From Streptomyces humicola (GTDB lineage: Bacteria > Actinomycetota > Actinomycetes > Streptomycetales > Streptomycetaceae): a stretch of DNA of 64,000 nt. Positions 1 to 64,000 of this stretch are shown here, piece by piece. Made by a program: the position numbers and the translations under genes. Position 1 is the first letter of the stretch, and the number at the start of each line of letters is the position of its first letter. The stretch is taken from positions 62,001-126,000 of the forward strand of contig NZ_JANFNG010000007.1 in NCBI RefSeq assembly GCF_024436035.1. The letters are read 5' to 3'. A model generated the notes under the pieces. That model searched no databases. It saw only the letters and a program-made list of their open reading frames with translations, and had not been told where the DNA came from.

Positions 1-710
1 TCTCCGGCCTGTCCGCCTCCGACATCCTCGACGAGCTCATCGACGCCGGGCTCGAATCGCTTACCGGTGGCGGCGCGGAGATCTTCGACTGGGAGGTGCG
101 GCAGCACATCGTCGACCACGCCACCCACTGGGACGACTGGTCACGCATCCACCGCCTGGCACACTCCAAGGGGCTGAAGACCCCGTCCACCATGCTCTAC
201 GGGCACATCGAGGAGCCGCGCCACCGTGTCGACCACGTGTTGAGGCTGCGCGAACTGCAGGACGAGACCGGAGGCTTCCAGGTCTTCATCCCGCTGCGCT
301 ACCAGCATGACTTCGTCGACATGAAGGACGGCAAGATCCGCAACCGGCTGCAGGCGCAGACCACGATGGCTTCGGGCGCCGAGGCGCTGAAGACCTTCGC
401 CGTCTCCCGGCTGCTCTTCGACAACGTGCCGCACGTGAAGGTGTTCTGGGTCATGCACGGCCTCGCGACGGCGCAGCTCGCGCTCAACCACGGTGCGGAC
501 GACATGGACGGTTCGGTGGTCGAGTACAAGATCACGCACGATGCCGACGACTTCGGCACGCCGAACAAGCTCACCCGTGAGGACATCCTGGAGCTGATCC
601 GGGACGCCGGCTTCCGCCCGGTCGAGCGCAACACGCGCTACGAGGTCATCCGCGAGTACCCGGGTCCGGACCCGGAACGGCGCGAGTCGCCGCAGCCGAT
701 GCGCGTCTGA
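1..710 (+). CDS. mqnE: Aminofutalosine synthase MqnE, 3' part
   Basis: The reading frame is open from base 3 and gives 235 residues; the 5' part lies outside the window. It is the C-terminal part of a radical-SAM enzyme of the futalosine pathway. A GGGAEIFD segment is followed by HRVDHVLRLRELQDETGGFQ and FIPLRYQHDF, typical of MqnE rather than MqnC. MqnE joins the MqnA product 3-[(1-carboxyvinyl)oxy]benzoate to SAM, forming 6-amino-6-deoxyfutalosine in menaquinone biosynthesis. The radical-SAM cysteine motif is N-terminal in this family and therefore not visible here. mqnA and mqnC occur further along the same strand. An imperfect palindrome at 723-737 lies just downstream and may be a weak terminator. 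Confidence 0.93.
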   Translation, partial: SGLSASDILDELIDAGLESLTGGGAEIFDWEVRQHIVDHATHWDDWSRIHRLAHSKGLKTPSTMLYGHIEEPRHRVDHVLRLRELQDETGGFQVFIPLRYQHDFVDMKDGKIRNRLQAQTTMASGAEALKTFAVSRLLFDNVPHVKVFWVMHGLATAQLALNHGADDMDGSVVEYKITHDADDFGTPNKLTREDILELIRDAGFRPVERNTRYEVIREYPGPDPERRESPQPMRV

Positions 711-738
711 CGTTCGACACCGTCCGACCGTCGGACGT

Positions 739-768
739 ACGTCACCATCTGTTACGTCACCATCTGTT
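739..768 (+). repeat. 15-bp perfect tandem duplication
   Basis: Two adjacent identical copies of acgtcaccatctgtt lie in the short gap between mqnE and the acetyltransferase gene. No coding sense was seen. It is probably a slippage duplication and may sit in the promoter region of the downstream gene. Confidence 0.85.
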
Positions 769-819
769 CTGCGAAACGCGTTGGACGACCGCGTGGCGCG
801 TAAGGGATACTCGGCGCTG

Positions 820-1338
820 ATGTCTCTTACCTTCCTCCGTGACCCCGACCTCACGCCCGAGCGCCGTGACGAGATCGTCCGCCTGTGGACCGAGGTCTCC
901 ACCGCGGGCGGCGCGGTCGGCTTCGTCCCGCCGGTGACCCTCGACGAGGTCCGCGCGGTCGCCGATGTGCAGCTCGACGCCACCGCGCGCGGCGCCCTGC
1001 GACTGCTCACCGCGTACGAGGACGGCCGCCTGGCGGGCACGGTCTTCCTCAAGCTCAATACGCACCGGCTGATGCAGCATTGGTGCACCTTCGTCACGGT
1101 CATGATCGACCCCGCCCTGCAAGGCGGCGGGCGCGGCGACCAGATGCTGCGCGAGGCCATCCGCATGGCGCGTGACCTGGGATTCCTCGCCGTTCAGCTG
1201 GACTGCCGGGGCGGCACCGGCGTCGACGCGTTCTATGCGCGCTTCGGCTTCAAGGAGGTCGGCCGGGTTCCGGAGATGATCCACATGGGCGGCGGGGAAT
1301 ACCGTGACTCCATTGCCATGTGGCTCCCGCTGAATTGA
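820..1338 (+). CDS. GNAT-family N-acetyltransferase
   Basis: A 172-residue protein with the GNAT layout. A central beta-strand (CTFVTVMIDPALQGGGRG) leads into the acetyl-CoA pyrophosphate loop, here QGGGRGDQML, followed by helix 3 (REAIRMARDLGF) and the late VDAFYARFGFKEVGRV segment that is usual near the C-terminus. The substrate cannot be told from sequence. The ATG at 820 was preferred because it gives a compact protein; an in-frame TTG at 781 would add 13 residues. It stands alone between mqnE and a small membrane-protein gene on the same strand. Confidence 0.8.
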   Translation: MSLTFLRDPDLTPERRDEIVRLWTEVSTAGGAVGFVPPVTLDEVRAVADVQLDATARGALRLLTAYEDGRLAGTVFLKLNTHRLMQHWCTFVTVMIDPALQGGGRGDQMLREAIRMARDLGFLAVQLDCRGGTGVDAFYARFGFKEVGRVPEMIHMGGGEYRDSIAMWLPLN

Positions 1339-1397
1339 TCGACACCGTTCCATGCTTCACTGGTGGGGACCGAACGGAACGAAAGAGTGGAATCGCC

Positions 1398-1712
1398 GTG
1401 AGCTGGAAGCCGAGCCCCATGCTCCGATACACCGCGATGCGCGCGGGACTTTTCGTCGTGTGCTTCCTCGCCATCTGGGGCCTGGTCTACCTGCACGTTC
1501 TCCCCGCCGGACTCGGCAAGTCCAACCTGCTGTGGGTGATGCTGCTCGCGCTCGTCATCTCCGCCCCGCTCAGCTACGTGCTGCTGCGCGGCGCCCGTGA
1601 CGAGGCGTCCGTGCAGGTCTCGGAGCGTGTGGAGCGCACCCGGCAGGCCTTGGCCAGTCAGGCGAGCGTCGAGGACGAAGCGGACGAAGCGACCCGTAGC
1701 ACGCAAAGCTGA
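1398..1712 (+). CDS. Small membrane protein, DUF4229-like
   Basis: A 104-residue protein starting at GTG. It has two hydrophobic helices, about residues 12-32 and 39-60, separated by a short loop containing GLGKSN. A charged, probably cytoplasmic C-terminal tail rich in Glu, Arg and Ala follows. The size, helix pair and tail match the DUF4229 family of actinobacteria, which has no assigned function. A 7-2-7 palindrome (gacggtg-ct-caccgtc, 1725-1740) follows the stop and could end the transcript or act as an operator for the transporter gene downstream. Confidence 0.65.
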   Translation: MSWKPSPMLRYTAMRAGLFVVCFLAIWGLVYLHVLPAGLGKSNLLWVMLLALVISAPLSYVLLRGARDEASVQVSERVERTRQALASQASVEDEADEATRSTQS

Positions 1713-1796
1713 CTTATGTGATGTGACGGTGCTCACCGTCCTCCGTCGCCTCAACTCAAAGAATCACTTTGGGTTTGTCAAAGACGGAGTGTTAGC

Positions 1797-3131
1797 GTGC
1801 GATCCATGTCCAATACATCCAGTCGCCCCGATGCGCCCGCGTCCCGCCGAATACCCCGGATGCCCTTCTGGGCTCAGATCCTCCTCGGCCTGGTGTGTGG
1901 CGCGCTGCTCGGCTGGATCGCACACAGCCAGGACGTCCTGTGGCTTGGCGCGACGTTGAAGCAGACCGGCTCGCTCTTCATCCAACTGCTGAAGCTCGCG
2001 ATCGCCCCGCTGGTCTTCTTCGCCATCGTTGTCTCCATCACCAACCTGCGGAACGTCTCCAACGCCGCACGGCTGGCCACCCGCACCCTGCTGTGGTTCA
2101 TGGCCACCTCGCTCATCGCGGTGATCATCGGCCTGGCCATCGCCCTGATCACCCACCCGGGCGCAGGCACCGGCCTGACCGCCGCGAACGGCGCCAAGCC
2201 GCAGCACACCGGTTCCTGGCTCGACTTCATCACCGGCATCGTCCCGACCGACGTGATCACGCCGTTCACCCAGCTCAACGTCTTGCAGATCGTGTTCATG
2301 GCCGCCGTCGTCGGTATCGCGGCGCTGCAACTCGGTGAGAAGGCCCAACCGTTCCTCACCCTCAGCGAGACGACCCTCGCGCTGCTGCAGAAGGCGCTGT
2401 GGTGGGTCATCCGCCTCGCCCCGCTGGGCACGCTCGGCCTCATCGGCAACGCGATCAACGCCTACGGCTGGGGGCTGATCAAGCAGTACGCGACCTTCAC
2501 CGCCGACGTCTACGTCGGCTGCCTGCTCGTGCTCTTCGGCGTCTACCCGCTGCTGCTCACGCTGGTCGCCAAGGTCAGCCCCGTTCAGTTCTTCCGCGGC
2601 GCGTGGCCGGCGATCCAACTCGCCTTCGTCTCCCGCTCCTCGGTGGGCACCATGCCCGTCACCCAGAAGGTGACCGAGCGGCTCGGCGTGCCCCGCGAGT
2701 ACGCCTCGTTCGCGGTGCCGTTCGGCTCGACGACGAAGATGGACGGCTGCGCCTCGATCTACCCCGCGCTCGCATCGGTCTTCATCGCCGAGGTCTTCGG
2801 CGTCCACCTGGGCATCCGCGACTACCTGCTGATCGTCTTCGTCTCGGTCATCGGCTCCGCCGCCACCGCCGGCCTGACCGGCGCAACGGTGATGCTGACG
2901 CTCACCCTGTCCACCCTGGGCCTCCCGCTCGCCGGCGTCGGCCTCCTGCTGGCGATCGACCCGATCCTGGACATGATGCGGACGGCCACGAACGTTGCCG
3001 GCCAATCGGTATGCACGTTGCTGGTCGCCGCGCGGGAGGGAATCCTGGACCGCGACAAGTTCGGCTCGGTGCACGGGGATCTGGACTTGGACCGGACGGG
3101 GGAGGCTGAGTCGGCTGCGGTTGCCGTGTAG
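1797..3131 (+). CDS. DAACS-family (GltP/DctA-like) transporter
   Basis: A 444-residue polytopic membrane protein of the dicarboxylate/amino acid:cation symporter family. Recognisable parts are the first helices (AQILLGLVCGALLGWI), the serine-rich hairpin HP1 (SRSSVGTMPVTQKV) and the helix-7 signature. The C-terminal segment DMMRTATNVAG carries the substrate-binding arginine. Two positions depart from the family pattern. The NMDG motif reads KMDG (codon aag), and NVTGD reads NVAGQ. Both asparagine and aspartate are sodium ligands in GltPh, so ion coupling is probably altered. The GTG at 1797 or the ATG three codons later (1806) can start it. Substrate is unknown; a C4-dicarboxylate or acidic amino acid is usual for the family. 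Confidence 0.85.
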   Translation: MRSMSNTSSRPDAPASRRIPRMPFWAQILLGLVCGALLGWIAHSQDVLWLGATLKQTGSLFIQLLKLAIAPLVFFAIVVSITNLRNVSNAARLATRTLLWFMATSLIAVIIGLAIALITHPGAGTGLTAANGAKPQHTGSWLDFITGIVPTDVITPFTQLNVLQIVFMAAVVGIAALQLGEKAQPFLTLSETTLALLQKALWWVIRLAPLGTLGLIGNAINAYGWGLIKQYATFTADVYVGCLLVLFGVYPLLLTLVAKVSPVQFFRGAWPAIQLAFVSRSSVGTMPVTQKVTERLGVPREYASFAVPFGSTTKMDGCASIYPALASVFIAEVFGVHLGIRDYLLIVFVSVIGSAATAGLTGATVMLTLTLSTLGLPLAGVGLLLAIDPILDMMRTATNVAGQSVCTLLVAAREGILDRDKFGSVHGDLDLDRTGEAESAAVAV

Positions 3132-3405
3132 CGAGGGCGTGACGCGCTCGCCACGAGTGTTCGCTCCGGGATGGTCAGAAGCCGGCCCGAAAAGGATATA
3201 CCACGCGGGTGACATGCAACGATCGACCGAACATACCTAGAACGGCTAACACAATGAGGTGGGCCGGCCTGATGGCCGTGTTATCGGTCCCGCTGAGCGG
3301 CATGGCGAGCAGGGCCGTGGCCGGCTCGGGGATCGTTCCCCATGGCGTCACCATGGCGATGCCCCCCGGGTTCGCCGCGCGCGGCGTCGCGTCGCGTGTC
3401 GGGCG

Positions 3406-3825
3406 TCAGGCCGCGCAGGCGGCGACCAGTTCGATCTCGAAGCCGTCGTCGTTCTCCAAGTACGCCGCGTAGCGCAGGTCGCCTCCCGCGTGCGGGTGGC
3501 GGTCGGGGAAGAGGAGGCGCCAGCCGTGGTGCTGGGCCTCGGCGGTCAGGGCGTCGACCGCGGCGGCGTCGGCGACGTGGAAGGCCAGATGGTTCAGGCC
3601 CGGGCGGAGGCGGTCATGGTGGTCGGCGCTCATCGCCGGTGACTCCTCGACGACCAGGTAGGTCGCGCCGAGCCGCCAGCTGCGCCCGCGGTCCCACTCC
3701 TGGTACGGGGTGTAGCCGAGCGCGCCGAGCGCGCCGAGCAGCCAGCTGAAGCTGGTGATGGCGCGCTGCAGGTCGGGCACCCACAGCTCCACGTGGTGGA
3801 GCGTTCCGGTGACGTGATGCGGCAT
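3406..3825 (-). CDS. VOC-superfamily (glyoxalase/bleomycin-resistance-like) protein
   Basis: A 139-residue single-module vicinal-oxygen-chelate protein. It begins LHHVELWVPDL, where the His is the usual first metal ligand. The second half begins LNHLAFHVADAAAVDAL and ends YLENDDGFEIELVA, where the Glu is the usual last ligand. Two beta-alpha-beta-beta-beta repeats are visible, as expected for the fold. Members include glyoxalase I, extradiol dioxygenases and drug-binding proteins; substrate cannot be inferred. It stands alone. The hairpin at 3841-3873 separates it from the next minus-strand gene. Confidence 0.8.
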   Translation of the reverse strand: MPHHVTGTLHHVELWVPDLQRAITSFSWLLGALGALGYTPYQEWDRGRSWRLGATYLVVEESPAMSADHHDRLRPGLNHLAFHVADAAAVDALTAEAQHHGWRLLFPDRHPHAGGDLRYAAYLENDDGFEIELVAACAA

Positions 3826-3840
3826 TGCGCCATTGTGCCG

Positions 3841-3873
3841 AAGGGGCGCCCGGCCGGAAGCCGGGCGCCCCTT
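3841..3873 (-). terminator. Strong hairpin terminator
   Basis: A perfect 14-bp GC-rich inverted repeat with a 5-base loop (cggaa) lies 19 bases past the stop of the secreted SH3-like gene and just upstream of the VOC gene start. There is no clear U-tract, which is common for streptomycete terminators. Confidence 0.8.
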
Positions 3874-3892
3874 CGCGGGAGGTTACGGGGTG

Positions 3893-4540
3893 TCAGCCGT
3901 TGCCGCCGACCTCGGTGGGCATGCCGGACGTCCTGCTCTGCTCTTTCTGCAACTCGCTCTGCAGCTCGTTCTGCATGTCCTGCTGGGTCGCCTGGCTCAG
4001 CTGGTTCTCCAGGCTCTGCGCGTTCAGAGCGCCCTGCCCGCCCTGCTCGCCCTGCGACTTCTGCAGGGCGAGCGGGTGGTGGCCGTGGTGCTTGACGACG
4101 TGGCGGTGGTGGTGCTTCGCCTTGGGGTGGTGGCGGCGCGGCCCGGTGGTGTGGACGAGCCCATCCTTGCGGTGGTGGAGGCGGCGCGGGTGGACCACTT
4201 TCCCGTGGCGTGCGCACCAGACCGGGGACTTGTCGACGCGTGAGATGAGGACGGAGCTGATCCACATCGCGGGACGTTCGTTCAGCCTGTACCAGAGCCG
4301 GTGACCGCGCACCGACTGCCCGCTGGTCCTGCACAGCAGCGGAACGATCTGGCCGTCACGCAGATGCGCGATAACCGTGTAGTTGGTGCCGGGCCCGGAC
4401 CTGGCCACGCCCCCGTGGTGGGCGAGGACTTTGCCGCGGGCCAGCGGCGGGGTGTGCTCGGCCTGTGCGGCCTGAGCCGGGATTGCGGAGACGCAGAGGA
4501 GCGCGGCGACTGCGGAGGCTGCTGCGGCTAGGCGACGCAT
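3893..4540 (-). CDS. Secreted SH3-like protein with His-rich region
   Basis: A 215-residue exported protein. The ATG at 4540 follows a GAGG ribosome site and begins a signal peptide of about 25 residues (MRRLAAAASAVAALL...PAQA). Residues about 38-100 resemble a bacterial SH3 domain, with VARSGPGTNYTVIAHLRDG followed by WISSVLI. Residues about 117-155 are very rich in His, Arg and Lys (HPRRLHHRK, HHHRHVVKHHGHH) and could bind metal or polyanions. Residues about 160-205 are Gln/Glu/Leu-rich and probably helical. Four cysteines are present, three in the mature part. It may be a cell-wall-associated protein, but no enzyme domain is visible. Confidence 0.7.
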   Translation of the reverse strand: MRRLAAAASAVAALLCVSAIPAQAAQAEHTPPLARGKVLAHHGGVARSGPGTNYTVIAHLRDGQIVPLLCRTSGQSVRGHRLWYRLNERPAMWISSVLISRVDKSPVWCARHGKVVHPRRLHHRKDGLVHTTGPRRHHPKAKHHHRHVVKHHGHHPLALQKSQGEQGGQGALNAQSLENQLSQATQQDMQNELQSELQKEQSRTSGMPTEVGGNG

Positions 4541-4836
4541 TGTTACCTCAGTTCCTGGGTCGAAGCCTAATGTCGAAGGGGTGTGCCCAGCATGCGCGGG
4601 CAACGTCACCGAATGCCCTCAGTCGGGCCGGGGGACACGTCCAATCGCCCGGACGGGCGTAGCGATTCACGCTCTTGGGGGGCTCGCGGTGGTGGTGGCC
4701 TGGTGGTGGGGGCGTGGTGGCGGCGGGGTGGAGATCGCCGCTGATCCATTGGCGGGACCTGTACCCAGGAGTAAGTTTCCGGCAGTAACCACCTCGGCCG
4801 ACCGCGGGCCGCAACGCCGCGCCACCGGAGACGCCC

Positions 4837-6735
4837 ATGTCCCGTACCGTGCCACCGAACACCACATCTCCCGAGCCGGAGCTGACCCGCGAGGGCGGCC
4901 GCGTCGTCGGTGCGGCCACGCCCGCGCTCGTACCGCCCGTCACCTCCGGAAGCCTCGCCGAGATCCCGTTCCGCAACGCGGAAGAGGCACCCGCCGAGGT
5001 CGTGATCAGCCGCAAGGATGACTCCGGCATCTGGCACGACGTCACCTGCGCGGCCTTCCGGGAAGAGGTGCTCGCCGTCGCCAAGGGCCTGATCGCCTCC
5101 GGGGTCGGGCCCGGCGACCGGGTGGCGATCATGGCTCGTACCACCTACGCCTGGACGCTGCTCGACTTCGCGGCCTGGGCGGCGGGCGCCATCACCGTCC
5201 CCATCTACCCGATCTCCTCGGCCTCCCAGGCCGCCTGGATCCTCGAGGACTCCGGCGCGACCGCATGTGTCGTGGAGAACGTCGAGCAGGCGCGGCTCAT
5301 CACGGGCATACGAGGCCAGCTCCCGGCGCTGCGCGAGCTGTGGCAGATCGACACCGGGGCGATCTCTCAGCTGATCTCAGCAGGTTGGGGCACCGCCGAC
5401 ACCGAGGTCGGCCGGCGCAAGGCGGCCGTCGGCCCGCAGCACATCGCCACCCTCATCTACACCTCCGGCACGACCGGCCGTCCCAAGGGCTGCGTGCTCA
5501 CCCACGGCAACTTCTTCGCCGAGGTCGACAACGCCGTCGAACTGCTCTTCCCCGTCTTCAAATCCGTCAGCAGCGAGCCCGCCTCCACGCTGCTCTTCCT
5601 CCCGCTGTCGCACGTCTTCGGCCGGATGGTGGCGGTAGGTTGTCTGCGGGCGCGGGTGCGGCTCGGGCACGCAGCGAGCATCGCCACCGAGGACCTCCTC
5701 GCCGATCTCGCCGGTTTCCAGCCGACGTTCCTGCTGGCGATCCCGTACGTCCTGGAGAAGGTCTACAACACCGGCCGCGCGACCGCCGAAAGGATGGGCC
5801 GGGCCTCCTCCTTCGACCGGGCCGCGCGGATCGCCCGGCGGTACGGGGAGGTGCTCACCGCGCAGGTGGCCGACGGGGGACCGCCCCCGCCGATGAAGCT
5901 GCGCGCCGCGCACGCCCTGTACGACCCGCTGGTCTACCGGCGGATCCGCGCCGCGCTCGGCGGCAAGGTGCGCTACGTGATCTGCGGCGGTTCGCCGCTC
6001 GGCAAGCGGCTCGCAGCGTTCTACGCGGGCGCCGGCGTCGAGGTGTTCGAGGGCTACGGCCTCACCGAGACGACGGCCGCCGCCACCGTCACTCCTCCGC
6101 TGAAGCCGCGGCTCGGCACGGTGGGCCGTCCGCTGCCCGGCAGCGCGGTGCGCATCGCCGACGACGGCGAGGTGTGGCTGAGCGGTGGCCAGCTCTTCGC
6201 CGGTTACTGGAACGGCGGCGAGCTCCAACCTGCCGACCGGGGCGGCTGGTTCGCCACCGGGGACATCGGAGAGCTGGACGACGACGGCTACTTGGCGATC
6301 ACCGGCAGGAAGAAGGAGATCCTCATCACGTCCGGCGGGAAGAACGTCGCTCCCGCGCCGCTCGAGGACCGGATCCGGGCTCATCCGCTCGTCGGCCAGT
6401 GCATGGTCGTCGGCGACCACCGCCCGTACGTGGCCGCGCTGATCACCCTTGATCCGGACGGGCTCGCGCACTGGCGCAGCGTGCGGAAGAAGGAGACGCT
6501 CAGCCTGGAGGCGATCACGCACGACAGGGATCTGCTCGCCGATCTGCAGCGTGCGGTGGACGAGGCGAACTCGCTGGTGTCGAGGCCCGAGTCGATCCGG
6601 AGGTTTGTGGTGCTGGCGGAGGAGTTCACCGAGGACAACGGGCGGCTTACCCCGTCGATGAAGCTCAAGCGGAGGGTGATCGCCGCGGACTTCGCCAAGG
6701 AGATCGAGGGGCTCTACGCGCAGGACGCGCGCTGA
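4837..6735 (+). CDS. Long-chain acyl-CoA synthetase (AMP-forming)
   Basis: A 632-residue ANL-superfamily enzyme that activates a fatty acid through an acyl-AMP to acyl-CoA. The phosphate loop YTSGTTGRPKGC lies near residue 207 and the adenine motif EGYGLTETTAA near 405. WFATGDIGELDDDGYLAITGRKKE near 470 includes the hinge Asp and the Arg that binds ribose. The late ITSGGKNVAPAPLED is followed by a catalytic-lysine region (LTPSMKLKRR). Length and motif order match the FAA1-like long-chain synthetases of actinobacteria. It appears to be monocistronic. The 296-base gap upstream holds a G-rich stretch (about 4687-4735) but no recognisable operator. Confidence 0.88.
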   Translation: MSRTVPPNTTSPEPELTREGGRVVGAATPALVPPVTSGSLAEIPFRNAEEAPAEVVISRKDDSGIWHDVTCAAFREEVLAVAKGLIASGVGPGDRVAIMARTTYAWTLLDFAAWAAGAITVPIYPISSASQAAWILEDSGATACVVENVEQARLITGIRGQLPALRELWQIDTGAISQLISAGWGTADTEVGRRKAAVGPQHIATLIYTSGTTGRPKGCVLTHGNFFAEVDNAVELLFPVFKSVSSEPASTLLFLPLSHVFGRMVAVGCLRARVRLGHAASIATEDLLADLAGFQPTFLLAIPYVLEKVYNTGRATAERMGRASSFDRAARIARRYGEVLTAQVADGGPPPPMKLRAAHALYDPLVYRRIRAALGGKVRYVICGGSPLGKRLAAFYAGAGVEVFEGYGLTETTAAATVTPPLKPRLGTVGRPLPGSAVRIADDGEVWLSGGQLFAGYWNGGELQPADRGGWFATGDIGELDDDGYLAITGRKKEILITSGGKNVAPAPLEDRIRAHPLVGQCMVVGDHRPYVAALITLDPDGLAHWRSVRKKETLSLEAITHDRDLLADLQRAVDEANSLVSRPESIRRFVVLAEEFTEDNGRLTPSMKLKRRVIAADFAKEIEGLYAQDAR

Positions 6736-6775
6736 GCCCCTCGGGGTTCTCGGTTCCTCGTTGCCGGCTCTCGGG

Positions 6776-6851
6776 CCTTGGCCCTTGACCCTTGGCCCTT
6801 GGCTCCTGGCCCTCGGGCCTCGTTCCTTCGTTCCTTCGTTCCTTCGTTCCT
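6776..6851 (+). repeat. Two adjacent short tandem repeats
   Basis: Five imperfect copies of a 7-base unit (ccttggc and variants) span about 6776-6810. After an 11-base spacer come three perfect copies plus one partial copy of the 8-base unit gttccttc, at 6822-6851. They fill the gap between the convergent acyl-CoA synthetase and lipase genes and touch the lipase stop codon. Such low-complexity DNA is unusual in this window. Confidence 0.9.
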
Positions 6852-8035
6852 CAGCAGTTTCCGTTCGTCGGTTCGGAGGCGAAACGGTCGGCCAGCCAGT
6901 TCATCGCCGGCGGTGATCCCACGATGGCGCCCTCGACGTGGCCGAGGAGCGGCAACGCCTGCCACTGCACATCGGCTCCCTTGGCGCACCAGTCACTGCG
7001 CAACTGCGCGCCGACGGCGTACGGGATGAGTTCGTCGGCGGTCGCCTGGTAGAGGTAGACGGGGGCGTCGGGGGCGCGTGTGCCGAGCTGGTCGGCGCGC
7101 AGCGCACGCAGCCAGTCGGGCTGGTAAAGCGGGTTGGTCACCGTCACCTGGTCGATGCTCTTGAACGCTTCTGCCACCGCGTCCTCCCCCACGCACTGCG
7201 TTTTGTCGAAGGCGACGTAGGCGCGGCTTTCTGCGTTGAGGTACTTGGCGAGGTCGAGTTGCGGATACGCGGTGTCGTGGCCGATTGCGGCCATGAGGAT
7301 CAGGCCTGCGCCGATGCCGCCGTTGTTGTAGTCGGCGACCTTGAGCAGATCGGCCGGGACGCCGCCGGTCGCAGTGCCTTTGACGTTCAGGTCGGGTGCG
7401 TACGAGCTGTGCAGCTCCGCTGCCCAGCTGGAGGCCTGCCCGCCTTGCGAGTAGCCCATGATCCCGACCGGACTGCTTGCGTCGAGGCCGGTGCCGGGCA
7501 GGCGCTCGGCCGCGCGGGCGGCGTCGAGGACGGCCTGTCCCTCGGCGCGGCCGACGGTGTACGTCTCCACGCCCGGACTGCCCACCAGCTCGTAGTCGGT
7601 GACGGCGACGGCCCAGCCGCGCAGCAGTGCCTGGTTGATCAGCGTGCCCTCGGCGGTGGTGCCGGTCGGGAACCCGGCGGACGGCACGCACTGCGGTGCG
7701 ATGCCGACGGTTCCGACGGCGTAGGTGACGAGCGGGCGCGGGCCGGTTCGGCCGTCGTCCGGGACGAGCACCGTGCCGGAGACGACGTTCGGCTGCCCGG
7801 TCGCGCTCGTCGAGCGATAGAGGATTTTCCATGCCTTGGCGTTCGACGGGGTGACGGGATTCGGCATGAAGCGGATCGGCTGGGCGCTGACGACGTCACC
7901 GGGTGCACCGGCAGGCTGCGCGGCGGCGGAGGGCGTGGGGCCGGTGAGCGCCGCCGTCAGGGTGACGGTCAGCAGGGCGGCCGCGGCCGTCAGCGCGCGT
8001 GCGCGACGCATGCGTCGTGCGGGGCTGCTGTGCAT
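6851..8035 (-). CDS. Secreted triacylglycerol lipase (LIP family)
   Basis: A 394-residue exported alpha/beta hydrolase. The ATG at 8035 was chosen because an AGGGAG ribosome site stands 7 bases upstream and a signal peptide follows (RRARALTAAAALLTVTLTAAL...PSAAA). The nucleophile elbow GYSQGG places the catalytic serine at about residue 196. The acid is likely in QATADELIPY and the histidine in LLGHVEG near the C-terminus. Overall it fits the secretory lipase family (LIP, Pfam PF03583), which hydrolyses tri- or monoacylglycerols. The AraC-type regulator gene lies 94 bases upstream on the same strand, and an acyl-CoA synthetase lies beyond the 3' end, suggesting lipid use. Confidence 0.85.
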   Translation of the reverse strand: MHSSPARRMRRARALTAAAALLTVTLTAALTGPTPSAAAQPAGAPGDVVSAQPIRFMPNPVTPSNAKAWKILYRSTSATGQPNVVSGTVLVPDDGRTGPRPLVTYAVGTVGIAPQCVPSAGFPTGTTAEGTLINQALLRGWAVAVTDYELVGSPGVETYTVGRAEGQAVLDAARAAERLPGTGLDASSPVGIMGYSQGGQASSWAAELHSSYAPDLNVKGTATGGVPADLLKVADYNNGGIGAGLILMAAIGHDTAYPQLDLAKYLNAESRAYVAFDKTQCVGEDAVAEAFKSIDQVTVTNPLYQPDWLRALRADQLGTRAPDAPVYLYQATADELIPYAVGAQLRSDWCAKGADVQWQALPLLGHVEGAIVGSPPAMNWLADRFASEPTNGNC

Positions 8036-8129
8036 GCGGGCTCTCCCTAGTGTCGGCGGGACGATGGGGAAGACTCGTGGCCCAAGGACCGTAGTGAGCG
8101 GCGAACCGGAAGCGGGCTGACCGGGCAGC

Positions 8130-9221
8130 TCAGCTTCGTTGATCCTGGATCGCACCGGCGCCGTACGCGCCGCGGAACGCGCCGGGTGTCGTGCCCGTCC
8201 AGCGGCGGAACGCCCTGAGGAATGCGGTGTCCTCGGAGAAGCCGAGCCGCGCGGCGAGCTCGGCGATCGGCTCACGCCCCTCGACGAGCCCCGCGATCGC
8301 GGCCTCCTGGCGCGCCTGGTCCTTCAGCCGCTGGAACGACGTGCCCTCCTTGAGCAGCCTGCGCCGCAGCGTCGCCGGGCTCACGGCAAGACGCGCCGCA
8401 ACCTCGGCGGCCTGCGGCAGGCGGCTCGTGGCCGCATCGGCGCGCAGTGGGCGGGCGAGGGCGGAGCGCACCTGCTCTGCGACGGTGGTGTCGTAGGAGC
8501 GCCTGCTCAGAAGATCGGCGGGTGCGCGACGGAGCAATTCGTCGAGCTCGTGCTCGTCACGTACGACGGGTGCGGTCAGCCAGTGCGCGTCGAAGGCGGC
8601 GCCGGTACGGGGCGCGCCGAAGCGGACGGGGCAGCCGAAGAGCGCCTCGTACTCCTCGCGGTGCGGCGGCGGGGGATAGGCGAAGTCGGCGCGCAGCAGT
8701 GGAATGCGGTGGCCGATCAGCCAGTTGGAGAGGCGGTGCCAGATGACGAGGAGGCACTCGGCGAGGAAGTGGTCGGGGTCGTCGCCGAGCCGGCTGCGGA
8801 CCGTGAACCGTGCCTCCCCGCCGACATCGGCGGTGGTGACGGCGAGGTCGGGACCGCCGGGGAAGAGCCCGTAGAAGCGGACGGCGCGGTCGAGGGCGGC
8901 GCCCAGGTCGCGGCAGGACAGGCTCGCGCAGCACATCATGGCGAAGGTGCCACGGCGGCTCGGGACCCTGCCGAGTCCGAGGAATTCATCATCGGTCGCA
9001 TGGAACAACACCCTGATCAGACGGGTGAATTGGTCGGGTGTGACGCGGCCGCAGTCGTTGCCGACGAGTAATGGCGGGATGCGGGCGCGCTGCAGCAGCG
9101 GGGCGGTGTCGAGACCGAGGCGCTGCGCGCCGCGCAGGGCCGCCCGGACCCGGTGCACCGAGATGGATTGCATGGCCATGACGTCAACGTGCCCGTGGCG
9201 AGCGGCGAGGTCAATCGGCAT
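8130..9221 (-). CDS. AraC-family transcriptional regulator
   Basis: A 363-residue regulator. The N-terminal ~230 residues match the arabinose-binding-like domain of the OruR/ArgR/MmsR type (GLGRVPSRRGTFAMMC, HRLSNWLIGHRIPL). Two helix-turn-helix units follow, PQAAEVAARLAVSPATLRRR and EPIAELAARLGFSEDTAFLR, ending in the family signature FRRWTGTTPGAFR. The start could be the ATG at 9221 or 9173. It lies 94 bases upstream of the secreted lipase gene in the same direction, so cotranscription or control of the lipase is likely but not shown. Regulators of this subtype often control lipase or fatty-acid genes. Confidence 0.85.
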   Translation of the reverse strand: MPIDLAARHGHVDVMAMQSISVHRVRAALRGAQRLGLDTAPLLQRARIPPLLVGNDCGRVTPDQFTRLIRVLFHATDDEFLGLGRVPSRRGTFAMMCCASLSCRDLGAALDRAVRFYGLFPGGPDLAVTTADVGGEARFTVRSRLGDDPDHFLAECLLVIWHRLSNWLIGHRIPLLRADFAYPPPPHREEYEALFGCPVRFGAPRTGAAFDAHWLTAPVVRDEHELDELLRRAPADLLSRRSYDTTVAEQVRSALARPLRADAATSRLPQAAEVAARLAVSPATLRRRLLKEGTSFQRLKDQARQEAAIAGLVEGREPIAELAARLGFSEDTAFLRAFRRWTGTTPGAFRGAYGAGAIQDQRS

Positions 9222-9238
9222 GACGCTCCGCGCGCGGG

Positions 9239-9272
9239 ACGAACCTGGACGGGGAACGAACCTGGACGGGGA
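9239..9272 (+). repeat. 17-bp perfect tandem duplication
   Basis: Two back-to-back copies of acgaacctggacgggga, with a partial third copy (acgaaacgg), lie between the AraC-type gene start and the cspA terminator. No function was recognised. Confidence 0.85.
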
Positions 9273-9282
9273 ACGAAACGGC

Positions 9283-9311
9283 AGGAGCCCCGCGCCGTGC
9301 GCGGGGCTCCT
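9283..9311 (-). terminator. Hairpin terminator of cspA
   Basis: A 13-bp perfect GC-rich stem with a 3-base loop lies 25 bases past the cspA stop codon. It is followed on the minus strand by no long U-run. Confidence 0.75.
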
Positions 9312-9336
9312 TGGGTACTGCTGGTCGATGACGCGA

Positions 9337-9540
9337 TTACGCCGGGGTGACGTTCTCCGCCTGCGGGCCCTTCGGGCCCTGGGTGACGTCGAAGGTCACG
9401 ACCTGGTTCTCCTCGAGGGAGCGGAAGCCGCTCGCGTTGATCGCGGAGTAGTGAACAAAGACGTCGGGGCCCCCGCCGTCCTGGGCAATGAAGCCGAAGC
9501 CCTTTTCAGCGTTGAACCACTTCACGGTTCCGGTAGCCAT
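9337..9540 (-). CDS. Cold-shock protein, CspA family
   Basis: A 67-residue single cold-shock domain with both RNA-binding motifs, [12 protein letters not shown] (RNP1) and DVFVHYSAI (RNP2). The length is standard for actinobacterial Csp proteins, which bind single-stranded nucleic acid and act as RNA chaperones. An AAGGAGG ribosome site stands 5 bases before the ATG. The leader contains a hairpin at 9607-9635, and a terminator follows at 9283-9311, so it is a single-gene unit. It is divergent from mqnA, a neighbourhood I recall from Streptomyces chromosomes. Confidence 0.95.
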
Positions 9541-9606
9541 AAAGCCCTCCTTGGGCCAAGGGTTGCCCTAGCTCCAGAACCTGCGATGAAGTCTGAAAAC
9601 TACAAA

Positions 9607-9635
9607 AGCCTGCGGCGTCACATGCTCCGCAGGCT
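9607..9635 (-). promoter_or_regulatory. Hairpin in the cspA leader
   Basis: A perfect 9-bp inverted repeat (agcctgcgg / ccgcaggct) with an 11-base loop lies 67-95 bases upstream of the cspA start codon. It would fall in a long 5' untranslated region typical of cold-shock genes. It may stabilise the leader or respond to temperature; alternatively it belongs to the promoter region. Confidence 0.5.
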
Positions 9636-9830
9636 CTGTACTGCAAGGGAAACCAAACTGCAACTTGCGGACGAGAGTAGCACGGGGGATCTCGGCGCGG
9701 AAGGGTCCGAAGATCTCCTGTCCTCGTCGTGTCGCGGTCGGTCGTGTGGTCGTGTCGCACGGCGTCGTTTCGCGCGGCGTCGGCGCGGGAGGCGTGGCCC
9801 GGCGGCAGGAGCCACAAGGGCCGGGTCTAG

Positions 9831-10703
<873 letters not shown>

Positions 10704-10775
10704 TGTCGGCCGATCCGCGGCCGTAGCCCGCCCGCGGCCGCCGGAGGGCCCGTGCGTCCAGGTGCCGCCGCGCCG

Positions 10776-13700
10776 CTACAGCGCGGTGAGCGGCACCTGG
10801 ACCGTACGGGCCTCGCCGTCGCCGAGGTGCAGCAGCCCGCGCCCGGGCTGGACGGCCTGGCCGATCGCGCTCCGCTGCAGCCGGACGCCGATCAGGTCGG
10901 CATCCGACATGTTCTGCGGCGAGAGCAGCAGACCACGCCGGGCCTTCTTCATCTCCACCTGCCACCCGGAGAAGCCGCCGCACACGTCGTCCGCGTCACC
11001 GGCGATCACCACGGCGATGTCCTTGCTCATCGAGCGGCGCACCACCTGGCTGAGGAGCTCGCCCGCATCGCACTGGCGCAGCAGCTCCGCGTCGTCGACG
11101 ATGATCGCCGCCGGGCCCTGCACCCGGTCCAGCGCCTCCTGCATCTCGGCCTCGGAGATCTCCTCCTCCGTGAAGTAGCCGATCACGCCCGGTGCCTGCT
11201 TCAGACGGCGCAGCGGAGACTGGCGGCGCGGCGCCGCCAGGATCACCTGGGTGCCGACCGACATCAGCGAGCGCGTCATCGTCAGCAACGCGGTGGAGCG
11301 CCCCGAGCGCGGCGGGCCGGCGATGACGAACGCCGGATTGCCCTGACGCAGATCCGGGCCCATGGCGGTGAGCTGGTCGCCGCCGACCGCGGTCAGCGCC
11401 CACAGCGGGCTGCTGACGGCCTGGTCGGCGACGTCCCGCAGCTCCCACGCCTCCTCGAAGCTGATCCGGCTCGGCAGCACGTCCACCCGGAACGGGCGGC
11501 GCGACCGCGGCACGTTCGCCCAGCGGCCCTTCGCCCATTCGGCGATGGTGCCGATCGCCGCCGCCTGTGCCTGACCGCTGGGGTCCTCGGTGAGCAGTGC
11601 GACCTGTGCCTCGACGGCGCCCTGACGGAAGGCGCGGCCGGGCGCCATCTTCTCCGGGACCTTGCGCGGGTTGAGACCGATGACGGAGAAGTCGGACGGG
11701 TCGCTCAGCTGGAACGCCAGCTTGTTCTCGGTCAGCGTCGAGATCCGGCCGATGAGCACCGTGCGGTCACCGGAGATGATCACGTGGATGCCGACCGAGG
11801 CACCTTCACGCATCAACTGGAAGATGGTGTCCGTGAGCGCACCCGAATTCATCTCGCCGAGCGAGGGCAGGAAGCCCTCCCAGCGGTCGAGCAGCAGCAC
11901 GATGTGCGGCAGCCGCTCGTTCTCCGGAACGCCGAGACGCTGCTCGTTGATGTCGGTGAAGCCGCGCTCACCGAGCCGCGCCATGCGCCGCTGCACCTCG
12001 GCCGACAGGTTGTTGATGAGCCGTTCAGCGCGATCGGGCTCGTTGGCCCTGACCACGGCACCGCAGTGCGGCAGCTGGGTCAGCGCAAGCAGCGCACCGT
12101 TGCCGCAGTCCAGACCGTAAAGGTGCAGATCCGCGGGCGAGTTGGCGCGCGTGAGCGAACCCGCGATGGTGCGCAGCGCTTGCGAGCGGCCGCTGCGCGG
12201 CGAACCCGCGATGATCAGGTGGCCGAACGTCGGCAGCTCGATCGAGGTGGTGCGGCGTGCCTGCTGCGAGGGCAGGTCCTCGACGGCGAACGGCGCCGGG
12301 AGCAGACCGTCCCGCGACAGGTAGCGCGGCGGCTCCAGGTCGTCCAGCGTGGTGGACTCGGGGAGCGCGGGCAGCCACGGGCTGTGCTGCGGCGGCAGCC
12401 CCAGCTGCTCGTTGGCGCCGATGATCGCGTCGACGAGAACCGCGAGGTCGGTGAGCAGATCGTCGTCGTTGGACTTCGGGCCCTGCGGGCGCTCCGGCGC
12501 CGGCTTGCCCAGCGCCTCCCACCCGACCGGAACCGTGAACGGCGTGGGGGCCGTCGTTGCGACCTGGCCCGGCCGCCGGCCGCCGACCCGTCCCGACTGG
12601 AACGGCAGCAGCGAGGAGGCGCCGAGGCGCACATATGCGCGGCCCGGCGTGGACTTGGCGATGTGGCCGGCGTCCGGCGCGTCGATGACGTCCGAGGACT
12701 CGGAGGCGTCCGTCACGCGCAGTGCGATCCGCAGGTTGGTGTTGGCGCGGATCTCGGGCGAGACGACGCCGGACGGGCGCTGCGTGGCCAGGATCAGGTG
12801 AATGCCCAGCGAACGACCTCGCTGGGCGATGTTGACCAGACCCGTGACGAAGTCCGGCAGCTCGCGCGCCATCGATGCGAACTCGTCGATGACGATGAGC
12901 AGACGCGGCATCGGCGCGAGCGACGGGTTGGTGCGCATCGCGACGATGTAGTCCTCGAGATCCTTGGTGCCGGCCGCGGCGAGGATGTGCTCACGGCGGC
13001 GCAGCTCCGCGCCGAGTGACTCCAGCGCCCGCTCCACCAGGTGCGTGTCGAGGTCGGTGACCATGCCGACGGTGTGCGGCAGCTTCACACAGTCCTTGAA
13101 CGCCGATCCGCCCTTGTAGTCGACGAGGACGAAGGTCATCGCGTCCGGCCGGTTGGCGACGGCGAGCGAGGCGACGATGGTCTGCAGCAGCTCCGACTTA
13201 CCGGAACCGGTGGTACCGGCGACCAGGCCGTGCGGCCCGTCCCGCACCAGGTCGATGGCGAACGGCCCGTCGAAGGATGCGCCGACCACCGCGCTCGTGG
13301 AGCGGCCGCTGAGCGACCAGCGCGCCGCGATCCCGGCCGTCGTCGGCGGCTCGAGGTCGATGACGTCGAGCAGCCGGCAGGCGTCGGGCAGCGCCGCGCC
13401 GTCGTCGCCGCTGACGTCACGTATCGGGGCGATCGAACGGGCGACCTGCTCGCACCACTCGGGCGAGACGCAGTCGGGACGCACCTGGGCGACCGGCTCC
13501 CGGCCGGCCATCGAGACCGACAGCAGCCCGTAGTAGTCCTCCTCGACCAGCGCCTGGCACTCCTCGGGCAGCAGCCGCCGGTCGGCGTCGAGGCAGATCA
13601 GATGGATTCCGACCTTCGGGCCGTCGCGCAGGATCTGCGTCAGGCCCGGCAGCGCGCGCAGCCGCCGCGAGCCGTCGAGGACGACGAGCGTGGTCGGGCC

Positions 13701-15173
13701 GCTCCAGATCTGGTTGGCCTGCATTCCCGCCTCACGTGCCGCGTCCTGACGGGCGGTGACCTGGGCGAGCAGCTCGCTGATGCGGCGGGCCACGCTGTCG
13801 GCGTCCGTGCCGATCAGCGCCATCGCCGACTGGCCCTCACGGGCGCGGGCGTGCGGCAGCCACCGTACCCACTCCCAGCTGTGCCGCCCGCTCGGGTCGG
13901 TGAGCACGCAGACCGAAAGGTCGGCAGGGGAGTGAAGCACCGCGGCCTGGGCTATCAGCCAGCGGCCGATGGCCCGCGGCACCTCACCGCGTCCCGCGAT
14001 GCCGAGCACGCCGTGGACCGTCATCGGCACCGCGACCGGCACGTCCATCAGGTTGCGGTGCGAGGTGCGCCGGTGCTCCTCCTGCGCCGGGTCGGAGACC
14101 TCGACCTCCGACGGCAGCGTGCCCGTGCCGACCCGCAGCAGCCCGTAGTCGGCGTCGGCGCGCCGACGCTCCCACAGCCGCATGCCGGGCCCGGTCGCGG
14201 TGATCAGCACCTGGGCCGGGTCGGGGCACAGATCGCGCGCCGCGCCTGTCTCGGCGGCGATCGCCTTGCGTGCCTGCCGCTCGATGGAGTCCTTCTGCTT
14301 CTCGTAGTCGGCGAGGGTGTGACGGAACGACTTCTTGCCGTGCTTACGGTCGTTGACGTAGTTGCCCACCATGGTCAGAGGGCTCAGGAGTGCCATGAAC
14401 AGATACGTCGTCTGATGCATCGTCATGGCCATCACGCCGGAGCCGACGAGCGGCACCGCCGCCATGATCCACGGCAGGGGACGCGCCTCACCCTGCTTGG
14501 GCTTGGCCGGCAGGCTGAACTTCGTCGGGCGCGGCGGCGGGGTGATGCGTGGCGGCCGGTTGTAGTCCAGGCCCGTGCCGTCCTCCGAGGGCTTCAGCGC
14601 GGCATCGGGGAACGACGGATGCTGCAACTCGATCAGCGACTGGCCCACGCCGATGACGCTGCGCCGCCGCCAGGGCTTGGTGGAGGTGAGCGGCTCGCCG
14701 TCGAGTGTGACGGAAGCGCCCGCCGACGGGTGCACGGTCACCGTGCCGTCGATCGCGACGTCCACCTCGACTGCGGTCTGCGGCAATTGCGGGTCGGCGA
14801 GGCGGATCCACGCATCGGCTCCGGAGCCGACGACGGCCACGCCGGGCCCGAGCCGGTACACGCCACCGGCATCGGGGCCGCCCACGACCCGTACCTCGAC
14901 GGTGCCCTGGGCATCGGGCGACTGCACCGGCGCCGGCGCGGCTATCGAGACCAGCGCTCCGTCCCGTACGGGCGAGGCGTCGAGGCTCACCTCGGGGTCG
15001 AGCATGAAGCCGTTGATGTGGAGGGCGGGCGGGCCCTGCCCGTCGTCGGGCCGCCCGAGCTGCTGGGCGATCTCGGTGGCGAGCGCGCCGACCGGCGCCG
15101 CGGGATCGGCGTCGACCAACATGTCCGAACGGTCCGCGCGGACCGGGTCGATGACGCTGAGCTGCAGTTCCAC
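10776..15173 (-). CDS. EssC/EccC-like FtsK-SpoIIIE triple ATPase with FHA-like domain
   Basis: A 1465-residue protein with the layout of type VII secretion motor ATPases. Residues 1-85 form a small beta/alpha domain, and 90-190 an FHA-like domain without the usual Arg and Ser/His phosphothreonine contacts. Two membrane helices lie near 233-270. ATPase 1 has an intact Walker A (AGTTGSGKS, 652-660) and Walker B (LLIVIDEFAS, about 758-767). ATPases 2 and 3 have GSPRSGRS (990-997) and GPPRSGRS (1286-1293), with Arg instead of the catalytic Lys. The GTG at 15173 was chosen for its AGGGGGA site 5 bases upstream. A divergent WXG100-like gene lies across 383 bases. No eccB, eccD, eccE or mycP is in the window. 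Confidence 0.88.
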   Translation of the reverse strand: MELQLSVIDPVRADRSDMLVDADPAAPVGALATEIAQQLGRPDDGQGPPALHINGFMLDPEVSLDASPVRDGALVSIAAPAPVQSPDAQGTVEVRVVGGPDAGGVYRLGPGVAVVGSGADAWIRLADPQLPQTAVEVDVAIDGTVTVHPSAGASVTLDGEPLTSTKPWRRRSVIGVGQSLIELQHPSFPDAALKPSEDGTGLDYNRPPRITPPPRPTKFSLPAKPKQGEARPLPWIMAAVPLVGSGVMAMTMHQTTYLFMALLSPLTMVGNYVNDRKHGKKSFRHTLADYEKQKDSIERQARKAIAAETGAARDLCPDPAQVLITATGPGMRLWERRRADADYGLLRVGTGTLPSEVEVSDPAQEEHRRTSHRNLMDVPVAVPMTVHGVLGIAGRGEVPRAIGRWLIAQAAVLHSPADLSVCVLTDPSGRHSWEWVRWLPHARAREGQSAMALIGTDADSVARRISELLAQVTARQDAAREAGMQANQIWSGPTTLVVLDGSRRLRALPGLTQILRDGPKVGIHLICLDADRRLLPEECQALVEEDYYGLLSVSMAGREPVAQVRPDCVSPEWCEQVARSIAPIRDVSGDDGAALPDACRLLDVIDLEPPTTAGIAARWSLSGRSTSAVVGASFDGPFAIDLVRDGPHGLVAGTTGSGKSELLQTIVASLAVANRPDAMTFVLVDYKGGSAFKDCVKLPHTVGMVTDLDTHLVERALESLGAELRRREHILAAAGTKDLEDYIVAMRTNPSLAPMPRLLIVIDEFASMARELPDFVTGLVNIAQRGRSLGIHLILATQRPSGVVSPEIRANTNLRIALRVTDASESSDVIDAPDAGHIAKSTPGRAYVRLGASSLLPFQSGRVGGRRPGQVATTAPTPFTVPVGWEALGKPAPERPQGPKSNDDDLLTDLAVLVDAIIGANEQLGLPPQHSPWLPALPESTTLDDLEPPRYLSRDGLLPAPFAVEDLPSQQARRTTSIELPTFGHLIIAGSPRSGRSQALRTIAGSLTRANSPADLHLYGLDCGNGALLALTQLPHCGAVVRANEPDRAERLINNLSAEVQRRMARLGERGFTDINEQRLGVPENERLPHIVLLLDRWEGFLPSLGEMNSGALTDTIFQLMREGASVGIHVIISGDRTVLIGRISTLTENKLAFQLSDPSDFSVIGLNPRKVPEKMAPGRAFRQGAVEAQVALLTEDPSGQAQAAAIGTIAEWAKGRWANVPRSRRPFRVDVLPSRISFEEAWELRDVADQAVSSPLWALTAVGGDQLTAMGPDLRQGNPAFVIAGPPRSGRSTALLTMTRSLMSVGTQVILAAPRRQSPLRRLKQAPGVIGYFTEEEISEAEMQEALDRVQGPAAIIVDDAELLRQCDAGELLSQVVRRSMSKDIAVVIAGDADDVCGGFSGWQVEMKKARRGLLLSPQNMSDADLIGVRLQRSAIGQAVQPGRGLLHLGDGEARTVQVPLTAL

Positions 15174-15556
15174 GGCCGTCCCCCTGGGCGATGAATCTTG
15201 ATGCATACGTGCGTGCGCGATGCCTGCGCGGCGCCTGCGCATGTCTGGTGCATGTGTGTGCGAAGCCGCTCGGCATGTGGTGAGGACCATGATGCCTGAC
15301 GGGTACGACAGCCGCCCAGGCGAGGCCGGGGGAAGACGTGTGGGAACGTGGGGGAAAGGTGAATGTGTGTTGACGGTATGGGGACGGTGCCTGGCTGCGG
15401 CCGCGCGGCCGGAACTGGGGGATGCAGCGCCGCGTCCCCATCCGTAAGCTGAACAACCGGCAAGGCCAAGCAGGTTGTCATGAAACCTGCTAAAAACGAT
15501 GTAGCCAGGAGCCACGGGGGACAGGCCCTGAGGCGTGAATTGAGGGGTTAGCCGAG
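15174..15556. other. Divergent intergenic region, ATPase / WXG100-like genes
   Basis: 383 bases without a convincing gene. It must hold the promoters of both flanking genes. A ttgtca box at 15475-15480 could be the -35 of the WXG100-like gene, but no good -10 stands at the right distance. Alternating purine-pyrimidine tracts rich in gcatg/tgtgtg lie near 15200-15260. No repeat or RNA gene was recognised. Confidence 0.6.
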
Positions 15557-15856
15557 ATGGCAAACGTAAATGTCACTTACGAAGAGATGCAGGCAGCTGC
15601 CACGAAGCTGACCAACGGGCAGAACGAGATCACCAATCAGTTGCACGCGCTTCAGAGCTACGTCCAGCAGTTGGTGCAGCACGGCTACGTGACTGACCGC
15701 TCCTCGAAGGCGTTCGAGCAGTCGTACGCCGAGTTCAACAAGGGCGCGACGCAGACCATCGACGGCCTGACCGGCATGGCGAAGTTCCTGCAGCAGGCGG
15801 CCGACGCCTTCCGCCAGGCCGACGAGAGCCTGGCCCACGGCATCGGCAAGGGCTGA
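15557..15856 (+). CDS. WXG100-like (Esx) small helical protein
   Basis: A 99-residue, all-helical protein with no signal peptide, the size of ESAT-6/WXG100 proteins. Helix 1 is about residues 8-38 (YEEMQAAATKLTNGQNEITN) and helix 2 about 50-90 (SSKAFEQSYAEFNKGATQTI). The turn between them reads QHGYVTDRSS, so the Trp-x-Gly signature is absent. The spacing and the family-typical FEQSYAEF pattern are kept. These proteins form helical-hairpin dimers exported by FtsK-like ATPases; the divergent neighbour encodes such an ATPase. The TGA at 15854 is followed by a perfect 17-bp hairpin terminator. Confidence 0.75.
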   Translation: MANVNVTYEEMQAAATKLTNGQNEITNQLHALQSYVQQLVQHGYVTDRSSKAFEQSYAEFNKGATQTIDGLTGMAKFLQQAADAFRQADESLAHGIGKG

Positions 15857-15898
15857 GCACGCATCTGGGTACTGGCGCGCAGGCGCTGGCACGTTGAA

Positions 15899-15936
15899 CG
15901 GTGCGCCGCCGAGGCATTGGCCTCGGCGGCGCACCG
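15899..15936. terminator. Bidirectional hairpin terminator
   Basis: A perfect 17-bp inverted repeat with a 4-base loop (attg) sits between the converging WXG100-like gene and the kinase gene. It is placed to stop transcription from both sides. Confidence 0.85.
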
Positions 15937-15950
15937 CCGTCTTTTCGGGG

Positions 15951-17606
15951 TCATCCCCCCGACACGTTGCAGATCTCGGGCGCAGCCGCATACTCCAACT
16001 GCCCGTTCGCAGCCTTCACGACCGATGCGGCGACGTAGCAGTCACCGGACTGCACGTCCTCGGCCGCGGTGAAGACCGCCTCGGGATTGGCCGGCGACGT
16101 CTCCTTGAGCTGGCCGCCCTGGGTGCCGATCGCCGCCTGCGCGGCGTAAGCAACCACCGATTGCAGGCTCTTCGGGGCCTTCCACGTCACCTGCACGGTC
16201 CCGTTCACCTTCCGCGCTGTCACGTCCTGGGGCATCAGCGCGGCCAGTTCGCTCTGCGGCACGGACTTGCCCTGCGCGGGAAGCGCCGGAAGCGCTGAGC
16301 TGCCGGACGCGGATGCCGACGCCGACGGCGACGCAGATGCGTGCGCGTTGGCCTTCGACGCCTTGTTCTGCTGCAGATACCACGTGATCCCCGTGGCCGC
16401 CGCCGCGAAGAGGACCAGGACCGTGCCCGAGACGATCCACATGCGGCGGCGCCGCTGCGCCTCCGCCTCCGCCTCCGCGCCTATCCGTTCCGCCTCCGCC
16501 TGCTCCTCCGGCGTGATGTCGTCCGCAGGGTCCCAGCCCGGCAGCATCGGCTCGGGCTCCGGTTCCGGATCCAGCGCCGGTACCCGCGCGGCGTACCCGG
16601 CGGGCAGCATCATGCGGAGCACGCGGTGCACCTCGTTGAGCGGAGGGCGGCCCTCCGGGTTCACCGACATCATGCGCGTGATGAGGTCGAAAAGCTGCGG
16701 CGGTACGTCATGCCGGTTCGGCGGCGGGAACTCGCCGCGCAGCACCTCGTTGTAGAGCGCGGACCAACTGGTGCTTCCAGCCTCGGCATAGGCCGGAAGG
16801 CCGTTGAGAAGCGCGTACAGCGTCGCGCCGAGGCTGTAGATATCGGCGGACGGGCCCGGCTTCTCCCAGCCGAACATCTCGCGCGCCGCATACATCGGGT
16901 CGAAGAGGGCACCGAGCTGCGGTGCGGACCGCTGAATGATGCGCGCGATGCCGTGATCGGCGAGCAGCGCGTCGCCGGCCTCGTTGAAGAGGACGTTCGA
17001 CGGGCGTACGTCCAGATGCAGGACGCCACGGCGGTGCGCGGAACTCAGCGACAGCGCCAGCCGTATACCGATGACGATGGCCTCGTCCACCGGGAAGGGA
17101 CCCGAGTTGTTCAGCCGTGACTGGGCATTTCCTCCCTGGCAGAACTGCTCCACGAGATAGGGGCGGTTGTCGGGGGTGAACCCCGCATCCTCCACCACCA
17201 CGGAGCACGGGTGCTTCGCCGCGGCACCCGCGGAGAGCAGCTCGGAGTGCGCGGCCAGGCGCAGTCCCTCGTCCTCCACCGTCAGATTGAGGACTTTCAG
17301 TGCGACCTCCTGCCCGGTCGCGTCCTCGCGGCAGAGCAGCACGCTGCTGTGCCGGCCGGTTCCGGCCCGCCGCAGCAGTTGAAACCCTTCCGGCAGCCGG
17401 CCGGACAACCCGTCCGCCTCAGCGGCGAGCCCGGCGTAACCCCCGCCGCCCGACGACCCCGTGCCGTAATCGGCCCGTTCGGCCCACGCGCCGCCACCGG
17501 TCCCGCCGGGGCCACCCACCCCGGCGCCACCGCCGAAGCTTCTGTCCCCACCCAGGCTCCCGGCGCCGCCCATGTCATTCCGGCCCCATCCCGGCGTCCG
17601 GTCCAC
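15951..17606 (-). CDS. Membrane Ser/Thr protein kinase (PASTA-less, PknB-type)
   Basis: A 551-residue receptor kinase. A Gly-rich head (1-65) precedes the kinase domain: nucleotide loop RAGTGRHSSV, VALKVL lysine at 104, catalytic loop HLDVRPSN with Asp199 and Asn204, and DHG instead of DFG at 217-219. The APE motif is replaced by AARE. Catalytic Lys and both Asp residues remain, so activity is possible. One membrane helix lies at about 390-411. An Ala/Ser-rich stalk then leads to an outside domain of about 100 residues resembling a fibronectin III fold. The GTG at 17606 follows a GGGAGGG site; ATG 17573 is an alternative. It adjoins the type-VII-like pair and may regulate it. Confidence 0.85.
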   Translation of the reverse strand: MDRTPGWGRNDMGGAGSLGGDRSFGGGAGVGGPGGTGGGAWAERADYGTGSSGGGGYAGLAAEADGLSGRLPEGFQLLRRAGTGRHSSVLLCREDATGQEVALKVLNLTVEDEGLRLAAHSELLSAGAAAKHPCSVVVEDAGFTPDNRPYLVEQFCQGGNAQSRLNNSGPFPVDEAIVIGIRLALSLSSAHRRGVLHLDVRPSNVLFNEAGDALLADHGIARIIQRSAPQLGALFDPMYAAREMFGWEKPGPSADIYSLGATLYALLNGLPAYAEAGSTSWSALYNEVLRGEFPPPNRHDVPPQLFDLITRMMSVNPEGRPPLNEVHRVLRMMLPAGYAARVPALDPEPEPEPMLPGWDPADDITPEEQAEAERIGAEAEAEAQRRRRMWIVSGTVLVLFAAAATGITWYLQQNKASKANAHASASPSASASASGSSALPALPAQGKSVPQSELAALMPQDVTARKVNGTVQVTWKAPKSLQSVVAYAAQAAIGTQGGQLKETSPANPEAVFTAAEDVQSGDCYVAASVVKAANGQLEYAAAPEICNVSGG

Positions 17607-18733
17607 TGACCCTCCCGTACCTACGCACTTCAATGCTCAACGGCCCCCGTATGCCCGGCCGCGCGCCCAACGTACCGCGCACGGCGTGCCACCTGGTCAG
17701 TCAAGGGGCCCCGCGGACTTGTTCGGTACACGATCGGAATCAGCCGTCCCACCGGCCGGAGGCCAGGGGGAGGATGACGGCGCCGTCACGGATCGGCCTC
17801 GCGCGGCTGAGTCCCGCAGCGCGGGCATGCCCAAGTGATGCAAGTATTCGATGTTCCCCCGTCCCCTGATGAGGATCTGCTGATGTCTCAGCCGCCGCGG
17901 CCACCGCCGTCGGGACAGCCGTCGTACGGCTACCCCAGCATGGCCAGCGGCCAAGTCCTCAGGGGTGGGGTACACCAAATCCCTACACACAGTCCGGTCA
18001 ATATCCTCAGGCCGGGTACCCGCAGCAGCAGCCGTGACTCCGTATCTGTACCTCCCGGCCGACACGATCAGTGTCGAACAGACCGCATATGGGCAGGGCC
18101 CCGGAATACCCGGCAGTGAAGTGCTGTGGCAGAACGACACCCTTGTTGTGGCGGCTACATCTGATGCTGCAGGTCAAACCGGTGACTATAACGTCGGGGT
18201 TGCGGTATTCCGTTGACGACGAGGGGTCGAGTCATCCGGGCTGGTGACGAACCCGAAAGCACCTCTGCAGGCCATCGAGGCCGCAGGGATCGAGCCAACG
18301 TGCGCCGTAACCACTGAATTCGGTCGGGGCTCGGTTGTCCGAAGGGGATCGGTGTGTCCAGCCACGTGTACCGACTGTCAATTCTGCAGGCGCCCGGTCT
18401 CGGCGGTCGTCGGCTGGGTGGGAGAGATTCCCGGGTGCCGGCTCGTCCGGTCCTTGTCGCCGACTGACTGATTCACATCATGCTCAGCTGAGCGCGGCCG
18501 ACGCCTCCGATCGCCTCGTAGGCGGCCCGCGGCGGTACGACGCGGTCGGCACCCCTGGGGGCCGGGTCGCGCGCATTTCGGCGGAGTCTCCCCCTCAGGG
18601 CTGCAGACGTGGGTTCCCGCAGGGTCGGCGGCGCCGCCCGTGAGGCCGGAACGACGGCGCCCGGTGGCCCCCGAAAGGGCCTGGCGTAGTCTGGGCACGT
18701 CCGTCGCATGACCCCTCCCGAAAGGACGCCGCG
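17607..18733. other. 1.1-kb low-coding region with gene remnants
   Basis: No intact gene is convincing between the kinase and mqnC. Codon bias toward G/C in the third position fades here. 17607-17834 should hold the kinase promoter. 17883-18037 is a frameshifted remnant. The frame ending at 18216 gives a tail such as EVLWQNDTLVVAATSD that looks once-coding but has no good start. An open frame at 18244-18471 has no ribosome site or recognisable domain. 18600-18733 should hold the mqnC promoter. Confidence 0.6.
17883..18037 (+). pseudogene. Frameshifted remnant of a Pro/Gln-rich membrane-protein N-terminus
   Basis: An ATG opens MSQPPRPPPSGQPSYGYP, a common start of streptomycete membrane proteins with proline-rich cytoplasmic heads. 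After a frame change near 17950-17962 the same style resumes as TPNPYTQSGQYPQAGYPQQQP, then ends at a TGA. The membrane part expected next is absent. This is best read as a decayed or truncated gene. A sequencing error alone would not restore the missing body. Confidence 0.55.
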
Positions 18734-19930
18734 GTGCCCGACAAGGCCGACCTGCAGTCCGTACTCGACCGTGCCGTCGCAGGGGGGCGGGTCACGCCTG
18801 AGGAGGCGCTGGAGCTGTACCGGCATGCGCCGCTGCACGCGCTGGGGCAGGCGGCGGACGCGATCCGCCGCCGCCGTTACGCAGGTGTCGAGCACATCGC
18901 CACGTACATCATCGAGCGCAACATCAACTACACCAATGTCTGCGTGACGGCCTGCAAGTTCTGCGCCTTCTACGCGCCGCCGAAGAGCGACAAGGGCTGG
19001 ACCCGCGATCTCGACGACATCCTGCGCCGGTGCGCCGAGACGGTGCAGCTGGGCGGTACGCAGATCATGTTCCAGGGCGGGCATCACCCTGACTTCGGTG
19101 TCGAGTACTACGAGAAGCACTTCGCCGCGATCAAGAAGGAATTCCCGCAGCTGGTGATCCATTCGCTGGGGGCGTCCGAGGTCGAGCACATGGCGAAGGG
19201 CTCGGGCGTGAGCGTTGAGGAGGCGATCCGGCGCATTCACGCCGCGGGGCTCGACTCATTTGCGGGGGCGGGTGCCGAGCTGCTGCCGGAGCGGCCGCGT
19301 ACGGCGATCGCGCCGCTGAAGGAGTCCGGCGAGCGGTGGCTGGAGATCATGGAGACCGCGCACCGGCTCGGGGTCGAGTCGACGTCGACGATGTTGATGG
19401 GCACGGGCGAAACGAACGCCGAGCGGATCGAACATCTTCGGATGATCCGAGACGTACAGGACCGCACAGGAGGCTTCCGTGCGTTCATTCCGTACACCTA
19501 TCAGCCGGAGAACAATCATCTGCGCGGACGCACGCAGGCGACGATCTTCGAGTATCTGCGGATGATCGCGATCGCTCGCATCTTTCTCGACAATGTGGCG
19601 CACATCCAGGGCTCGTGGCTCACTGTCGGCAAGGAAGCCGGGCAGCTGTCGCTGCACTACGGCGCCGACGACCTGGGGTCGGTGATGCTGGAGGAGAACG
19701 TGGTCTCCTCGGCCGGCGCCAAGCACCGCTCCAACCTGATGGAGCTGATCCATCTGATCCGTACGGCAGGGCGGGTGCCGGCGCAGCGCGCGACCACGTA
19801 CGAGCACCTGGTCGTGCACGACGACCCGGCCAATGACCCGGTCGACAAGCACGTCGTGTCGCATCTGTCCTCGACCGCGATCGAGGGGGGCACCGCCCAC
19901 CCCGAGCTCAGGCTCATCGACGCGAACTGA
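18734..19930 (+). CDS. mqnC: Cyclic dehypoxanthinyl futalosine synthase MqnC
   Basis: A 398-residue radical-SAM enzyme of menaquinone synthesis. It cyclises dehypoxanthinyl futalosine (the product of MqnB) to the spiro compound used by MqnD. The cluster motif is CVTACKFC (Cys70, 74 and 77), followed by GGTQIMFQGGHHPDFG, GAGAELLPERPR and FIPYTYQPENNHL, characteristic of MqnC rather than MqnE. The GTG start is preceded by AAAGGA. A truncated amidohydrolase-like gene begins 9 bases after the stop, suggesting cotranscription. Confidence 0.95.
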   Translation: MPDKADLQSVLDRAVAGGRVTPEEALELYRHAPLHALGQAADAIRRRRYAGVEHIATYIIERNINYTNVCVTACKFCAFYAPPKSDKGWTRDLDDILRRCAETVQLGGTQIMFQGGHHPDFGVEYYEKHFAAIKKEFPQLVIHSLGASEVEHMAKGSGVSVEEAIRRIHAAGLDSFAGAGAELLPERPRTAIAPLKESGERWLEIMETAHRLGVESTSTMLMGTGETNAERIEHLRMIRDVQDRTGGFRAFIPYTYQPENNHLRGRTQATIFEYLRMIAIARIFLDNVAHIQGSWLTVGKEAGQLSLHYGADDLGSVMLEENVVSSAGAKHRSNLMELIHLIRTAGRVPAQRATTYEHLVVHDDPANDPVDKHVVSHLSSTAIEGGTAHPELRLIDAN

Positions 19931-19939
19931 GGGACCTCC

Positions 19940-20593
19940 GTGCTGACGATCCACGCGGCGAGCTTCGTGCTGCCGTTCGGCGGCGCGGAGCCGCTGTCCG
20001 ATGGCGCGGTGGTGATCGATGGTGATCGGATTGCCGGATTCGGATCGTACGAGCACGTGGTGAGCGAATGGCCGTCCGCGCGTGTGCGGCGGTGGCCGGG
20101 CGTGTTGACGCCGGGGCTGGTCAACCGGTTCGGGCCGGAGCTGCTCGAAGCCGCCTACCACCCCGATCCACGGGAGGCGGATGCCCTGGGTGAACGCCCC
20201 CTCATGGGCGAGGAGTTGACGGCCCTCGCGCTCACCGATGCCCGATGGGGCGAGAGCGCGCGGCGCGGACTGCAGCGCATGCTCCGCCACGGCACGACGG
20301 CAGTTGCCGGACCCTTCAGCCGCGCAACGGTACGGGCCGCCGTGGCGCGCTCGGGTCTCGTGGTGGTCGCGCGGACGGCCGCACCCCAAGGGACACCGGA
20401 TCCCGACCCGTTGACGGGAGGCGTGGACCCCGCCGCCGTCGTGACCGGACCGCTCGTCGCCGGCGGCCACGCCGACCTCGCCGCCTTCGACGTGCTGGTG
20501 AGCGGTGACCCGTATGCAAGCCTCGCGGAGCGGGGCGCGGGCAGCTGCGCGGCCACTGTCCTCGCCGGGCGGCTTGCCTTCCGACGCAGCTGA
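19940..20593 (+). CDS. Truncated amidohydrolase-like protein without metal motif
   Basis: A 217-residue protein resembling the composite beta-sandwich and edges of amidohydrolases such as imidazolonepropionase. It has the N-terminal DGAVVIDGDRIAGFGSYEHV, then TPGLVNRFGPEL where active enzymes have TPGLVNxHxH. The central barrel is largely absent. GHADLAAFDVL, AATVLAGRLAFRR at the end is the usual closing sandwich. With no metal-binding His pair, classic hydrolysis is unlikely. The GTG start lies 9 bases after mqnC, so a role tied to menaquinone synthesis (scaffold or binding) is an inference. Futalosine-pathway aminodeoxyfutalosine deaminases belong to the same superfamily. Confidence 0.7.
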   Translation: MLTIHAASFVLPFGGAEPLSDGAVVIDGDRIAGFGSYEHVVSEWPSARVRRWPGVLTPGLVNRFGPELLEAAYHPDPREADALGERPLMGEELTALALTDARWGESARRGLQRMLRHGTTAVAGPFSRATVRAAVARSGLVVVARTAAPQGTPDPDPLTGGVDPAAVVTGPLVAGGHADLAAFDVLVSGDPYASLAERGAGSCAATVLAGRLAFRRS

Positions 20594-20748
20594 CGATGCG
20601 AGGGGCGTCAACGACTCGTCAATATGGAGGCATTGAGCGCTAAGGGCCTGTCAAGAGACGGCGCAACCCCGTGCCCGGGTCGGCAAGGTGATCAGCCGGA
20701 ACGGCTGAGTGGCCGGATTCCGAGGGGCGACGGGGGAGGCGCAGCACG

Positions 20749-22314
20749 ATGGCTGGGACCATCACTGCGGGGTCCGATGGTGCCGTTGGCGTTCCGCTGC
20801 CGCAGGGGCCGGCGGCCGCTCGGGGGCCCGTCCAGCCGCCGCGGCCGCCGCAGCCGCCACCGCGACCGGCTGCGCGGCCGCCGCACCGCCGAGGCCCGTC
20901 CGGCCCGTTGGCCCGCGCCGTCCGCATCCGCTGGACGACCCCGGCTATCCTGCGCGCCGCGCTCACCGGCTGTCTCGCGCTGACCATCGCCCTCGGCGCG
21001 CTCTGCTCCGTCGTCCCGCTGCACACCGGCGGCAGCTGGAACACGATCAAGCAGCAGCTGGCGCCGCAGGTCCGGGATGCGTCGAGCCTGTATCTCGCGC
21101 TCACGGACATGGACGCGCAGACGGCGAACATCCTCGTGTTCGGCGACAACAAGTCGCTCGCGTCACAGCGCGCGAAGGCGAACACCATCTACGGCCAGGA
21201 CCTCCACACGGCGAGCACCGCCCTGCAAGGCGCCACCGTCTCGGCCGGCAGTAACGCTTCCGCACAGGCCACGCTCGTACAGATCCTCGACGGGCTCGGC
21301 CTGTACGAGGCGCTCTCCTCCCGTGCGACCTCGCTCAACGACGAGGCGAGGGCCCCGAGCGGGCGCCCGTCCCCCGACGCCCTCGACGCGTACCGCCGGG
21401 CCACCGATCTGATGCGGACCCAGCTGCTGCCGTCGGCCCAGAAGCTCATCGACGCCAACAACTCCGCGTTCACCTCGACCTACGGCGACGAGCGCGGACT
21501 CCTGTCGGACGTCCGCCTCGCCGCGCTCGCCCTCGGGCTGCTCACGCTCGCTGCGCTCGTGGCCCTCCAGCTCTTCCTGGCCCGCCGCTTCCGCCGCCGG
21601 ATCAACCCCGCGCTCGCCGCCGCGACGCTGCTGTGCCTGACCGTCATCGGCACAACGTTCAGCCTGGCGGGCGACGAGCGGTACGAGCTGTACTACACCC
21701 GGCACGAGGCCTTCGACTCCGTGGTCGCGCTCTCCTCCGCCCGCGCCCTCGGCTACGACGCCAACGCCGACGAGAGCCGCAACATCCTCGACCCGGCGAT
21801 GTCGGGGCAGTACTCGAACGCGTTCCTCGAAAAGTCGCAGCAGATCGCCGACCTGAGCGGCGCCGACCTGGCGACGTACTCGACTCGGATCGCCGCCGCC
21901 CGACGGGCCTACCTCGCCAACCATGACGACGTGCGCTTCACCGGCTATCTCGGTGCCGAGTTCCGCAACCTCACCTTCACGGGTGAGCGTGCGGCGGCGG
22001 AGAAGATCCTCAGCGCCTGGGTGCAGTACCAGGGCGACGACCACACCACCCGCGGCTACCTCGCCGCCGGGCAGCTGGACCGCGCCATCGACTACAACAC
22101 CAGCTACGCGGTGGGCGGCTCCAACTGGGCCTTCGACCAGTGGGACGCCGCCATGCAGGTGGACATCGCCATCAACGCCGACGCCTTCTCCTCCGGCGTC
22201 TCGGACGGCGAAGGGGAGCTCGACACCGGGCTCGTCGTGATCGCCGTCGCGACGGCGGCGGCGCTCGCCCTCGCGGTGATCGGCGTACGGCCGCGGCTCG
22301 CCGAGTTCCGCTGA
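20749..22314 (+). CDS. Four-helix membrane protein with two extracytoplasmic sensor-like domains
   Basis: A 521-residue protein of unknown function. A Pro-rich cytoplasmic head (1-60) precedes a membrane helix at about 65-88. Next comes a helical outside domain of about 165 residues, two close membrane helices (about 258-280 and 286-308), a second helical outside domain of about 180 residues, and a last helix near 493-515. Both outside domains are Ala-rich and resemble the four-helix-bundle ligand domains of chemoreceptors or histidine kinases. No HAMP, kinase or cyclase follows. The next gene is the menaquinone methyltransferase 60 bases downstream. Confidence 0.65.
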   Translation: MAGTITAGSDGAVGVPLPQGPAAARGPVQPPRPPQPPPRPAARPPHRRGPSGPLARAVRIRWTTPAILRAALTGCLALTIALGALCSVVPLHTGGSWNTIKQQLAPQVRDASSLYLALTDMDAQTANILVFGDNKSLASQRAKANTIYGQDLHTASTALQGATVSAGSNASAQATLVQILDGLGLYEALSSRATSLNDEARAPSGRPSPDALDAYRRATDLMRTQLLPSAQKLIDANNSAFTSTYGDERGLLSDVRLAALALGLLTLAALVALQLFLARRFRRRINPALAAATLLCLTVIGTTFSLAGDERYELYYTRHEAFDSVVALSSARALGYDANADESRNILDPAMSGQYSNAFLEKSQQIADLSGADLATYSTRIAAARRAYLANHDDVRFTGYLGAEFRNLTFTGERAAAEKILSAWVQYQGDDHTTRGYLAAGQLDRAIDYNTSYAVGGSNWAFDQWDAAMQVDIAINADAFSSGVSDGEGELDTGLVVIAVATAAALALAVIGVRPRLAEFR

Positions 22315-22374
22315 GACGGGAGCCCGTGCGACCCCTGCGCGTCCTGGCACGCGGCCGACGTGAAGAATGGGAGC

Positions 22375-23067
22375 GTGACCCGAGCCTCCCTGGAGAAGCA
22401 GCCGTCGGAAGTCGCCGCGATGTTCGACGGCGTCGCGGCCCGCTACGACCTGACCAACGACGTGCTGTCCCTGGGCCAGACGCGGCTGTGGCGCAAAGCG
22501 GTCGCTGCCGCCGTCGGCGCACGGCCAGGCGACCGGGTGCTCGACCTCGCGGCCGGTACGGGCACCTCGTCCCTCCCCTTCGCGGCAGCCGGCGCCCAGG
22601 TCGTGCCGTGCGACTTCTCGCTCGGCATGCTGCGCGAGGGCAAGAAGCGGCACCCCGGTCTGCCGCTGACCGCGGGCGACGCGACGAGGCTGCCGTTCAA
22701 GGACGGCGCCTTCGACGCCGTCACCATCTCCTTCGGCTTGCGCAATGTCCACGACACGGACGGCGCGCTCGCCGAGATGCTGCGGGTGACCCGTCCCGGC
22801 GGCCGGATCGTGATCTGCGAATTCAGCCACCCGACGTGGCGGCCGTTCCGAACCGTCTACACCGAGTACCTGATGCGGGCGCTGCCCCCGGTGGCCACCG
22901 CGGTCAGCAGCAACCCGGACGCGTACGTCTACCTCGCCGAGTCCATCCGCGCCTGGCCCGACCAGCAGGGGCTCGCCGCCCGCATGGGCAGGGCCGGCTG
23001 GTCGCGTGTGGCCTGGCGCAACCTGACCGGTGGCGTCGTCGCACTTCACCGGGGCATCCGCCGGTGA
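22375..23067 (+). CDS. menG: Demethylmenaquinone methyltransferase
   Basis: A 230-residue SAM-dependent methyltransferase of the UbiE/MenG family, which methylates demethylmenaquinone in the last ring step. It has the family opening [23 protein letters not shown] motif [28 protein letters not shown], and the signature [13 protein letters not shown] 22375 is preferred; an ATG 15 bases upstream is in frame. It stands directly upstream of the MenJ-like reductase gene (110-base gap) and 3.9 kb before nuoA, in keeping with a quinone-respiration locus. Confidence 0.93.
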
Positions 23068-23177
23068 TACCCCGGGAATAGCCCCATAGACTCGACCCGC
23101 ATCCGCAGCAAGCATCCACAGCAAGTGCCAGCACTTGTCAGCGCCAGAAGCCCCCTCGCGTCCCGGGAGAGCCCATC

Positions 23178-24497
23178 GTGACCGACACCGTCGCAGCCCC
23201 CTCCGAGCACCGCGCCGATGTGATCGTGGTCGGGGCCGGGCCCGCCGGCTCGGCCACCGCCTACCACCTCGCCAAGTCGGGGCTCGACGTCCTGCTCCTG
23301 GAGAAGACGGCGTTCCCACGCGAGAAGGTGTGCGGTGACGGCCTGACGCCGAGGGCGGTCAAGGAGCTCGTCGGCATGGGCATCGACATCTCCGAGGAGG
23401 CCGGCTGGCTGCGCAACAAGGGGCTGCGCATCATCGGCGGCGGCGTCCGGCTCCAGCTCGACTGGCCGGATCTCGCCTCCTACCCGGACTACGGGCTGGT
23501 CCGCAAACGCGACGACTTCGACCAGCAGCTCGCCCGCAACGCCGAGAAGGCCGGGGCGCGGCTGTACGAGCGGTGCAACGTCTCCGCGCCGATCCGCGAC
23601 CCGCGCACCGGCCGGATCACCGGTGTCGAGGCGAAGCTGGGCGAGGAGAAGGCACCGGCGGCCTTCCACGCCCCGCTCGTCGTGGCCGCCGACGGCAACT
23701 CCACGCGCCTGTCGCTCGCCATGGGCCTGCACCGGCGCGAGGACCGTCCGATGGGCGTCGCCGTCCGTACGTACTTCACCTCGCCGCGCCACGACGACGA
23801 CTATCTGGAGTCGTGGCTGGAGCTGTGGGACCGGCGCGGCGGCCAGGACGGGTCCCCCATGTCGAAAGACCAGGGCAGGTTGCTGCCCGGCTACGGCTGG
23901 ATCTTCGGCATGGGCGACGGCACGTCCAACGTCGGGCTCGGCGTCCTCAACACCTCTCCCGCCTTCAAGGACCTCGACTGGCGCGAGATTCTCAAGGCGT
24001 GGTGCGCCTCGATGCCCGAGGACTGGGGCTACACCCCGGAGAACATGACCGGGCCGATCCGCGGCGCGGCGCTGCCGATGGCCTTCAACCGGCAGCCGCA
24101 CTACACGCGCGGTCTTCTGCTGGTCGGTGACGCTGGGGGTCTGGTCAACCCGTTCAACGGTGAGGGCATCGCCTACGCCATGGAGTCGGGCCGAATCGCC
24201 GCCGAGGTCATCGTGCAGGCGCACGCCCGGGCCACGACCGCTCAGCGGGAGCTCGCCCTGCGCTCGTACCCGCGCATCCTCAAGGAGACCTATGGCGGGT
24301 ACTACACGCTCGGGCGCGCCTTTGTGAAGGCGATCGGCAATCCGACGATCATGAAGATGATCGCTCAGCGTGGTCTGACGCATCCGGTGCTGATGAAGTT
24401 CACACTGAAGCTGCTGGCGAACCTGACGGATCCCACGGACGGCGATGCGATGGACCGCATCATCAACGCGCTCACCAAGGTCGCACCGAAGGCCTGA
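23178..24497 (+). CDS. Geranylgeranyl reductase-family flavoprotein, MenJ-like
   Basis: A 439-residue FAD enzyme. The dinucleotide motif VVGAGPAGSATAYHLAK spans about residues 17-33. The family signatures PREKVCGDGLTPRAV and LLVGDAGGLVNPFNGEGIAYAMESG follow. Length and motifs match geranylgeranyl reductases and mycobacterial MenJ, which saturates an isoprene unit of the menaquinone tail. Streptomycetes make partly saturated menaquinones such as MK-9(H6) and (H8), which need such an enzyme. The position between the methyltransferase and nuo supports this role. Alternatives are carotenoid or archaeal-type lipid hydrogenation. Confidence 0.8.
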   Translation: MTDTVAAPSEHRADVIVVGAGPAGSATAYHLAKSGLDVLLLEKTAFPREKVCGDGLTPRAVKELVGMGIDISEEAGWLRNKGLRIIGGGVRLQLDWPDLASYPDYGLVRKRDDFDQQLARNAEKAGARLYERCNVSAPIRDPRTGRITGVEAKLGEEKAPAAFHAPLVVAADGNSTRLSLAMGLHRREDRPMGVAVRTYFTSPRHDDDYLESWLELWDRRGGQDGSPMSKDQGRLLPGYGWIFGMGDGTSNVGLGVLNTSPAFKDLDWREILKAWCASMPEDWGYTPENMTGPIRGAALPMAFNRQPHYTRGLLLVGDAGGLVNPFNGEGIAYAMESGRIAAEVIVQAHARATTAQRELALRSYPRILKETYGGYYTLGRAFVKAIGNPTIMKMIAQRGLTHPVLMKFTLKLLANLTDPTDGDAMDRIINALTKVAPKA

Positions 24498-24708
24498 GCC
24501 CGAGCCTGAGCCCGGGCGGCCGCCGGTAGCGGCCGGTAGCCGCCGGGGTCCGTCGGTCGCCACCGGTGTGTCGTAAGTGTCCCGGTGTCGGCCGGGTTCT
24601 GCTACAGCCGGGTAACTGGGGTGGTCATCGCACTTCTGTGCGGGCATGGTCGTAAGAGGGGACCAGCCCGTTTCACAGGGGATTCACCCGTTCAGAGGGG
24701 AAAGACCG

Positions 24709-25401
24709 ATGCGCTCCATGACCACCAACCGGGGGATACGTTCCGCCGCGACTCAGGTCGCCGTGCTCGCCGCAGCAGCGCTCGCGCTGACGGCTTGTTC
24801 GTCGTCAGGTACGTCCGGTTCGTCCGCCGCGGCGTCCTCGCCGTCGGGCGCGGCCTCGTCCGCGTCGGGCGCGGGCGGCACGGGGGCGTCGAGCGCCACC
24901 AACGCCTCCGCCACATCCTCGGGCTCCACAGGGGCCGCAGGCTCCGGCGCGACGGCCATTCAGGGCCGCTCGGCATCGGGTGTCGCAGGGTGTTCGTCGA
25001 GCCAGCTCAAGGTGGCCCAGGAGAACCCCAGCGTGGGCGCGGGGCAGTACTACTCCACGCTGGTCTTCACCAACGTCTCGGGGACGACGTGCACCCTGAC
25101 GGGGTACCCGGGCGTCTCGTACGTCGCCACCGGCGGCGTTCAGTCGGGCAATGCGGCAGTGAGGGCAGGCGGCAGCGTCGCCACGGTCACCCTCCGCCCG
25201 GGAGGGACGGCGAGCGCGACGCTCCACGACAGCAACGGCATTTCCGGATATTCGCCCCAGCAGTGCGACCTTTCGCCCGCCCAGGGGTTGCGCATCTACC
25301 CGCCGAACCAGAAGGCGGCGCTCTTCCTCCCCTGGAAGACGCAGCACTGCGCGGGCCTGAGCATCCACCCGCTGACCATCGGGCCGGTGCAGAAGAGCTG
25401 A
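24709..25401 (+). CDS. DUF4232-like secreted lipoprotein
   Basis: A 230-residue predicted lipoprotein. The ATG at 24709 follows AGAGGGGAAAG. The signal sequence ends in the lipobox LTAC, so Cys is lipidated and the protein is anchored outside the membrane. A Ser/Gly/Ala-rich linker runs to about residue 100. A beta-rich domain follows (CSSSQLKVAQENPSVGAG, YSTLVFTNVSGTTCTLTGYP, CAGLSIHPLTIGP) that matches the DUF4232 pattern common in actinobacteria. Four cysteines in this domain could form two disulfides. Function is unknown. Confidence 0.75.
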   Translation: MRSMTTNRGIRSAATQVAVLAAAALALTACSSSGTSGSSAAASSPSGAASSASGAGGTGASSATNASATSSGSTGAAGSGATAIQGRSASGVAGCSSSQLKVAQENPSVGAGQYYSTLVFTNVSGTTCTLTGYPGVSYVATGGVQSGNAAVRAGGSVATVTLRPGGTASATLHDSNGISGYSPQQCDLSPAQGLRIYPPNQKAALFLPWKTQHCAGLSIHPLTIGPVQKS

Positions 25402-25440
25402 AAAGAAGCTGAAAAGGGCGTAAGCAGAGCTGAAATACAC

Positions 25441-25478
25441 GAAGGGCCGTCAATCCGGGCAGGATTGACGGCCCTTCG
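25441..25478. terminator. Bidirectional hairpin terminator
   Basis: A perfect 16-bp stem with a 5-base loop lies between the converging lipoprotein and NlpC/P60 genes. It ends in a short cuu/cgu tract on the plus strand. Confidence 0.85.
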
Positions 25479-25513
25479 TCATGCTTGAGCGGATTTGTGA
25501 TGCATACCCAAGA

Positions 25514-26341
25514 TCAGGCGACGTGGGTGGCGAAGTCCGGCTCGGAGTAGCTCAGCGGCTTGAGGACGATGCCTTCGCTCGGGTTCTGCGCGGCGATGAA
25601 GTTGCCGTTGCCGACGTAGACGCCCACATGGTAGGCGCTGCCCTGGCCGCCCCAGAAGAGCAGGTCGCCGGGTTGGAGGTTGCTGAGCGAGACGGGGGTG
25701 CCGGTGTCGGACTGGTCCTGCGAGGTGCGCGGCAGGTCGATGCCGATCGTCTTGAACGCCGCCTGCGTCAGGCCGGAGCAGTCGTACGAGTCGGGGCCGG
25801 TCGAGCCGTAGACGTACGGCTTGCCGACCTGGGCCTCGAGGAAGCTGATGACGCCGGCGATGGAGCCGCTCGCCGAGGAGACCGAGCTCGAGACGGCGGA
25901 GGAGGCCGAGGAGGCGCTGGACTGGGCCTGCTGGGCAGCCTTTTCCGCGGCGGCCTTCGCGGCTGCCGCGCGCTGCTGGGCGGCCTTCTCGGCCGCGGCG
26001 CGCGCCTGGTCGGCGGCCTTCTGTGCCTGCGCGGCCTTCAGGGCGTCGGCGGAGGCCTGGTCCTGGGCGGCCTGCAGCTCGTAGTTGACGGCCGCTTGGG
26101 CGGTGGCGTCGGCGGCGCGCAACTGGGAGAGGTCGAGCGTCTGGGTGACCTCGTTGATGGCGGGCAGTTCGCCGGTGGTCTCCGCCGAGGCGGGAGAGGC
26201 CGCCGCGGTCAGCGCGGCGACGGAAAGGACTCCGCCGGCAACGCCCGCTCTTTTCGCCCAGTTTGGGCGCGTATGTCGGGCATGCCGGCGGCTGCGTATG
26301 CGGGGTTCGGACGTCGCGATCCGGTTCTCCGTGAGGGACAT
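25514..26341 (-). CDS. NlpC/P60 cell-wall endopeptidase
   Basis: A 275-residue exported peptidoglycan hydrolase. A twin-Arg/Lys-rich head precedes a signal helix (GVAGGVLSVAALTAAASPASA). A long Ala/Gln/Lys coiled coil follows (about 70-140), then a Ser-rich linker and the NlpC/P60 domain. Catalytic Cys188 is in SYDCSGLTQAAF and His238 in YHVGVYVG; FLEAQVGKPYVYG opens the domain. Such enzymes cut between D-Glu and the third stem residue. The ATG at 26341 was chosen for the signal peptide, though no clear ribosome site precedes it. It diverges from the nuo operon. Related genes are often under c-di-AMP riboswitch control, but I could not find that motif. Confidence 0.88.
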   Translation of the reverse strand: MSLTENRIATSEPRIRSRRHARHTRPNWAKRAGVAGGVLSVAALTAAASPASAETTGELPAINEVTQTLDLSQLRAADATAQAAVNYELQAAQDQASADALKAAQAQKAADQARAAAEKAAQQRAAAAKAAAEKAAQQAQSSASSASSAVSSSVSSASGSIAGVISFLEAQVGKPYVYGSTGPDSYDCSGLTQAAFKTIGIDLPRTSQDQSDTGTPVSLSNLQPGDLLFWGGQGSAYHVGVYVGNGNFIAAQNPSEGIVLKPLSYSEPDFATHVA

Positions 26342-26717
26342 GGCAAATATGGCTACCAGGAAATCTTGGTTGCTTACAAAAAACGTAACCTTCACCACAG
26401 TTGTCGCCGACCGGGTTGCAATGTCCGATCTTGATCTTGTGGCGAAACGGTGAACGGGTAAGCGGAGGTGGCGATTCCGGTAGCTCGTGCACGCGTTCAC
26501 GCGGGTCAGCTCGGCGAGTCGCGATTCACTCGGATGGACGGCTGCGCCTCTATCACGTGTGCCGCGTCCGCCGCCAATTTTGCGCGCGTGCCAATGACTT
26601 GATAAAGGGCCAGCCTTCCCGACCTGCGGTTACCCGGCCGAACGTGACCGGAAGTGATCGTTTGGGAGCTTCACGTATGAGGATCGACGCTCATGCGACT
26701 TCATGATCGTTCACCAG

Positions 26718-26731
26718 GTGGTGGAGATCAC
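26718..26731. promoter_or_regulatory. CRP-like GTG-N8-CAC site, distal
   Basis: The sequence gtg-gtggagat-cac has the half-site spacing of CRP/FNR-family operators. An almost identical site lies 33 bases (three helix turns) downstream; both share agatcaca. Relative to a start near 26790 it centres at about -65. Confidence 0.45.
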
Positions 26732-26750
26732 AAAGCTGTTGGCGTATCCC

Positions 26751-26764
26751 GTGTCGCAGATCAC
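26751..26764. promoter_or_regulatory. CRP-like GTG-N8-CAC site, proximal
   Basis: The sequence gtg-tcgcagat-cac repeats the distal motif. It covers the place where a -35 box would lie for the -10 at 26778, as in class II activation. No proper -35 is present, which suits activator dependence. Confidence 0.45.
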
Positions 26765-26777
26765 AGAGGTGGAGGCA

Positions 26778-26783
26778 TAGGAT
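26778..26783 (+). promoter_or_regulatory. Candidate -10 box of the nuo operon
   Basis: taggat matches the streptomycete vegetative -10 consensus (TAGPuPuT). Transcription would begin near 26790, giving a leader of about 150 bases before nuoA. Confidence 0.5.
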
Positions 26784-26798
26784 GCAGGCGGTTCGGGC

Positions 26799-26816
26799 TT
26801 GTGAACTGCCTCACAT
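26799..26816. promoter_or_regulatory. Rex-like operator upstream of nuoA
   Basis: ttgtgaactgcctcacat differs at few positions from the Rex operator pattern TTGTGAANNNNTTCACAA known from Streptomyces coelicolor. Rex senses NADH/NAD+ and represses respiratory genes. The site would lie about 10-27 bases downstream of the start predicted from the -10 box, a repressing position. A CRP/FNR-type reading is also possible. Confidence 0.6.
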
Positions 26817-26941
26817 GGGCACGATCACCGGTGCGCTTGGTCCGCTTCGCGCACTTCGTGAACTTCGTGCTGTGAGAAGGAACATGGGTCCGTGCTCGGT
26901 CCGTCATGTCAGTCAACGCCGACTGGAAGGAGCGGAGGACG

Positions 26942-27301
26942 GTGAACGCCTACGCGCCCATCCTCGTGCTCGGAGGCCTCGCCGCGGGGTTCGCGATCTT
27001 CTCCGTGGTCATGGCTTCGCTCACTGGCCCGAAGCGGTACAACCGGGCCAAGTTGGACGCCTACGAGTGCGGTATCGAGCCGACCCCGCAGCCGGCCGGC
27101 GGCGGGCGCTTCCCCATCAAGTACTACCTGACGGCGATGCTCTTCATCGTCTTCGACATCGAGATCGTCTTCCTCTACCCCTGGGCCGTCAGCTTCGACT
27201 CCCTGGGGCTCTTCGGGCTTGTCGAAATGCTGCTGTTCGTCCTCACCGTCTTCGTCGCCTACGCCTACGTGTGGCGCCGCGGCGGCCTGGAATGGGACTG
27301 A
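26942..27301 (+). CDS. nuoA: NADH-quinone oxidoreductase subunit A
   Basis: A 119-residue membrane subunit of complex I with three helices. The conserved loop between helices 1 and 2 reads [15 protein letters not shown], and helix 2 has [22 protein letters not shown] with the conserved acidic residues. It ends GLEWD as usual. GTG 26942 was chosen because a GGAGGA site stands just upstream; it gives the family's length. This is the first gene of nuoA-N. Confidence 0.95.
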
Positions 27302-27353
27302 AAAGCAGGAGCAAAATAGAAGAAGCCAGGCATTTGAGACAGGGGCACATCGC

Positions 27354-27908
27354 ATGGGTATCGAGGAGAAGCTGCCGAGCGGCTTTCTGCTCACGACGGT
27401 GGAGCAGGCGGCCGGCTGGGTGCGGAAGGCGTCGGTGTTCCCGGCGACCTTCGGTCTGGCCTGCTGTGCGATCGAGATGATGACGACGGGCGCCGGGCGC
27501 TACGACATGGCCCGCTTCGGTATGGAGGTCTTCCGCGGATCGCCTCGCCAGGCCGATCTCATGATCGTCGCGGGCCGGGTGAGCCAGAAGATGGCCCCGG
27601 TGCTGCGGCAGGTCTACGACCAGATGCCGAACCCGAAGTGGGTCATCTCGATGGGCGTGTGCGCGTCGTCCGGCGGGATGTTCAACAACTACGCGATCGT
27701 CCAGGGCGTCGATCACATCGTCCCGGTCGACATCTACCTGCCCGGCTGTCCGCCCCGCCCCGAGATGCTGCTGGACGCGATCATCAAGCTCCACCAGAAG
27801 ATCCAGGGCGAGAAGCTCGGGGTCAACCGTGAGCAGTCGGCCCGCGAGGCGGAGGAGGCGGCGCTCAAGGCGGTCCCGACGATCGAGATGAAGGGGCTGC
27901 TGCGATGA
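27354..27908 (+). CDS. nuoB: NADH-quinone oxidoreductase subunit B
   Basis: A 184-residue peripheral subunit that carries cluster N2, the last Fe-S cluster before quinone. The four ligands are visible: the Cys pair in [11 protein letters not shown], one in [11 protein letters not shown] and one in [11 protein letters not shown]. The C-terminus after residue 150 is a charged helix. It overlaps nuoC by 4 bases (ATGA). Confidence 0.96.
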
Positions 27909-28648
27909 CTGACGGCAACGGCGCCAACGGCGTGAACCCGGACAAGGATGTCAACGCGACCAACCTTCCCGGACAGCGAGGCGAGGCCGGCGAGGCGGTG
28001 CGCGTCCAACGCGGCATGTTCGGCGCCGACAACGGCGGTGACACCTCCGGCTACGGCGGCCTCGTGCGGCCGGTCCGGATGCCGGGCCCGGCCGTCCGGC
28101 CGTACGGAGGAGACTTCGACGAGATCGCCGACGAGCTCGAAGGCGCCCTGGAAGAGCAGAGCCTGCTCCCCGAGAACGCCATCGAGAAGACGGTCGTCGA
28201 CCGCGGCGAGATCACCTTCCACATCGCCCGCGAGCACCTGCCCCGCGTCGCGAAGACCCTGCGTGACGACCCGGCGCTCCGCTTCGAACTGTGCACCGGC
28301 GTCAGTGGCGTCCACCTGCCAGGTGACAAGGGGCGCGAGCTGCACGCCGTGTACCACCTGCGATCGATCACTCACAATCGGCTGATCCGCCTGGAGGTAT
28401 CGGTTCCGGACGCCGACCCGCACATCCCGTCGATCGTCTCCGTCTATCCGACCAACGACTGGCACGAACGCGAGACGTACGACTTCTTCGGGATCGTCTT
28501 CGACGGCCATCCGGCACTGACCCGGATCATGATGCCCGACGACTGGCAGGGCCACCCGCAGCGCAAGGACTACCCGCTCGGCGGCATCCCCGTCGAGTAC
28601 AAGGGCGCCCAGATCCCGGCTCCGGACCAGCGGAGGTCGTACTCCTGA
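27905..28648 (+). CDS. nuoC: NADH-quinone oxidoreductase subunit C
   Basis: A 247-residue hydrophilic subunit (30-kDa family). The signature [18 protein letters not shown] and the closing [12 protein letters not shown] are clear. The N-terminal ~60 residues form an Asn/Gly/Pro-rich extension beyond the E. coli domain. C and D are separate genes here, unlike the fused nuoCD of E. coli. The stop TGA overlaps the nuoD ATG by one base. Confidence 0.95.
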
Positions 28649-29994
28649 TGACCGCATCGAATGCAACCCCGCACGCTCCGCAGCAGGCGGAGGAGCGCGA
28701 GACCACCGAGGGCCGGGTCTTCACGGTCACCGGCGGTGACTGGGACGAACTCGCCGAAACCCTGGGCAAGGCCGACGACGAGCGGATCGTCGTCAACATG
28801 GGCCCGCAGCACCCGTCCACCCACGGGGTGCTCCGCCTCATCCTCGAGATCGACGGCGAGACCGTCACCGAGGCCCGCTGCGGCATCGGCTATCTGCACA
28901 CCGGCATCGAGAAGAACCTCGAATACCGGACGTGGACGCAAGGCACCACGTTCGTGACGCGCATGGACTACTTGACGCCGCTGTTCAACGAGACCGCCTA
29001 CTGTCTCGCCGTCGAGAAACTCCTCGGCATCACCGACCAGATCCCGGACCGCGCCAACGTCATCCGCGTGATGATGATGGAGCTGAACCGAATCTCCTCG
29101 CACCTCGTCGCCATCGCGACCGGCGGCATGGAGCTCGGCGCCACCACGATCATGATCTACGGCTTCCGGGACCGGGAGCTGATCCTGGACGCCTTCGAGC
29201 TGATCACCGGCCTGCGGATGAACCACGCGTACATCCGTCCCGGCGGCCTGGCCCAGGATCTGCCGCCCGGCGCTGTTGATCATGTGCGCGAGCTTGTGAA
29301 GAAATTCCGTAAGAACCTGCCGGAGTACGACAAGCTCGCCACCGGTAACCCCGTCTTCAAGGGCCGCATGCAGGACGTCGGCTACCTCGACCTGGCCGGC
29401 TGCATGGCGCTCGGTGCGACGGGGCCGATCCTGCGCGCCGCGGGCCTGCCGCACGACCTGCGCAAGGCGCAGCCGTACTGCGGATACGAGACCTACGACT
29501 TCGAGATCCCGACCGCCGACACCTGCGACTCCTACGGGCGCTTCCTCGTCCGGCTCGCCGAGATGCACGAGTCCCTGCGGATCATCGAGCAGTGCCTGGA
29601 CCGGCTGGAGCCGGGCCCGGTCATGGTCGCGGACAAGAAGATCGCCTGGCCCGCGCAACTCGCGCTCGGCCCGGACGGCCTCGGCAACTCCCTCGACCAC
29701 ATCAAGAAGATCATGGGCACCTCGATGGAGGCGCTCATCCACCACTTCAAGCTGGTCACCGAGGGGTTCCGGGTCCCGCCGGGACAGGCGTACTCGGCCG
29801 TCGAGTCGGCCAAGGGCGAGCTCGGTGTGCACGTCGTGAGCGACGGCGGCACCCGGCCGCAGCGGGTGCACTTCCGTGACCCGTCCTTCACCAACCTGCA
29901 GACCATGGCTGCGATGTGCGAGGGCGGCATGGTCGCCGACGTCATCGTCGCGGTGGCGTCCATCGACCCCGTGATGGGAGGCGTCGACCGGTGA
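28648..29994 (+). CDS. nuoD: NADH-quinone oxidoreductase subunit D
   Basis: A 448-residue 49-kDa-type subunit that forms the quinone pocket with NuoB. The quinone-site motif [15 protein letters not shown] is present, followed by [15 protein letters not shown] and the C-terminal DPVMGGVDR. This is the only NuoD in the window, which matters because the second nuo cluster has none. Its stop overlaps a GTG (GTGA) that opens the 73-codon frame in the inserted segment before nuoE. Confidence 0.96.
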
Positions 29995-30212
29995 GCGACA
30001 CGTCCCTGGCCTTCGGCATGGGGAACCCCACGGCCCCTGGGCCGCAGATGACGACAGGGGGCACTCCCGGACGGAGTCTGGGGCAGGCCGCACCTCTGCG
30101 CCGCGGGGGCGGCCGTGCCCGTGGCGGAGCCTCCCCCTGCCTGCGGCGGGAGGTACCCCCTGATGGTGCCAGTAGCCGCTGGCGCGGCGGAGCGAAAGAG
30201 GAGGCGCTGTGA
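29991..30212 (+). other. Repeat-bearing spacer with a coupled 73-codon frame
   Basis: nuoD and nuoE usually abut, yet here about 214 bases separate them. A frame opens at GTG 29991 inside the nuoD stop (GTGA) and closes at TGA 30212, overlapping the nuoE GTG by 3 bases. Its product is Gly/Arg/Pro-rich with no domain, and most of its DNA is the inverted pair of GC-rich repeats at 30057-30160. I read it as an inserted intergenic element that kept translational coupling, not as a true subunit. Confidence 0.6.
30057..30160. repeat. Inverted pair of REP-like elements
   Basis: Element A (30057-30083) begins gggggcactcccgga and ends in gggg. Element B (30131-30160), read on the opposite strand, begins gggggtacctcccgcc and ends in gggggag. 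The two share the ggggg-x-c-tccc head and the G-rich tail and point in opposite directions, like a two-REP cluster. The gggggtacctccc style recurs in streptomycete intergenic DNA in my recollection. Confidence 0.6.
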
Positions 30213-30964
30213 CGGACGTGCATCTGGGGATGCCTGAGCTCCCCGCCCCGGACTACCCGGCGGACGTACGGGAACGCCTCGAAGCGGACGCACGCGAGGT
30301 GATCGCCCGCTACCCCGACTCGCGTTCGGCGCTGCTTCCGCTGCTCCACCTCGTCCAGGCGGAGGAAGGGCACGTCACCCGCACCGGCATCCGCTTCTGC
30401 GCAGAGATGCTGGGGCTGACCACCGCCGAGGTCAGCGCCGTCTTCACCTTCTACACGATGTACCGGCGCAAGCCCTCCGGCGACTACCAGGTCGGCGTCT
30501 GCACCAACACCCTGTGCGCGGTGATGGGCGGCGACGCCATCCTCGAAGCGCTCCAGCAGCACCTCGGCATCGGCAACGGCGAGACCACCGAGGACGGCAA
30601 GATCACGCTCGAGCACATCGAGTGCAACGCGGCCTGCGACTACGCACCCGTCGTCATGGTCAACTGGGAATTCTTCGACAACCAAACCCCCCAATCCGCA
30701 CAGCAGTTGGTGGACGACCTGCGCGCCGGCCGGACCGTCGAGCCGACCCGCGGTGCGCCCCTGTGCACATTCAAGGAAACGGCCAGGATCCTCGCCGGGT
30801 TCCCGGACACCCGCCCCGGCGCCGTCGAGGCCACCGGCGGCGCGGGACCTGCCTCGCTCGTCGGACTCCGGCTCGCCAAGGGCGAGCAGCCGCCGCCCGG
30901 CACCGATAGGGCGGCACCCGAGGCGGGCCCGACCGTCGTACCGCCCCGTGAGGAGGGCCAGTGA
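30209..30964 (+). CDS. nuoE: NADH-quinone oxidoreductase subunit E
   Basis: A 251-residue 24-kDa-type subunit of the NADH-input module. The [2Fe-2S] N1a ligands are seen as CTNTLC and, 30-40 residues later, CNAACD. The core ends near residue 170. The rest is an extended tail (RGAPLCTFKETARILAGFPD, then Pro/Gly-rich) typical of actinobacteria. GTG 30209 has a GAGG site upstream. It overlaps nuoF by 4 bases (GTGA). Confidence 0.95.
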   Translation: MTDVHLGMPELPAPDYPADVRERLEADAREVIARYPDSRSALLPLLHLVQAEEGHVTRTGIRFCAEMLGLTTAEVSAVFTFYTMYRRKPSGDYQVGVCTNTLCAVMGGDAILEALQQHLGIGNGETTEDGKITLEHIECNAACDYAPVVMVNWEFFDNQTPQSAQQLVDDLRAGRTVEPTRGAPLCTFKETARILAGFPDTRPGAVEATGGAGPASLVGLRLAKGEQPPPGTDRAAPEAGPTVVPPREEGQ

Positions 30965-32316
30965 TGACCGTCGACTCGCCCGAGAAGGTCCTGGCACCCG
31001 TGCTCTCCGCCTTCTGGGACCAGCCGAACTCCTGGACGCTGGAGACCTACCGGCGCCACGAGGGCTACGAAGGCCTGCGCAAGGCGTTCGCCATGCGCCC
31101 CGACGACCTCATCGCCCTGGTGAAGGACTCCGGCCTGCGCGGCCGCGGGGGCGCAGGCTTCCCCACCGGGATGAAGTGGCAGTTCATCCCGCAGGGCGAC
31201 GACAAGCCGCACTATCTCGTCGTCAACGCCGACGAGTCCGAGCCGGGCACGTGCAAGGACATCCCGCTGATGTTCGCCAACCCGCACGCGCTCATCGAGG
31301 GCATCGTGATCGCCTGCTACGCGATCCGCTCGCACCACGCCTTCATCTACGTGCGCGGCGAGGTCGTCCCCGTTCTGCGCCGCATCCACCACGCGGTCGC
31401 CGAGGCCTATCAGGCCGGCTACCTCGGAAAGAACATCCAGGGGACCGGTTTCGACCTGGAGTTGACGGTGCACGCGGGTGCCGGCGCCTACATCTGCGGT
31501 GAGGAGACGGCACTGCTCGACTCGCTCGAAGGCCGCCGCGGCCAGCCGAGGCTCCGCCCGCCCTTCCCCGCGGTCGCGGGCCTGTACGCCTGCCCGACCG
31601 TCGTCAACAACGTCGAGTCGATCGCGTCCGTGCCCTCGATCCTCGTCCGGGGCAAGGAGTGGTTCCGCTCGATGGGCAGCGAGAAGTCGCCCGGCTTCAC
31701 GCTCTACTCGCTCTCCGGCCATGTCGCCAACCCCGGCCAGTACGAGGCACCGCTCGGCGTCACCCTGCGGCAACTGCTCGGGATCAGCGGCGGCATGCGC
31801 CCCGGGCACCGGCTGAAGTTCTGGACCCCCGGCGGATCCTCCACCCCGCTGCTCACCGACGAGCACCTCGACGTCCCGCTCGACTACGAGGGCGTCGGCG
31901 CCGCAGGATCGATGCTCGGCACCAAGGCGCTGCAGTGCTTCGACGAGACCACATGCGTGGTGCGGGCGGTCACCCGGTGGACCGAGTTCTACGCCCACGA
32001 GTCCTGCGGCAAGTGCACGCCCTGCCGCGAAGGGACGTACTGGCTGGTCCAGTTGCTGCGGGACATCGAGGCGGGCAAGGGCAAGCACGAGGATCTCGAC
32101 AAGCTGAACGACATCGCCGACAACATCAACGGCAAGTCCTTCTGCGCCCTCGGGGACGGCGCCGCCAGCCCGATCTTCTCCTCCCTGAAGTACTTCCGCG
32201 AGGAGTACGAGGAGCACGTCACCGGCAGGGGCTGCCCCTTCGACCCGGCCCGCTCCACGGCCTGGGCCGACGACAACAACCACTTCACCGCTTCCCAGGG
32301 GGTGCTTGCCAAGTGA
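30961..32316 (+). CDS. nuoF: NADH-quinone oxidoreductase subunit F
   Basis: A 451-residue 51-kDa-type flavoprotein and NADH entry point. The FMN/NADH site [16 protein letters not shown] and [13 protein letters not shown] are clear. Cluster N3 ligands are in [13 protein letters not shown] and the later SFCALGD. The GTG at 30961 or the adjacent ATG at 30964 can start it. The 3' end overlaps nuoG by 4 bases. Confidence 0.96.
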
Positions 32317-34823
32317 CCGTCACGACCAACGCACCCACCGGGGAGGCGGCTGTGCCGCCCGAAGACCTCGTCACCGTCACCATCGACGGGATCCAGGTCT
32401 CCGTCCCCAAGGGCACGCTCGTGATCCGTGCCGCCGAAATGATCGGCATCGAGATCCCGCGCTTCTGCGACCACCCGCTGCTCGACCCGGTCGGCGCCTG
32501 CCGTCAGTGCATCGTCGAGATCGAGGGCCAGCGCAAGCCCATGGCGTCCTGCACCATCACCTGCACCGACGGGATGGTGGTCAAGACGCAGCTGACCTCG
32601 CCCGTGGCTGAGAAGTCGCAGCGCGGCGTGATGGAACTGCTGCTCATCAACCACCCGTTGGACTGCCCGGTCTGCGACAAGGGCGGCGAGTGCCCGCTGC
32701 AGAACCAGGCGATGAGCGCAGGCCAGGCCGACACCCGCTTCGAGGGCAGGAAGCGCACCTATGAGAAGCCGATCCCGATCTCCTCGCAGATCCTGCTCGA
32801 CCGCGAGCGGTGCGTGCTGTGTGCGCGCTGCACCCGGTTCTCGGAGCAGATCGCGGGCGACCCGATGATCGAGCTGCTGGAGCGGGGAGCGCTGGAGCAG
32901 GTCGGCATCGGCGACGGCGACCCGTTCGAGTCGTACTTCTCAGGGAACACCATCCAGATCTGCCCGGTCGGTGCGCTCACCTCTGCCGCCTACCGCTTCC
33001 GTTCCCGCCCGTTCGACCTCGTCTCGTCGCCGGGCGTCTGCGAGCACTGCTCCAACGGCTGCGCGACCCGCACCGACCACCGGCGCGGCAAGGTGATGCG
33101 GCGCCTCGCGGGCAACGACCCCGAGGTGAACGAGGAGTGGCTGTGCGACAAGGGCCGCTTCGCCTTCCGTTACGCACAGCTGCCCGACCGGCTCTCGCTC
33201 CCGCTCGTACGCGACCGGGACAGCGGGGAACTGCGCGAGGCCGGGTGGCCGGAGGCGCTGGACGCGGCCGCGCGCGGGCTCGCGGCAGCGCGCGGGCGCG
33301 CCGGCGTTCTCACTGGCGGGCGGCTCACCATCGAGGACGCCTACGCCTACGCGAAGTTCGCGCGCGTCGCGCTCGCCACCAACGACATCGACTTCCGGGC
33401 CCGGGTGCACAGTGCGGAGGAGGCCGAGTTCCTCGCCGCGCAGGTGGCCGGACGCGGTGTCGCAGCGTCGGCCAGCGCCTCCGGCGCGGGCGACGGTGGC
33501 GGTGTCACCTACACCGCGTTGGAGAAGGCGCCGGCGGTGCTGCTCGCCGGGCTCGAAGCCGAGGAGGAGGCGCCGATCGTCTTCCTGCGGCTGCGCAAGG
33601 CGCACCGCAAGCGCGGCATGCGCCTCTTCTCCCTGGCGCCGTTCGCGACCCGCGGTCTGCGCAAGGCGGGCGGTGTGCTGCTGCCCTCGGCGCCCGGCAC
33701 CGAGCCGGAGTGGCTCGACGCTCTCGCCTCCCGGGCCGGTCTCGACGAGGACGGTGAGCGGGCCGCCGACGCACTGCGCGCCGAGGGCGCGGTGATCCTG
33801 GTCGGCGAACGGCTCGCCGGTGTGCCCGGTGCGTTCACCGCCGCCGTGCGGTGTGCGGCGGCCACTGGCGCGCGGCTTGCGTGGATCCCGCGCCGCGCGG
33901 GGGAGCGGGGCGCCGTCGAGGCCGGTGCGCTGCCGGGGCTGCTGCCCGGCGGGCGTCCGGTGACCGACCCGAGCGCACGTGTGGAGGTCGCCGAGGTGTG
34001 GCGGATCGCCGAGCTCCCGCACCGCTTCGGCCGGGACGCGGGGCAGATCATCGACGCTGCGTCGAGCGGCGAGCTCGCGGCGCTGCTCGTCGGCGGCGTC
34101 GAGGTCGCCGACCTGCCGGATCCGGCGAAGGCGCGGGAAGCGCTCGACCGCGTCGGCTTCCTCGTCAGCCTGGAACAGCGGCCGAGCGAGGTGACCGAGC
34201 GCGCCGACGTGGTGCTGCCGGTGGCCGCGGTCGCGGAGAAGGCGGGGACCTTCCTCGACTGGGAGGGCAGGGCCCGGCCCTTCGAGGCGGCGTTGAAGCC
34301 GGACGTCGCGCCGTCACCGCACAAGCTGCCGGACGCCCGGATCCTCACCATGATCGCCGACGCGATGGACGACGTGCATCTGGGTCTTCCCGATGTGCGC
34401 TCGGCCCGCGCCGAACTGCGCAGGCTCATCGGCCGCAGCGGCCCGTACGCGGCCGAACCGGCTGTGTCCACCCGCCCGTTGCCGCACCCGGAGGCCGGTG
34501 AGGCGGTGCTCGCCGGTCACCGGCTCCTGCTCGACCAGGGCAGGCTGCAGGACGGCGAGTCCGCCCTGGCCGGTACGCGCCACGAAGCGGTGGCAAGGCT
34601 CTCGGCGGAGACGGCCAAGGAGGTCGGCGCGGAGGACGGCGACACGCTCACCGTCACCGGCCCCGCCGGGTCCGTACAGCTGCCGCTGCGGATCACGCCG
34701 ATGCCTGACCGCGTGGTGTGGCTGCCGCTCAACTCCACCGGCGGCGGTGCCCATGAGGACCTCGGTGCGATCCCCGGCCAGGTGGTCGGAATCGCAGCGC
34801 CCGCCACGGAGGTGGCCAAGTGA
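32313..34823 (+). CDS. nuoG: NADH-quinone oxidoreductase subunit G
   Basis: An 836-residue 75-kDa-type subunit. It starts at GTG 32313 with an N-terminal [2Fe-2S] domain ([16 protein letters not shown]). The His/Cys3 cluster follows ([17 protein letters not shown]), then the N4/N5 cysteines ([12 protein letters not shown]) and [11 protein letters not shown], which may bind the extra N7-type cluster. The C-terminal half is a degenerate molybdopterin-oxidoreductase domain, with a late [16 protein letters not shown] beta-barrel. It overlaps nuoH by 4 bases. Confidence 0.96.
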
Positions 34824-36184
34824 TCACGACAGCAGCCGACAGCCTCGCGGCCGAGAACCTGACGATGTTCGGCACCGATCCGTGGTGGCTCGTCGTCATC
34901 AAGGCCGTCTTCTGCTTCGCCTTCGCGATGCTCACCGTGCTCTTCTCGATCGTCTGGGAGCGCAAGGTCGTCGCGTGGATGCAGCTGCGCATCGGCCCGA
35001 ACCGCCACGGCCCCTGGGGGATGCTGCAGTCTCTCGCCGACGGCGTGAAGCTGATGCTCAAGGAGGACGTGGTCGTCAGCGGCGCCGACAAGGTCGTCTA
35101 CATCCTGGCGCCGATCGTCTCGGCGATCCCGGCCTTCATGGCGTTCGCCGTCATCCCGTTCGGCCCGGCCGACAACGAGATCTCCGTCTTCGGCACCCGC
35201 ACCCCGATGCAGCTCACCGATCTGCCGGTCGGTGTGCTGTACGTGCTCGCCGTCGCCTCCGTCGGGATCTACGGCATCGTGCTCGCCGGCTGGTCGTCGG
35301 GGTCGACGTATCCGCTGCTCGGCGGGCTCCGTTCGACCGCGCAGATGATCTCCTACGAGATCGCGATGGGCGTGGCGTTCGCCTCGGTCTTCCTCTACTC
35401 GCACTCGATGTCGACGTCGCAGATCGTCTCCTCGCAGCAGAGCCGCTGGTACATCCTGCTGCTGCCGGTTTCGTTCCTCATCTACATCGTCTCGATGGTG
35501 GGCGAGACCAACCGTGCGCCCTTCGACCTCCCGGAGGCCGAGGGCGAGCTGGTCGGCGGCTTCAACACCGAGTACTCGTCGATCAAGTTCGCGTTGTTCA
35601 TGCTCGCCGAGTACGTCAACATGGTCACCGTCTCGGCGATCGCGACGACGCTCTTCCTCGGCGGCTGGCGCGCCCCCTGGCCGATCAGCACGGTGTGGGC
35701 CGGAGCCAACCACGGCTGGTGGCCGCTGCTGTGGTTCACCATCAAGGTGCAGCTGCTGCTCTTCCTCTTCATCTGGCTGCGCGGCACACTCCCGCGGATG
35801 CGCTACGACCAGTTCATGAAGCTGGGCTGGAAGGTCCTCATCCCGGTCTCCGTGGTCTGGCTGATGCTCGTCGCCTCGGTGCGGGCGCTGCGCAACGAGA
35901 ACTACAACTTCCAGTCCGTCCTGCTCTACGTCGGCGGCGCGGTTCTCGCGCTGGTGCTGCTCTCGCTCGTCGTGGACGTCTTCCGCGACCGCGGGCGGAA
36001 GAAGGCCGAGGCGGAGCGGAAACTGCAGCCCGAGGAGCGGTTCGACCCGATGGCGGGCGGCTTCCCCGTACCGCCGCTGCCCGGACAGACCCTGCCACCC
36101 GTACCGCGTCGGCGCCCCCGTGGGGAGCGGCAGTTGGTGAGCACGGCGGAGAACACCAATGGCGAGGAGGGCGACGATGCCTGA
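34820..36184 (+). CDS. nuoH: NADH-quinone oxidoreductase subunit H
   Basis: A 454-residue membrane subunit forming the quinone tunnel and E-channel. [22 protein letters not shown] and the acidic loop [26 protein letters not shown] are intact. Eight or more helices are visible. The last ~75 residues are a charged Pro/Arg-rich cytoplasmic tail not found in E. coli. It overlaps the nuoI start by 8 bases. Confidence 0.95.
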
Positions 36185-36863
36185 CATCGGCAAGACCCCT
36201 GACAGCGGCGAAGGCAGGCCCGGAGAGAGGGAATCCCGGTCCCTGCTGGGCCCGGTCGCGGGTTTCGGCGTGACCTTCAAGGCCATGTTCAAGAAGCGGC
36301 TGACCGAGCAGTACCCCGAGTACAAGAAGCCGACCGCACCCCGCTTCCACGGCCGTCACCAGCTCAACCGGCACCCCGACGGCCTGGAGAAGTGCATCGG
36401 CTGCGAGCTGTGCGCCTGGGCGTGCCCGGCGGACGCGATCTACGTCGAGGGCGCGGACAACACCGACGAGGAGCGCTACTCGCCCGGTGAGCGCTACGGC
36501 CGCGTCTACCAGATCAACTATCTGCGCTGCATCCTGTGCGGCCTGTGTATCGAGGCGTGCCCGACGCGGGCGCTGACCATGACCAACGAGTACGAACTCG
36601 CCGACCGCACCCGCGAATCGCTCATCTACACCAAGGAGGAGCTGCTCGCGGGGCTCGAGGAGGGGATGGTCGCCACTCCGCACGCGATCTACCCGGGAGC
36701 CACCGAGGACGACTACTACCTCGGCAAGATCACCGAGGCCGCGCCCGGCACGGTCCGCCAAGTGGCCGTCTCCAATGGCGAGAAGCCCGACCGATCCGAC
36801 GACGCCGCCAAGGACACCAAGGGCGCCAAGGATGCCAAGGACGGCAAGGAGGTGGACGCGTGA
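36177..36863 (+). CDS. nuoI: NADH-quinone oxidoreductase subunit I
   Basis: A 228-residue ferredoxin-like subunit carrying N6a and N6b. Two [4Fe-4S] motifs are clear: [12 protein letters not shown] and [12 protein letters not shown]. The ATG at 36177 gives the family start after a short Gly/Glu-rich head. The tail is Asp/Lys-rich and low-complexity ([14 protein letters not shown]). It overlaps nuoJ by 4 bases. Confidence 0.96.
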
Positions 36864-37708
36864 GCACCTCCACGGGTGAGGCGATCCAGTTCTGGATCCT
36901 CGCGGTCGTCGCCGTCCTCGGCGCGATCGGCACCGTGTCCATGAAGAAGGCCGTGCACAGCGCGCTGAGCCTCGCCGGGACGATGATCGTGCTCGCGGTC
37001 TTCTACCTCGCACAGGGCGCGTACTTCCTCGGCGTCGTCCAGATCGTCGTCTACACCGGCGCGATCATGATGCTGTTCCTCTTCGTCGTCATGCTCGTCG
37101 GCATCACCGCCGCCGACTCGCTCAAGGAGACGATCAAGGGGCAGCGGTGGGCGGCCGCCCTGTGCGGACTCGGCTTCGGCATCCTGCTGATCGCCGGGCT
37201 CGCCAACGCCTCGCTGCACAGCTTCGCCGGGCTCGGCGCGGCGAACTCCGGCGGCAACGTCGAGGGGCTCGCCAGGCTCATCTTCACCACCTATGTCTGG
37301 GCGTTCGAACTCACCGGCGCGCTGCTGATCACGGCCGCGGTCGGCGCGATGGTGCTCACCCACCGCGAGCGCACCCAGCGGGCCGCCACCCAGCGGGAGC
37401 TCTCCGAGCAGCGGGTCCGCGAAGGCGCGCAGGTCACGCCGCTTCCCGCGCCCGGCGTGTACGCGCGGCACAACGCCGTGGACATCCCCGGCCTGCTGCC
37501 CGACGGCACCGCCTCCGAGCTCACCGTCAACCCGACGCTGCGCGCCCGCGGGCAGATCCGCGACGTCAGCGGCGAACGGCTCGCCCAGCTCGCCGAGCTG
37601 GAGCAGCGTTCCGAGAACTGGCTGGAGCGGGACGAACACGAACGCGACGGCGGACACCGCGCCAACGGCGTGAACAGCGCCAACGGCTCGAACGGAGGGG
37701 GCCAGTGA
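36860..37708 (+). CDS. nuoJ: NADH-quinone oxidoreductase subunit J
   Basis: A 282-residue membrane subunit with five helices in the first ~170 residues. The conserved helix-3 segment [22 protein letters not shown] is present. The remaining ~110 residues are a soluble, charged tail, far longer than in E. coli NuoJ (184 residues), ending in an Asn/Gly-rich stretch. GTG 36860 overlaps the nuoI stop. Confidence 0.94.
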
Positions 37709-38004
37709 ATCCGGTCAACTACCTGTATCTCGCGGCCCTGTTGTTCACGATCGGCGGGGCCGGCGTGATGATCCGGCGAAATGCGATCATCGTCTTCATG
37801 TGCGTCGAGTTGATGCTCAATGCCTGCAATCTGGCCTTTGTCACCTTCGCCCGGCTGCACGGCAACCTCGACGGCCAGATCTTCGCCTTCTTCACGATGG
37901 TCGTCGCGGCGGCGGAAGTCGTCGTCGGTCTCGCGATCATCGTGACGTTCTTCCGCTCCCGCCACTCGGCCTCGGTCGACGACGCCAGCCTGATGAAGCT
38001 GTAG
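37705..38004 (+). CDS. nuoK: NADH-quinone oxidoreductase subunit K
   Basis: A 99-residue three-helix subunit. The channel glutamates lie in [11 protein letters not shown] and in the later [17 protein letters not shown]. Size and motifs are standard. It overlaps nuoJ by 4 bases; nuoL follows after 15 bases. Confidence 0.96.
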
Positions 38005-38019
38005 ATAGGGGCAGTTGAC

Positions 38020-39915
38020 GTGGATCACCTCATCGGAGCCCTCGTCGGGGCACCATTGCTCGGCGCGGGCATCCTGCTGACCGGCGGCCGGCGTCTCGAC
38101 CGCACCGGCCACTGGATCGGATGCCTGCTGTCGGCCGCCTCGTTCGTGATCGGCGCGCTGCTCTTCGCCGACATGCTGGGCAAGTCCGGCAGCGCGCGGA
38201 CCATGACCTCGCACCTGTTCAGCTGGGTGCCGGTGGCGGGATTCCAGGCGAACGTCTCGTTCCAGCTCGACCAGCTGTCGATGACCTTCGTGCTGCTGAT
38301 CACCGGTGTGGGCACGCTCATCCACATCTACTCGGTCGGCTACATGGAGCAGGACGAGAACCGCCGCCGCTTCTTCGGCTATCTCAATCTCTTCCTCGCG
38401 GCGATGCTGCTGCTCGTCCTCGCCGACAACTACCTGCTGCTGTATATGGGGTGGGAGGGCGTCGGCCTCGCCTCGTACCTGCTGATCGGCTTCTGGCAGC
38501 ACAAGCCGAGCGCGGCGACCGCCGCGAAGAAGGCGTTCATCGTCAACCGCGTCGGCGACATGGGTCTGTCGATCGCGATCATGGTCATGTTCGCCACCTT
38601 CGGCTCCTTCTCCTTCGGCCCGGTCTTCTCCCACGCGACGAGCGCGAGCCAGGCGAAGCTCACCGTGATCGGCCTGTTGCTGCTGCTCGGCGCGTGCGGC
38701 AAGTCGGCGCAGGTGCCGCTGCAGTCCTGGCTCGGGGACGCGATGGAGGGCCCGACTCCGGTCTCGGCCCTGATCCACGCGGCGACGATGGTGACCGCGG
38801 GCGTCTATCTGATCACCCGGTCCAGCGCCATCTTCAACGCGGCGCCCGCCGCACAGCTCGCCGTCACCGTCGTCGGCGCGGTCACGCTGCTCTTCGGTGC
38901 GATCGTCGGGTGTGCGAAGGACGACATCAAGAAGGCGCTCGCCGGGTCGACGATGTCGCAGATCGGCTACATGATCCTGGCGGCCGGCCTCGGCCCGATC
39001 GGCTACGTCTTCGCGATCATGCACCTGATCACCCACGGCTTCTTCAAGGCGGGGCTCTTCCTCGGCGCCGGTTCGGTGATGCACGGAATGAACGACGAGG
39101 TCGACATGCGCAAGTTCGGCGGCCTGCGGAAGTTCATGCCGGTCACATATGTCACCTTCGGCCTCGCCTATCTGGCGATCATCGGCTTCCCGGGCCTGTC
39201 CGGCTACTGGTCGAAGGACAAGATCATCGAGGCGGCCTTCGCGAAGGGCGGTACGGACGGCTGGATCCTCGGCGGTGTGGCGCTGCTCGGCGCGGGCATC
39301 ACCGCGTTCTACATGACCCGCGTGATGCTGATGACCTTCTTCGGTGAGAAGCGGTGGGTGCCCGATGCCGATGGCCACGAGCCGCACCCGCACGAGGCGC
39401 CGAGGACCATGACCATCCCGATGATCATCCTCGCCTTCGGCTCGGTCTTCGCGGGCGGGCTGTTCAGCCTCAACTCGTCGTTCCTGCACTGGCTGGAACC
39501 GGTCACCGGCCACACCGAAGGCCACTCGCCGGTCTCCACGGTGCTGATCCAGGCCGCCACGCTCGTCGTCCTCGCCCTCGGGCTCGGCCTCGCCTGGGTT
39601 CAGTACGGACGCCAGGCAGTGCCCGCGGTCGCCCCGCGCGGCTCGCTGCTCACCCGGGCCGCACGCCGCGATCTGCTCCAGGACGATTTCAACCACGTCG
39701 CCCTGGTCAAGCCCGGCGAATATCTCACTCGCGGTCTGGTCTACCTCGACCACTCCGTCGTCGACGGCGTGGTCAACGGCACGGCGGCGTCCGTAGGCGG
39801 CCTGTCCGGCCGGATGCGACGCCTGCAGAACGGCTATGTGCGTTCGTACGCGGTCTCGATGCTCGGCGGTACGGCGGTGCTGGTCGCCGCGACCCTGCTG
39901 ATGAGGGGTGTCTGA
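38020..39915 (+). CDS. nuoL: NADH-quinone oxidoreductase subunit L
   Basis: A 631-residue Mrp-antiporter-like proton-pumping subunit. Key parts are [16 protein letters not shown] with the conserved Glu, [31 protein letters not shown] with the channel Lys, and the lateral helix near the C-terminus. It starts at GTG. nuoM begins 5 bases after its stop. Confidence 0.96.
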
Positions 39916-39920
39916 TACCC

Positions 39921-41534
39921 ATGTCGTCCTTTCCCCTCCTTACTGTCACGGCCGTGGTGCCCGCGGTCGGTGCGATCGCCACGGCCGCCGTCCCGGCCGC
40001 GCGGCGCACCGCCGCCAAGTGGCTCGCCCTGGCCTTCTCGCTGGCGACACTGGTGCTCGCGGGCGTCATCGCGGCCCGGTTCACGCCGGGCGGCGCCCGC
40101 TACCAGCTCAGCGAATCGCACGCGTGGATCGCCGACTTCGGGGTGCGGTACGAGCTCGGGGTGGACGGCATCGCGGTGGTGCTGATCGGCCTCACCGCCC
40201 TGCTCGTCCCGTTCGTGATGCTCGCCGGATGGCACGACGCGGACGTCCTGGAAGAGCACAGGCCCAATCGCAACTGGCGTCCGACGCAGGGCTTCTTCGC
40301 GCTGATCCTGCTCGTCGAGGCGATGGTGGTGATCGCCTTCGAGTCCACGGACGTCTTCCTCTTCTATATCTTCTTCGAAGCCATGCTCATCCCGATGTAC
40401 TTCCTCATCGGCGGCTTCGGGGACCGGGCGGGCGCGCACAGCGAGGACGAGCAGGCCAAGCAACGCTCGTACGCGGCCGTGAAGTTCCTGCTTTACAACC
40501 TCCTCGGCGGCCTGATCATGCTCGCCGCGGTGATCGGCCTGTACGTCGTCACCGCCCACCAGCTCGGCCACGGCACCTTCTCGCTGCCGCAGATCCTGCA
40601 GGCGCGGGCCGCAGGCCAGTTGCACATGTCGACGACGGCCGAGCGCTGGATCTTCCTCGGCTTCTTCTTCGCCTTCGCCGTCAAGGCGCCGCTGTGGCCG
40701 CTGCACACGTGGCTGCCCAACGCGATGGGCGAGGCGACGGCGCCGGTGGCGGTGCTGATCACCGCCGTGGTGGACAAGGTCGGCACCTTCGCGATGCTGC
40801 GCTACTGCCTGCAGCTCTTCCCCAACGCGTCCAACTGGGCGACGCCGGTGATCCTGGTGCTCTCGCTCATCAGCATCGTCTACGGCGCTCTGCTCGCCGT
40901 CGGGCAGCGCGACATCAAGCGCCTGGTCGCCTACGCCTCGATCTCCCACTTCGGCTTCATCATCCTGGGCATCTTCGCGATGACCTCGCAGGGCCAGAGC
41001 GGCGCGGCGCTCTACATGGTCAACCACGGCGTCTCCACCGCCGCCTGGCTGCTGGTGGCCGGCTTCCTGATCAGCCGCCGCGGCTCGCGCCTGATCACCG
41101 ACTTCGGCGGTGTGCAGAAGGTGGCCCCGCTGCTGGCGGGCACCTTCCTCGTGGGCAGCCTCGCCATCCTCTCGCTGCCGGGGCTCGGGCCGTTCGTCAG
41201 CGAATTCCTGGTGCTGGTCGGAACATTCACCCGTTACCCGGTGCTGGGCGTCATCGCCACCTTCGCGATCGTGCTCGCCGCGCTGTACGTGCTCGTCCTG
41301 TACCAGCGCACCATGACCGGGCCGGTGAAGGCGGGCATCGAGTCCATGAAGGACCTCAGGCTCCGTGAACTCGTGGTCGCCGGGCCGCTGATCGCACTGC
41401 TGATCTTCCTCGGCGTGTATCCGAAGCCGGTCACGAACTACATCAACCCGGCGGTCAAGGACACGCTCTCCGACGTCCACAAGACCGATCCCGCGCCGCA
41501 GATCAACGCCGTAGCGAAGGAGACCGCCAAGTGA
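39921..41534 (+). CDS. nuoM: NADH-quinone oxidoreductase subunit M
   Basis: A 537-residue antiporter-like subunit. The conserved Glu lies in FFEAMLIPMYFLIGG, and the channel Lys in VKAPLWPLHTWLPNAMGEA. The ATG at 39921 follows the nuoL stop closely. A charged Lys/Asp-rich tail precedes the 4-base overlap with nuoN. Confidence 0.96.
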   Translation: MSSFPLLTVTAVVPAVGAIATAAVPAARRTAAKWLALAFSLATLVLAGVIAARFTPGGARYQLSESHAWIADFGVRYELGVDGIAVVLIGLTALLVPFVMLAGWHDADVLEEHRPNRNWRPTQGFFALILLVEAMVVIAFESTDVFLFYIFFEAMLIPMYFLIGGFGDRAGAHSEDEQAKQRSYAAVKFLLYNLLGGLIMLAAVIGLYVVTAHQLGHGTFSLPQILQARAAGQLHMSTTAERWIFLGFFFAFAVKAPLWPLHTWLPNAMGEATAPVAVLITAVVDKVGTFAMLRYCLQLFPNASNWATPVILVLSLISIVYGALLAVGQRDIKRLVAYASISHFGFIILGIFAMTSQGQSGAALYMVNHGVSTAAWLLVAGFLISRRGSRLITDFGGVQKVAPLLAGTFLVGSLAILSLPGLGPFVSEFLVLVGTFTRYPVLGVIATFAIVLAALYVLVLYQRTMTGPVKAGIESMKDLRLRELVVAGPLIALLIFLGVYPKPVTNYINPAVKDTLSDVHKTDPAPQINAVAKETAK

Positions 41535-43213
41535 CGACCGCGACGGCAGCCAGTATCCACAGCCTGTGGACAACGCTGGCGGACTCGACGCCCGGGGCGG
41601 CTGGTGCATCCACGAGCACGCTCTTCCCGGCGCCGAAGATCGAATACGCCCAGCTCTCACCGGTGCTGATCGTCTTCGGGGTGGCGATCCTCGGAGTCCT
41701 GGTGGAGGCGTTCCTGCCACGCCGCACCCGCTACACCGCTCAACTCGGCCTGTCCGTCGTCGGGTTGGCAGCGGCCTTCGCGGCTGTCGTCGCGCTCGCC
41801 GCCGACGGCTACGCGAGCACCAAGTCGCACATCGCGGCGATGGGTGCCGTCGCCGTCGACGGCCCGGCGCTCTTCCTGCAGGGCACGATCCTGCTGGTCG
41901 CGCTGGTCGCCGCGTTCACCTTCGCCGAACGCCGCCTCGATCCGGCCGCGCACGGCAGCCGTGTCGACTCCTTCGCCGCCCAGGGCTCCGCCGTCCCCGG
42001 CAGCGACCAGGAGAAGGCAGCAGTGAAGGCCGGGTTCACCACCACCGAGGTCTTCCCACTGCTGCTCTTCGCCGTCGGCGGCATGCTCGTCTTTCCCGCG
42101 GCCAACGACCTGTTGACGCTCTTCGTCTCCCTCGAAGTCTTCTCTCTCCCCCTCTACCTGCTGTGCGCTCTGGCCCGCCGCCACCGGCTGATGTCGCAGG
42201 AGTCCGCCGTCAAGTACTTCCTGCTCGGCGCCTTCTCCTCGGCGGTTCTGCTCTTCGGCGTGGCGCTGCTGTACGGGTACGCGGGAACCGTCTCCTACGG
42301 CGGCATCGCGGACGTCGTCAACGGCAGCGCCAAGCTCACCCCGGCACTCGCCAACTCGACCGCCACCGATGCGCTGCTGCTGATCGGCGGGGCGATGGTG
42401 GTGGTCGGCCTGCTCTTCAAGGTCGCGGCCGTCCCCTTCCACATGTGGACACCGGATGTCTACCAGGGCGCGCCGACCCCCGTCACCGGCTTCATGGCGG
42501 CCGCCACGAAGGTCGCCGCGTTCGGCGCACTGCTGCGCCTGCTCTACGTTGTTCTGCCCGGCCTGCGGTGGGACTGGCGGCCGGTGATGTGGGGCGTGGC
42601 GATCCTGACGATGGTGATCGGCGCGATCGTCGCGGTCACGCAGACGGATGTGAAGCGGCTGCTGGCGTACTCCTCGATCGCCCACGCCGGCTTCATCCTC
42701 GCCGGCGTCGTCGCGGTCTCGCCGGACGGCGTCTCCTCGGTCCTCTTTTACCTGGGCGCGTACTCGTTCGTCACGCTGGGCGCGTTCGCGGTGGTGACGC
42801 TGGTCCGGGACGCGGGAGGTGAGGCGACGCACCTGTCCCGGTGGGCGGGGCTCGGCCGGCGCTCCCCGCTGGTGGCCGCGGTCTTCGCCGTCTATCTGCT
42901 GGCCTTCGCGGGCATCCCGCTGACCTCAGGCTTCGCCGGGAAGTTCGCGGTCTTCAAGGCGGCGGCCGAGGGCGGTGCGCTCCCGCTGGTCATCATCGGT
43001 GTGATCTCCTCGGCGATCGCCGCGTTCTTCTACATCCGGGTGATCGTGCTGATGTTCTTCAGTGAGCCGCGGCCCGGCGGACCGTCCGTCGCCATCCCGA
43101 GCCCGCTCACCTCGGGCGCGATCGGGCTCGGCGTCGCGGTCACGCTCGTGCTCGGCGTCGCCCCGCAGTACTTCCTGGACTTGGCGAGCAAGGCGGACGT
43201 CTTCGTCCGCTGA
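41531..43213 (+). CDS. nuoN: NADH-quinone oxidoreductase subunit N
   Basis: A 560-residue antiporter-like subunit, last gene of the operon. Conserved segments are FVSLEVFSLPLYLLCALARR, KVAAVPFHMWTPDVYQGAPTPVTGFMA and KRLLAYSSIAHAGFIL. A strong hairpin 43 bases after the stop closes the operon. Confidence 0.96.
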   Translation: MTTATAASIHSLWTTLADSTPGAAGASTSTLFPAPKIEYAQLSPVLIVFGVAILGVLVEAFLPRRTRYTAQLGLSVVGLAAAFAAVVALAADGYASTKSHIAAMGAVAVDGPALFLQGTILLVALVAAFTFAERRLDPAAHGSRVDSFAAQGSAVPGSDQEKAAVKAGFTTTEVFPLLLFAVGGMLVFPAANDLLTLFVSLEVFSLPLYLLCALARRHRLMSQESAVKYFLLGAFSSAVLLFGVALLYGYAGTVSYGGIADVVNGSAKLTPALANSTATDALLLIGGAMVVVGLLFKVAAVPFHMWTPDVYQGAPTPVTGFMAAATKVAAFGALLRLLYVVLPGLRWDWRPVMWGVAILTMVIGAIVAVTQTDVKRLLAYSSIAHAGFILAGVVAVSPDGVSSVLFYLGAYSFVTLGAFAVVTLVRDAGGEATHLSRWAGLGRRSPLVAAVFAVYLLAFAGIPLTSGFAGKFAVFKAAAEGGALPLVIIGVISSAIAAFFYIRVIVLMFFSEPRPGGPSVAIPSPLTSGAIGLGVAVTLVLGVAPQYFLDLASKADVFVR

Positions 43214-43254
43214 CCTCTCGCCGATCTTTCGCTGATCTCTCGGGTATCTCGCAA

Positions 43255-43296
43255 AGATTGTGCGCCCCTGGGTGTCCGCCCAGGGGCGCACAATCT
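43255..43296 (+). terminator. nuo operon terminator
   Basis: A perfect 18-bp inverted repeat with a 6-base loop lies 42 bases after the nuoN stop. It is the strongest terminator-like hairpin in the window and separates the nuo operon from the ATP-grasp gene. Confidence 0.9.
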
Positions 43297-43412
43297 CCCA
43301 AGACTGCACAATGTCCTGAAACGGCTTGCTGGAACGGTCAATTCGGAAGTAGCGTCCTTGCCCGGCTCGCGGTCGGCGGGAGCCATCGGCGCCCGTGGCC
43401 GAGGGGGGACAT

Positions 43413-44699
43413 GTGGCGAGCAGACCGTCATCAGTGGTGCTGTCATGGCCTGTGGACAGATCCGTCCCCGGCCTGATCGTGAAGATCGGGAACTATCCGC
43501 TCCACCACGGCGGAGTCGGCGCGATCCGCAGCCTCGGGCGGCTCGGCGTGCCGATGTACGCCGTCACCGAGGACCACTACACCCCTGCCGCCGCATCGCG
43601 CTACCTGACCAGGGCCTTCGTCTGGCCGACCACCGGCCTCGAACGGCAGGAGTCCCTCGTCGACGGGCTGCTCGCCATCGGCCGCGGGATCGGGCGGCCC
43701 ACGGTGCTCTTCCCGACCGACGAGGAGGCCGCCGTCCTCGTCGCGGAGCATGCCGAGGCGCTGCGGCAGCGGTTCCTGGTGCCGCACGTCCACCCCGCGC
43801 TGCCGCGGCGCCTCGCCAGCAAACAGGGGCTGTACGAGCTGTGCCTGGCGCATGGGGTGCCCGCACCGTACACGGTGTTCCCCGGCTCCCGCGCCGACGT
43901 CGAGGAGTTCGCGGCGACGGCCCGCTTTCCGGTCGTGGCCAAGAACCGCGAGGCCTTCGAGCGCCGCCGCGCACCTGCCGTGCACGGGACCACTCGCATA
44001 GCCGGCCCGCGTGAGCTGCTCGCACTCGCCAGGGGCTGGGGTGAGCGGCCCGGCGTGATCCTGCAGGAGTATCTGCCGCGTGAGACGGCGGAGGACTGGA
44101 TCGTCCACGCCTATACGGATGCCGGCTCGGCGCCGTGCGTGCTGTTCACCGGGGTCAAGGTCCGTTCCTGGCCACCGCATGCGGGCATGACGGCCTGTGC
44201 GTACATCGTCCCCAACCCCGAACTCGCCGGACTCGCCACGGAATTCATCAAGCGGATCGGTTTCAGCGGGATCGTGGACCTCGACTGGCGGTACGACCGC
44301 AGGGACGGCCGCTACAAGCTGCTCGACTTCAACCCCCGCATGGGCGCACAGTTCCGCCTCTTCGAGAACGAGGCGGGGGTGGACGTGGTCCGTGCACAGC
44401 ACCTGGATCTCACGGGCCGTCATGTGCCGGTCGGCGAGCAGCTGAACGGGCGACGCTTCCTGGTGGAGAACATCGACGTGGCGGCGCTGCTCGCCTACCG
44501 GCGCAGCGGCTGCACGACACCGCACGCACCGCGCCGGGCGACCCACACCGAGCTCGCCTGGCTCGCCCGTGACGACATCAAACCGTTTCTGACCATGCTG
44601 GCACGCTTCGTCCGGCCATCGGTGAAACACCTGTACCAGATGTGGCGTACATCGCATTCGGCCGTTCGCTCGTCCGTTCCCGGAGGGGGTCCGCAATGA
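43413..44699 (+). CDS. ATP-grasp ligase of unknown substrate
   Basis: A 428-residue ATP-grasp protein. The N-terminal domain (KIGNYPLHHGGVGAIRSLGRLGVP) is a pre-ATP-grasp Rossmann-like fold. The ATP-grasp core includes KQGLYELCLAHGVPAPYTVFP, FPVVAKNREAF with the nucleotide lysine, and GVILQEYLPRE. The metal-binding end is VDLDWRYD followed by KLLDFNPRMGAQFRLFE. Such enzymes form an acyl-phosphate and join it to an amine or similar. GTG 43413 follows a GAGGGGGGA site. The stop overlaps the next ATG by 4 bases, so the two are coupled. Substrates are unknown. Confidence 0.75.
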   Translation: MASRPSSVVLSWPVDRSVPGLIVKIGNYPLHHGGVGAIRSLGRLGVPMYAVTEDHYTPAAASRYLTRAFVWPTTGLERQESLVDGLLAIGRGIGRPTVLFPTDEEAAVLVAEHAEALRQRFLVPHVHPALPRRLASKQGLYELCLAHGVPAPYTVFPGSRADVEEFAATARFPVVAKNREAFERRRAPAVHGTTRIAGPRELLALARGWGERPGVILQEYLPRETAEDWIVHAYTDAGSAPCVLFTGVKVRSWPPHAGMTACAYIVPNPELAGLATEFIKRIGFSGIVDLDWRYDRRDGRYKLLDFNPRMGAQFRLFENEAGVDVVRAQHLDLTGRHVPVGEQLNGRRFLVENIDVAALLAYRRSGCTTPHAPRRATHTELAWLARDDIKPFLTMLARFVRPSVKHLYQMWRTSHSAVRSSVPGGGPQ

Positions 44700-45862
44700 C
44701 ACAGTCCGCGGTGGTGATCGGGGCCGGCCCGTACGGCCTGTCGACCGCAGCGCACCTGAAGGGGCGCGGGATCCCGGTCCGGATATTCGGTACGCCGATG
44801 TCGAGCTGGCGGGAGACGATGCCGACCGGCATGATCCTCAAATCCACACCGAAAGCCTCGACGATCTCGGCACCGCGGCCGGGCCACACGCTGCAGGACT
44901 TCTGCGATGCGACGGGGGAGCGGCGGCTGGTGACGGAGCGGGATCTCGTCACGCTCGAGGCGTTCGTGCGGTACGGGCGGTGGTTCCAGGAGCGCCTCGT
45001 GCCCGAGGTCGAGCAGGTGCAGGTCGTCTCCGTCGACGACGGCCGCAACGGCGGATTCGAGCTGAAGCTGGACTCCGGAGAGGAGCTCTCGGCGCGGACG
45101 GTGGTGGTCGCCAGTGGCCTGAGCAGCTTCGCGCACATACCGGCCGGGCTTACGGGCGGGCCGGTCTCCCACAGCTCGCGCCACGCCGATTTCGGCCGTT
45201 TCGCCGGGCGGGAGGTCGTGGTGATCGGGGCCGGCCAGTCGGCGCTGGAGAGCGCCGTGCTGCTGCGCGACGCGGGCGCGTCGGTGCGCGTGGTGGCCAG
45301 GCGGGCGGGATCGGTCGGCTTCGGCGCCCCGCCGACGTCCGGATTCCAGTGGAAACCGGATTCGCCCGTCGGGCGGGCGTGGTCGCTGTATGCGTTCAGC
45401 GATGTGCCGGGACCGGCGGCGTTCCGGTTTCTGCCGCGGGCGACGCGGCTGTGGCTGGTCCGCAACGTGCTCGGCCCGCGCGGGGCGTGGTGGCTGGCGC
45501 CGCGCTTCACGGGGATCCCGGTCATGCAGGGGTGCGAGGTCGACGCGTGCCGCGAGGTGCCGGGGGCGGTGGTGCTGGTCACGCGGGACGCACAGGGGCG
45601 GGTCGGCGAGATCGAGGCCGATCATGTGATCGCGGCGACGGGGTACCGGGTCGATCTGGAGACGCTCGGCTTCCTCAGCCCCCAGGTGCGGGCGCGCCTC
45701 GCGCGGGTGGGCGGGTCGCCCCGGCTCGACGCGGGCTTCGAGTCGTCGGTGCGGGGGCTGTACTTCACGGGTCTGGCGGCGGCGGCGACGTTCGGGCCGG
45801 TGCTTCGGTTCGTCTGCGGTGCGGGGTTCGCCTCGCGCAGGATCGCCTCCCGCCTGCGGTGA
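44696..45862 (+). CDS. FMO-like flavoprotein monooxygenase
   Basis: A 388-residue FAD/NAD(P)H enzyme translationally coupled to the ATP-grasp gene. The FAD motif AVVIGAGPYGLSTAAHL opens the protein. A second nucleotide motif, VVVIGAGQSALESAVLL, lies near residue 180, preceded by HSSRHADFGRFAGRE. The late VIAATGYRVDLETLGF is the ATGY motif of flavin-containing and N-hydroxylating monooxygenases. It could hydroxylate or oxidise the substrate or product of the ligase. No carrier protein, transporter or regulator lies with the pair. Confidence 0.75.
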   Translation: MTQSAVVIGAGPYGLSTAAHLKGRGIPVRIFGTPMSSWRETMPTGMILKSTPKASTISAPRPGHTLQDFCDATGERRLVTERDLVTLEAFVRYGRWFQERLVPEVEQVQVVSVDDGRNGGFELKLDSGEELSARTVVVASGLSSFAHIPAGLTGGPVSHSSRHADFGRFAGREVVVIGAGQSALESAVLLRDAGASVRVVARRAGSVGFGAPPTSGFQWKPDSPVGRAWSLYAFSDVPGPAAFRFLPRATRLWLVRNVLGPRGAWWLAPRFTGIPVMQGCEVDACREVPGAVVLVTRDAQGRVGEIEADHVIAATGYRVDLETLGFLSPQVRARLARVGGSPRLDAGFESSVRGLYFTGLAAAATFGPVLRFVCGAGFASRRIASRLR

Positions 45863-45994
45863 GGCGCACCCCTGGCGTAGGCTCACCCAGCCCGGGAGGC
45901 AACCCCCGCAAGGGGACCGGATACGCTGCCATCAATGGCACGACGGTGCCAGTGATGGCGGGCGTGACCCGATTCAGCGACAGGAGTTCCCCTC

Positions 45995-46996
45995 GTGACA
46001 GTCGTCGGGCCCTTCGGGCTGAGCGTGCGCGACCAGGTCCTCGACACCGACATCCGCGCCGGCCTGGCGGACATCGAGGAGGGCCTGCTCGAGGCCACCA
46101 AGAGCGACGTGCCGTTCATCACGGAGGCGGCCCAGCATCTGGTGCGGGCGGGCGGCAAGCGGTTCCGGCCGCTGCTGGTGCTGCTGGCCGCGCAGTTCGG
46201 GGATCCGCATGCGCCCGGCGTGGTGCCGTCCGCCGTCGTCGTCGAGCTGACGCACCTGGCGACGCTCTACCACGACGACGTCATGGACGAGGCCGCGGTG
46301 CGCCGGGGGGTGCCGAGCGTCAACGCCCGCTGGGACAATTCGGTCGCTGTCCTGACGGGTGACTTCCTCTTCGCCCGAGCCTCGCACATCCTCGCCGATC
46401 TCGGCCCGGAGGCGGTCCGCATCCAGGCGGAGGCGTTCGAGCGCCTGGTCACCGGGCAGATCCTGGAGACCGCGGGACCACAGGCCGGACGGGACCCGAT
46501 CGACCACTACCTCGACGTGCTCGCCGGCAAGACGGGCTCCCTGATGGCGGTGGCGGGACGTTTCGGTGCGATGATGTCGGGCGCCGATGAGTCCGTGATC
46601 GACACCATGACCCAGTTCGGTGAGCGGATCGGCGTCGCCTTCCAGCTCGCCGACGACGTGCTCGACATCGCCAGCGACAGCCGCGAGTCGGGCAAGACCC
46701 CCGGCACCGACCTGCGCGAGGGCGTGGCGACCCTCCCGGTGCTGCATCTGCGCGCGCGGTGCGCCTCCACCGACGACCACCGCCTCATCGAGCTCCTCGA
46801 CAGCGACCTCAGCGACGAGCTGCGGCATGCCGAGGCGCTGCGGCTGCTGCGCGCTCACCCGGCGCTCGAACAGGCCCGCCGGGACACCATCCGTTACGCC
46901 GACGCCGCCCGTTCGGCGCTCGCCCCGCTGCCCCCCGGCCCGGTGAAGCAGGCGCTTGAAGGACTGTGCGACGCCGTGGTGTTCCGCGCCGGCTGA
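45995..46996 (+). CDS. Long-chain polyprenyl diphosphate synthase
   Basis: A 333-residue trans-prenyltransferase. The first Asp-rich motif is HDDVMD near residue 94, with GGKRFRP upstream and RRGVPSVNARWDN after it. The second Asp-rich motif is FQLADDVLDIASD near 220. Small residues (Ala, Thr) at positions -5 and -4 before the first motif suggest a long product, as needed for a menaquinone-8 to -10 side chain. GTG 45995 follows CAGGAG. It is the likely supplier of the quinone tail in this locus. Confidence 0.88.
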   Translation: MTVVGPFGLSVRDQVLDTDIRAGLADIEEGLLEATKSDVPFITEAAQHLVRAGGKRFRPLLVLLAAQFGDPHAPGVVPSAVVVELTHLATLYHDDVMDEAAVRRGVPSVNARWDNSVAVLTGDFLFARASHILADLGPEAVRIQAEAFERLVTGQILETAGPQAGRDPIDHYLDVLAGKTGSLMAVAGRFGAMMSGADESVIDTMTQFGERIGVAFQLADDVLDIASDSRESGKTPGTDLREGVATLPVLHLRARCASTDDHRLIELLDSDLSDELRHAEALRLLRAHPALEQARRDTIRYADAARSALAPLPPGPVKQALEGLCDAVVFRAG

Positions 46997-47121
46997 ACCT
47001 CCGGGACCGGTCTCGGGGTTCGTCATACCGAGGGTGTACGCGGAGTTGATTCCGTGGGCTGATGTGGCGGAGGGCCGGACTTGGTGGGATGGGATGCGAC
47101 CACCCAGCAACGGAGGTAGCA

Positions 47122-48333
47122 ATGCCAGCGATCCAACCGCCGCAGCCGGACGACGAGTTCGATGGGGACGGCACCGGCCGCCGCCGGAAGCTGGTGCGCT
47201 ACGGCGTGCCGGTCGCCGTCGCGGGCATCGCGGCGACCACCATCGGCCTGGGCACGGCGCTCGCGAGCACCAGCAGCGGCCCGTCGTTGCCGCACATCAC
47301 GGCAGAGCAGCTGCTCGACAAGATCGCCACATCGAAGGTGCAGACGCTCTCCGGCACGGTCCGCGTCAGTACGGACTTCGGCCTGCCGGACGCGCTCATG
47401 AGCGGCGTGACGGGCGGTCTGACGAGCGGCGGCGCGGGCGGCAAGGGCGGCGCGTCCGCGGACCCTCAGCCCAGGCTCGCCGAACTCCTCTCCGGCACGC
47501 ACACCCTTCAGGTGGCCGCTGACGGTCCGACGCGGCAGCGTGTGTCGATACTCGACGGATCCTCCGACTACAGCGTCGTCCACAACGGCGATCAGCTGTG
47601 GGCGTACGACAGTGCCACCAACTCGGTCTTCCACACCACACGTCCGCAGGGGCGGGAGAGCTCCGCCGGCCCCGCCACCCGCGAGAACCGCCAGGACATG
47701 CCCGCGACACCCCAGCAGGCCGTGCAGCAGGCACTCACGTCGGTCGACCCGACGACATCGGTGAGCGTGGGCGGCACCGCCCAGGTGGCGGGTCGCAGCG
47801 CGTACGAGCTGGTGATCAAGCCGAAGCAGGCCGACAGCACTGTTGACGCGATACGCGTCGACGTCGACGCGAGCAACGGGGTGCCGCTGTCGTTCACCCT
47901 GACACCCAAGGACGGCGGTCCGGCGGCTGTGGACATCGCGTACACCACGGTCGACTTCGGCAGGCCCGCCGCCTCCACCTTCGACTTCACCGTGCCGAAG
48001 GGCGCCAAGGTCACAGAGGGAACGAAGGGGCTGGGCGCCGACCAGCAGCAGCCGGGCCTCAATGGTGCGGGCGGCAGCGCCGAACGGCTCGGCCAGGGCT
48101 GGACGACGATCGCCGAGCTCAAGGCGGGCAAGGGGCAGGGCTCCGCCGCGAACGGCAAGGAGCTCTCCTCCCTCAGCAGCCTGGGCATCGGCCACCAGGT
48201 CAGGGGGGCCTTCGGCAGCGGCACAGTGATCAGCACCCGCCTGGTCAACGCCTTGATCACCGACAAGGGCACGGCATACATAGGCGCGGTCAGCCAGGGC
48301 GCGCTGATACGGGCCGCCGACGCGGGCAGGTAG
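47122..48333 (+). CDS. LolA/DUF2092-like exported protein
   Basis: A 403-residue protein with one N-terminal signal or anchor helix (VRYGVPVAVAGIAATTIGLGTALA). A large half-barrel-like beta domain follows (LPHITAEQLLDKIATSKVQTLSGTVRVS, LAELLSGTHTLQVAADGP, DGSSDYSVVHNGDQLWAYDS). This pattern fits the LolA / DUF2092 / RseB-like lipoprotein-binding fold of actinobacteria. The C-terminal ~80 residues are linker-like and end in a small domain. ATG 47122 has a GGAGG site. Role unknown; lipid or lipoprotein binding at the outer membrane face is possible. Confidence 0.7.
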   Translation: MPAIQPPQPDDEFDGDGTGRRRKLVRYGVPVAVAGIAATTIGLGTALASTSSGPSLPHITAEQLLDKIATSKVQTLSGTVRVSTDFGLPDALMSGVTGGLTSGGAGGKGGASADPQPRLAELLSGTHTLQVAADGPTRQRVSILDGSSDYSVVHNGDQLWAYDSATNSVFHTTRPQGRESSAGPATRENRQDMPATPQQAVQQALTSVDPTTSVSVGGTAQVAGRSAYELVIKPKQADSTVDAIRVDVDASNGVPLSFTLTPKDGGPAAVDIAYTTVDFGRPAASTFDFTVPKGAKVTEGTKGLGADQQQPGLNGAGGSAERLGQGWTTIAELKAGKGQGSAANGKELSSLSSLGIGHQVRGAFGSGTVISTRLVNALITDKGTAYIGAVSQGALIRAADAGR

Positions 48334-48366
48334 CCGCCGGGCGGGACGGGTGCGGCCGAAGGCGCT

Positions 48367-49320
48367 CTACGCGGGCGTCTTCGGCTCGGCCTCCGGGGCT
48401 TCCCGGACTTCCCGGGTCACCACCCGTGCCACCACGGCCTGACGGCCGCGGCGTGCGGTACGCAGGGCGTCATAGGTGAGCATGACCAGCGCCAGCCACA
48501 CCAGCGCGAATCCGGCCCACCGCTCGGGCGGCATCGCCTCATGGAAGTAGAGCAGCCCACACAGGAACTGCAGAACCGGCGCGAGGTACTGCAGCAGGCC
48601 GAGGGTGGTGAGCGGTACGCGGACCGCCGCCGCGCCGAAGCACACCAGCGGTAGCGCGGTGACCACCCCGCACGCCACGAGCAGCGCGGCGTGCCCGGCG
48701 CCGTAGTGGGTGAAGGTGTTCCTGCCCGTGGAGCCGAGGATCAGCAGATAGGCGAGGGCGGGCAGGAACTGGACGGCGGTCTCGGCGGCGAGGGATTCGA
48801 TGCCCCCGAGGCCGATCTTCTTCTTCACCAGGCCGTAGGTGCCGAAGGAGAAGGCGAGGATGAGTGCGATCCACGGCAGTCGTCCGTAGCCGATGGCCAG
48901 CACTGCGACGGCGCCCGCTCCGATGCCGACCGCCGCCCACTGCACGGGTCGCAGCCGCTCGCGCAGCACGAGGACGCCGAAGCAAATGGTGACCAGAGGG
49001 TTGATGAAGTAGCCGAGCGACGTCTCGACCACCTGGCCGGAGTTGACGCCGTAGATGTAGAAGCCCCAGTTGACCGAGATGACGGTGGCCGCGATCGCGA
49101 TCAGGCCGAGCCGTCTCGGCTGCCGCAGCAGCTCACGTATCCACGCCCAGCGGTGCAGCGCGAGCACGATCAGCGCGACCGCCGCAAGGGACCAGACCAT
49201 GCGGTTGGCCAGGATCTCGATCGCCGACGCCGGCTCCAGGAGCGGCCAGAAGAGCGGGACGAGGCCCCACATGCCGTAAGCGGCGAATCCGTACAGCAGT
49301 CCCGCGCGCTGCTGGTTCAA
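48367..49320 (-). CDS. rarD: RarD-type EamA transporter
   Basis: A 317-residue membrane protein with ten helices in two EamA repeats. RarD features are LLYGFAAYGMWGLVPLFWPLL at the start, SVNWGFYIYGVNSGQVVETSLGYFINPLV in the middle and PLTTLGLLQYLAPVLQFLCGLLYFHEAM in the second repeat. These proteins belong to the drug/metabolite transporter superfamily; substrate is unknown. It starts at TTG 49320, supported by a GGGAGGGG site. The gene converges with the LolA-like gene. Confidence 0.85.
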   Translation of the reverse strand: MNQQRAGLLYGFAAYGMWGLVPLFWPLLEPASAIEILANRMVWSLAAVALIVLALHRWAWIRELLRQPRRLGLIAIAATVISVNWGFYIYGVNSGQVVETSLGYFINPLVTICFGVLVLRERLRPVQWAAVGIGAGAVAVLAIGYGRLPWIALILAFSFGTYGLVKKKIGLGGIESLAAETAVQFLPALAYLLILGSTGRNTFTHYGAGHAALLVACGVVTALPLVCFGAAAVRVPLTTLGLLQYLAPVLQFLCGLLYFHEAMPPERWAGFALVWLALVMLTYDALRTARRGRQAVVARVVTREVREAPEAEPKTPA

Positions 49321-49424
49321 GGCCCCTCCCGGTCACGTACACAACCCACCCGACGACGGTAGCGGGACCTGCCCGCGCCTGTCATTCGTGTTTCGCCATA
49401 CGGTCATGACAGGTGAGCCGCCCT

Positions 49425-51413
49425 CTACACCGCTTCCGGAGGCCTTCCGGCAGCCCTGCTCGCCACCGCCTTCTCCACGTCGAACGGCAGCACCGTCACG
49501 GCGACGTTGGGCAGGTCCTCGACCGTGCGCGCCATTGCGTCGCCCGTGCCCCGGTGCAGGATGCGGCCGATGACGGGCGCGTAGGTGCGCCGGGGCACCA
49601 GAAGCGTCAACGCCGTCTCCCCGTCGTGTGTGACGCGGGCCGCGAGGTCCAGGACGGCGCGCCGCAGCCGCCGGTCCGGGCAGGCGACGACCTCCAGCGG
49701 CACGGTCGTGCCGGCCGTGTCCTCCCAATGCGCCATCAGGTCGCGCGTGTGCTTCTCGTCGATCATGAAGTGCACGGCCCGGATCTCGTCAGGGCGGAGC
49801 CGGTGGGCGTAGCGCAGCCCCTTGAGCACCGCGAGGTCGAGGCTGTCGACGAGCACGTAGACGATGTGCCTGCGCCATGTGGGGCGGTCGGCGCCGGTGC
49901 TCGGCGTCGCCTGCTCCAGCGCCGCCGCCTCGGCCCGGTACTGCCGGTTGATCCGCATCAGCGCCCACACCCCGAGCGGGAAGAGCACGACGACCACCCA
50001 CGCGCCCTCGGTGAACTTGGTGATCGCGAAGATGACCACGATGAGCGCCGAGACGGTCGCCGCGGCGGCGTTGACGGCGATCTTCCAGGGCCGCCCCGGT
50101 TCCCGCCGTCGCAGGTGATAGGCGGTCAGACCGGCACCGGCCATGGTGAAGCCGGTGAAGACTCCGATGGCGTAGAGCGCCACCAGCCGGTCGACGCTGC
50201 CTCCGGTCACCACCAGCAGCGCGAGTGCGAGCGCCGCAAGCACGATGATCCCGTTGGAGAAGGCGAGCCGGTGGCCGCGCCGGGTCAGCTGACGCGGCAG
50301 GAACTGGTCCTCGGCGACGAAGCTGGCCAGGAACGGAAAGCCGTTGAACGGGGTGTTGGCCCCCGTGTAGAGGATCAGCGCGGTGGCCAGCTGGACGTAG
50401 ACCAGGCCCACGGTGCCGATCCACCCCGTGCCGAAGAGCAGGTGCGCTTCCTGTGCGATGACGGTGGGGTTGCCGCTGGTGTAAGGGATGGCGTGGGTGA
50501 AGTGGGCGAGGACGGAGACGCCCATCACCATGATGCCCAGCGCGATGCTCATCGCGATCAGCGTGCGGCGGGCGTTGACGCCCTGGGGGTGGCGGAAGGC
50601 CGAGACACTGTTGGAGATCGCTTCGAGGCCGGTGAGCGACGAACCGCCGTTGGCGAAGGAACGCAACACGATGAAGAGCGTCGTTCCGTAGAACAGTCCG
50701 CTGCCGGGCGTGCCGAGGCTGAGCGCACCGGCGGCGTGCAGGTTGGCTTGCGGCAGGTGGCCGTGGAGCAGATACCGGACGAGCCCGACGACCAGCATCA
50801 TCGCGACCGCGAACATGAACAGGTAGGCAGGAGCGGCGAAGGCCCGCCCCGCCTCACGGATGCCACGCAGATTCCCCCAGAAAAGGATCAGCACGACGAT
50901 GACGTCGATCGGCGTCTTGAGGTGGTCCAGCCCCGTGTAGCCGCCGCCGACCAGGTGCGCCAGGGAGATGAGGGCGTCGGTGCCTGCGGCGGTCTGCACG
51001 GCCACGGTGACGATGTAGTCGATGAGAAGGGCGACGGCGGCGATCTGGGCGATGTTCGGCCCGAAGTTCTCTCTGGCCACGACGTAACTGCCGCCCGCCT
51101 GGGTGTAGACGGTGACCACGTCCCGGTACGAGAGCGTCAGCAGGAGCAGGACGAACAGGATCGCCAGGGTGAGCGGCAGCAGCATGGTGAACGCGGCGAC
51201 ACCGATCACCGGGATCAGGATCCGCAGCATTTCCTCCGACCCGTATGCCGTGGACGACATGCAGTCGGAGGCGAGCACACCGAGCGCGAGGGGGTTGGAG
51301 AGCTTCTCCTCGGAGAGCTGCTCGGTGATCAGCGGGGGGCCGAGCAGGAGACGCTTGACCCGGTAGGAGACGCGGTCGCGCGGTGGGGCGGGTTCCGTGG
51401 TGGCCATAGACAT
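49425..51413 (-). CDS. KimA-like APC-superfamily permease
   Basis: A 662-residue permease with about twelve helices and a soluble C-terminal domain of about 170 residues. The N-terminal signature SDCMSSTAYGSEEMLRIL and GNLRGIREAGRAFAAPAYLF resemble the potassium/proton symporter KimA of Bacillus subtilis, which binds c-di-AMP. The soluble part (HIVYVLVDSLDLAVLKGLRYA, LTLLVPRRTY) has a universal-stress-protein-like fold as in that family. Possible ATGs stand at 51419, 51413 and 51407, all without a clear ribosome site. A 19-bp hairpin lies immediately upstream. A general amino-acid permease remains the alternative. Confidence 0.7.
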   Translation of the reverse strand: MSMATTEPAPPRDRVSYRVKRLLLGPPLITEQLSEEKLSNPLALGVLASDCMSSTAYGSEEMLRILIPVIGVAAFTMLLPLTLAILFVLLLLTLSYRDVVTVYTQAGGSYVVARENFGPNIAQIAAVALLIDYIVTVAVQTAAGTDALISLAHLVGGGYTGLDHLKTPIDVIVVLILFWGNLRGIREAGRAFAAPAYLFMFAVAMMLVVGLVRYLLHGHLPQANLHAAGALSLGTPGSGLFYGTTLFIVLRSFANGGSSLTGLEAISNSVSAFRHPQGVNARRTLIAMSIALGIMVMGVSVLAHFTHAIPYTSGNPTVIAQEAHLLFGTGWIGTVGLVYVQLATALILYTGANTPFNGFPFLASFVAEDQFLPRQLTRRGHRLAFSNGIIVLAALALALLVVTGGSVDRLVALYAIGVFTGFTMAGAGLTAYHLRRREPGRPWKIAVNAAAATVSALIVVIFAITKFTEGAWVVVVLFPLGVWALMRINRQYRAEAAALEQATPSTGADRPTWRRHIVYVLVDSLDLAVLKGLRYAHRLRPDEIRAVHFMIDEKHTRDLMAHWEDTAGTTVPLEVVACPDRRLRRAVLDLAARVTHDGETALTLLVPRRTYAPVIGRILHRGTGDAMARTVEDLPNVAVTVLPFDVEKAVASRAAGRPPEAV

Positions 51414-51418
51414 ACACA

Positions 51419-51469
51419 TACGGGTGCCCGGTCGCTGTGTCCCGCAGACGCAGCGACCGGGCACCCGTA
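51419..51469 (-). terminator. Large hairpin between korB and the KimA-like gene
   Basis: A perfect 19-bp stem (tacgggtgcccggtcgctg and its complement) encloses a 13-base loop that has a further gtc/gac pairing. It lies 23 bases past the korB stop and its far arm reaches the first possible ATG of the KimA-like gene. It most simply ends the korAB transcript; it could also be a leader structure of the permease gene. Confidence 0.75.
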
Positions 51470-51491
51470 CGGGCCGCCGGGCGGCCGATCC

Positions 51492-52557
<1,066 letters not shown>

Positions 52558-52571
<14 letters not shown>

Positions 52572-54480
52572 CGATGGCCTCCTTAAGGGCGTGGGCGAGC
52601 TGTTCTGCCTTGAAGGGCAGGCCGGTGACCTGGGTGTAGGAGCGGGCGTCGACCAGGTAGCGGGCACGGATGAGCGTGGCCAGCTGCCCGAGGTTCATCT
52701 CGGGGATGATCACGTGGTCGTAGGCCTTCAGGACCTTCTCCAGGTTGGCGGGGAAGGGGTTGATGTGGCGCAGGTGGGCCTGGGCGATCTGCCGCCCCGC
52801 GCCGCGGACGCGGCGTACGGCGGCGGTGATGGGCCCGTACGTCGAGCCCCAGCCGAGGACGAGGGTGGTGGCCTGGTCGGTGGGGTCGTCGACGGTGATG
52901 TCGGGGACGGTGATGCCGTCGACCTTGGCCTGGCGGGTGCGGACCATCAGGTCGTGGTTGGCTGGGTCGTAGGAGATGTTGCCGGTGCCGTCCTGCTTCT
53001 CGATGCCGCCGATGCGGTGTTCCAGGCCCGGCGTGCCCGGGATCGCCCAGGGGCGGGCGAGGGTGGCGGGGTCGCGCAGATACGGCCAGAAGCTTTGCGT
53101 GCCGTCGTCGGCGGTGTGGTTCGGCTCGGTGGCGAAGTCGACGCGCAGGTCGGGCAGCTCGTCGAGGTCGGGGATGCGCCAGGGCTCGGAGCCGTTGGCC
53201 AGGTAGCCGTCGGAGAGCAGGAAGACCGGGGTGCGGTAGGTCAGCGCGATCCGGGCGGCCTCCAGCGCGGCGGTGAAGCACTCGCCGGGGGTGGCCGGCG
53301 CCACGACCGGTACCGGTGCCTCGCCGTTGCGTCCGTACATCGCCTGCAGCAGGTCGGCCTGCTCGGTCTTGGTCGGCAAACCCGTCGAGGGGCCGCCGCG
53401 CTGGATGTCGACCACCAGCAGCGGAAGCTCCAGGGAGACCGCGAGCCCGATCGTCTCGGACTTCAGCGCGATGCCCGGCCCGGAGGTGGTGGTCACCGCG
53501 AGCGAGCCGCCGAAGGCGGCCCCGAGTGCCGCGCCGATACCGGCGATCTCGTCCTCGGCCTGGAACGTGCGCACGCCGAAGTTCTTGTGCTTGGACAGCT
53601 CGTGCAGGATGTCGGAGGCCGGGGTGATCGGGTACGAGCCGAGGAACAGCGGCAGCCCCGACCGGCGCGATGCGGTGACCAGCCCGTATGCCAGCGCCAG
53701 GTTCCCCGAGATGTTCCGGTAGGTACCCGGCGGGAATGTGTCCGCCGCCGGAGCCACCTCGTAGGTGACGGCGAAATCCTCCGTCGTCTCGCCGAAATTC
53801 CAGCCCGCCCGGAACGCCGCGATATTCGCCTGGGCCAGCTGCGGCTTCTTGGCGAACTTCTTGCGCAGGAAGGTCTCGGTGCCCTCGGTCGGCCGGTGGT
53901 ACATCCACGACAGCAGGCCCAGCGCGAACATGTTCTTGCTGCGCTCGGCCTCCTTGCGGGTCAGCTCGAACTCCTTAAGCGCCTCGACCGTCAGCGAGGT
54001 CAGCGGCACCTCGTGCACCGCGTACGCCGACAGCGAGCCGTCGTCCAGCGGGCTGGCGTCGTAGCCCACCTTGGCCATCGCCCGCTTGGTGAACTCGTCC
54101 GTGTTGACGATCACCTCCGCGCCGCGCGGCAGATCGCCGATGTTGGCCTTGAGCGCCGCCGGGTTCATCGCCACCAGCACATCCGGCCGGTCCCCGGGGG
54201 TGAGGATGTCGTGGTCGGCGAAGTGCAGCTGGAAGGAGGAGACCCCCGGCAGCGTCCCTGCAGGGGCCCGGATCTCCGCCGGGAAGTTCGGCAGCGTCGA
54301 CAGGTCGTTGCCGAACGACGCCGTCTCGGAAGTGAACCGGTCACCGGTCAGCTGCATGCCGTCCCCGGAGTCCCCCGCAAACCGGATGATCACCCGGTCA
54401 AGACGCCTGATCTCCTTGCCGGGCTCGCGCTGTTCTCCGAGAACTGCCTGATCGGCTGAGCTACTGACCTGGCTGGCCAC
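52558..54480 (-). CDS. korA: 2-oxoglutarate:ferredoxin oxidoreductase, alpha subunit (gamma-alpha fusion)
   Basis: A 640-residue fused subunit. Residues ~25-210 form the gamma domain (VIIRFAGDSGDGMQLTGDRF). The alpha domain follows, with ISGNLALAYGLVTASRRSGL, FLGSYPITPASDILHELSKH and TTSGPGIALKSETIGLA. This arrangement matches KorA of mycobacteria. GTG 54480 was chosen because AGGAGG stands 8 bases upstream. Upstream lie small palindromes at 54585-54597 and 54669-54687. The encoded enzyme delivers low-potential electrons to ferredoxin and is oxygen-sensitive in many bacteria, yet used in aerobes such as Mycobacterium. Confidence 0.92.
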
Positions 54481-54584
54481 TGAACTGGACCTCCTTCGAG
54501 GCGGCGCTCCTACCACAGGTAATGGTACGTGGGTAAGGGACACCTTCCCTTTAGGGTTTAAACGCTTGCCCTTCGTCATTTAGT

Positions 54585-54597
54585 CCTAGGCACTAGG
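54585..54597. promoter_or_regulatory. Palindrome upstream of korA
   Basis: cctag-gca-ctagg, a perfect 5-3-5 palindrome about 105 bases before the korA start, is a possible operator. The flanking cccttt-aggg (54547-54556) is a second small dyad. Confidence 0.35.
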
Positions 54598-54668
54598 GTC
54601 TCCATTGAGGCCGGAGGGACCGTGCGGCGCGGGCGGCACCGTGGCGGCCTTGCGGCGGCCTCGCGCCT

Positions 54669-54687
54669 ATCTGACACCATGTCAGAT
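54669..54687. promoter_or_regulatory. 8-3-8 palindrome after the response-regulator gene
   Basis: atctgaca-cca-tgtcagat is a perfect dyad directly after the response-regulator stop codon and about 190 bases before korA. It is AT-rich for this genome, so operator function is more likely than termination. Confidence 0.4.
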
Positions 54688-54689
54688 GA

Positions 54690-55349
54690 TCAGGAGTTGA
54701 GGTAGGTCAGTACGGCGAGCACCCGCCGGTGGTCGCCCTCGCTCGGCGCGAGCCCGAGCTTGAGGAAGATGTTGCTGACGTGCTTCTCCACCGCGCCGTC
54801 GGAGACCACGAGCTGCTTGGCGATCGCGGAATTGGTACGGCCCTCGGCCATCAGCCCCAACACCTCGCGCTCCCGGGGCGTCAGCCCGGCCAGCACATCC
54901 TGCTTGCGGCTCCGGCCCAGCAGCTGCGCGACCACCTCGGGATCGAGCGCGGTGCCCCCTTCGGCCACCCGTACCACCGCGTCAACGAACTCACGGACCT
55001 CGGCCACCCGGTCCTTGAGCAGATAGCCCACACCGCGGGTGGACCCGGCGAGCAGCTCGGTCGCGTACTGCTCCTCCACGTACTGGGAGAGCACCAGCAC
55101 CCCGATGCCGGGATGGTTGCGGCGCAGTGCCACGGCCGCGCGCAGGCCCTCGTCGGTGTGGGACGGAGGCATCCGTACGTCCGCCACGACGACGTCCGGG
55201 GGCTCGCCTGACCCGGCCATCGTGCCCACCACGTCGAGCAGCGCCTCGGCGTCCCCCACGCCGGCGACCACGTCATGCCCGCGGTCGGTCAGCAGCCGGG
55301 TCAGGCCTTCCCGGAGCAGCACCGAGTCCTCGGCGATGACCACCCGCAC
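54690..55349 (-). CDS. NarL/LuxR-type response regulator
   Basis: A 219-residue response regulator. The receiver has the acidic pair in VVIAEDSVLLREG, the phosphoacceptor Asp in VVVADVRMPPSHTDE, and the conserved Lys in GYLLKDRVAEV. The output is a LuxR helix-turn-helix (LTPREREVLGLMAEGRTNSAIAKQL, VEKHVSNIFLKLGL). GTG 55349 is preferred because GGAGG stands 5 bases upstream. It is 101 bases downstream of the histidine kinase gene, its probable partner. It could regulate korAB, which follows in the same direction. Confidence 0.9.
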   Translation of the reverse strand: MRVVIAEDSVLLREGLTRLLTDRGHDVVAGVGDAEALLDVVGTMAGSGEPPDVVVADVRMPPSHTDEGLRAAVALRRNHPGIGVLVLSQYVEEQYATELLAGSTRGVGYLLKDRVAEVREFVDAVVRVAEGGTALDPEVVAQLLGRSRKQDVLAGLTPREREVLGLMAEGRTNSAIAKQLVVSDGAVEKHVSNIFLKLGLAPSEGDHRRVLAVLTYLNS

Positions 55350-55450
55350 GTTGTCCTCCACGACTCGCGTTCCCCCACATGCTGTGACGCCGTGACCGGG
55401 CTGTACGTCGTACAGCCCGGTACAGCATCGCAGGATCCGGCTGCGGGGCG

Positions 55451-56614
55451 TCAGGAACGCCAGGGCAGTTCGGCGGTGATGCGGGTGGGTCCGCCGGGCG
55501 GGGAGTCGACGACGAGGAGGCCGTCGACGGCGTCGAGGCGTTCGGCGAGGCCTGCGAGGCCGGTTCCGGCTGCTGCCGAGGCGCCTCCGCGGCCGTCGTC
55601 GGCGACCTGCAGCAGCAGCCGCTGCTCCGCGCGCCACAGGTCGACGCTCGCGCTGCTCGCTCCGCTGTGTTTGCTGACGTTGGTGAGCAGCTCGGAGGCG
55701 GTGAAGTAGGCGATGCCCTCGATCGCGTCGGCCGGCCGGGCGGGCAGGTCGACCGTCACCCGTACGGGGACGGTGCAGCGGGCCGCGACGGAGGAGAGTG
55801 CGGGGCCGAGGCCGCGGTCGGTGAGGATGGCGGGGTGGATGCCGCGGGCGAGGTCGCGCAGCTCCTGGAGGGCGGTCTTCACCTCGCCGTGTGCTTCGTC
55901 GACCATGCGGGCCGCTGCCTGGGGATCTTCCAGGAGCTTTTCCTTGGCGAGGCCGAGGTCCATGGCGAGGGCGACGAGGCGGGCCTGTGCGCCGTCGTGC
56001 AGGTCGCGTTCGATGCGGCGCAGGTCGGCGGCTGCGGTGTCGACGACGATGCCCCGGTCCGACTCCAGCTCGGCGATCCGCCGCTCCAGGTCGCTGGAGG
56101 GCGACAGCAGGCCGCGGGCCATCGCCCGATCCACGGTGCACAGGCCGCGCACGACCCACGGCAGCACCGGCCAGCCGACGAAGAGCAGTACTAGGGCTAC
56201 GGTGAAGGTGAGAACGCCCCAGGGCAGTCGGATGAAGAAGTAGAGGGCGTGCCGCCAGGCCACCGGATCCTTCAGCGTCGTCCACAGCCAGGGGAAGAAC
56301 CCGACCGTGTCCGGCCGCAGCGACCGCGGCTCCTCGATCCGCACGCCGAGCAGGCCTCGTACACGCGCCCGCTCGACGCGGCCGAGCCCGCGCAGACCGG
56401 CGAGACCGGCCGCGAGCAGCGGCAGGCCGATCACGGTCACCGAGAATCCGACGCCCAGGTAGAGGACGGCGACCACGTAAACGAAGCCCAGCAGGTCCAC
56501 CGGGAGATTGAGCAGGAGGTGCGCGATCTCCTTCCAGGTGGCCGGGTGGAAGGCGAACCCGGGGCGCGGCAGCGGATCGTCCTGGCGCTGGTTGCGGGCG
56601 TCGGGGGTGGTCAT
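55451..56614 (-). CDS. Sensor histidine kinase (HisKA_3 type)
   Basis: A 387-residue NarL-partner kinase. Two pairs of membrane helices near residues 33-70 and 130-165 form the putative sensor domain common in actinobacteria. The phosphorylation box ERDLHDGAQARLVALAMDLG holds the His. The ATPase domain shows ASELLTNVSKHSGAS (N box), VADDGRGGA (G1) and GTGLAGLAERL (G2). ATG 56614 starts it. The signal is unknown; the sensor is mostly membrane-embedded, suiting a membrane or quinone-state cue, but that is a guess. Confidence 0.88.
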   Translation of the reverse strand: MTTPDARNQRQDDPLPRPGFAFHPATWKEIAHLLLNLPVDLLGFVYVVAVLYLGVGFSVTVIGLPLLAAGLAGLRGLGRVERARVRGLLGVRIEEPRSLRPDTVGFFPWLWTTLKDPVAWRHALYFFIRLPWGVLTFTVALVLLFVGWPVLPWVVRGLCTVDRAMARGLLSPSSDLERRIAELESDRGIVVDTAAADLRRIERDLHDGAQARLVALAMDLGLAKEKLLEDPQAAARMVDEAHGEVKTALQELRDLARGIHPAILTDRGLGPALSSVAARCTVPVRVTVDLPARPADAIEGIAYFTASELLTNVSKHSGASSASVDLWRAEQRLLLQVADDGRGGASAAAGTGLAGLAERLDAVDGLLVVDSPPGGPTRITAELPWRS

Positions 56615-56810
56615 GAGGAAAGCGTGCCGGGCGCTCAGGCCGGGCGCCATGGTGTGCGTAGGTAGGACAAGGTGGGGTTATCCCCACCCGAGGGAGAGCC
56701 GAGGGGGGATGCGGCGGCGTCCCTCATCGTGGGCAGGGCCTAGACTCCGTTCGTACAGATCGTCTAAAGATTCATCTCAATCGCTGGACCAGAAGGAACG
56801 AGGGGCGGAC

Positions 56811-57209
56811 GTGCCGGAGGCGAGCAGCACGTACCTCGCGGCGGGCTATTTCCACACCTATTCGGTTGTCGGCCTGGTCGCGGCCGTCGGCGTGCTCTTC
56901 GTCGCGGTGGCGTTCGGGGCCGGACGGCTGCTGCGGCCGGTGGCGCCCACGCACGAGAAGCTGCTCACGTACGAGTGCGGCGTCGACCCGGTCGGCGAGG
57001 GTTGGGCGCACACCCAGATCCGCTACTACATCTACTCCTTCCTGTATGTGATCTTCGCGGTGGACGCGATCTACCTTTTCCCCTGGGCGACGGTGTTCGC
57101 GGCACCCGGCTTCGGCGGCACCACGCTCGTCGAGATGTTCCTCTTCATCGGGTTCCTCGCCGTCGGCCTGTTGTACGCATGGAAGAAGGGCGTCCTGGAA
57201 TGGACGTGA
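56811..57209 (+). CDS. nuoA: Second NADH-quinone oxidoreductase subunit A
   Basis: A 132-residue paralogue of NuoA. The loop [17 protein letters not shown] and helix 2 [19 protein letters not shown] are recognisable but diverged from the first copy. GTG 56811 begins it after AGGGGCGGA. It opens a second cluster of nuo genes that lies about 30 kb from the first and overlaps nuoB2 by 10 bases. The nearest upstream gene, the histidine kinase, is divergent across about 200 bases that must hold the promoter. Confidence 0.92.
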
Positions 57210-57820
57210 CCCAGCGGGCCGCCGAGCCGCAGTTCGTCCCCGAGCCACGCAGGCTCGGGACCTTGGCACGCCTGGCCCCGGAGCCGATGAAGGTGGTCCT
57301 GAACTGGGGACGCCGCTACAGCCTGTGGGTCTTCAACTTCGGCCTCGCCTGCTGCGCGATCGAGTTCATCGCGGCGTCGATGGCGCGCCACGACTTCATC
57401 CGGCTCGGCGTGATCCCCTTCGCGCCCGGCCCGAGGCAGGCCGACCTGATGGTCGTCTCGGGCACGGTGACGGACAAGATGGCCCCTGCCGTCAAGCGGC
57501 TCTACGAGCAGATGCCGGAGCCGAAGTACGTCATCTCCTTCGGCGCCTGCTCGAACTGCGGCGGCCCGTACTGGGACTCGTACTCGGTGACCAAGGGCGT
57601 CGACCAGATCATCCCCGTCGATGTGTATGTGCCGGGCTGCCCGCCCCGGCCCGAGGCGCTGCTGCAGGGGATCTTGAAGCTGCAGGAGAAGATCGCACAT
57701 GAGTCGCTCGGCGAGCGCCACGACGGGGCCGCGGCGCCGCGTCCGTCGGCCGCCGCGCTGACCAGTGATCTCGTCGCGCCGCCGACGCCGGGCGTGGCCC
57801 CGCGGGAGGACGCGCGGTGA
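57200..57820 (+). CDS. nuoB: Second NADH-quinone oxidoreductase subunit B
   Basis: A 206-residue NuoB paralogue. All four N2 ligands are kept: the Cys pair in [11 protein letters not shown], one in [15 protein letters not shown] (with an extra Cys three residues on) and one in [11 protein letters not shown]. The extra cysteine and the N-terminal extension resemble ferredoxin-linked or hydrogenase-like small subunits more than the first copy does. It has an Ala/Pro-rich tail. It overlaps nuoC2 by 4 bases. Confidence 0.92.
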
Positions 57821-58647
57821 ACGGCTTCGACCAGCTGCCGGAGGCCGTTGCCGAGGTCTTCGGCGAGGGAGCCACGGCGAAGGAGACGTACGGCCTGCTC
57901 ACCGTCGATGTCGCTGCCGACGCCTGGACCAACTCCCTGGAGATCGCCCGGGCCGCCCTCGGCTGCACGTATTTCGACTGGCTGAGCGCGGTCGACGAGC
58001 CCGGCGAGGGTTTCCGCGTCTGCGCGCACCTCGTCGCGCTGCCGGACGCCGACTCCGGGCACCCAAGCGTGCGCCGCCTGGTGCTGCGCACCACCGTGCC
58101 GCACGACGCTCCCGCGCTCCCCACCACGACCGGCGTCTATGCCGGCGCGGCATGGCACGAGCGCGAGACGCACGAGATGTTCGGCATCGACTTCACCGGC
58201 CACCCGCACCTCGTCCCGCTGCTGCTCCCCGATGGGTTCGAGGGGCACCCCCTGCGCAAGGACTTCGTGCTGGCGGCGCGCGTCGCCAAGGCGTGGCCGG
58301 GGGCGAAGGAGCCGGGGGAGTCCGAACATGGCGGGCCCAGGCGCCGCCAGATGCTCCCACCCGGCGTGCCCGACCCCAATGAGTGGGGTCCGGTCAAGGG
58401 CCAGCTGCCGCCCGCGCCGGCCCGCCCGGCCCGCGGCGCGCGTGCAGCCGCCGCGGGGGAGCGCCCGCCGCGCCGCGCCCGCTCGGTGAGCGAGGGCTCC
58501 GCCAGCCAGCCGACGGAGCGCCCGGCCCCGCGCAAGCGCACCGCCGACGCACCCTGGCAGCAGGCAGCACCCGAGGCACCCGGCACCGCAGGCGGAACAG
58601 ACGGAACAGACGGAACAGACGGAACAGACGGAGGTGAGAGCACGTGA
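57817..58647 (+). CDS. nuoC: Second NADH-quinone oxidoreductase subunit C with long tail
   Basis: A 276-residue NuoC paralogue. The 30-kDa domain ends near residue 155, with [19 protein letters not shown] and [12 protein letters not shown] intact. About 120 Pro/Ala/Arg-rich residues follow, then four Gly-Thr-Asp repeats, a tail that looks disordered. There is no NuoD domain fused to it and no nuoD gene after it; nuoH2 begins 4 bases before its end. Confidence 0.92.
58594..58629 (+). repeat. Four 9-bp tandem repeats in nuoC2
   Basis: Four perfect copies of ggaacagac encode Gly-Thr-Asp each. They lie 15 bases before the nuoH2 start codon, so copy-number change would alter the NuoC2 tail without breaking the frame. 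Confidence 0.9.
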
Positions 58648-59606
58648 ACGACGTCCTCGACGTCGCGCTGCGCCTCGTCGCCGTCCTTGTCGCCTTCCTC
58701 GTGCTGCCTCTGGTGATCGGGCAGACCGAGCACAAGGTGATGGCCCATATGCAGGGCCGCCTCGGCCCGATGTACGCAGGCGGATTCCACGGATGGGCCC
58801 AACTCGTCGCCGACGGGGTGAAGTTCGCGCAGAAGGAGGACGTGGTCCCGGCAGGCGCCGACCGCCGCATCTTCCAACTCGCCCCAGCGGTCGCCCTGTT
58901 GCCGTACCTCCTTGTGCTGATCGCGATCCCCGTGGGCCCGCACGGGCTCGTCGGCACGGTGGTCGACGCCGGACTGTTCTTCGTGCTCGCCGTGATGGGC
59001 GTCGGTGTGCTCGGCTCGCTCATGGCGGGCTGGGCTTCGGCCAACAAGTTCTCCCTTCTCGGCGGCTTGCGCACCGCCGCTCAGCTGATGGCGTACGAGC
59101 TGCCGATGCTGCTCGCCGCCTCCTCCGTCGCGATGGCCGCGGGGACCATCTCGCTGCCCGGCATCCTGGACGCCTTCCACTGGTGGTGGATCCCGTGGCA
59201 GATCATCGGCGGCCTGGTCTTCTTCACGGCCGGGCTCGCGGAACTGCAGCGGCCTCCGTTCGACATGCCGGTCGCCGACTCGGAGATCATCTTCGGCGCC
59301 TACACCGAGTACACCGGGCTGCGCTTCGCGCTGTTCCTGCTCGCCGAGTACGCGGGCATCGTCGTGCTCTGCGGGCTGACCACGGTGCTCTTCCTCGGCG
59401 GCTGGCACGGGCCCATGGCCGGCAGCCTCGGCTGGCTGTGGACGCTGCTGAAGACGGCGCTGCTGGCCTTCGTCGTCATCTGGCTGCGCGTCAGCTACCC
59501 GCGACTGCGTGAGGACCAGCTGCAGAAGCTCGCCTGGACCGTTCTCATCCCCCTTTCCCTCGCTCAGATCGCGCTCACCGGCGTCGTGAAGGTGGTGACG
59601 TCATGA
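58644..59606 (+). CDS. nuoH: Second NADH-quinone oxidoreductase subunit H
   Basis: A 320-residue NuoH paralogue. [23 protein letters not shown] is the diverged helix-1 loop. The acidic loop reads [18 protein letters not shown], whereas the first copy has [17 protein letters not shown], so one Glu is lost and another is Asp. The long C-terminal tail of the first copy is absent. It overlaps both neighbours by 4 bases. Confidence 0.92.
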
Positions 59607-60178
59607 GCCCCGTTCCCGGCCGCGGCCTGGCCAAGGGCCTCGCCGTCACCCTGCGCACGATGACCCGCCGGTCGGTCACCGCGCAGTATCCGGACGCCCA
59701 GCCCGAGCTGCCCCCGCGCAGCCGGGGTGTGATCGGCCTGTTCGAGGAGAACTGCACGGTCTGCATGCTGTGCGCCCGCGAGTGCCCCGACTGGTGCATC
59801 TACATCGACTCCCACAAGGAGACCGTCCCTCCCGCGGCCCCTGGCGGACGCGAGCGCAGTCGCAACGTCCTGGACCGCTTCGCCATCGACTTCTCACTGT
59901 GCATGTACTGCGGTATCTGCATCGAGGTGTGCCCCTTCGACGCGCTGTTCTGGTCGCCGGAGTTCGAGTACGCCGAAACCGACATCCGCGAGCTCACCCA
60001 CGAGCGCGACAAGCTGCGCGAGTGGATGTGGACGGTGCCGGCGCCGCCCCCGCTGGACCCCGGTGCCGAGGAGCCCAAGGAGATCGCCGCCGCCCACAAG
60101 GCCGCGGAGAAGCTCGCGGCAGCCGAGGCCCCTCAGCCGCCGCAGGAGCGGCAGGAACCGCAGGAGGGGGACGCGTGA
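59603..60178 (+). CDS. nuoI: Second NADH-quinone oxidoreductase subunit I
   Basis: A 191-residue double-cluster ferredoxin subunit. The [4Fe-4S] motifs are [12 protein letters not shown] and [12 protein letters not shown]. Both clusters needed to bridge from an electron donor to NuoB are therefore present. The tail is Glu/Ala/Gln-rich. ATG 59603 overlaps nuoH2, and the stop overlaps nuoJ2. Confidence 0.93.
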
Positions 60179-60723
60179 CCCTCGCAGCAGGCCATCCCGG
60201 TTTCCTCTCCCCGACCGGGGTGGAAGTCGCCTTCCTCCTCGTCGGTGTCGCCACCCTCGGCGCGGCCCTCGTGACCGTCACCACCAAGCAGCTGGTGCAC
60301 GCCGCGCTGTGGCTCGTCGTCGCCCTCGGCGGACTGGCCATCGAATACCTCCTCCTCACCGCGGAGTTCATCGCCTGGGTACAGGTGCTGATCTACGTGG
60401 GCTCCGTCGTCGTCCTCCTCCTGTTCGGGCTCATGCTCACCAAGGCCCCCATCGGCCGCTCTGCGGACGCCGATTCGGGGAACCGCTGGGCCGCGCTCAC
60501 CGTGGCGGCCGCCGCCGCGGCGACTCTGGTCTGGGTCGTCGTCGACGCCTTCCGCTCCACCTGGATCGACCTGAGCGGTGCCGCGCAGGGGTCGGCCAAG
60601 GTCACCGGAGCGAGCCTGTTCCGCAACTGGGTGCTGCCGTTCGAAGCGCTGTCGGTGCTGCTGCTCGCCGCTCTCGTCGGTGCGATCGTGCTCTCCCGCC
60701 GCAAGAACGGAGCGCCCAGCTGA
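60175..60723 (+). CDS. nuoJ: Second NADH-quinone oxidoreductase subunit J
   Basis: A 182-residue five-helix subunit close to the E. coli length. [22 protein letters not shown] is the conserved helix 3. Unlike the first copy it has no extended tail. GTG 60175 overlaps nuoI2; its stop overlaps the nuoK2 ATG by one base. Confidence 0.92.
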
Positions 60724-61127
60724 TGCACCTCGGCTATCCCGCCGTGCTCGCCGTCCTCCTGTTCTGCGTCGGCCTCTACGGCGTCCTCGCCAGGCGCAAC
60801 GCGATCCTCGTCCTGATGTCCGTCGAGCTGATGCTCAACGCCGTCAACCTCAACCTCGTCGCCTTCGACGTCTGGCTGCGCGACACCCTGCATGCCGGCC
60901 AGGCGCTCACCCTGTTCACCATCACCATCGCCGCCGCCGAGATCGGCATCGGCCTGGCGATCGTGCTGCTCGTCTATCGCAACCGCGGCACCTCGGACGT
61001 GGACAAGCTCACCGATCTCGCCGACACCGGAACCGAACCCGACTCCGACAGCATCGCACCCACCACTGACAACGCCGCCGAAACAGCCGCCGACCAGGCT
61101 CTTCCCGCCGGGGGGCAGACCGCGTGA
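60723..61127 (+). CDS. nuoK: Second NADH-quinone oxidoreductase subunit K
   Basis: A 134-residue subunit. The three-helix core (about residues 1-100) keeps the channel glutamates in [12 protein letters not shown] and [16 protein letters not shown]. About 35 Thr/Asp/Ala-rich residues are added at the end. It overlaps nuoL2 by 4 bases. Confidence 0.93.
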
Positions 61128-63127
61128 CCCTGACGACCCTCGCCGCGCTCGTCCCGGCACTGCCGTTTCTCGCAAGCATCGCCGGGATGCTGCTCGGGCG
61201 CCGCGCGCCGGGCTTCGTCCAGCCGATGGCCGTGCTGCCGACGCTCGCCTCATTCGTCCTCGCCGTGATCGTCGCCGTCAGACAGGGGACGGGCCCGGCG
61301 ACCGACGTCGGCACCCGGCTCACCCCCACCGGCTCCGTCCCGGTCGACCTCGCCCTGCACCTCGACGGGTTCGCCGTCCTGATCGCCGTCCTGGTCGGTC
61401 TCGTCGCGACCTGCGTGCAGGTGTACTCCACCGGCTATCTGCGCGACGACCCGCGCTACCCCTCGTATGCCGCGCTGGTGTCGCTGTTCACCTCGGCGAT
61501 GATGCTCGTCGTCTACTCGGGCGACCTGATGGTGCTCCTCGTCGGCTGGGAAGTGATGGGCATCTGCTCGTACTTCCTCGTCGGCCACTACTGGGAGACC
61601 CCGGAGGCCCGTTCGGCCGCGGTCAAGGCGTTCCTCGTCACCAAGCTCGGCGACGTGCCGTTCCTCATCGGCATCTTCGCGCTTGCCGCCGACGCCGGAA
61701 CGTTCCGGATCAACGGCATTCTCACCACGGCCGCCTCCGGTGGCCTGCACCACCCCACCGTCATCGCGCTTCTGCTCCTCGCCGGGATCGCGGGCAAGTC
61801 CGCGCAGTTCCCGCTGCACACCTGGCTCCCGGAGGCGATGGCAGGCCCCACGCCAGTCTCCGCCCTCATCCACGCGGCCACCATGGTCGCGGCCGGTGTG
61901 TACTTCGTCGCGCGCCTGCTGCCCGTCTTCATGCTCTCCACCGCCGCCTTGGCGGTGCTCGCCGCAATGGCCGCGATCACCATGATCGGCTCGGCGCTCG
62001 CCGCACTCGCCCAGGACGACATCAAGCGCGTCCTCGCCTACTCGACCATCGGGCAGCTCGGATACATGACCGCCGCCCTCGCCGTCGGCAACCGCAGCGC
62101 GGCCGTCTTCCACCTCCTCACCCACGGCGCGTTCAAGGCCCTCCTCTTCCTCGGTGCCGGCGTCGTCATCCACGCCGCCGGCACCAACTCCCTTGCCGCG
62201 ACGTCGCGCATGGGCGACCTGCGCCGCCGCGTCCCGGACGCCATGTGGACGATGGGGATCGGCCTCGCCGCCCTCGCCGCGCTGCCGCCCTTCTCCGGTT
62301 TCTTCTCCAAGGAGTCCGTGCTGCGGGCCGCTGAGGACGCCGCAAGCGGCCACGTCGGTCACGTCCCGTCCGCGATCGGCTGGACCGTCCTCGTCGCCGG
62401 GCTGCTCACCGCGCTGCTCACAGCCGCGTACGCCACGCGCCTGTTCCTGCTCGCCTTCCTCGGGAGCGCGCCCAGGATCGCAGAAGCCCCCGAGGGCGGG
62501 GCGGCGCACGACGCTCACGCGATGCCGCCTGTCATGATCACCGTGCTGTGGGTTCTCGCCATCCCCTCACTCGCCCTCGGCGTCACCGGCGGGGTACTCC
62601 CCGCGTGGTTCGACGGCACCCCACTCACCCCTACGCTCGCCACCTCCGTCCTCGGCATCGGCCTCGCCCTCGTCGGCGTCCTCACCACCTATGCGGCCTG
62701 GCGTGCCGCCGCCGCCCGCCGGGCGGCCCTGGCCGCCCCGCCGGCCCACACCGAGATCGAGCCCGCCGCCACCGAGGCCTACGCGATCGCCCACCACGAG
62801 CAGGTGTACGGGGACATCGCCGCCGCCGCGGACCCTGCCGACCCCGGCCGCCTCCTCCTGGGCAGGCTGCACCGGCATGCGGCCCACGGGTTCCATCTCG
62901 ACGCCGTCTACACGGCGCTCTTCGTACGCCCCGTGCTCGCCGCCGCCGGCCTCGTGCGCTTCCTCGACCGCGAGGTCGTCGAGACGTATGTGCAGGGCGC
63001 GGGCGCCACCCCCGGGCTGCTCGGCGCGATCGTCCGTCGCGTGCAGACCGGCAATGTGCAGACCTACCTCAGCGCACTGCTCGCAGGCGCCGTCGTCCTC
63101 GCCGTCCTCGTCGCCGCCGGAGCATGA
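61124..63127 (+). CDS. nuoL: Second NADH-quinone oxidoreductase subunit L
   Basis: A 667-residue antiporter-like subunit. [19 protein letters not shown] keeps the conserved Glu, and [32 protein letters not shown] the channel Lys. The long C-terminal lateral-helix region (about 540-640) is present, so the pump arm looks complete. GTG 61124 overlaps nuoK2. Confidence 0.93.
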
Positions 63128-63130
63128 GCT

Positions 63131-64000
63131 GTGAACGACACCTTCCTCCGCTGGGTTCTGATCACCCTCCTCGTCCTGCCGCTCTTCGGAGCGCTCGGTG
63201 CGCTCTTCCCTGCACCCCCCGGCCTCAGGGGACGTAACCAGGACCAGGCCGTGCTCCGCCACGGCGTGTCGATCACCGGCATCGTCCTGCTGCTGACCGT
63301 CATCCTCGCGGCCGGTTTCGACTACGCGCACCCGGCCCGCATGCAGGCGAGCACCGACCTCAGCTGGATCTCCTCCCTCGGCATCCGCCTCCACCTCGGC
63401 GTGGACGGAGTCTCGCTCCCCCTCCTCGTGCTGACCGCGCTGCTGACCTTCCTGTGCGCCCTCTACTCGTACTTCAAGATGCCCGAGGGCCCCTCACCCA
63501 AGGGCTTCGTCGCACTCCTCCTCGTCCTGGAAACGGGCACGCTCGCCACCTTCGCCGTGCTCGACCTGATGCTCTTCTTCCTGGCGTTCGAGATGGTGCT
63601 CATCCCGATGTACTTCCTCATCGCCCGCTGGGGCGGCGAGGGCAGGGACCGCGCCGCCTTCCGCTTCATCCTCTACACGGTGCTCGGCTCCGTGATCATG
63701 CTGCTCGGCCTCCTCCTCATCGGTCTCAAGGCGGGCACATTCGACATGGTGGCACTCGCCTCTGACAACGGCTCAAAGCTCAGCCACACCACGCAGTTGA
63801 TCGCCGTGCTCGCCATCGGCATCGGCCTCGCCGTCAAGGCCCCCATGTGGCCGCTGCACAGCTGGCTCCCGGACGCCCACACCTCCGCGCCCACCGTCGG
63901 CTCGGTGCTGCTCGCCGGCGTCCTGCTCAAAATGGGCACCTACGGTTTCGTCCGGATCATCCTGCCCGTCGCCCCGCAGGGCGCCCACACCTTCGCCCCC
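63131..64000 (+). CDS. nuoM: Second NADH-quinone oxidoreductase subunit M, 5' part
   Basis: The frame is open from GTG 63131 to the end of the window (290 codons), so the gene is cut. The conserved Glu lies in FLAFEMVLIPMYFLIARWGG, and the channel Lys in GLAVKAPMWPLHSWLPDAH. Its start is 3 bases after the nuoL2 stop. A nuoN2 is expected beyond the window. Confidence 0.93.
   Translation, partial: MNDTFLRWVLITLLVLPLFGALGALFPAPPGLRGRNQDQAVLRHGVSITGIVLLLTVILAAGFDYAHPARMQASTDLSWISSLGIRLHLGVDGVSLPLLVLTALLTFLCALYSYFKMPEGPSPKGFVALLLVLETGTLATFAVLDLMLFFLAFEMVLIPMYFLIARWGGEGRDRAAFRFILYTVLGSVIMLLGLLLIGLKAGTFDMVALASDNGSKLSHTTQLIAVLAIGIGLAVKAPMWPLHSWLPDAHTSAPTVGSVLLAGVLLKMGTYGFVRIILPVAPQGAHTFAP

What the first reader, a model, noticed from the sequence alone, without database searches (positions are those of the whole stretch)
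10776..17606. Orphan type-VII-secretion-like island with its own receptor kinase
Three adjacent genes form a minimal set: an EssC-style FHA-like/FtsK triple ATPase, a divergent WXG100-sized protein, and a membrane Ser/Thr kinase with an outside domain. The window holds no EccB, EccD, EccE or MycP gene. An ATPase with an FHA-like head beside a kinase suggests kinase-gated secretion or a non-secretory use of the motor. What is seen is gene content and motifs; the joint function is inference.
Basis: partly seen in the sequence, partly recalled or inferred. Interest (0 to 1): 0.72.

Follow-up and report, generated by a model that had tools for sequence, protein, structure and literature searches.

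The report
Stripped-down type VII secretion core
Three neighbouring genes in a Streptomyces-family bacterium look like the bare core of a protein-export machine (a motor, a small carrier protein and a membrane kinase) that is probably used to export antibacterial toxins encoded elsewhere in the genome, and its kinase may show how a related machine came to carry a dead kinase.

Summary
The three genes are real: an EssC-type FtsK ATPase (10776-15173, -), a WXG100 protein (15557-15856, +) and a membrane Ser/Thr kinase (15951-17606, -). They are three separate transcription units, not an operon. The genome (100% complete by estimate) has no EccB, no EccD/YukD and no EssB hit, so this is the only type VII secretion system (T7SS) found in it. 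It is not a lone oddity. EssC+WXG100 sits beside mqnA across Streptomycetaceae, and in relatives carries RHS/T7SS-signal toxins, small WXG partners and immunity genes. The same kind of effector module lies elsewhere in this genome. The kinase is always within about 8 kb of EssC (12 of 12 family genomes that have it). The FHA head has lost the phosphothreonine-binding residues, and three relatives carry kinase orthologues lacking the catalytic Lys, Asn and Asp. The best reading is a T7SSd-like secretion core whose kinase docks on EssC as EssB does in T7SSb. Two features differ from published T7SSd: a ubiquitin-like domain fused to EssC and an FN3 outside domain on the kinase. All functions are inferred. 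Verdict: new variant of a known kind.

The parts
10776..15173 (-). EssC-type ATPase, 1465 aa: Ubl - FHA - two TM helices - three FtsK-type ATPase domains (GTG start)
   Evidence: TIGR03928 E=3.7e-174, FtsK_SpoIIIE E=6.7e-58; start codon and RBS read from sequence; dN/dS 0.105 against the same-genus relative
14934..15173 (-). N-terminal ubiquitin-like (YukD/EccD-type) domain of EssC, residues 1-80
   Evidence: hhalign to EccD Ubl alignment Prob 96.5, E=8e-10; 60 column-shuffled controls at most Prob 2.5; beta-beta-alpha-beta in AF2 model; two EssC relatives hit PF08817 directly but below cut-off
14613..14915 (-). FHA domain of EssC, residues 87-187, lacking phosphothreonine-binding residues
   Evidence: FHA fold Z 17.0, 97 residues, rmsd 1.6 to 3gqs; GR, SxxH and NG positions absent in alignment
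12771..13274 (-). first ATPase domain of EssC, intact Walker A GTTGSGKS and Walker B LLIVIDEF; second and third domains have degenerate P-loops (GSPRSGRS, GPPRSGRS)
   Evidence: Pfam FtsK_SpoIIIE stretch; motif alignment across 29 sequences
15174..15556 (.). 383-bp intergenic region between the divergent essC and WXG100 genes; presumed promoters
   Evidence: gene positions; no sigma-70-type consensus site found
15557..15856 (+). WXG100 protein, 99 aa, VTD in place of WXG
   Evidence: PF06013 E=1.9e-18 over cut-off; orthologues next to EssC
15899..15936 (+). transcription terminator of the WXG100 gene (17-bp stem, T-rich tail)
   Evidence: fold z-score -4.3
15951..17606 (-). membrane Ser/Thr kinase, 551 aa: kinase domain - one TM helix - FN3 outside domain
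   Evidence: Pkinase E=2e-32; catalytic residues K104, D199, N204, D217 present; dN/dS kinase domain 0.068, outside domain 0.40
15963..16253 (-). outside FN3 domain of the kinase, residues 452-548
   Evidence: AF2 pLDDT about 60-85 here; VIA Z 10.4, 92 residues, rmsd 2.5 to FN3 monobody 6bx5

Best explanation
[quoted passage not shown] EssC is the membrane motor. Its ubiquitin-like domain stands in for the separate EsaB/YukD protein of T7SSb. The WXG100 protein is the EsxA-like obligatory co-exported partner. Substrates are RHS and T7SS-signal toxins with their own small WXG partners, encoded at unlinked loci in this genome (contigs C16 and C66, and less surely C20). The membrane kinase is the counterpart of EssB/TsdD: its cytosolic kinase domain docks on the Ubl-FHA head of EssC and its FN3 domain reaches into the cell wall. 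Phosphorylation probably modulates the system in this lineage but is not required for it in general. Shown here: gene identity, domain architecture, loss of phosphothreonine-binding residues, co-inheritance, dead-kinase orthologues, and effector modules in the same genome. Inferred: export, docking, and what the kinase phosphorylates.
For: Gene identity. The whole genome has no EccB, EccD/YukD or EssB, and only one WXG100 over cut-off, this one, yet it has T7SS-signal proteins: an RHS toxin with T7SS_signal and a weak C-terminal nuclease match, beside a WXG100-like partner and a 231-aa protein. The 231-aa protein is 77% and the partner 57% identical to genes that lie between WXG100 and EssC at the mqnA locus of relatives. 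Relatives carry effector and immunity genes at this locus. EssC dN/dS 0.105, like mqnA 0.122; kinase domain 0.068. The FHA lacks phosphothreonine-binding residues, while another EssC clade has them. Kinase orthologues in G002, G018 and G059 lack catalytic Lys, Asn and Asp. Precedent: YukC pseudokinase binds YukB FHA domains, apparently independent of phosphorylation (PMC9600267).
Against: No secretion or binding data exist. No cell-wall-spanning component (EsaA, TsdI, EccB-like) was found in the window; the fn3 gene that could play this role in relatives is not at this locus and was not searched for in this genome. The toxins may leave by another route; the genome also has an EssC-like 1081-aa protein on contig C39. 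The kinase domain is under strong purifying selection here, which suggests that activity matters in this lineage.
Confidence: 0.68

Rival explanations
1. Kinase-gated secretion: the kinase phosphorylates a threonine on EssC or a partner, the FHA head reads it, and export is switched on by an outside signal sensed by the FN3 domain.
For: Kinase domain with catalytic residues under strong purifying selection and a faster-evolving outside domain. Kinase always next to EssC. Another EssC clade has an intact FHA and in some loci a kinase neighbour.
Against: The FHA of this EssC and of all its 39-94% relatives examined has no Arg, Ser, His or Asn at the phosphothreonine-binding positions. Three relatives keep the locus with a dead kinase.
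Confidence: 0.2
2. The kinase belongs to a separate fn3-MoxR-DUF58-transglutaminase signalling cluster (like Bifidobacterium PFNA) and only happens to sit beside EssC.
For: In 8 of 12 kinase-bearing genomes of the family this cluster lies in the same locus, in most of them with the kinase as its last gene. In Bifidobacterium the homologous cluster kinase phosphorylates the MoxR ATPase (PMC6803598).
Against: This genome (no transglutaminase homologue), G001, G006 and G017 lack the cluster at the locus but keep the kinase beside WXG100/EssC. No orthologue of the kinase was found away from EssC. A distant EssC+WXG100 pair is directly joined to such a cluster (L033, L034), which suggests that the cluster itself is part of the secretion system.
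Confidence: 0.15
3. A decaying remnant: the locus has lost its substrates and partners and no longer secretes.
For: Effectors and the fn3 cluster are missing here though present in relatives. A second EssC paralogue in the genome has lost its first ATPase domain region. A 1.1-kb gap beside the kinase has no intact gene.
Against: All three genes are intact with dN/dS well below 1, EssC equal to the neighbouring housekeeping gene mqnA. Effector modules persist elsewhere in the genome.
Confidence: 0.1
4. Non-secretory use of the motor, for example in cell division or DNA movement.
For: FtsK-family ATPase; weak matches to FtsK and TraB.
Against: Domain order is EssC-like, paired with WXG100 and with effector modules in relatives. 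Best solved relatives are EccC and YukB.
Confidence: 0.04

Closest known systems
T7SSd (Garrett, Higginson and Palmer 2024, PMC11217815)
   Same: Actinomycetota; WXG100 (TsdA), EssC with FHA (TsdC) and membrane Ser/Thr kinase (TsdD) without ecc or ess genes; RHS and other toxins nearby
   Different: FHA phosphothreonine-binding residues lost here but reported conserved in TsdC; ubiquitin-like domain fused to EssC here, whereas no ubiquitin-like protein was found in T7SSd; kinase outside domain is FN3, not helical; TsdH and TsdI not found in the window; the paper does not mention Streptomyces
T7SSb (EssC/YukB with EssB/YukC pseudokinase)
   Same: FHA on the EssC N-terminus without phosphothreonine-binding residues; kinase-fold single-TM partner; dead-kinase versions in three relatives
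   Different: No YukC/EssB family member in 41 genomes; one Ubl plus one FHA instead of two FHA domains; kinase keeps its catalytic residues in this genome; FN3 instead of helical outside domain; EsaA and EssA not searched
T7SSa (ESX)
   Same: EccC-related motor and WXG100 substrate
   Different: No EccB or EccD found in the genome; motor has an FHA domain
PFNA cluster of Bifidobacterium (pkb2-fn3-MoxR-DUF58-transglutaminase-prpC)
   Same: In relatives the same kinase is the last gene of a fn3-MoxR-DUF58-transglutaminase cluster
   Different: No such cluster at this locus, and no transglutaminase homologue in this genome; the two PFNA papers checked do not mention FtsK, WXG or secretion

Membership tests
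T7SS in general | EccC/EssC-type FtsK ATPase encoded with a WXG100 protein | tested here: met
   linkage in relatives
T7SS in general | export of the WXG100 protein by the ATPase | not testable with these tools
   needs a secretion assay
T7SSa (ESX) | EccB | tested here: not met
   no PF05108 match in the whole genome; 37 of 41 genomes searched have one
T7SSa (ESX) | EccD with YukD-type domain | tested here: not met
   no PF08817 match in the whole genome; 39 of 41 have one
T7SSa (ESX) | EccE and MycP | not tested
   no dedicated genome search was made
T7SSb | EssB/YukC family protein | tested here: not met
   PF10140: 0 of 41 genomes, with Bacillus subtilis control positive
T7SSb | two N-terminal FHA domains on EssC | tested here: not met
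   one Ubl and one FHA
T7SSb | EsaA and EssA | not tested
   no search made
T7SSd | TsdA WXG100, FHA-bearing TsdC and membrane kinase TsdD together | tested here: met
T7SSd | conserved phosphothreonine-binding residues in the FHA of TsdC | tested here: not met
   definition from PMC11217815
T7SSd | no ubiquitin-like component | tested here: not met
   Ubl fused to EssC
T7SSd | TsdI (large Ig-like envelope protein) and TsdH | tested here: inconclusive
   no candidate among the genes called near the trio; fn3 protein present in several relatives; the rest of this genome was not searched for them
T7SSd | TsdC branch of the EssC tree | not tested
   no named TsdC sequences could be fetched
PFNA cluster | transglutaminase, MoxR, DUF58 and fn3 genes beside the kinase | tested here: not met
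   no such genes at this locus; no transglutaminase homologue in the genome at E<=1e-20; present in 8 of 12 relatives with the kinase

The most novel reading that the evidence does not exclude
Streptomycetaceae hold an undescribed T7SS subtype at the mqnA locus: a machine with a Ubl-FHA-EssC motor, a WXG-less WXG100 partner and an FN3 kinase, working without any known ecc, ess or esa membrane partner. Its kinase ranges from apparently active to dead among relatives, and so is a living intermediate on the route to the EssB pseudokinase. The fn3-MoxR-DUF58-transglutaminase cluster, known as a host-signalling operon in Bifidobacterium, would be an accessory of this secretion system.
Probability: 0.35. 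Interest if true: 0.75.

Novelty: new variant of a known kind. Interest (0 to 1): 0.56.

Why it matters
T7SS in Streptomyces has been discussed mainly as ESX. This locus suggests a second, simpler system at a conserved chromosomal place, used with antibacterial-type toxins. In this genome it is the only T7SS found, which makes it a candidate for the smallest T7SS. The mix of intact and dead kinases in one orthologous set gives a direct way to ask why T7SSb carries a pseudokinase and whether phosphorylation was the ancestral control. The fused ubiquitin-like domain suggests where the 'missing' component of T7SSd should be looked for.

Tried and rejected
Two larger genome searches failed (EssC in the order; kinase in 200 family genomes); smaller ones worked. 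The AF2 model of the full kinase is poor (mean pLDDT 47), so only its outside domain is used. Rejected: that the ORF antisense to WXG100 (15548-15991, -) is the small gene (no WXG100 match). Rejected: that the same-genus relative G001 also lacks T7SSa; it has no EccB match but does have EccD and EccC-like matches, so only this genome is called T7SSa-free. Considered and dropped: DNA-translocase role; selfish island (G+C even at about 68-72% across the trio; same place beside mqnA in relatives). The 1.1-kb gap between kinase and mqnC gave no homology to effector genes, so no decayed effector can be claimed. Pseudokinase origin: the tree fits a single change, so two independent losses are not claimed; long branches make this unsure. 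A structure second look listed only FHA chains for the EssC head, so the Ubl rests on profile comparison and secondary structure rather than on a solved-structure match. EssB did not appear in the structural match list for the kinase model, which tells nothing given the model quality.
Full report
WHAT IS THERE. The window holds an EssC-type gene at 10776-15173 (-), a WXG100 gene at 15557-15856 (+) and a membrane Ser/Thr kinase gene at 15951-17606 (-). EssC matches TIGR03928 at E=3.7e-174 (below the curated cut-off) and FtsK_SpoIIIE at E=6.7e-58. The small protein matches PF06013 over its cut-off at E=1.9e-18. The kinase matches Pkinase at E=2e-32. The genes are three separate units: essC and the WXG100 gene diverge over 383 bp, and the WXG100 gene ends in a strong hairpin at 15899-15936 before the convergent kinase gene. 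On one side lies an mqnA-like gene (9840-10703), on the other an mqnC/mqnE-like radical SAM gene (18734-19930) (names from sequence resemblance and gene order).

DOMAINS. EssC residues 1-80 form a ubiquitin-like domain of the YukD/EccD type: profile comparison with EccD gives probability 96.5 and E=8e-10, against at most 2.5 in 60 column-shuffled controls. The AF2 model has beta-beta-alpha-beta order there, and two EssC relatives match PF08817 directly, though below the cut-off. Residues 87-187 are an FHA fold (Z 17.0 over 97 residues, rmsd 1.6, to 3gqs). Two TM helices follow (read from sequence), then three ATPase domains. Domain 1 has intact Walker motifs; domains 2 and 3 have degenerate P-loops. 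The kinase has one TM helix and an outside fibronectin type III domain (Z 10.4 over 92 residues). Its kinase domain retains Lys, Glu, Asp, Asn and Asp, in unusual HLD and DHG motifs. The WXG100 protein has V-T-D in place of W-x-G, as in its close orthologues; more distant ones in Streptomyces have T-T-(S/T/A).

WHOLE GENOME. The window's genome (7.07 Mb, 100% complete by estimate) has one WXG100 protein over cut-off, this one. It has no EccB, no EccD/YukD and no EssB/YukC, while 37 of the 41 genomes searched have EccB and 39 have YukD. EccE, MycP, EsaA and EssA were not searched. A second EssC paralogue on contig C44 lacks the middle of the protein (matches only at about residues 1-193 and from 823 on). 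An EssC-like 1081-aa protein lies on C39 beside two kinases.

CANDIDATE SUBSTRATES IN THE SAME GENOME. Contig C16 has a module of a WXG100-like protein (122 aa), a 231-aa protein without Pfam match, and a 1548-aa RHS protein with a T7SS_signal head and a weak match to a non-specific nuclease near its C-terminus. C66 has a T7SS_signal protein with a small partner gene. C20 has an RHS protein with weak WXG-type head matches followed, one small gene later, by a SUKH immunity gene. The 231-aa protein of C16 is 77% and the small partner 57% identical to genes that lie between the WXG100 gene and essC at the mqnA locus of L057 (Streptomyces sp. SPB162); S. fildesensis (L059) is similar. The substrate module therefore belongs with this core and lies elsewhere in this genome.

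RELATIVES. EssC lies beside mqnA in the Streptomycetaceae loci whose flanks were read, at 94 to 54% identity, mostly with a divergent WXG100 gene; the G002 and G018 loci do not show mqnA in the stretch read. In Streptomyces and Wenjunlia the locus carries T7SS_signal proteins, WXG100-like partners and immunity-like genes. The same-genus relative G001 has a WXG100_2 protein and a SUKH-4 gene beside the kinase. The kinase is found in 8 of 41 genomes, exactly the 8 that have the close EssC (60% or more), always in the same locus. Among 101 family genomes, 12 have the kinase and all 12 have EssC within about 8 kb; the VTD-type WXG100 gene is at the locus in 11 of the 12 (not seen in G059). Genomes share ancestry, so these counts are not independent events.

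THE FN3-MOXR-DUF58-TRANSGLUTAMINASE CLUSTER. In 8 of the 12 kinase-bearing genomes such a cluster is at the locus, in most of them with the kinase as its last gene. It resembles the PFNA cluster of Bifidobacterium (PMC6803598, PMC8430577), whose papers do not mention FtsK, WXG or secretion. A distant EssC clade has the order fn3, MoxR, DUF58, transglutaminase, EssC, WXG100 (L033, L034). The window's genome has no homologue of the transglutaminase at E<=1e-20 but has kept the kinase. This suggests that the kinase works with EssC/WXG100, and that the cluster is an accessory. Both points are inference.

KINASE GATING TESTED. In this EssC and in its 39-94% relatives examined, the FHA lacks the Arg, Ser, His and Asn used to bind phosphothreonine, while an EssC clade at 30-36% identity has them. 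Kinase orthologues in G002, G018 and G059 have lost the catalytic Lys, Asn and DFG-Asp while the locus keeps EssC and effector genes. On the tree these three fit one change. In the window's lineage the kinase domain is under strong purifying selection (dN/dS 0.068) and the outside domain much less (0.40); EssC has 0.105, the neighbouring mqnA 0.122. So catalysis is probably used in this lineage but is dispensable in others. In Bacillus subtilis the YukC pseudokinase domain binds the FHA domains of YukB, apparently without phosphorylation, and those FHA domains also lack the binding residues (PMC9600267). The same arrangement is the simplest reading here.

COMPARISON WITH KNOWN SYSTEMS. The closest published system is T7SSd (PMC11217815): WXG100, FHA-bearing EssC and membrane kinase in Actinomycetota, described from Olsenella and Bifidobacterium. 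Two stated features are not met here: conserved phosphothreonine-binding residues, and absence of a ubiquitin-like component. The kinase's outside domain is FN3 rather than helical, and TsdH and TsdI were not found at the locus. It is therefore described as T7SSd-like and not filed as T7SSd. EccB and EccD (T7SSa) and EssB (T7SSb) were tested and not met. Only one paper in the library uses the name T7SSd, and the literature searches found no description of this Streptomycetaceae locus; the library lacks most subscription journals, so this is not proof of novelty.

LIMITS. No secretion, binding or phosphorylation data exist. Genome-wide absence rests on profile searches of a draft assembly. The branch of the EssC tree could not be tested against named TsdC sequences.

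Noticed in passing
L031 4446-6959, L091 7395-9809, L092 6889-9485, L094 9312-11817 (genomes G026, G032, G031, G029): Another EssC clade with an intact phosphothreonine-type FHA (seen in L030-L032) stands in a row with a WXG-like gene, a kinase and a NarL-type response regulator; the L031 kinase has a ricin-type lectin outside domain. A candidate for true kinase-gated secretion.
   Followed up: partly
L042-L047, EssC at about 7.7-12.2 kb (3.5-7.9 kb in L046): EssC homologues at 55% identity stand alone, with no WXG100-like gene detected within 6 kb by a profile of the VTD type, in several genomes of one genus of the order.
   Followed up: no
L073 4498-5193; L057 6805-7479; L035 5787-6428; L041 12811-13446: A 200-230 aa family ('WWEFDIHP', no Pfam match) recurs in many effector modules next to small WXG partners; it may be a secretion chaperone.
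   Followed up: partly
L029 1827-9503 (G000 contig C39): A 1081-aa EssC-like protein with an FtsK-type domain diverges from two Ser/Thr kinase genes near what looks like a release-factor 2 gene; a second ATPase-beside-kinase arrangement in the same genome.
   Followed up: no
L028 7312-9847 (G000 contig C44): A second EssC paralogue next to Flp-pilus-type genes matches only at its two ends (about residues 1-193 and 823-1463), so it looks decayed by internal deletion or broken by assembly.
   Followed up: partly
window 17634-18733: A 1.1-kb stretch between the kinase and the mqnC-like gene has only broken frames (including a 'SGQPSYGYP' stretch); only its first 170 bp match the same-genus relative.
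   Followed up: yes
window 15963-17381: Within the kinase gene the outside FN3 domain evolves about six times faster at dN/dS (0.40) than the kinase domain (0.068), as if it met a changing partner or signal.
   Followed up: partly
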